From: Cloeon dipterum
Lineage: Eukaryota > Arthropoda > Insecta > Ephemeroptera > Baetidae
Assembly: GCF_949628265.1 (NCBI RefSeq)
Contig: NC_088789.1
Coordinates: 1,426,001 to 1,490,000 of the forward strand
Direction of reading: 5' to 3'
Length of the DNA: 64,000 nucleotides
A model generated the notes under the pieces. It did no database searches. It had not been told where the DNA came from and was given only the letters and a program-made list of their open reading frames with translations. Of this stretch, positions 1 to 64,000 are shown one piece after another; positions within the stretch are counted from its first letter, which is position 1; each line of letters begins with the position of its first letter. The translations under genes and the position numbers were made by a program.

Positions 1-708
1 TAAAATAATTTTTTCGTCATTCAAATTTTTTAAATTTAAAAGGTTTTATGCTATATGAAATGAAAAACCCTGGTTTTGCTTTCTGGTTTATCCACGATAT
101 TACCGGGCCGATAAAACTCGTAACCCTGACAGTCTCTGAGTTTTCCTCTGATAATCATAGAAATTATTAAAATGAAAAAGGTAAATTTTCTCAGAGGATT
201 CTCGAATAAATTAGCTCCACTTTGGGTATTTTGAATTTTCCCTCAAAGATTTTAAAGGTTTTTTTAACGGTCAGTTAAAATTTTTAGACGATTTTTGTGC
301 GAAAATATTTAGTTTGAGAAAAATTTGCCTGATAGGAAAAAACTGAAAATTTAATCAGCTTTCTGATATTTGGCAGTTTTTGGCGCTACTATCAACTGGT
401 GAATTTTAACAAGGCCAAACACAGACCCCTTTCGAAAATCTGCGATTTTTTATAAAATATATAGCACCTTATAACTGGAAAGCACTATTTTTTTATCTTT
501 TCACTATTAAATTTTCATAATTTTTCTAATCCCCAGAAGCAGTTATAAATTTCCTTTGCTAAAAAAGAGGGCGTAAAATGAATAAAATTCGAAAAACTGG
601 ATTTTGGGGCACTTTTGGTCAGAAGAATATTAAAAAAATGTTTGGATATTTGATCATTTTTATAATATATCAATACACTTTAATTTACCATTTTTTTTCT
701 TTTTCCAG
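1..708 (+). other. Last intron of OGT (partial), containing a dispersed repeat
   Basis: This stretch precedes the OGT terminal exon, whose acceptor (polypyrimidine tract then CAG) ends at 708. It is AT-rich with no coding signal. About 110-460 resembles, in reverse orientation, 28790-29110; shared landmarks are a GGCC(A/T)AACACAGACCCC-like block and a CAACTGGTGAATTTTAA-like block. The intron therefore appears partly made of a dispersed repeat. Confidence 0.6.
110..460. repeat. Family-D dispersed repeat in OGT intron
   Basis: Mate of 28790-29110 in the opposite orientation. Non-coding. Confidence 0.6.
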
Positions 709-862
709 CCTGAAAGCAGTGAGAGTGAAGGTGTGGCAGGCAAGAATGACGTCTCCTCTGTTTGACTGCCGTTATTACGCATCTTCCCTGGAGAAGTTGT
801 ACCACAAGATGTGGGAAAAGCACGCAAGAGGCGAGAAGCCTGATCACGTTTCTCTTAAATAA
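709..862 (+). CDS. OGT: O-GlcNAc transferase, C-terminal exon (partial)
   Basis: This is the last coding exon of the nucleocytoplasmic UDP-GlcNAc:peptide N-acetylglucosaminyltransferase, which adds O-GlcNAc to Ser/Thr of nuclear and cytosolic proteins (super sex combs in Drosophila). After the acceptor at 708 the frame gives about 50 residues. They include VRVKVWQARMTSPLFD and LEKLYHKMWEKHARGEKPDH, which match the extreme C terminus of animal OGT (VRxKVWxxRxSSPLF, LERLYLQMWEHYxxGxKPDH). It ends in TAA at 860-862. The TPR superhelix and most of the catalytic domain lie upstream, outside the window. The exon starts with one base that completes a codon split by the intron. Identification rests on recalled family similarity, which is strong over this short stretch. 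Confidence 0.85.
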
Positions 863-906
863 ATATCATCTTGTCTGTATGTATTTTCTAATTTAGTTTC
901 TTTGTA

Positions 907-912
907 TTTATT
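907..912 (-). terminator. Poly(A) signal, ODAD3
   Basis: AATAAA on the minus strand, 53 bp past the ODAD3 stop. It lies upstream of the OGT signal on the opposite strand, so the two 3' UTRs should overlap. Confidence 0.45.
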
Positions 913-928
913 ATGTGAAAAGACCATC

Positions 929-934
929 AATAAA
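929..934 (+). terminator. Poly(A) signal, OGT
   Basis: An AATAAA hexamer lies 67 bp past the OGT stop. A second AATAAA (858-863) overlaps the stop codon and is less likely to be the main signal. Confidence 0.5.
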
Positions 935-964
935 CCAATGATTATGTAGTTATTGGACAAAAAA

Positions 965-3185
965 TTAAACCATTTTCTTAGCTTGCATGCTCATGCGATT
1001 CCTTCCAGGCCTGAAAAACCGCCTCCTGGATTTAGAGTCGACTAGCATCTGCGCTTGGCGTTTGATGAAGTTTCTAGTCGGAATTTCCTCTTCCTCCGAC
1101 TGCACCTCTTTGCTCTTCTGACTGTTCTGTTGAATTTCTGTTCTTTCGCTCGACGACTGGTGAGTGTAGCCGGCTCGACTTCCGAGCCGAGAGTGCGAGG
1201 CCCGCTCTCGCATTCGTTGCTCCTGCAGTGACCAACTGAAATTAATTTAACTGAGATTAAATTAAAATAGGCAAACCTCCTGCTTTTGCTGGGCGAGCTT
1301 GTGGGCCGCCAGCACTGCGTCCTCCACGAATAGCAGAGCAATGTGGTCCAAGTCCTTGCCTTCCGTGTCCAGTTTGTCCTCGTTCAAGTTGAACTCCTGC
1401 CGAATATTTTCAGATTTTCGGTTGCTTTTTTATGGAGTTTTCTTACTCTGAGAGAGTTGTAAATTTCAAGCAAGCATTTCATAATTCTCTCTTTAGTAGA
1501 CTTTCTCTCTTTGGTTTTCTTTATTATGTTGCACAGGTTTTTACCCTCTTGGACAATTTTTTCCTTTAATTCCTCTATTTCTTCTACATTTCTGAAAGAG
1601 AAATAAATTTTTATTATATCTATCAAACGCTTGAGACTCTCTCTGACATCTCCTTGCTCTTGACTTCTGCAGTGAATTTAGACATCTCCAATTTAGAAAT
1701 CAGTTCGCTCCTCTGAGCTTCCATCTTCCTCTTGTCATCTTCAGTCAAGCCCCTCAAATAGGTCAGTCGGTTTCTGGTCTCCTTCTGGCTGACAAACCTG
1801 TGCGTCACCATGCTTGGCTCAACTTCCCCTACAAAATTGTAAAAAGTGTCTATTAATTTAAATCTAGAGGTCAAAAATTAAAAAATGCAGGAAAAAAATG
1901 TCTTTTAGCAATTGGGTCGTTTCAGCCGCCGCCTTAAATCTCTAAAATAAACTGATTTTCATGCCTGTGGCCACCATGAGCTTCTTGTAGGAATCCTCCA
2001 GTGCCGAAGTAGAGTATTGGCTGAGGTTTTCGTCGTTTGTCGCGAGTCCGACGTTTTCCAACGAAGTGACAGAATCTCTGTGCAGTTGGGGAAGCATCCC
2101 TGACGAAGGGAAGAGCTGATGCTCCAGGTTCTCCAGCTCCACCCGCCGCTCCTCCACTATGATCCTCTGTTCCTGCAGCTTCCTCTCCCTTTCTTTGGCT
2201 TGGCGGATGGCCAGTTCGTCCTGGCGAACGAGCATCGCCCTGGTGGCGTCTCTGACTTGAAAGGCTTCACTCCTGATGGCCTGTGGAGGATTTTTGATCA
2301 GTCGCATAGTCGGATTTGGACATTACCTGCAACTTGTCTATTTCATCGCTTTGAGATTTTATTTCCGACTCAAGCTTTTGAAGAGATGCTTCATATTTTA
2401 CTGAGTCGTTTAGAAGATTTGATTTGATGGACGTGTACTTGCGACGAACAGTCTCAGCCTCCATGGCGTTCAGTTCGGTATGGTGGATTTTGTTTTCAAG
2501 CTCACTGATCCTCTTTTCAATTAAATTTTAATTTATACCGTATTGACATCCACTGATCTAAAACCTGTTTCTCGGGCGTTTTTTCGGCACTTTTGCACCT
2601 TTTCCGTTGGTACTGATCTGCCTCAACCCTCAGCCTTTCTCTATACTCGATAAGTTCGTTGTATTTTTCTTCAAACTGTAATCTGACTCGTAAAAGTATC
2701 GGTTGCCCCATATAGGAAAATGCTTTTACCTTATGTCGCTGGTATATTTTCAAATCCAATTTCTTGTTTAGTTCGATGATCCTGTATTCGATTACGTCGA
2801 GCGCTTCATCCGGCCTCTTATTGCTGAGCGGGAAGAAATCAGCCTTTGCACTCTTTGCTCTCTGATTAAAAATTTCCTCACTCTTGAATTATCATTTTGT
2901 TAAATTTTAATCCAAAATTTAAAAAAATATATACTTTGATGGGCTTTCCCAAATTGGCACACAACTCTTTCAGTTCATTTTTTAATTGATTGATCTTATC
3001 CGTGTTTTTCTTCTTTTCAATGCCGCACAGCTCGAATTTGGCCTTTCGCTGGCCCTCTAAAATGTGATTTTCAATAGCTGAATTAAATAATTAAAAATTT
3101 AACCACCTGAGAGCTGAATTTTCTTCTTGAGATCATTGATACTTTTAAAAATTTCTTCTTCTGTACTGCTCTTTTCTGAAGCCAT
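965..3185 (-). CDS. ODAD3: Outer dynein arm docking complex subunit 3 (CCDC151-like)
   Basis: A coiled-coil subunit of the complex that docks outer dynein arms onto ciliary and sperm-flagellar doublet microtubules. Ten coding exons on -: 3107-3185, 2935-3056, 2730-2861, 2565-2675, 2327-2512, 1965-2280, about 1648-1828, 1447-1591, 1277-1396 and 965-1222. They give about 549 aa (human about 595). Evidence includes IQLSEGQRKAKFE near residue 25 (human IQLLEGDRKAFFE), long charged heptads, KLMVATG before a conserved break, and an acidic then basic tail (EEEEIPTRNFIKRQ, then SKSRRRFF) matching the human C terminus. The intron between exons 6 and 7 seems to use a GC donor (1963-1964), or a weak GT about 12 bases further on. 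The end of exon 7 is the least certain boundary. The 5' part is duplicated in the right arm. Expression is expected in ciliated sensory neurons or testis (inference). Confidence 0.82.
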
Positions 3186-3675
3186 GTTTGCCAATCGTCC
3201 CATTCAGAGCCTAGGTATCCATGACAACTGACTGAGGGCTTTTTAATCAATAAATTAAAGCACAACCTAGCCTCTATCATGCAAAACAAATACTTTTAAA
3301 TAAAATGGGAAATCTAATATAAAAAAATAATTTATTTATTCGCCTCCTCGATCGATAATTTGTCGTTCTAAAATCCTGGATCCTGGCCAATTGATAAAAA
3401 ACTTACATGCTCTTAAATTATCATGAGCCAAATTTGAATTCAAAATATATTAAAAATTTGCACTTATAGACTTCCCCAAAATTTGAGCACAGCTCTTTCA
3501 GTTCATTACAAAATTGACTTCGTGTCTTTGTCCGTTTTCTTATTAATTAATGCCGGACAGCTCGAATCTGACCTTTCTCTGGCCCTCTAATGTGATGCAA
3601 AGCTTAATTCTTTACAAATCAGTTAATACCTCTGTAATTGAATAAAATGGGTAATCTAATATAGAAAATCTATAT
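3186..3675. other. Intergenic ODAD3-DCAF13 with a decayed ODAD3 exon
   Basis: This short gap separates two minus-strand genes. It contains the decayed exon-2 copy annotated separately. No other coding signal was seen. Confidence 0.6.
3471..3597 (-). pseudogene. Decayed extra copy of ODAD3 exon 2 (left arm)
   Basis: On the minus strand this resembles ODAD3 exon 2 (2935-3056): it starts with the same AGGGCCAG block, continues through a TTCGAGCTGTC-like stretch, and ends near GAAAGAGCTGTGCTC and TTTGGGGAAG. Indels destroy the frame. The same decayed exon sits at the mirror position in the right arm (about 19518-19640). The partial tandem copy therefore arose before the inverted duplication. Confidence 0.7.
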
Positions 3676-5654
3676 TTATTCATCTTCCTTTACAATCGCT
3701 TTGAGTTTTGAAGCCTTAATATGGACAGTTCCAGGTTTTGAGTGCGCCTTCCTGTTGAAATCCCTGGAAAGAAAATTTTGGTTTAGAATTGATATAAAAA
3801 ACGAAGCACAGCTGAAGACATACTTTCTCTTAATCTTCTGATAAATGATTTTATGTTCTTTCGCAGCATTGAAGATGTGCCTTGGCACTTGTCTATGGTT
3901 GGCAATGCGTTTTATTTGCGGATGAGTCATGAACTTCTCCTTCAGCGAGTTGCTGTACTCCAACGCTGCTTTCTCTCGAGGCTTGATCTAAAAATCGCAT
4001 AGCACTTTAGGAAAAACACAAAATTGCACCCCTCAACACACTCACCACCCCCTGTTTCTGCCAGGCAATTGCCTTCCACAGCCGCAAGTTCATCTCATCT
4101 GAGCCGGAGATGATGTACCGGCTGTCGTGCGTGTAAGCGACGCACGTCAGCCTCTGCATCCTTTTTGTGTGATAAACCTCTCGAGAGGTCGTCTGTAAAA
4201 ACAAGACTCAAATTAGAGTTCCATTAGAAAATCTGCAGCTCTTTACTTTGTGAGATTCGAAAATCCTGATTGTTTTGTCGTAGCTGCCGGAGACGAACTC
4301 GTTTCCCGTCGGGCAATAGTCCACGTCGATCACCGCGGATGTGTGGCCGACGTGCATCACAAGTGGATTAGACAGATTTCTGCAGTCGAATGTGTACAAA
4401 CTGAAAATAAATGTTTTCATGAGTTAATTTTTTTAAAGAAACCGAATTAATTCTCACTTGTAATCTTCCGATGCTGCAGTGAAGTTGAAAGCTTCCATCG
4501 GATTCCAGCAAAGTTTGTTCACCTTCATCTTCATGGTCAATTTCCGAACTGCGGTCGCCTGCCTAATGTCATAAATAATGATGCTCCGGTCGCTACTGCA
4601 AGCACCTGAAATAAATAATTAAGTGACCAATTAATATTTATATTTGAGGACAAGTTAGTTGCAAAAACCCGCATTTTTAGTTAAAAAAAAGATGCAGTGG
4701 AGTGGTAAAGAGCGATTTTTTCCTTTTTTGCCAGTTGGCACCTCAGTTTTCACTAATATTCTAATTATTTGCTCATGACCTCGATTTGAAAAATTGCCAC
4801 AGAGAAATGTTTGGAGAAATTGAGGAAAAGCAACAATCAACTCACCAATTAAATTAGTTTCTACTGGGTTAAATTGAACGCAGTGAATGGGGTCGACTCC
4901 CCAGTGCGTTGTAACGTCTGGAATAACTTTTACGCCGTCCCAGAGCTGGACAACCTCTCCACCAGTCACGAAGGTTTTAGAGTCCCGGCTGTGCGAGATG
5001 GAAAATATGCTATTCTGAAATTTTATGTTTTTTCAGTCTTGTGCGTGAAATAATCATGCCTTCATACCGTGCAGACAATTATAGATTTCGCCTTGTGTTC
5101 TTTACAGTCATCACTGTCCGTATTCCAAATTTTAATTGTCTTATCATCACCACAGGTGATCAGGTTTTCGCCGGTGGGATCAAAAGTCATGCCTTTAACA
5201 GATCCCTCGTGAGCTTTAACACGAGCCTGTTCTTTCCTTGAAGCCAAATTCCAAATTATGACCTGCGGCAGAGAAATTTTATACATTAAACGGAATAATT
5301 TTTAATGGAGGAATCAATCAACAACCTCGCCGTTGTAAGAGCCACTGGCCACGGTGGAGAGGCGCTCAGGGTGTTTGGCCACGCTAGTGACTCCGTCTCG
5401 ATGGCCATCCAGACAGCACAAGAACGGTTTAGCGAAAACTCGCTCCAATTTGACGGCATTTAACGCCTGCTTGTATTCTCGAGGCGCTTCTAACGGATGC
5501 AAATCAGGGTCATAATTTCTTTGCACTGGAATTTGGTACAAATTTAAGTGTTAGAGAAATCCGGGGCCGTTCTTCAAAACTCACTTTTATGCAGATCGTT
5601 TTTCGTCTCTCGGATGTACTGGTCCGGGTTACGAGAAAGCATTTTAACCTTCAT
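3676..5654 (-). CDS. DCAF13: DCAF13 / Sof1-like WD40 protein (left copy)
   Basis: The family acts as a U3 snoRNP/SSU-processome component in nucleolar 18S rRNA maturation and as a CUL4-DDB1 substrate receptor. Nine exons on -: 5585-5654, 5326-5525, 5068-5262, 4846-5014, 4458-4605, 4247-4400, 4046-4192, 3824-3987 and 3676-3763. They total 444 aa, essentially the human length (445). The start MKVKMLSRNPDQY matches the family. WD repeats follow, including LDGHRDGVTSVAKHPE, ITCGDDKTIKIW, CWNPMEAFNFTAASED and SGSDEMNLRLW. The basic Sof1 tail begins near residue 365 (REKAALEY, later RIANHRQVP). No frameshift or stop was seen. The right-arm copy is almost identical; I see Ser here versus Asn there at residue 373. 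It lies upstream of ODAD3 on the same strand. Confidence 0.92.
4660..4835. repeat. Family-A dispersed repeat in DCAF13 intron 4 (left)
   Basis: Inside the intron at 4606-4845. It shares CTCATGACCTCGA.TTGAAAAATTG and GGAGAAATTGAGG blocks with copies near 23.6, 23.9, 57.1 and 59.4 kb. The identical insertion is present in the right DCAF13 copy. Confidence 0.65.
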
Positions 5655-6271
5655 TGTGAAAATTTGCTAGGGAAATCAAAATGCGGTAAGGGTATACTAA
5701 AAAAACGAGGCTGCTTTCGGGTTTCGACTCTCGACGCACGACGTGTGATTTGAGATTGTGACGGGCCCGGTGCCTTACGTATGTTTATGTTTACCAGAGC
5801 CATCTAGTGGCGGGAGTGGGATTTCAAGAGGAGCGGGAATACTTTTGGCGGGATTGTTGTATTTTTACAGAAAAATACGATATTATTTATCAGGATGCGA
5901 TTCATTTACAAAAATCTTTTGCAAATTTTGATCCTATGAAATAAAAGAAATCTGAATCAGTGTATTAATTGTTGTAATTCATTCATTATTTTCTCCTTTC
6001 AGAAATCAAATGCAAATAAACAGGACTTCCCTAATTTCCATTGCATTTTATATTTTATGATGGATATTTTTAATTAATAGCAAAATGTCCTAACTGTACC
6101 AATGAAATGAAATAGATTTTTCTGGATAGTTTTGCAACAACAGTTTTATTGAAACCCAATACATAAATTTGTATTACCCTGACAAGTCTGTGACATAGTT
6201 TGTATTTGTATTAGTGAGGAGAAACATCAAATAATTAATAATAATATAACATAGTTTACAGATAGATGTTC
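5655..6271. other. DCAF13 upstream region / gap to the secreted-protein gene
   Basis: Upstream of DCAF13 (minus strand). About 5655-5965 is nearly base-identical to the right arm, whereas 6000-6270 differs by indels and substitutions. The segment near 5730-5840 is comparatively GC-rich and probably holds the DCAF13 core promoter (inference). No coding signal was seen. Confidence 0.5.
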
Positions 6272-6859
6272 TCATGTTTTGGAATCCATAACAAAACACA
6301 TAAGATTGTCATAGGCTGTGATAACGAGGAACGACTTGATTTTTACGTAGGTGCAAATAAGCACCGAACCACTGTCATAAGTCACTTCTATATTATTTGC
6401 AACAAATTTGAAAATACCTACATGTTCGCTATGTTTACCGGGTAGATTCGGTACTGAAACGAATAGATAAAAATTACCAAAGCTGGCATAAATCAAAATA
6501 TAAGTAATTATTACCGTAAAATTTTCTGTCAAAATATATTTTGTTATCGATTTTAAGCAATAATCTCACTTTTTCTTCTTCAGGCAGGTACCAGCCTGTG
6601 GCGCAGACTAGAAAAAGAGACATTTAAGATTTAATTTTTAAAACAAAATCAATATGAGTTTCTTTACCACTATACTTCATGAAATATGCTGTGAACGAGT
6701 CGCATAATTCATAGTGACCCTTCTCATCAGAGGCTGTCAAATTTTAATTAATTATGAGATTTAAAGATATATCAATAACTTTCAATGAAATTCCTTACCG
6801 TGAACGTTTCCACCAGCCAACAGGACGACGCCGGCGATGAAAAGAATGAGCCTCATCAT
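6272..6859 (-). CDS. Small secreted protein, unknown family
   Basis: I do not recognise this protein. Four exons on - with GT-AG junctions and compatible phases: 6799-6859, 6668-6733, 6515-6607 and 6272-6453. They give about 133 aa. It opens with a clear signal peptide (MMRLILFIAGVVLLAGG, cleavage near residue 20). The short mature domain has four visible cysteines (in YELCDS, VCATGW, VLICTY and NLMCFV) and a C-terminal half that reads as beta-rich (IEVTYDSGSVLICTY, FLVITAYDN). An extracellular disulphide-bonded product is the simplest reading. Two Met codons start the frame; the first is used here. The right arm holds a broken copy with a premature stop, so this is the only intact member in the window. 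A lipocalin-like fold is possible but unsupported. Confidence 0.6.
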
Positions 6860-6903
6860 GCTCGTATCAGAACGAGAGAAGAAATCATACCACGATTGGC
6901 GAA

Positions 6904-6925
6904 CAAGCACTATTTAAAGCTAAGT
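6904..6925 (-). promoter_or_regulatory. Candidate TATA-like element of the secreted-protein gene
   Basis: On the minus strand, GCTTTAAATAGTG lies about 50-60 bp upstream of the ATG. It is kept in all copies of this promoter (near 15815, 16590 and 16795), which argues that it belongs to the duplicated gene unit. No mapped start site supports it. Confidence 0.35.
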
Positions 6926-8521
6926 GTTTTTATTTGTATCCCAGGTACGTGTTGGAAATACAAACAAATATGCGAAAAATCAGTGGGCATTTCCCGGTCT
7001 TTTGAAATATAGCTTATTGCATTCCATTCTTGTTTGTATAAATATTTTGATATCAAGAATAGTTTGAATTGAAAGATGAAAAACGCTTCTATGTACAGAA
7101 GTATAATCGTTGTTCGATGAAAATAAATTATTATGGTCAGCAGTTTAAAATAAATGAACGCTCAAAACTTCCAGATGATTATTTTGTCAGAAAATATTTA
7201 TCGTCAAAATTGTCATAAATTTCAAATACCGTTTTCGCTGAATTAATCTTCGCAGTTTAGCCATTAGGTAGTTTCAAATTTAGGTGTAGGATGATGAACA
7301 CCGTCTGTTAATTTGATGATAATGCCTGCCATCAGCGCCTAGAGCCGATATCGATGCGGTGCTGCCATGCAACGATGCACTGCAAGTTGCATAAGTACAT
7401 TTAAGTATATAAATTCTAGACTTCTGTTGTGCCATTCATTTAATTTCTCTTTATTTGCGTAAGCTGGCGGGATGCCTTTTTGCAACTGTGAAATAACTGG
7501 AAGACAAATATCTTGCTGGTTTGCACCTTTCCAGCATGCGTGATTTGGCTTCACGGTACGAATGTCTAGCGTTTAAAGAAAAGTCCTCGTTGCGGAGGCA
7601 AGTGGCCCTTGAGTGGGCTGGGTCCCTGTGCGGCCTGGTGCGCACATGTTATCCGTTCGCGGTGTTATTGGCACCAGGGTTTCAGCATTCGTGCTAGCAC
7701 AGTGCGCGCCCTTCCCGCTCCTCGGACAGGGAAGAAAAGAAAAATAAATTAAAATTCATATATTTTTAAAGAATTGAATAAATGGCAGTAGTCTCTCATT
7801 TCAATATTTAATTTTTGCTTGAGCAAAATTGCAATCATTTTTGGTGGAGTCGCCCTTATATTATGAAGCATTGGGATATTTAGGTATAGTTGACAGGCAC
7901 TCCAGGGTCCATTCAAAACTCAGCCCCTCTGAAAAAAACTATTTTATTTTTATTTTTAATAATTTTGTGTCTTGTAATAACTTCTTTATATTTTTCCCAT
8001 CTTAAATTATCTTCTTTCTTCTCTTTTTAACTGGACCAATCAATCATTCAATTAAAAAGTAATATGTTTTCTCATATCATATATTTTTTTCGAGCATATA
8101 TACAACAGTTAAAGATCGTGAAAGGTATTATAATATTAATATGAATAAATTTGGTTTAAAGGCTACAAAAATAGCCGTTAATACTTATCTACTTTTGACG
8201 CAAAGGAAATCATCGCACAATTAGCTTTTGATTGTTTTAAAATCACGTTTTAATAATATTATGCGACTGTGTCATTGTTTATTTTGTTCTACTGAAATAC
8301 AAAAGGACTTGATGCGTAAAAGCTGTAAATAACAGTCAATACCTAATTAGTTGAAGTGTCATATTTAAAAAATAGTTAGTCATATCCCTCTTGCGCCGTC
8401 TATATGAATGGTGTTTTCAGTACATTTGAATTCTACAACACTAGCCGGCCGTTTTCCTGACAAAGGTGAGCTGCATTCGTGTAAATTCTGAGATGATAAT
8501 AAATTTACAATTTGATTTTAG
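6926..8521. other. Intergenic region, inner end of left arm and spacer
   Basis: Up to about 7740 this is diverged left-arm sequence; beyond that it is single-copy AT-rich spacer. Apart from the mirrored blocks I see no gene, RNA or transposon ends. A 5' UTR exon of the ABCA gene could lie just before 8521. Confidence 0.4.
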
Positions 8522-11500
8522 ATGCGTCAATTGGGCGTCTTGTTTTGGAAGAACACCATCCTGGTGCGGCGCCGGCATTGGTTCATTTCTATGCTGGAAT
8601 TCACCCTGCCTGTGCTGCTTTTTTCACTCTATACGCCTACATATATGCAAAAGAAATCCGTCCAACTCTTGACGAGGAGAACAATACGACCCGTTATTTT
8701 GAGCCTATTGATTCTTTAGTTTTGGTCTCTCCTCTATTACACAGGGATGTCTTCTACGCACCGAAAAACAACTTCATAGAGACTTTGGTCTTCAGAGCAA
8801 GCAATTATGGAAGATTCCAGAGTAAGATTTTGTGCGCTGAATATCGTTCATTCGGATTAATGATTGATACAAATTTATAGGCATGCAAGGATTTGACACT
8901 GAGGAAGAATTGCTGATGTTCAATATGACAAAAGGGACTATTGGCTTGATCTTTGAGGGAGATGCTGCCACAATTGTGAACGGCCAGGTGCCGAAGAAGC
9001 TTGACTACAAGATCAGAATTCAGGAACAATTTAAAACAGGGACACTGATTAATACCCGATCGGAATGTCCAAGATTTGAACACGAAGGTAAGATATATAG
9101 TACTATAGATATATATAGTTAAGCTTTTATTTTTACGTTCATTTAATGCTGTTATATCTGAAAATAAAAGTAAAACATGCTTTCTTGGATGGACTTAATA
9201 ACACGATGATGCACATAATTTAATTTCAAGATCCATATTTGTCGACTGGCTTCCTTGGAGTCCAACTGGTCACTAACAAAGCATTCATTGAGCTTGCTAA
9301 ATCCCAAGAAGAGCAGAAACCACCTGAAAACATCGACGACCAGATTCTTCTACAAAATATGCCTTGCCCGCCCTATTCATACGACCAAAATCCTATCTAT
9401 TTTTTGCCCTTTATTAGCATATTTAGTTTCTTGACCCTATGTGTCACTGTAACGAAACGAATTGTTGAGGAAAAACAATCAGGAGCAAAGGTTTTCACAA
9501 TTCATAATTAAAAGATATGGGAAAAATATCCAATTTTTTCTTAGGAGCTCATGATGCTGATGGGCATGGAAAAGTGGACTTTCTGGGTTGGTTGGTTCAT
9601 CGACGCTCTGCTCGTCAAAGCCTTGACCATCGGCTTCATCGTTTTTATTCTCAAAACCCCAATTGAAGAACAAGCCAATTTGATCGAGACGAGTCCTTCT
9701 CTTTTGTTTGTCATGTTTATCATGTATGGTGCCAGCGCTATTGTCTTCCTCTTTGCCCTCAGCACATTCTTCTCCGGCCGTAAGATTTTTCTTCCATTCA
9801 GGACGAGACAAGAATTAAGAGTTTATATTTTCAGCCGTCTTCGCAACGATTGTCAGTCTGTTTGCCTGGCTGTCACCCTTGGCCATTCCTTCTGAAAGAT
9901 GGAGAAACACTGGATTCTTCACCAAATGTCTCTATATGCTGTTTCCTAATATGGGCCTGTACTTTAGCTTCGATTCGGTTTATAAACTCGAGGAAAAAGG
10001 TAAATTTTCCAGTATTAATAATCCAACGATTGTAAATTTGACTTATGTATATATAGGCGTTGGTGCCCAGTGGAGCAACTTTTACACGCCTCTATCGCCA
10101 CACGACGCATCTATATTACAAGTGTTTATCATGTATCTCATTGACATCGTCCTCTACTCCATCATCACTTGGTACGTCAGTGAAGTGAATCCTGGCGAGT
10201 ACGGCTACAAGCAGCCATACCTGTTTTTTGCCACCAAGCAATACTGGCTTGGAGAAACAAATAAAATTGAGTTCAGTGAGTATCACAAAATAAACCGAAA
10301 CAAATTTAACGTTTTACGTATATATAGTTGAAGACCCTGACACACTGAGTCAAGAGAACTACGAACGGCCCCTGACTAATAACATGGCGGATGACAGGAT
10401 TGGAATCTCCATCAGGAACCTCAAAAAAACGTATCCTGGCAAACTGGGCGGTCCGGCTGTCAAGGCAGTGCGTGGCGTCTCGCTGGACATCTACAAAGGC
10501 GAAATCACAGCCTTTCTCGGTCACAACGGCGCTGGAAAAACGACCACGATGTCCATACTGACTGGAATGATTTCTCCTTCTGATGGCTTGGTGCAGGTTT
10601 TGGGACTCGAACTGAAAAACAACATTTCGCTTTTGAGAAAGTCCGTAGGGCTGTGTCCGCAGCACAACTTGCTCTTTGGAGAACTCACAGTTAAACAACA
10701 CCTCGTCTTCTTCGCCGTGGTAATAAACTACAGAGCAACTATTTTGTATTGTGCATAAAACGATTTAATTTTTAAAAAAGTTGAAAGGAAAATCGATGAA
10801 GGACGCAGTGAAAGAAGCAAAAGAACTTTTGCGCACTCTTCGTTTGGAATGTAAGATGGACGCGTTGGTGTCCGAACTGTCTGGAGGCATGAAGAGGAAA
10901 CTGCAGTTGGCTATAGCCCTCGTCGGAGGATCAAAGGTATAAACTATATTTTGGCCTGAAGATAAATTACAACCCATGCATACTGCAGGTTGTGATGTTG
11001 GACGAGCCCACTTCAGGCCTTGCTCCTGAAGCAAGGCGAGAGATCTGGGACCTCCTGCTGGTATTAACTTAACCTTTTAAGACAATTCATACTTAACAAT
11101 TTTTGAACAGCGTTTCAGAGAAAACAAAACCATCCTGTTGAGCACGCATTTCATGGAGGAAGCAGACGTGTTGGGTGACACAATAGTAATTATGTCGCGT
11201 GGAAGGATAGAATGTTGCGGCTCGACCATGTGTATTTGAAGAGACTCTTTGGTAACTCACACCCGCCTAATAAACACTTTAAATCTGAGCTAAATCAAAA
11301 CTAATCTTTAAAAGGTACTGGATATCGCCTGAGCCTGTTGACGACGAATAACTGCGACGAAAGCTCCCTGCAGAACGCTGTCAAACAAGTTCTTCCGGAA
11401 GCAATAGTTGAAAACTCTACGCAAGATACAACAAACTCGGCGAAAACCGGTCCTATCACATTCATCCTGCCAACAGAAAAGGTGGACCAATTCTCTAAGC

Positions 11501-12832
11501 TATTCGACGTCCTTGAAACTTCAAAGGATGATCTCGGAATTTCCAGTATTGGAGTGTCTGTCACTTCCATGGAAGAAGTGTTTTTAAAGTGAATATATAA
11601 AACATTCCTTTCCTGTTAATAGGTTTGTTAAAACTTATTAATATTCAGGGTTGGAGAATTGTCAGCAAGAAAATATGGCAGCGAAAGTTTGAAAGATTTT
11701 GACATAACGGACAGAGGGATGGACACCCTGAAAATTACCCAGACGATGAGATTAACCGGTATTTACCTCTTTTTCGAGCAATTCCGAGCTCTCCTAGTGA
11801 AAAAAGTAATCTTCTGCAAAAAGAACTGGTTCAACCTTCTCCTTCAGGTACATCCTGAATTCCATTGCTTTTCTTTAAATCTACATTTGCACTAAAATTT
11901 TTTGCAGGTTATCCTACCTATTTTACTAACTCTGAGTTCGGTTTTGTTGTCTTATCCTGGCGAGGCAGCAGTTGTCGTGGACTCCAACTCTACGTTGCCG
12001 TTAAAGCTGAGAGAGTACAGCTCAGGTGGCACTTTGCAGGTGCTGTACGAAAGGGATACTTCTAAACAGGCAGAACTATTCGCTAAAATCTTTGAAGAGA
12101 ACTTGCGAGGTGAAGCCAATGCAACTAAAGTACATCTTTAATTTTTTGATAGTAAATGTATGTTTATTTGTTCATTAAATTTTCATTAAGGTTAACGGGC
12201 TTCAAGAAAAATTAATTGATATTGGAACCAAAAGCCTTAAGGATTATCTATTGAACTACATCATTGCAGCCAACTTCACTACTGTTAATGAAGTATCGCA
12301 AATCACCGGCTTCTACAGCTTTTCCACTCCACATTCCGCGCCAATTTCTATGAATTCGATCTCAAACACTTTACTAAACTATCATCAATTTAGTCGCCTT
12401 AATAATATGGCTGGGTATTCCACAACTTGGCTGGATTTTCACCACCTCTATCAATCTAATTCTGCCTCTTCAGGAAAGGGTGCTCAAATCAAGGCAGCTA
12501 CAGGTATATATATAATTAATTGAAATCTATGAGGTTGATTAAAAAAACTTTCTTTAAGATGATGACCGGCTGTCCTGTTTATCTGATTTGGCTGAGCTAT
12601 TTGGTCATTGACGTGTTGATCACCTCGGTTGTGGTCATTCTCGTCCTTTTTCTGATTTACCTGGTTGACACGATGCACATTTTTTCCACCGGAACTGCAT
12701 TTGGTACTTGGTTTGTTCAAGTTTTGCTCCCAAACTAAAACCTAATCTGTGCAGGAGTTTTGTCCAGCATTTTGTTCTTGTACGGAACGTGTGGAACGCT
12801 GTTCGCTTATTTCATCAGCATCCCTACAAGAA
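8522..12832 (+). pseudogene. ABCA-type lipid transporter, frameshifted and 3'-truncated
   Basis: Relic of an ABCA full transporter (ABCA3-like; the family exports or flips lipids). Sixteen exon pieces: 8522-8821, 8881-9087, 9231-9490, 9545-9779, 9835-9999, 10057-10274, 10328-10719, 10781-10936, 10989-11060, 11111-11251, 11315-11588, 11649-11847, 11908-12129, 12191-12503, 12559-12703 and 12755-12832. They encode an N-terminal membrane segment (LGVLFWKNTILVRRRHW), TMD1, NBD1 (Walker A GHNGAGKTT near 10519, Q-loop PQHN, signature LSGGMKRKL, Walker B VVMLDEP, H-loop STH) and the start of TMD2. Three single-base frame breaks occur, each in or beside a T run: near 8610, near 11236 (the shift brings in TGA) and near 12390. 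The D-loop reads SGLAP rather than the usual SG.D. The rest of TMD2 and all of NBD2 are absent; homology stops at a CACGTG-rich repeat. Confidence 0.82.
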
Positions 12833-13000
12833 AAAACACGTGTCTGACTCGTGTCAAACCTGTGATTTTGGGTGCGTGTACACAAGTTACAAACACGTGT
12901 TTGTCACCTGTCTGACACGTCACTAAGTTCGTGCCAAACACGTGTTTTTCGCACAAGTTCACGTGTTGACACGTGTTAAACACGTGTCATATTAAATTGC
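12833..13000. repeat. Cluster of six CACGTG palindromes
   Basis: CACGTG occurs at 12837, 12894, 12939, 12960, 12970 and 12981, mostly inside a degenerate unit AAACACGTGT, with further half-sites (CGTGTCAAAC, GACACGTCAC). It begins exactly where ABCA homology ends. It could be the sub-terminal repeat array of an inserted transposon or a satellite-like array. The other end of such an element was not found. Confidence 0.6.
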
Positions 13001-13186
13001 GATTAGCGCTTATATATAGGTATTTTTGATTCAATTCGAGTACAAATAAGGAAATATAATTGAAACAAACATATTTATTTGCTACACTTGATAAAGATTT
13101 TAATTCCTTGGTTTCCAAAACATGGTACATCAATCATTTTACTTAAACACTAATTCAGTTTCCGCATAGAAAAAAGAGCATAACAG

Positions 13187-13820
13187 AATCTGTCATAGAC
13201 TACACTCAAAGGGAAAATCCTTACGGTGAGAAGCAAAATGCGGCTCTCAAATTGAGAACGCAATTTTGAGTCTGACCGTGAGTAGCAGAGAGGTGGTCTG
13301 GCGCTTTTGGATCTCACAGATCCTCGCTTCAATCTCACAGTGAGGTCAAAAAGCGGCCAGCCTTCTCGTACTCTAGGGTACAACCCAAATGCTCGCTCGC
13401 TTCAGTCTCGACTGAGAGCGAGCGTTTCAATCGCACAGTGAGATCCAAAAAAGCGTTCGGTCTCGCTTCTGGTATTCAAGGTGAGACTTAAAGTTTCGCC
13501 CCGAATTTGAGAGCCGCATGTCTCACTGTGAGTAGCAGAGGCGACCAGACGCTCTTGGATCTCACAATTAGATCGAAACTCTCGCTCTCAGTCGATACCG
13601 AAGCGAGCGAGCATTTGGGTTCAACCCTTGAGTACGAGAAGGCTGAACGCTTTTTGATCTCACTGTGAGATTGAAGCGAGGATCTCGGCGAGATCCAAAA
13701 GCGACAGACCGCCTCTCTCTGTTAGTCACGGCGAGACTCAAAATTGCGTTCTCAATTTGAGAGCCGCATTTTGCTTCTCACCGTAAGGATTTTCCCTCTG
13801 AGTGTAGTCTATGACAGATT
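13187..13820. mobile_element. 634-bp near-perfect palindromic foldback/MITE
   Basis: The two halves are inverted repeats. The left end (AATCTGTCATAGACTACACT) is mirrored at the right end, and pairing continues inward for about 300 bp to a centre near 13500 with few mismatches. Inside are many short CTCAC(A/T)GTGAG-like units and repeated GCGAGCGAGCATTTGGGTT-type blocks. No coding capacity and no clear target duplication. A transcript across it would form a very long hairpin. Confidence 0.8.
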
Positions 13821-15439
13821 AAGTGTGTAAAAGATTAAGCTGCATTACATTACGATCGTTCAGTTTCAACAAAACAATAGATAAAAGCACTGTAAATCAG
13901 ATAATTTTTTTATAATTAATATGCTTGCTGGGTTTCAAAATAAAATAAAAAGTAAAGCGACCGAGGTCAATTGTTGTTGAAATTAGGAAATGTATCAAAA
14001 TAATATAAATTTTAAATATAAAACCACCATTAACATTTTCCTCACATGCCTCCTCTTCTCCCTCTGCATCAGGTGATCCTTCACAGGCTGTTCTCTTTCA
14101 GCTGCTTCTACTTCTCCTTCCCTTTCTCCTTCTTCTTCGACCTGGCGCGTACTTGCCATCTCTAAAAAGGTCAAAAAATGAATATAAACGATTATTTGAT
14201 ATTTTGGTTTGTAGAACAGTTACGTAGCATAACTTTTTCGCGTATAATATAAAAATGTATTCCAGGCCATATTAATAGTTTCAATATTTTCGCATTTTTT
14301 TCATTTTTAGTTTTGTTTCTTTTGTTTATTTTTTTAATTAATTAATTTTAATTAATTCTATTTTAAAGGTTCAATTTGCTTTATGCATTTTCAATTTTTA
14401 AATCTTCAAATATATACTGATTAATTTTTGAAATGAAATAAAATAAAGTATTTCATTCCAGACTTGCTTCATTTCTGTACTTAGGATTTAAAAAAAAATT
14501 AAAACAGTATAGGAGGACTAAGGAAATTGTATTGAGGTAATTTTTAATTTGCTTTAAAAATAGGTTTTAAATGAGTTAATAACAGTTTTAATCAAATTGC
14601 ATCTTAAAAATGTTTTCACTGAAACGCATAAAAATGAAATTGTACACATACAATGGTTGTACAGAATATAAACGATGCGAAAAGTGTTTAAAGATGATTG
14701 ATACAAGGCGACAATTAATTTTTTTTTAATAATTGGATGCAAAAATCAGTCGATTTATTATTTTAAAATAATAAAAAAGAACTTGCTAGAAAATATTCCG
14801 ATTTTTCTAAGATTTTTAGAAAATTTCCAGCGTTTGACCGCATTTTTGGCAAATTTCCTCTCGTCGAGATCTTTCCAACAGCGTATATGAAACTTTTTAG
14901 GGGAATTATTTGTTGCGAAATTTCAGATTTCAAGTAAGGATAGGCAGTCCTCATCATTTAAAAAGCATGATAACATTTCAGCCAATTTTCTCAAATATTT
15001 ACAGTGCTAATTAAGGATTATCTTGCTTGGTGTTTTTCCTGAAATAAAGGTTTTACTATAACTAATGTCAGGATATCATAAACTATTTTGGTCACGAGTA
15101 ATTATACAATTTAGTCACATTTTTCTTTCTTATCTTAACAGCAAAATATAACTTGATTTTTATTCATTTTTATTTGGTGTCAACTTTGCAAGTATGTAAT
15201 GTATGTATAACAATTTTTTAATTCCAAGTGAAATAATGATGCGGTTGGAAACCTAAATATCTAACCACAACAGTGTGTGACTCTGCGCGTGGCTGCTATG
15301 TTATTTAATAAAGTTTGACAATAATTTTTACCTCTAAATAGTCAGAATAGACGATTTGAAACGGGTTTTAAATGATTTTGGTAAATATAGACGATTTCAA
15401 GTATGATTCAGCATAAATAATTGCATTTTTTTGTTCTTT
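13821..15439. other. AT-rich spacer between the arms
   Basis: Very AT-rich. It contains a reverse-orientation family-C repeat at about 14705-14960. A short open frame on - from 14157 begins MASTRQVEEEG and runs about 50 codons; it is not supported as a gene. Nothing else was recognised. Confidence 0.4.
14705..14960. repeat. Family-C repeat (reverse) in the spacer
   Basis: Shows TTTCCTCTCGTCGAGATCT, CAACAGCGT and TTTCAAGTAAGGA, as in the other family-C copies. Confidence 0.6.
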
Positions 15440-15869
15440 TTATGCCTGTCCGAGGAGCGGGAAGGGCGCGCACTGTGCCTATATATAGCACGCATGCTGA
15501 AACCCGCGAATGCCACACACATGGGCCCACCAGCCCAGTGAAGGCGAAAACGCGGTATTTGAAAATTTTGCTGATGATAAAGTTTTGAGCGTTCATTTAT
15601 TAAACTGCGAACCAAAAGAATTTTTTTTCATCAAACAACGATTATCCTTCTTTACGTGGAAGCGTTATCTTGACAGCAAAATATTTATACAAACAAGAAT
15701 GGAATGCAAAATAGCTAATATTTCAAATGACCTGGAAATGCCCACTGATTATTTCGCATATTTGTTTGTCTTTCCCTCACGTACCTGGGATATAAATAAA
15801 AACACTTGGCTTTAAATAGTGCCTTTTCGCCAATCGTGGTATGATTTCTTCTCTCGTTCTGATACGAGC

Positions 15870-16310
15870 ATGATGAGGCCCATTCTTTTCATCGCCGGCG
15901 TCGTCCTGTTGGCTGGTGGAAACGTTCACGGTAAGGAATTTCATTGAAAGTTATTGATATATCTTTAAATCTCATAATTAATTAAAATTTGACAGCCTCT
16001 GATGAGAAGGGTCACTATGAATTATGCGACTCGTTCACAGCATATTTCATGAAGTATAGTGGTAAAGAAACTCATATTGATTTTGTTTTAAATATTAAAT
16101 CTAAAATGTCTCTTTCATAGTCTGCGCCAAAGGCAGGTAGCTGACTGAAGAAGAGACAGTGGAATTCGTCCTTGAAATCGATGACAAAAAATATTTTGAC
16201 AAACATATATCTCTGGTAATTATTACTTATATTTTAATTTATGCCAGCGTTGATAATTTTCATAATTTTTATCCAATTGTTTCAGTACCGAATCTGCCCG
16301 AACACTTTCC
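15870..16310 (+). pseudogene. Broken copy of the small secreted-protein gene
   Basis: Exon 1 (15870 onward, MMRPILFIAGVVLLAGG) and exon 2 match the left-arm gene with the same splice sites. In exon 3 the Tyr codon after the Gly-Trp position of the left copy has become TAG (near 16137), stopping the protein after about 50 residues. Exon 3 then continues out of register and exon 4 is recognisable only at its start (CCGAATCTGCCCG near 16285). The sequence then switches to a reverse-orientation copy. Confidence 0.75.
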
Positions 16311-16541
16311 CTTCTTCAGGCAAGTACCAGAGCCTGTCGCAGGTATTTCATCAAGTAAGCCGTGAAAGTATCGCAGTATTGATAGTATATCCATTCTCAT
16401 CCGGATTAGAGACTGTCAAATTTGAATTAATTATGAGATTTAAAGATATATCAATAACTTTCAATGAAATTCCTTACCGTGAACGTTTCCAGAAGCCAAC
16501 AGGACGACGCCGGCGATGAATAGAATGGGCCTCATCATGCT
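16311..16541 (-). pseudogene. Inverted partial copy of the secreted-protein gene
   Basis: On the minus strand, exon 1 (MMRPILFIAGV, ATG at 16539-16541), intron 1, exon 2 and the start of exon 3 can be followed, but many substitutions interrupt the frame. The intron between exons 2 and 3 appears to be missing here. This copy faces the 15870 copy, making a local inverted repeat centred near 16205. Confidence 0.6.
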
Positions 16542-16570
16542 CGTATCAGAACGAGAGAAGAAATCATACC

Positions 16571-16821
16571 ACGATTGGCGAAAAGGCACTATTTAAAGCT
16601 AAGTGTTTTTATTTGTATCCCAGGTACGTGTTGGAAAGACAAACAAATATGCGAAATAATTTCCCGGTCTTTTGAAATATATTGCTTATTGCTTTTGGAA
16701 ATCAATAAGCTATATTTCAAAAGACCGGGAAATTATTTCGCATATTTGTTTGTCTTTCCAACACGTACCTGGGATACAAATAAAAACTCTTAGCTTTAAA
16801 TAGTGCTTGTTCGCCAATCGT
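16571..16821. repeat. Perfect-core palindrome of the secreted-gene promoter
   Basis: 16571-16681 and 16711-16821 are inverted copies of the gene's promoter, including the TTTAAATAG element, separated by about 29 bp. The innermost 31 bp on each side (16651-16681 and 16711-16741) pair without mismatch by eye. A third degenerate start region follows near 16848. Confidence 0.8.
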
Positions 16822-17456
16822 GGTGGGATTATTTCTTCTTTCGTTCCGATGAGCATGAGGCGCGTCAATATAAATATTTTGCTGTCAACAATAGTTTGAA
16901 TTGCATAGATTATGTATTACTTACTTATCTTACTCTTATCTTTTGTATTGGGTTTCAATAAATCTATGTTGTTGCAAAACTATCCAGAAAATTTCTTTCA
17001 TTTCAGTTGTCCAGCAGTTAGGAAATTTGCCATTAATTTAAACCTTCCGTCATAAAATATAAAATGCAATGGAAATTAGGGAAGTCCTTGTTTATTTGCA
17101 TTTGATTTCTGAAAGGAGAAAATAATGAATGAATTACAACAATTAATACACAGATTCAGATTTCTTTTATTTCATAGGATCAAAATTTGCAAAAGATTTT
17201 TGTAAATGAATCGCATCCTGATAAATAATATCGTATTTTTCTGTAAAAATACAACAATCCCGCCAAAAGTATTCCCGCTCCTCTTGAAATCCCACTCCCG
17301 CCACTAGATGGCTCTGGTAAACATAAACATACGTAAGGCACCGGGCCCGTCACAATCTCAAATCACACGTCGTGCGTCGAGAGTCGAAACCCGAAAGCAG
17401 CCTCGTTTTTTTAGTATACCCTTACCGCATTTTGATTTCCCTAGCAAATTTTCACA
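16822..17456. other. DCAF13 upstream region (right copy)
   Basis: From about 17145 to 17456 this is nearly identical to the left arm's 5655-5965 in reverse complement. Nearer 16830-17140 the two arms differ by indels. No coding signal was seen. Confidence 0.5.
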
Positions 17457-19435
17457 ATGAAGGTTAAAATGCTTTCTCGTAACCCGGACCAGTACATCCG
17501 AGAGACGAAAAACGATCTGCATAAAAGTGAGTTTTGAAGAACGGCCCCGGATTTCTCTAACACTTAAATTTGTACCAAATTCCAGTGCAAAGAAATTATG
17601 ACCCTGATTTGCATCCGTTAGAAGCGCCTCGAGAATACAAGCAGGCGTTAAATGCCGTCAAATTGGAGCGAGTTTTCGCTAAACCGTTCTTGTGCTGTCT
17701 GGATGGCCATCGAGACGGAGTCACTAGCGTGGCCAAACACCCTGAGCGCCTCTCCACCGTGGCCAGTGGCTCTTACAACGGCGAGGTTGTTGATTGATTC
17801 CTCCATTAAAAATTATTCCGTTTAATGTATAAAATTTCTCTGCCGCAGGTCATAATTTGGAATTTGGCTTCAAGGAAAGAACAGGCTCGTGTTAAAGCTC
17901 ACGAGGGATCTGTTAAAGGCATGACTTTTGATCCCACCGGCGAAAACCTGATCACCTGTGGTGATGATAAGACAATTAAAATTTGGAATACGGACAGTGA
18001 TGACTGTAAAGAACACAAGGCGAAATCTATAATTGTCTGCACGGTATGAAGGCATGATTATTTCACGCACAAGACTGAAAAAACATAAAATTTCAGAATA
18101 GCATATTTTCCATCTCGCACAGCCGGGACTCTAAAACCTTCGTGACTGGTGGAGAGGTTGTCCAGCTCTGGGACGGCGTAAAAGTTATTCCAGACGTTAC
18201 AACGCACTGGGGAGTCGACCCCATTCACTGCGTTCAATTTAACCCAGTAGAAACTAATTTAATTGGTGAGTTGATTGTTGCTTTTCCTCAATTTCTCCAA
18301 ACATTTCTCTGTGGCAATTTTTCAAATCGAGGTCATGAGCAAATAATTAGAATATTAGTGAAAACTGAGGTGCCAACTGGCAAAAAAGGAAAAAATCGCT
18401 CTTTACCACTCCACTGCATCTTTTTTTTAACTAAAAATGCGGGTTTTTGCAACTAACTTGTCCTCAAATATAAATATTAATTGGTCACTTAATTATTTAT
18501 TTCAGGTGCTTGCAGTAGCGACCGGAGCATCATTATTTATGACATTAGGCAGGCGACCGCAGTTCGGAAATTGACCATGAAGATGAAGGTGAACAAACTT
18601 TGCTGGAATCCGATGGAAGCTTTCAACTTCACTGCAGCATCGGAAGATTACAAGTGAGAATTAATTCGGTTTCTTTAAAAAAATTAACTCATGAAAACAT
18701 TTATTTTCAGTTTGTACACATTCGACTGCAGAAATCTGTCTAATCCACTTGTGATGCACGTCGGCCACACATCCGCGGTGATCGACGTGGACTATTGCCC
18801 GACGGGAAACGAGTTCGTCTCCGGCAGCTACGACAAAACAATCAGGATTTTCGAATCTCACAAAGTAAAGAGCTGCAGATTTTCTAATGGAACTCTAATT
18901 TGAGTCTTGTTTTTACAGACGACCTCTCGAGAGGTTTATCACACAAAAAGGATGCAGAGGCTGACGTGCGTCGCTTACACGCACGACAGCCGGTACATCA
19001 TCTCCGGCTCGGATGAGATGAACTTGCGGCTGTGGAAGGCAATTGCCTGGCAGAAACAGGGGGTGGTGAGTGTGTTGAGGGGTGCAATTTTGTGTTTTTC
19101 CTAAAGTGCTATGCGATTTTTAGATCAAGCCTCGAGAGAAAGCAGCGTTGGAGTACAACAACTCGCTGAAGGAGAAGTTCATGACTCATCCGCAAATAAA
19201 ACGCATTGCCAACCATAGACAAGTGCCAAGGCACATCTTCAATGCTGCGAAAGAACATAAAATCATTTATCAGAAGATTAAGAGAAAGTATGTCTTCAGC
19301 TGTGCTTCGTTTTTTATATCAATTCTAAACCAAAATTTTACTTCCAGGGATTTCAACAGGAAGGCGCACTCAAAACCTGGAACTGTCCATATTAAGGCTT
19401 CAAAACTCAAAGCGATTGTAAAGGAAGATGAATAA
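17457..19435 (+). CDS. DCAF13: DCAF13 / Sof1-like WD40 protein (right copy)
   Basis: Second full copy of the ribosome-biogenesis WD40 protein. Nine exons on +: 17457-17526, 17586-17785, 17849-18043, 18097-18265, 18506-18653, 18711-18864, 18919-19065, 19124-19287 and 19348-19435. They encode 444 aa. Every exon edge mirrors the left copy at coordinate sum 23111, so there is no net indel over about 2 kb including eight introns. Differences noticed are Asn (here) versus Ser at residue 373 and one base in intron 8. All splice sites and the stop are intact, so it should be functional. The immediate upstream sequence (about 300 bp) is also nearly identical, so both copies may be expressed alike. Such identity in introns points to very recent duplication or gene conversion rather than selection. 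Confidence 0.92.
18276..18451. repeat. Family-A dispersed repeat in DCAF13 intron 4 (right)
   Basis: Mirror of the left-arm intronic repeat at 4660-4835. The insertion therefore predates, or was copied by, the event that made the arms identical. Confidence 0.65.
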
Positions 19436-19517
19436 ATATAGAATTTTCTATATTAGATTACCAATTCTATTTAATTACAGAGGTGTTAACTGATTTTTAG
19501 TGAATTAATTCAGCTGT

Positions 19518-19640
19518 GCATCATATTAGAGGGCCAGAGAAAGGTCAGATTCGAGCTGTCAGGCATTAAAAAGTAAGAAAACGGACAAAGACAAGAAGTC
19601 AATTTTGTAATGTACTGAAAGAGTTGTGCTCGAATTTTGG
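19518..19640 (+). pseudogene. Decayed extra copy of ODAD3 exon 2 (right arm)
   Basis: Plus-strand counterpart of the left-arm decayed exon, starting at the AGAGGGCCAGAG block and ending near TTTGGGGAAG. It is frame-broken and differs from its left partner at several positions, in contrast to the adjacent DCAF13 copies. Confidence 0.68.
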
Positions 19641-19940
19641 GGAAGTCTATAAGTGTAAATTTTGAATATATTTTGAATTCAAATTTGGCTCATGATAATC
19701 TAAGAGCATGTAAGTTTTTTTTATGAAAGAATTGGCCAGGATCCAGGATTGTAGAACGACAAATTAACGATCGAGAAGGCGAATAAATAAAATATTTATT
19801 TATATATATTAGATTTCCCATTTTATTTAAAAGTATTTGTTTTGCATGATAGAGGCTAGGTTGTGCTTTAATTTATTGATTAAAAAGCACTCAGTCAGTT
19901 GTCATGGATACCTAGGCTTTGAATGGGACGATTGGCAAAC

Positions 19941-20499
19941 ATGGCTTCAGAAAAGAGCAGTACAGAAGAAGAAATTTTAAAAAGTATCAATGATCTCAAG
20001 AAGAAAATTCAGCTCTCAGGTGATTTAATTTTAAATTAATTAATTCAGCTATTGAAAATCACATTTTAGAGGGCCAGCGAAAGGCCAAATTCGAGCTGTG
20101 CGGCATTGAAAAGAAGAAAAACACGGACAAGATCAATCAATTAAAAAATGAACTGAAAGAGTTGTGTGCCAATTTGGGAAAGCCCATCAAAGTATATATT
20201 TTTTTAAATTTTGGATTAAAATTTAACAAAATGATAATTCAAGAGTGAGGAAATTTTTAATCAGAGAGCAAAGAGTGCAAAGGCTGATTTCTTCCCGCTC
20301 AGCAATAAGAGGCCGGATGAAGCGCTCGACGTAATTGAATACAGGATCATCGAACTAAACAAGAAACTGGATTTGAAAATATACCAGCGACGTAAGGTAA
20401 AAGCATTTTCCTATATACGGCAACCGATACTTTTTACGAGTCAGATTACAGTTTGAAGGAAAATACAACGAACTTATCGAGTATATTCTGCCTGGTTAA
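19941..20499 (+). pseudogene. Truncated 5' copy of ODAD3 with intact short frame
   Basis: Exons 19941-20019, 20070-20191 and 20265-20396 reproduce ODAD3 exons 1-3 with conserved splice sites and open frame. They carry a few substitutions (a Phe to Leu near residue 15, a His to Arg at the end of exon 3). The fourth exon starts at 20452 and follows ODAD3 for about 11 codons to the duplication breakpoint at 20485. It then runs into new sequence and stops at TAA 20497-20499. A product of about 126 aa with the N-terminal coiled coil could be made. It is called a pseudogene because more than three quarters of the protein is missing, but expression is not excluded. Confidence 0.75.
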
Positions 20500-22147
20500 G
20501 AAATATTCATGGTTTTAAGTGTGATATAAACGAAAATTGTCAAAGACTGCAAAACTGACTGAATGCATATATTTCAATTTTATTTTGTGTTGAACAAAGA
20601 GAGAAGCAAAGACTATTAAAAATTTCTCTAATTGTTTTTACAAATTGTATTTTGACTCTGTGTGGCATCCCCAACAGCCTTAGCGAATATGTATTATGTA
20701 TTGTTGTGGACCCTTTTCTATGTTGAATTTTTATGTGATGTCGAACCGTTAAAATGATCAACTTGATGGTGATACAAACAATGTAAAGCATTGTGTTATT
20801 TTGAAATAATAATAAAATAAATCACATTTGTATGAAATCAAATTCTTAAACCGTTTTTTATTTCATGATTGCTTCTTGTATAATTTAAGAGTATTTTTCA
20901 AATATATACTTTGTTCATAACTTTGTAATGGAAATAATAATAGTTATTTCAATAGAAGTCTTTGAAAGTGTCTCCTGATATTACAATTACTTTTACGACT
21001 GTTGGAATTAATTCAATGCAAAGTGGAAGCGTGCCTATCACACTTAAATTTAAACCTCTTAATGAATCCAGGAAAAAATGGAATAGTTCTAATTATTCCG
21101 TCGCCGCGCGATCGTCTTTCTTATTGTCAGCTTTGCATGCTGGGCGCGTTCTATACGGCTCTAGAACCAGTGAGGCGATCTCCTTTTAGGCATTCCCTCA
21201 TTGGAGCAATAGTGGTTTTTGATGTTATATACAGCCAAAGGGTATAAATTCGTTTGGGTGAAGGAGGGCAAGATATTTGTTCGCCGCAGCGAGCAACTTG
21301 GTGCTCTGATTAGAATCCGTTTTAGAGGACAAATCAGTACACCCCGCCCCTGCCCTGCAAAGGGCGTTCTGAAACTCGCACAAAATATCCAAAATTTACT
21401 GCATAACTATTTGTTCTGTCGATTCGTTCAATACAATGTTATTCTCGACAGAGTGCGCCAGTTTCCCGCAGCAGTTTCCCGCCTTGTTGTGGCTTGCGTT
21501 TGGTCGACTCCGCCCCCTCGCAGCTGTTTTCGATTCGATTCCCGTTGACAAGAAGAGCAGCAGTCTGCAATTATTTTCCTTCGAAAAACCTTGAAATATT
21601 ACTATTTGCTCGCGTATTCGCAGCATATATTTATTGATTACTAAAACCACAGTATATTAGGTAAGCATTATTCGAGTTGTTGAGGAAAATGCGACCTCAG
21701 TTTTCATTATTTACGGCTCACAAAACGCCAATAATCTTGATTCGCCATTTCGTATTATTTTTTTTTCTCTCGGTGACTAATCTCTTTAATTATATTCAGA
21801 GTCGCAATAATTAATGCATTGAAGTATGATTAATCGTTTTCAATTCGCTGTTCTCTGCTCAGAGCTGTATTTTCCACACACAAAGGCTCGACCTTGAATT
21901 AATTCTTGCACCAGTGACGCCCAAAAGCTGTTTTTAAAACCAGTTGTAAATCACATGCTCACCATGTAGAGTGGAATAACACAAAACAAAGATATCAAGC
22001 AGCGAGCAAATGTGTTTTCTTCAGAACGAAAATCAGAAATCAAACAGCAGCAAGAATAACAATACAATTTAAATTGTGCAATGAATTTGTTAGCCACAAT
22101 GCCAAATTTTATTTTCGGACACTATTAACAGCCTTGAATTATTGCAG
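20500..22147. other. Intergenic and FUNDC1 upstream region
   Basis: Single-copy sequence beyond the right breakpoint. 20500-21250 is AT-rich with no convincing gene. 21300-21560 is richer in G+C, with a CCGCCCC box near 21510, and may be the FUNDC1 promoter. A donor-like TTAG/GTAAGC near 21660 could end a 5' UTR exon joining the acceptor at 22147. Both are tentative. Confidence 0.35.
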
Positions 22148-22155
22148 GGTAGAAA

Positions 22156-22640
22156 ATGCCAATTCCTAGAGGGAGCGCGGACGGAAAGGAGGTTGTTGAT
22201 CTGAATGCCGCAGCCAAAGATGCCAAAAACTTCATCGACAAAATCCTCGGCGATGTGAGCAAAAAGTCTGCAACCAAGCAATTAGTATGGGGAGGCGCCA
22301 CAGGCCTGTAAGTCCCAATTTTAAGGGTTAATTAACTAATCTTAATTAATTTTATCTCTGCAGCTGCACCGGATTTATCTCGATGCGAGTGGGCAAAGCG
22401 GCCGCCACGGCGCTCGGCGGCGGAATTCTGCTGCTGACCATCGCCAACCAGAAGGGTTACATCTCGGTCGACTGGGACAAGCTGACCAGGTCCGTGGACA
22501 AGGCGGTGGACAAGGTGGAGAAGGCGGCCGGAGGCTCTGGACCGAGCACCATGGACAAGGTGAAGGCCTTCGTCTCGGAAAATCAGTATTTGGCCGCCGG
22601 CTTCCTTAGCGGATTTCTCGTTGGGGTCGGCATGTCGTAA
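22156..22640 (+). CDS. FUNDC1: FUN14 domain-containing protein 1 (FUNDC1)
   Basis: FUNDC1 is an outer-mitochondrial-membrane protein and mitophagy receptor that also acts at ER-mitochondria contacts. Coding exons 22156-22307 and 22364-22640 encode about 142 aa. The FUN14 signature is clear: VWGGATGLCTGFISMRVGKA, ALGGGILLLTIANQKGYISV, a lysine-rich linker, and a C-terminal hydrophobic segment AAGFLSGFLVGVGMS (human VISSGFVGGFLLGLAS). The start ATG has AAA before it and follows an acceptor at 22147, so a 5' UTR intron is likely. The N terminus lacks an obvious aromatic LC3-interacting motif like the human YEVL; the aligned stretch reads KEVVDL. An AATAAA at 22750-22755 serves this end. Confidence 0.88.
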
Positions 22641-22749
22641 ACAGCCCTTTAAATTTCTCTTGCTGAATCTGATAGGCTTAAAATATAATGTCCTGCTCGT
22701 TTCATAGGATAGTTTATGCATTTTGTGTCTGACGTTCTTAAAAAATTAA

Positions 22750-22755
22750 AATAAA
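22750..22755 (+). terminator. Poly(A) signal of the proximal FUNDC1 end
   Basis: AATAAA 110 bp past the first stop. A distal AATAAA at 23394-23399 would serve the alternative exon. Confidence 0.5.
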
Positions 22756-22875
22756 ATTTTGTTTTAACGAAGCCTGGAGTTGTTTTAAATGAAATTCTTC
22801 TGTAAGCACATGACACACGGTAATTTGTCAGGATTAAATTAAATTAACTAACTCTTTGTGTCTGTGTGCTTGCAG

Positions 22876-23049
22876 TTGGAGAGATTTGCAAACCGAAAAA
22901 TGGACAAATTGGAGGGTGTGCTCAAAAAGAAGGAAGAGAAAGCGCGCCGGTGGTTCACCAACGATCGGGACGAGTTGCAAATTTCCGAACTGCACATTTT
23001 TGCCGCCGCTTTCGCCACTGGGCTCGCCTTGGGCACTCTCCTCGGTTAG
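22876..23049 (+). CDS. FUNDC1: Probable alternative last exon of FUNDC1
   Basis: After an acceptor ending at 22875 a phase-0 frame reads LERFANRKMDKLEGVLKKKE and ends in a hydrophobic stretch HIFAAAFATGLALGTLLG before TAG (23047-23049). Its layout (charged helix, then a short C-terminal membrane segment) parallels the C terminus of FUNDC1. Inside exon 2 an AAG/GTGAAG donor at 22559/22560 falls between codons, so it can splice in frame to this exon. That would replace the last 27 residues (from VKAFVSENQ) with 57 new ones. AATAAA at 23394-23399 lies downstream. The alternative, an independent gene, is less likely because no upstream start or exon is apparent. Confidence 0.6.
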   Translation: MERFANRKMDKLEGVLKKKEEKARRWFTNDRDELQISELHIFAAAFATGLALGTLLG

Positions 23050-23509
23050 ACAGCAATTAAAATCCACCTATTTAGCTATTAGTTTCTAGCCTAGCCACTT
23101 TATCGGTCGCGCAATGATTAAAATTATTCGAATTTCCTAGTCTTGAGCACAGATCAAGCGTGTCAACTGGTATTTTTTTCTGTCTCCCACCAATTAGCAT
23201 CGTGCATTTATATTTTCTAAATTTTCTCGACAAGAAAAAGAAATTTTTGATAGAGACTCTGTGACAGTAGTCTTTAACTAAATAATCGAAGAACTGCCAA
23301 ATGTTTTTTGTACACCGCTGGTTGAAAACTAATCGATCTGCTTGTCATTTAATTAGTTTGTACTTAAACATCGATCTGATTCATTATAGTCGTAATAAAT
23401 TTGAACCCATTGTACTCGTCACGAGGCGCTCATTTCATTTCTTCAGTCTTTTCCTTTAGTAGTGAATTTTGGTTTGGATTTGTTTGTCATTCAGAGCTTT
23501 ACAATTTAC

Positions 23510-24110
23510 AGGCAGAGTTGCAAAAATACTGCGCTCAAAAAAAAAATCAGTGCAGTGGTAAAAAACGTTTTTTGTTTCAATTTTTACCAGTTTGCACCTC
23601 AGTTTTCAATGATTTTCTTATTCTTAGCTAGTGACCTCGACTTGAAAAATTGTCAGGGATACATTTTTGGAGAAATTGAGGCAGAAAATAGCAATTTAAA
23701 AGAAAAAGGACCACTCCGACCGCAATTTTTAGATTTTCACGTTGAAAAATTCATTTCCTGTATTTTATCCAAAAGAAATTGGTAAAAATCCGGGCTGCAA
23801 AAGTCTGCATTGTTATTTAAAAATATGTGCATTGGTAAAAAGTGTTCTTTTAATTTTTACTAATTTCTTGCAGGCAATGTTCGCATTTTAACCTGATTTT
23901 GAATAATCTAATTATTTGCTAATGACCTTGACTTGAAAAATTGTCAGGGAAGAATTTTTGGAGAAATTGAGGCAATTTTAAAAGTAAAATCTGCACAGTA
24001 GAGCAAATTTTGAATAGTCCTACCGCAAATTTTATATATTCACAGGGGAAAATGGAATAAATTAATTTCTTGCGCAATTAACTGGTAAAAATTGATTGTT
24101 AAAAAATGCA
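23510..24110. repeat. Two adjacent family-A repeats
   Basis: Two units (about 23575-23790 and 23848-24095) are bounded by AATTTTTACCAATTTCTT-like ends that recur as the reverse complement (AAGAAATTGGTAAAAAT). The internal blocks are GACCTCGACTTGAAAAATTG and GGAGAAATTGAGG. Non-autonomous, no coding. Related copies are at 57047-57285, 59275-59500 and in DCAF13 intron 4. Confidence 0.7.
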
Positions 24111-24880
24111 ACCCTGTTTACAGGCCAACAATTAGGATCATTTTGCATTGTTTACTGTAGCAAGTAGTCCATTAAATTTAGTAAATTTAGCAACAGTTTA
24201 TCTTTAAAATTAGGAACAACAACGGACAGTTTAAATTTCAGAATTTCCGAAAGTTCTAAAAAAAATGATTTATTTTGATTCCTCTCGTTGTGCTCTACCT
24301 AATGATGTGCGAATTATTTTGTAAAAATGCCTGTTTTAAAATGAACAGAGTAAAATATTAAGAGATTCACTGAAAAATGGGAAATTTTATAGGGCTGAAC
24401 ATGGGAATAATTCGGGTTTTTGCACCTATTGATTTTTGTCTTTTTAGCTCTTTTGTCCAATTTTTTAAGCAATATTTTTATAAAATATTTTTTAGATGAT
24501 TTTTCATTTACGAAAAAATCATTCAAAATGCTAAACGCTGTGAACCCCAGATTTTTAGATACTGGTTTAACATAAGTGTTAACGGTAAAACACGGGTCAA
24601 TTCTGAGTTCTTTCTATTAAAAAGCAAAGAACCCCTTTCCGGGAGTTTCACAGTCATGAAATTTTAAGCTTTTTCCTAATTGTTTCAAGTAAAGGTAAAA
24701 ATCATTTTGTAAAAAAATTACTCAGCCTTACTTTCAATGGAGAGCATCAGTGGTACCATTTGAAAGTTAATTTATTAATTATAATTAGATTTTTAGGCTT
24801 CGTCTATAGCTTTGAAAGTACCAAAGAGCTTATCTCATCTCCTGTAAAATTTTGGAAAAGAGTCCATTCTCACCATTCAG
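24111..24880. other. AT-rich intergenic sequence
   Basis: No gene, RNA or transposon ends were recognised. Confidence 0.4.
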
Positions 24881-25180
24881 CTTGAGACTAGGTTTGACAC
24901 GTCATTATTCGAATTAATTAATTTATTATATATTTTTTATCCATTTGGAGCCATAACCAGGTCCTGCTTTCAAGAGAGTGTTCGACAAGATCATAGCCAA
25001 CTCGTGGATTAAAAAGTTTCTTGAGGTGTTTATTAATTAACGACGTGTTTCTCATTACGCCGGCGCTCGTATTACATTTTGAGGTGCATCGCGAAAATGC
25101 ACTTTGTGTCTGCTTGGATACAAATATTAAAATTAAATTATTCCCTTCTCGAATAATTGCGTGTCAAACCTAGTCTCAAG
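24881..25180. mobile_element. 300-bp MITE with 32-bp terminal inverted repeats
   Basis: The left end CTTGAGACTAGGTTTGACAC continues to TTATTCGA and is mirrored at the right end with two mismatches in 32 bp. The interior is non-coding. No clear target-site duplication was seen. Confidence 0.78.
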
Positions 25181-25489
25181 CCAATTTTACTAAACAACGT
25201 GTTACACAGCTACAATAAATTGAGAAAGAACTTGAGCTTTTCCAGGATGGCTTGATTTTTAAATTTATGAAAAAATCTGCTCAAAGGTTGCCCGCAAATG
25301 CAAATCCAGCAGCTCAACTGTCTTCCTATTAATTGTCTTTATTTATAATAATGAATTCTCCGGAAAGTTAGTCTAATGAACTCCATTACTCATACGCTGA
25401 TGAATTGATTGAAAGGAAATCTTTAAATTTAGCAAAATCTGAATTTTTTGTATTCTCTGATTTGATTTTAGCTCATTGATATTGTTTGT

Positions 25490-26530
25490 CAAGCATTAAA
25501 GAGGATTGATTCTGCAAAATATTGGAAAATCCTTTTTGCAAAACGCATGAACTCAGTCCCCTTTTATGATTCAATTGATGTAAATTTTTTAGAAAATAAG
25601 TGGCTGGAAATTTTTAAGGACTGTTTCCTTACTTGAAATCCTATTTTATTTCGCAACAAAGAGTTTCCCTAAAAGGTTTTTCAATCGATGAATTGAATCG
25701 AAATCTGCCAAGAAAATGCGTGGTCAAGCGCTGGAAATGCGAAGAATTTGAAATTTTTCTATATCAAATGGCAGTAAATAATTTTCAACTGTCACTCGAT
25801 AAAATAATTCCATTTCCAGAGAGGATCATAAACGAAGAATGCACGCAGACAATAAGATCGCAAAAATTGCATAAATGATTCAATGGGTGGGTGGGTGGGT
25901 GGGTGGGTCGAACTCATCGCTTTGACAAGCGTGGAATTTCGTAAAGAATATCAGTTGGGAGCATCAATGACGGATCCTGCAAGGACATTTTTTTCTTAGA
26001 TTTTAGAAATTAGATTTTATTGTACATCTGTCAAATGTGATGGATTATTTCCGGAAGTAACCCTGAGTTGTCCATCTACAAAGCAAAATGGAACAGAGCC
26101 GCCCGCAGTGGGGCCCCAACGGTCACTGCGTATGCACATAATTTTTAACCTTTTGATAATATTATTTGTCTGGCATTTAGGCAGCAAAATAAGGGTTGAC
26201 AATGAGTAGAGAAAAAGTTTTCAAAGGGATGCACTTTGTTTGTTGGTGTTCGCATGAAAGATTCCCACCAAACACAATGCATTTATATAATAGAACTTGT
26301 CAAACAGCTGCAATGCGTGCGGGCTCTGGATTCTGGATGTGATTGAATTCAATAGATGATCTCCCAGTCGGATTTGCGCCTTTTTTACAAATTTTTGCGA
26401 CCAGTATCTTGATGGTTGGTGGTTGGTCGATGTAAAGAATTGATTGACGTACGGGTCAATTCCTGCATTGAATAGGTTCTTTTTCACGACTGGAAAATAT
26501 ATACTTATATTTATAAACCTCGTTTTACCC
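25490..26530. repeat. ~1-kb dispersed repeat, copy 1
   Basis: Colinear with 61740-62760 over about 1 kb with many indels. Shared blocks include CAGAGAGGATCATAAACG, GCACGCAGACAATAAGA and GTCCATCTAC/GCCCATCTAC, ending near ACGGGTCA. The first 380 bp is also found alone elsewhere (family C). A GGGT run sits inside this copy. Confidence 0.65.
25883..25908. repeat. (GGGT)n microsatellite
   Basis: Six tandem GGGT units. The run of GGG tracts could form a G-quadruplex. Confidence 0.8.
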
Positions 26531-26831
26531 CTTTTTTTCGTGGGTAAAAATGAGGATGCAACTCATCCTGTGAATTGTGGCTGCCTCATTATCTACTTTA
26601 AAGTGGAATGATAGCGATTTGTTTTATTTTGAAAATGAAATTTCATTTTAAATTAACCCTAACAGACATATTTTTCCATGTACTTCTGACCTAAAAGTGG
26701 CTCAGAATCAAATTTTTCGAATTTTACCGGTTACGCGCGCTCTTTTTTAATCGAACGAAATTAATTGCTTCCTGGCGGGTGAGAAAAATTAGGAAAATTT
26801 AATAGTGAGAAGATAAAAAATAGTGCATTGG

Positions 26832-28747
26832 AGTAGAGAGGGGACCAGGGACAGGGATTACGGGATTCCCGTCCCGTCCCTGAGGGATTCCCTGAGGGAC
26901 GGGACGAATTTTGAATTTCGGGACAGGGACGGGAAAGGGACAAACGGCAGCGGGACGAGGGACAGTTTTATCGGCGGCAATGGCAGCATTAAAATTAAAA
27001 TGCCAAAGATTCTCAGTTTGTCAGTCTGAGGAGAAAAGGAAGCAAAATCAGAGTTCGCCAAATTTGCAATACGGAAAAATGCACCACTGGTTTTTTGCGC
27101 AAAAAAGCAGCTGGAAAACACTAGTTTTGGTTTTATACGAATTTTTCCGAATTTAACTTCAAACAAGTTAAATATTCCATGCCAAAAAAGTCAACATTTT
27201 GGAAAATAACGATAGAAGTTAAAGTTTTTGGTATCTTGATGACCAGTACAGCGTTTGCAAAAACTCGCACTTTTTCAGAAAAATCCCACTGCATTTTACA
27301 ACCTTTTTTACGAGTTTCTATGTATTTTTTACAAAAAACATGCATTTTTATTGAAAGTCAAAAAATTCACATAATCGATGACCAAAAAATGGGATTTTAA
27401 AAATTCAGTAAAAATGCCACTGGTTTCCAGAAAAGACAAACAATTGTAACACAAACCGCAATTTTCCAAAATTTCCAACCTTTTAATAGCGCAAAATGTG
27501 AACTTTTCCGGTTAAAGTAAAAAAAATGTAGAAAACCCAGAACTGGTGGGTTTTTTTTTAACTTTTATGTGCGCAAAAAATCCAGTGGTGCATTTTTGCG
27601 CATTGCAAAATTGGCGAACTCTGAACCAGTGACTTTTATACAGATTTTGTAAAATCCCTATATTTGGTCATCCATCGTGAGAATATTTTTTCTTCTACAA
27701 AAAATGCACGTGTTTTTGACAAATGCGCAAAATTGCAGGAAAAAAAGCAAAACATTTTTTTGTAATGCAGTGGCTTTTTCCGAAAAAAATCAGGTTTTTG
27801 GAAACCGTGGTAGCAACAAATTTCCCTGGTCGCGGAAAATGGCGCAACTTTCAACAACCGAACGCGAGTTTCCTTGTTGCCCTTGTTGCAAGAAAAGGGC
27901 AATAATCAATTCGACAAATAAGATTTGGGTGGTTGTTGAGCAATGCGCAATTTTACCGCGACCAGGACTAGTAAAAAGTCATTGTCTCCTCTGAACTATT
28001 TTTAAAATTGAGCACTCTTGCGAGGCTACAATTTACATGTAAATGTATACAATTTTTATTTACTGACAAAAAATGACTAATTTTAAAAGTTAAGTAAAAT
28101 TTTGAAAATTTACGAATCTGGTAAGGGGTTGAGGGGGGCGGGACTAATCAGGGACAAGGTTAAGAGCTAACAGGGACAGGGACGGGACAGGGACAAACCC
28201 GAAAAACAAAAATGGGACAGGGACGGGATTATTTTCTCTGGGACGGGACCAAAAACCCGTCCCGGGTCCCCTCTATAGCAAAATTGATAAACCCTCAACC
28301 GCAGTGGCTTTTATTTTGATTTTGTAACGTTCCTATTTTCGGCCATGCAGCATGAGAATTTTTTTCAAGAAAAATGCTTTTGTTTTGGTAAAAAGCGCAA
28401 AATTGCGAAAAACCCAGCAAAAAACAGTTTTTAGCCATGGAGTGGGGTTTTCCGGAAAATGAAATTTTTGCGAACCCGCGGAAGCAATAAAAGAAATAAT
28501 AAGTCACTGTCTCCAGTCTCCACCAACCTATTTTCAAAAGTGAGCACTCTTGCGAGGCTTACAATTTACATATTGGTATTTACTGACAAAAAATAGCTAA
28601 TTTTAAAAGTAAAGCAGAAATTTGAAAAATTACGAAATTTTTGAAATTATTCGAGGGGGGGGGACTAAACAGGGACAAGGTTAAGAGCTAACAGGGACAG
28701 GGACGGGATTATATTTTCTGGGACGGGACCAAAAACCCCTCTCTACT
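26832..28747. mobile_element. Unassigned GGGAC-rich element with TIRs and TTGG duplication
   Basis: The ends are inverted copies of AGTAGAGAGGGG (26832-26843 and 28736-28747), flanked by TTGG at 26828-26831 and 28748-28751. Sub-terminal zones are built of GGGAC/GGGACA repeats near 26845-26950, 28120-28270 and 28665-28730. The right part (about 27630-28275) is repeated in shorter form at 28280-28745, and the first copy has its own end (GGTCCCCTCT near 28264). A hAT-like MITE is nested inside at 27049-27623. No transposase was found. Superfamily unknown. Confidence 0.65.
27049..27623. mobile_element. Nested hAT-like MITE
   Basis: The ends CAGAGTTCGCCAA and its complement begin inverted repeats that pair for about 55 bp (including TGCACCACTGG and CCAGTGGTGCA). 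The CAGAGTTCG start resembles hAT termini. An 8-bp target duplication is not evident. A second member is at 40741-41053. Confidence 0.65.
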
Positions 28748-28789
28748 TTGGAGTCTTGAAAGCAATTTTTTATTTTTGCAGTAATTGGA

Positions 28790-29110
28790 GATTTTCGAAA
28801 GGGGTCTGTGTTTGGCCTCATTAAAATTCACCAGTTGATAGAAGAGTCAAAAACCGAGATTAAATTCAGAAAGCTGATTAAATTTCCAGATTTTTTCCTA
28901 ATGAGAAAATTTGTCTTCAATTTAATATTTTCGCATAAATTTTGTCTGAAAATTTCAGCTGGCCGTTAGAGAACATTTAAAATTTTTTTGGGAAAATAAA
29001 AATACCCAAAATATTAAGTTAATTTATTCAAGAATCATCTCAGAAAAATATCTCTTTCATTTTACTAATTTCTATGATTTTCAGAGGCTATATCGGACCC
29101 TTATGGCTAT
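28790..29110. repeat. Family-D dispersed repeat (mate at about 110-460)
   Basis: The reverse complement of the repeat in the OGT intron, sharing GAAAGGGGTCTGTGTTTGGCC, AATTCACCAGTTGATAG and AAAGCTGATTAAATTT blocks with moderate divergence. Confidence 0.6.
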
Positions 29111-31522
29111 AATTAGAGACTCCGCATAACAAAAAGAAAAATTTTTATTGACTTTCAAAGATATATTTTTATTTACGACGTGCGGGAATTTAAAATTTTT
29201 CTGATATTGAAAACGTAATTAAAATGATAAAAGAGTCAAGTTGCGCAACGGCCGCCTTCTGTAATACAACCAGAAGCAACAGCGGAAATTCAGTGAAAAT
29301 CGCGATTAAAAGAATTCCTTAAAAAATTCTCCACTAAAAACAATGCTCACTTTCTTGAAAATTTATAGCGCTAACTATTTATTTTTTACTGTAAATGATC
29401 CTTATTGTTAGGACCTAATCTGTATGTGTGTTCCTCTCTCAAGACAAAAATTCATTTTGATAGTATTTTTTTCTGGGTATATATAATTAGGAATAAAACT
29501 CAACATTGCGATATTTATTGTATTTGTTTATTTACACTGAATGAAAAAATACAATTCTCCTTTTCCAACATCATTTAGTTGATTCTACCTTCTGCGAAAT
29601 TAAACAAATCAAGCTGAATAACTCATCGTCAGCTTTTGATATTCTGCAACTCCCGAGGTCAATTGGGAGCGTGTGTGCTCACATTTATTAACTTGTTAGT
29701 CACCATAATATTGTATTAATAAGCTGCGATCGAGTGATTTAAAAAGGAGTTGCATTATTGCGTTACAATTATTTGCACTTTCCAAGTTCATTTTCACAGG
29801 GGGAAAAGGTGTAATTCGTCGGAAAATAGGTGTTCGCGTTTCTTATATTCACAATATTTCAAGGCAATTGTTTTATTCTGTTGGAATTTGATCTGTGACG
29901 GGGTTTGTTTGATTCTGCGCGTTCATTTTATTGCAGTCGAGATGCGAGAGAACAAAAATGAAGCAGCAGCCCGGCCGCACACCCGCCCGACAGGCGACAG
30001 GCAACAGGCGAGATTGTTAGTCACTTACAACTCCGCGTTTAATAAATTCCAGCGTAATATAAAATATTAAATTGTTATCACACTCTCGCGAGGAGTGAAT
30101 TACTTCTTTCCGCTAATATTAAAGCACCAACACCAAGAATAGTACAAACATCAGAGAGTCATAATCATTAGGGACGGGGACGACGCCATCGACACGGTGG
30201 CGGTTAGCAAAATCAATCTCTCACAATGCACAAGGGCCTCCCCTAACATTATTAATCTAGTTCTCAGGCAGCGACCGTATTTATTATTTAAACGATTGTC
30301 GATCAATTCTCGGGGGAGCGAGCCGGCTCCTTGCCTTTTTTACAAAAAAAATATTGCACTTTCAGGCCTATTTATCATGCATGTACACGCACCGACAATC
30401 TCTATTATGATACCTTTTGTTCTTTCCACGATCGATTTTAAAATGCTTCTGCCGAACAAAAATATCTGAATAACAAGTTTTGAGACAGATATACTAACTT
30501 AAACGTAGCGTATTTATAATTATATTCTTATAAGACATATATACGTAGTAATAAATAGGACGGACGCATGAAGGCACACTCATTTTATGTTTAATTGCTT
30601 TGAAAAATTTGCAAAAACCCAATCTTTGCGTAACCGCGCGTTCCTTCTTTTGTACTTAGGCACAAAAGAGTAGCTCCAAAATACTCTTTTCCGGGCCAGC
30701 CGTGGGGCTAAACGAGCACTGTTTAGCCGAGGCTGCCCTTCTTTTGATTTGCTGGCGTGTAAATTGAGTGAGTGTCAGGTTCTGTGTGTGAGCAATAATT
30801 TTTTAGAATTCGTGCACCGTTGAGAGCAGGTGGGTTAGGATTTTTACAAGATTTATATAATAATTACACTACACACTCCATCCAGGGACAATTAACTAGC
30901 ACGACGAGATAGTAAAAATACGTACACACGCGCAGTCGCTGTCAAAAAAGAGTGAGCAAAACGGTGTATATAGCCACCAAAGCCGAAGGCACTTCTTCTT
31001 CTTCATATGTACATAGTACCACACGTATTGTCTCTGTGGAGGCGGCAGAAAGGCACCGCGTGTAAACACAATTAATTAAGTACGCGCTAATCGTCAAGAG
31101 CAGAATATCAACACTTAAATATCTAGTTAGCTGTCACGGGATGGATTTTGAGCAACAGAAAAAATTTAAAACGTCAAGCATTCCGCATATACAGTTTTGA
31201 ATTATTCACATTCGCGCGCGCACGCACACACTGCCATTCTTAACTCGGATACACTTTCGCGTTGCGTGCTAATAAATCTCTCTCTCTCTCTTTCTCTTTC
31301 TCTCAACTTGATTCTCAGTTCATTCCTTTGCACTTTACACCTTGCTTCGCATTAATTATTATTACAATACTCTTGCATAGTGGCACGTTGATCAACGACA
31401 TTTTTGCGGCTCATTTTAGTATGTAGGCACCATTTCGGCTGGAGTCGAGTTCGGCAGCGGATCGATGAGCACACAAACACATTTTCAGAGCTAGTTGATA
31501 CTTCTTTCAAACGTTTAGCAGA
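29111..31522 (-). other. Downstream of yorkie, probable long 3' UTR
   Basis: No genes were seen. Minus-strand AATAAA hexamers occur at several places (for example complement of 30280-30285 and near 29513), so yorkie may have a 3' UTR of 1 kb or more. The part nearest yorkie (30.6-31.5 kb) is richer in G+C, with CT and CA runs (for example CT repeats near 31278-31303). Confidence 0.35.
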
Positions 31523-63402
<31,880 letters not shown>

Positions 63403-64000
63403 TTTTACAGCCGCGCACCGACCAATTTTGGAGGAGATGACCAACTTCAGCTCTCAGCGGCTCATGGCACTAACACAGCACTGCGGTTCTTTGCGTCCCT
63501 CCTGGACAGTCGTCCAGCCACTTGGCCGACGAGTCACACTCAGTCTCGCGCGCGCGCCGATGTTACCTGCTGCTCGTATCGCTGCTCGCCGTGTTCTGAC
63601 CAAGCACAAGCACCAGCTCAGGCAATAGAGCTAAGCCCGTAGCCGAGTTTACGCCTGCAGCACGGAGCCCGCCACTTGTTTTGTTTCTCCTCTCTCACGA
63701 CTCGCGCGCCAACTACGGAGCTACGGCCGATACAAAACTAACGAGATTTTGGTTGCTGGTGCTGGCATCTAGCGTCAGAATCTTCATTCAGATTCTGGGA
63801 CGAGTGAGAAGTTGGGGAACAGAGGAGTACGATGAGGAGTAAAAAATAATTTTATAAAATTTGTTTGTTTTAATCGTTTTAACATATTTAATTTTGACAC
63901 TTCTATCAGGATGATTGAGAAATAAATCTTGTGACGATAACCCTTAGGACGAATGACAGAAAAAGACAAATAATTGGTTTGGTGCTCGTGCGCAGTTGGC
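63403..64000 (-). promoter_or_regulatory. Yorkie 5' UTR and promoter region
   Basis: A CpG-rich stretch upstream of the start (about 63410-63780) with pyrimidine/purine-rich runs, then AT-rich sequence. No TATA box at a clear position, fitting a housekeeping CpG promoter (inference). Nothing recognised beyond 63790. Confidence 0.35.
63454..63465 (-). promoter_or_regulatory. Short upstream ORF in yorkie leader
   Basis: ATG AGC CGC TGA lies about 52 bp upstream of the yorkie start on the same strand. If the leader includes it, it could lower translation. Confidence 0.35.

Follow-up and report, generated by a model that had tools for sequence, protein, structure and literature searches.

Two copies of DCAF13 stand as mirror images in a 64,000-bp stretch of the Cloeon dipterum genome (the window) and are nearly identical, introns and upstream DNA included, between flanks that are collinear and clearly diverged. 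This pattern makes it very probable that recent interlocus gene conversion took place between the inverted arms, after an old inverted duplication and subsequent divergence. Converted cores in mirror-image gene pairs have been described before, and the DCAF13 pair adds a new and clear example of this known process. What sets it apart is the gene itself, the length of a tract that includes introns and is bordered on each side by collinear DNA, and the presence of a second tract in these arms.

Inverted arms and their surroundings

The window (C4:1426001-1490000) lies on a contig of 36.4 Mb, in an assembly of 190,111,064 bases and 10 contigs; the whole analysis rests on the sequence of this one assembly, from one genome. 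Self-comparison of the window recovered a main inverted pair (2642-6167 vs 20485-16941; Table 1), continued inward by 6470-7170 vs 16260-15580 with 88.8% identity. The innermost aligned piece (7697-7749 vs 15478-15425) is part of a dispersed repeat. The arms, about 5 kb long, reach from 2642 and 20485 on the outside to about 7749 and 15425 on the inside, and their main blocks are about 10.8 kb apart. The mirror arms, their coordinates and the constant coordinate sum of 23111 reported in a first-pass annotation were borne out, and its arm span (2642-7740 and 15440-20485) nearly so, with the inner limits corrected. The arms carry close paralogues in inverted orientation, as in interlocus conversion of the hsp70/Amy type.

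Table 1 Features of the inverted arms and the spacer (positions in the window).
Feature	Position	Strand	Details
Left arm, main block (ODAD3 5' exons, DCAF13, upstream DNA)	2642..6167	-	97.7% identity over 3,548 columns
Right arm, main block	16941..20485	+	Inverted match to left block
Outer flank, left (ODAD3 exons 1-3, start of exon 4, degenerate second exon 2 region)	2642..3771	-	4.2% diverged; 48 events in 1,135 columns (segmentation)
Outer flank, right (ODAD3 fragment cut in exon 4 at 20485)	19340..20485	+	Stop a few codons past the breakpoint
DCAF13, left copy	3676..5654	-	9 exons, 444 aa, GT-AG introns, open frame; human DCAF13 match; Sof1 domain
DCAF13, right copy	17457..19435	+	9 exons, 444 aa, GT-AG introns, open frame; one synonymous difference and S373N vs left copy
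Dispersed repeat in DCAF13 intron 4	4683..4825	.	Identical in both arms; 74-91% identity to at least 38 other genome places
Near-identical tract (inferred conversion tract), left	3772..6060	-	4 events in 2,290 columns, 0.2%
Near-identical tract, right	17050..19339	+	Segmentation
Inner-flank segment	6061-6168		20.7% diverged; 23 events in 111 columns
Inner-flank segment, treated as unalignable	6169-6434		143 events in 273 columns
Inner-flank segment	6435-6636		18%; 37 events in 205 columns
Second near-identical tract (5' part of putative peptide gene), left	6637..6903	-	1 event in 267 columns, between 18% and 12% flanks
Second near-identical tract, right	15826..16092	+	Segmentation
Inner-flank segment	6904-7170		12%; 30 events in 247 columns
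Two further partial peptide-gene copies	16405..16858	.	Opposite orientations, facing; right arm only
Dispersed repeat, inner end of left arm	7512..7764	.	88-94% identity among the matches listed elsewhere
Piece of the same repeat, inner end of right arm	15414-15506		75-85% identity
Spacer ABC-transporter gene	8155..12384	+	ABC_tran domain at 10294-10758; paralogues on C1, 82-83%
Spacer repeat element	12819..15013	.	Copies elsewhere at 89-91%

The best solved relative of the outer-flank gene is outer dynein arm-docking complex subunit 3 (ODAD3, E 1.7e-6). Its exons 1-3 are open in both arms and differ at 5 of 354 bases, with three of the differences synonymous. In the left arm the frame continues open beyond the breakpoint position, as far as examined. 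The right one is broken by truncation, running into foreign DNA within exon 4. Copies of this foreign DNA (20485-20655) lie at C4:1381140-1381316 (93%) and on C2 (80-81%), so the breakpoint adjoins a repeat. Divergence of the outer flank over 2642-3668 is about 4%, with 41 substitutions in 1,027 bp and some small indels; 27 of the substitutions fall in the 429 bp between ODAD3 and DCAF13 (3240-3668). Directly past the DCAF13 stop codon the DNA is AT-rich and carries small indels, which may have halted homology. The neighbours of DCAF13 had been described as decaying, with broken genes. Decay was found on the spacer side, the second tract excepted, and in part past the stop codon, but not in the left ODAD3 exons examined; breakage applies to the truncated right ODAD3 and not to exons 1-3. 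Both arms also contain a second, degenerate copy of the exon 2 region of ODAD3 (3392-3596 vs 2863-3068, and mirrors), which is probably older than the palindrome, since the copies are only about 75% alike.

The spacer transporter is presumably of the ABCA type. Elsewhere in the window, an open frame of 344 aa (44193-45227, minus strand) looked by eye like a Tc1/mariner-type transposase, and the frame at 62833-63453 has a WW-like motif resembling Yorkie/YAP. Rfam gave no match in the window at the gathering threshold. Of five small contigs examined in the assembly, four (C6-C9) begin in tandem arrays and C10 does not; the unit is 72 bp in C7 and C9, and C6 and C8 have AT-rich units, many of them about 50 to 150 bp long. 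None of eight telomere motifs (at least four units in a row) turned up in the initial 10 kb of these five contigs. A COX1 search of the assembly, aimed at a mitochondrial contig, yielded a single weak match that fell below the cut-off.

Two DCAF13 copies

DCAF13 is a ribosome-assembly factor and is essential in other organisms. It is oriented outward in both arms, and the two genes thus stand head to head. The pair was identified as DCAF13/Sof1 by a full-length match of the left copy (residues 1-440 aligned to 1-441 of human DCAF13; 7mq8, E 1.1e-161) and by the C-terminal Sof1 domain in both copies. In the whole assembly, PF04158 (Sof1) had two matches above the cut-off among three candidates scored, and both are these copies. 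Both are presumably functional.

The coding sequences differ at 2 of 1,335 bases, one synonymous and one changing an amino acid. Introns 1-7 have no differences between the arms and intron 8, the last, has two; upstream there are one substitution and a one-base indel. The S of the left copy at the S373N site is probably derived, because human DCAF13 carries N there. The copies, together with about 300 bp upstream, had initially been called identical save for isolated substitutions; they are near-identical, introns included, with these few differences, and the upstream part extends nearer to 400 bp.

A 134-bp fragment upstream of both copies (5788-5920, mirror 17191-17323) recurs with 89% identity at C4:1371203-1371334, about 55 kb away. 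This match was considered as a third DCAF13 copy and rejected, being merely a short common fragment. Within the window copies of the fragment, CCACTAGATGGC resembles the CTCF core motif; a degenerate form of this CTCF-like core matched in the window only in these two fragments.

Divergence profile and the near-identical tract

Differences between the arms were listed singly, and the profile was then segmented without borders set beforehand. The first-pass annotation had anticipated a plateau near 100% with sharp edges at about 3676 and 5990. Such a plateau was found, with edges at 3772 and 6060 by segmentation, or from about 3669 to 6060 when counting to the first dense differences. Only 5 substitutions occurred in the 2,352 bp at 3669-6020. 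The longest run free of differences covered 1,858 bp (4101-5958), 830 bp of which are non-coding. Uniform divergence, named at the outset as the outcome that would speak against conversion, was rejected for this run, with P 3.6e-15 (46 substitutions, 2642-6020) and P 3.3e-23 (74 events, whole block). As controls we used 7 of 21 other pairs of at least 400 bp in the 214-kb neighborhood, several of which have one repeat in common and are therefore not independent. Their longest exact runs were 20-91 bp (P 0.0125-0.42), and even divergence was mildly rejected in four of the seven (P 0.0125-0.048). Rates vary along the DNA, as seen in the controls and the uneven outer flank, which makes the P values given here too extreme. 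The DCAF13 run nevertheless lies far beyond the control range, its excess being many orders larger.

Purifying selection could hold the two genes alike while their flanks drift, and a coding difference of just 2 in 1,335 bases would agree with it. This explanation is extremely improbable, because the exact run is unchanged at its synonymous sites and its 830 non-coding bases too. The plateau (3669-6020) has 3 differences in 1,017 non-coding bases and the outer flank 41 in 1,027 (P 1.2e-9), a conservative test, since the outside figure takes in ODAD3 exons. The initial argument that protein selection cannot account for identical introns was thus upheld, with seven of the eight introns unchanged.

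The junction between plateau and outer flank is collinear, with no indel >6 bp in the alignment. Both flanks are collinear, indicating that the duplication was larger than the plateau. If the DCAF13 block alone had been duplicated recently and had landed between older paralogous flanks, no conversion would be involved. This fits an inner flank made of a peptide gene that is present in several copies and has a separate history, but hardly the 4% outer flank, collinear and joined to the plateau without such an indel. Moreover, swapping exactly the matching stretch between collinear flanks would be conversion in effect. We regard a separate block duplication as very unlikely. The near-identical tract, non-coding DNA included, lies between collinear diverged flanks, as expected from gene conversion. 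This supports the conversion tract of about 2.3 kb proposed earlier, in which introns and about 400 bp upstream are near-identical between flanks at 4% and about 20%.

Second tract and peptide-gene copies

In the inner arms there is a small gene with a first exon like a signal peptide, which by eye looks like a secreted-peptide gene. Except for the tract at 6637-6903, divergence in the inner flank is strong (12-21%), and part of the flank is unalignable. The longest exact run of this second tract was 212 bp (P 8e-10 under even divergence).

For a mosaic test, the left, the right and the first extra peptide-gene copy were compared; blocks of sites disagreed on the closest pair, and the order of sites was shuffled. 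With 32 patterned sites, alignment ends included, there were 6 switches, reached by 0 of 20,000 shuffles. When the two alignment ends were trimmed of one three-way and 12 patterned sites, 20 sites and 4 switches remained, reached by 1 of 20,000 shuffles (5 of 20,000 with a fresh seed). Without five sites in a gapped stretch the count was 23 of 20,000, and the signal was weaker (263 of 20,000) when, in addition, three doublets were counted once (12 sites). This suggests exchange among the peptide-gene copies, independent of DCAF13. We read the second tract and the three-copy mosaic as additional signs that these arms have exchanged sequence. The inner flank with its extra peptide copies could come partly from an earlier event.

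Near-identity might also be produced by the assembly, either by two haplotypes placed as inverted arms or by polishing that made near-identical copies identical. That the only two Sof1 matches in the assembly are the two arms would be in line with such an artefact. However, the main block ends sharply in ODAD3 exon 4 and is followed by different DNA, the spacer has its own transporter gene, and the extra peptide-gene copies are confined to the right arm. With 79-88% identity, the inner flank has diverged far beyond the rest, which would be unexpected for two haplotypes, and the five differing sites within 3669-6020 show that the copies are not one collapsed sequence. An artefact is therefore improbable.

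Proposed mechanism and significance

Under gene conversion, an old inverted duplication of a block with the ODAD3 5' end, DCAF13 and the small peptide gene would have produced two arms about 10.8 kb apart, followed by divergence between them. In a recent event, a break in one of the DCAF13 copies would have been repaired from the mirror-arm copy, presumably by homology-directed repair, and about 2.3 kb would have been overwritten, from near the stop codon as far as some 400 bp before the ATG. A separate, shorter conversion may have homogenized the 5' part of the peptide gene. That the middle was overwritten after divergence is the simplest explanation for flanks that are collinear at 4% and about 20% and a core that is almost unchanged. 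The unequal flank values suggest more than one conversion round or an older inner part; several rounds are possible. The event is likely recent.

Both near-identical tracts sit on genes and their upstream DNA, with about 20% divergence or more between them. Conversion might therefore be gene-centered, selection having repeatedly kept events that rescued a damaged essential housekeeping copy, and the small, possibly autosomal palindrome would then act as a self-repair device. We consider this doubtful.

In the open-licence literature we found no report joining DCAF13 with gene conversion and duplication, and none joining interlocus gene conversion of inverted duplicates with ribosome biogenesis. 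The pair is a clean natural example, in which one alignment separates conversion from protein selection and from recent block duplication, and the second tract is a partial replicate of the conversion pattern. Two full DCAF13 copies could serve to measure conversion and to ask whether it delays the loss of a redundant copy.

Comparison with known systems

In Drosophila, the palindromic pairs Hsp70Aa/Hsp70Ab and Amy-p/Amy-d are homogenized by ectopic gene conversion (PMC3924832). The DCAF13 copies are likewise linked mirror-image paralogues that have probably been homogenized. The Amy pair is described as having flanks that evolve independently and a coding-only pattern (PMC3924832). The DCAF13 tract, unlike Amy, takes in introns and about 400 bp upstream, its blocks are 10.8 kb apart, and it concerns a ribosome-assembly gene.

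For C. elegans, a review describes the inverted hsp-16 modules and col-12/col-13 as fully or nearly identical with diverged flanks, read as conversion; in the tandem pair col-12/col-13 an intron lies within the identical stretch (PMC3966223). DCAF13 has the same near-identity with diverged flanks, including introns as in col-12/col-13, although it is inverted and not tandem. The flanks of the C. elegans cases have little or no similarity, and hence the review leaves recent duplication possible; C. elegans conversion tracts are given there a mean of 117 bp (range 12-2,958 bp, 7,829 pairs) (PMC3966223). In contrast, the DCAF13 flanks are collinear at 4% and about 20%, which argues for overwriting, and the tract is about 2.3 kb long.

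In the Stratiomys hsp70 cluster, conversion homogenizes coding sequence and the 3' ends less (PMC3071340). Both are insect gene copies, homogenized by conversion in Stratiomys and probably so here, but the Stratiomys genes form a multi-copy stress-gene cluster with mostly no mirror pair.

The arms of mammal sex-chromosome palindromes are reported to be >99% identical and kept alike by arm-to-arm conversion (PMC8981503). Inverted arms, and probably arm-to-arm conversion, are common to both systems. Here, near-identity is limited to about 2.3 kb and the 267-column tract in arms of about 5 kb, and identity does not exceed 99% along nearly the whole arms: it is 97.7% in the main block and 79-88%, or unalignable, in the inner part outside the 267-column tract.

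Palindromic blocks have been reported in parthenogenetic animals, for which a survey found no major role (PMC5490193, PMC7953838). Those of Folsomia candida are multi-gene with a wide Ks range, and according to the authors concerted evolution does not account for them (PMC5490193). Like them, the DCAF13 arms are inverted collinear gene blocks on one scaffold of an arthropod genome; they differ from these multi-gene blocks of wide Ks, which were not attributed to concerted evolution.
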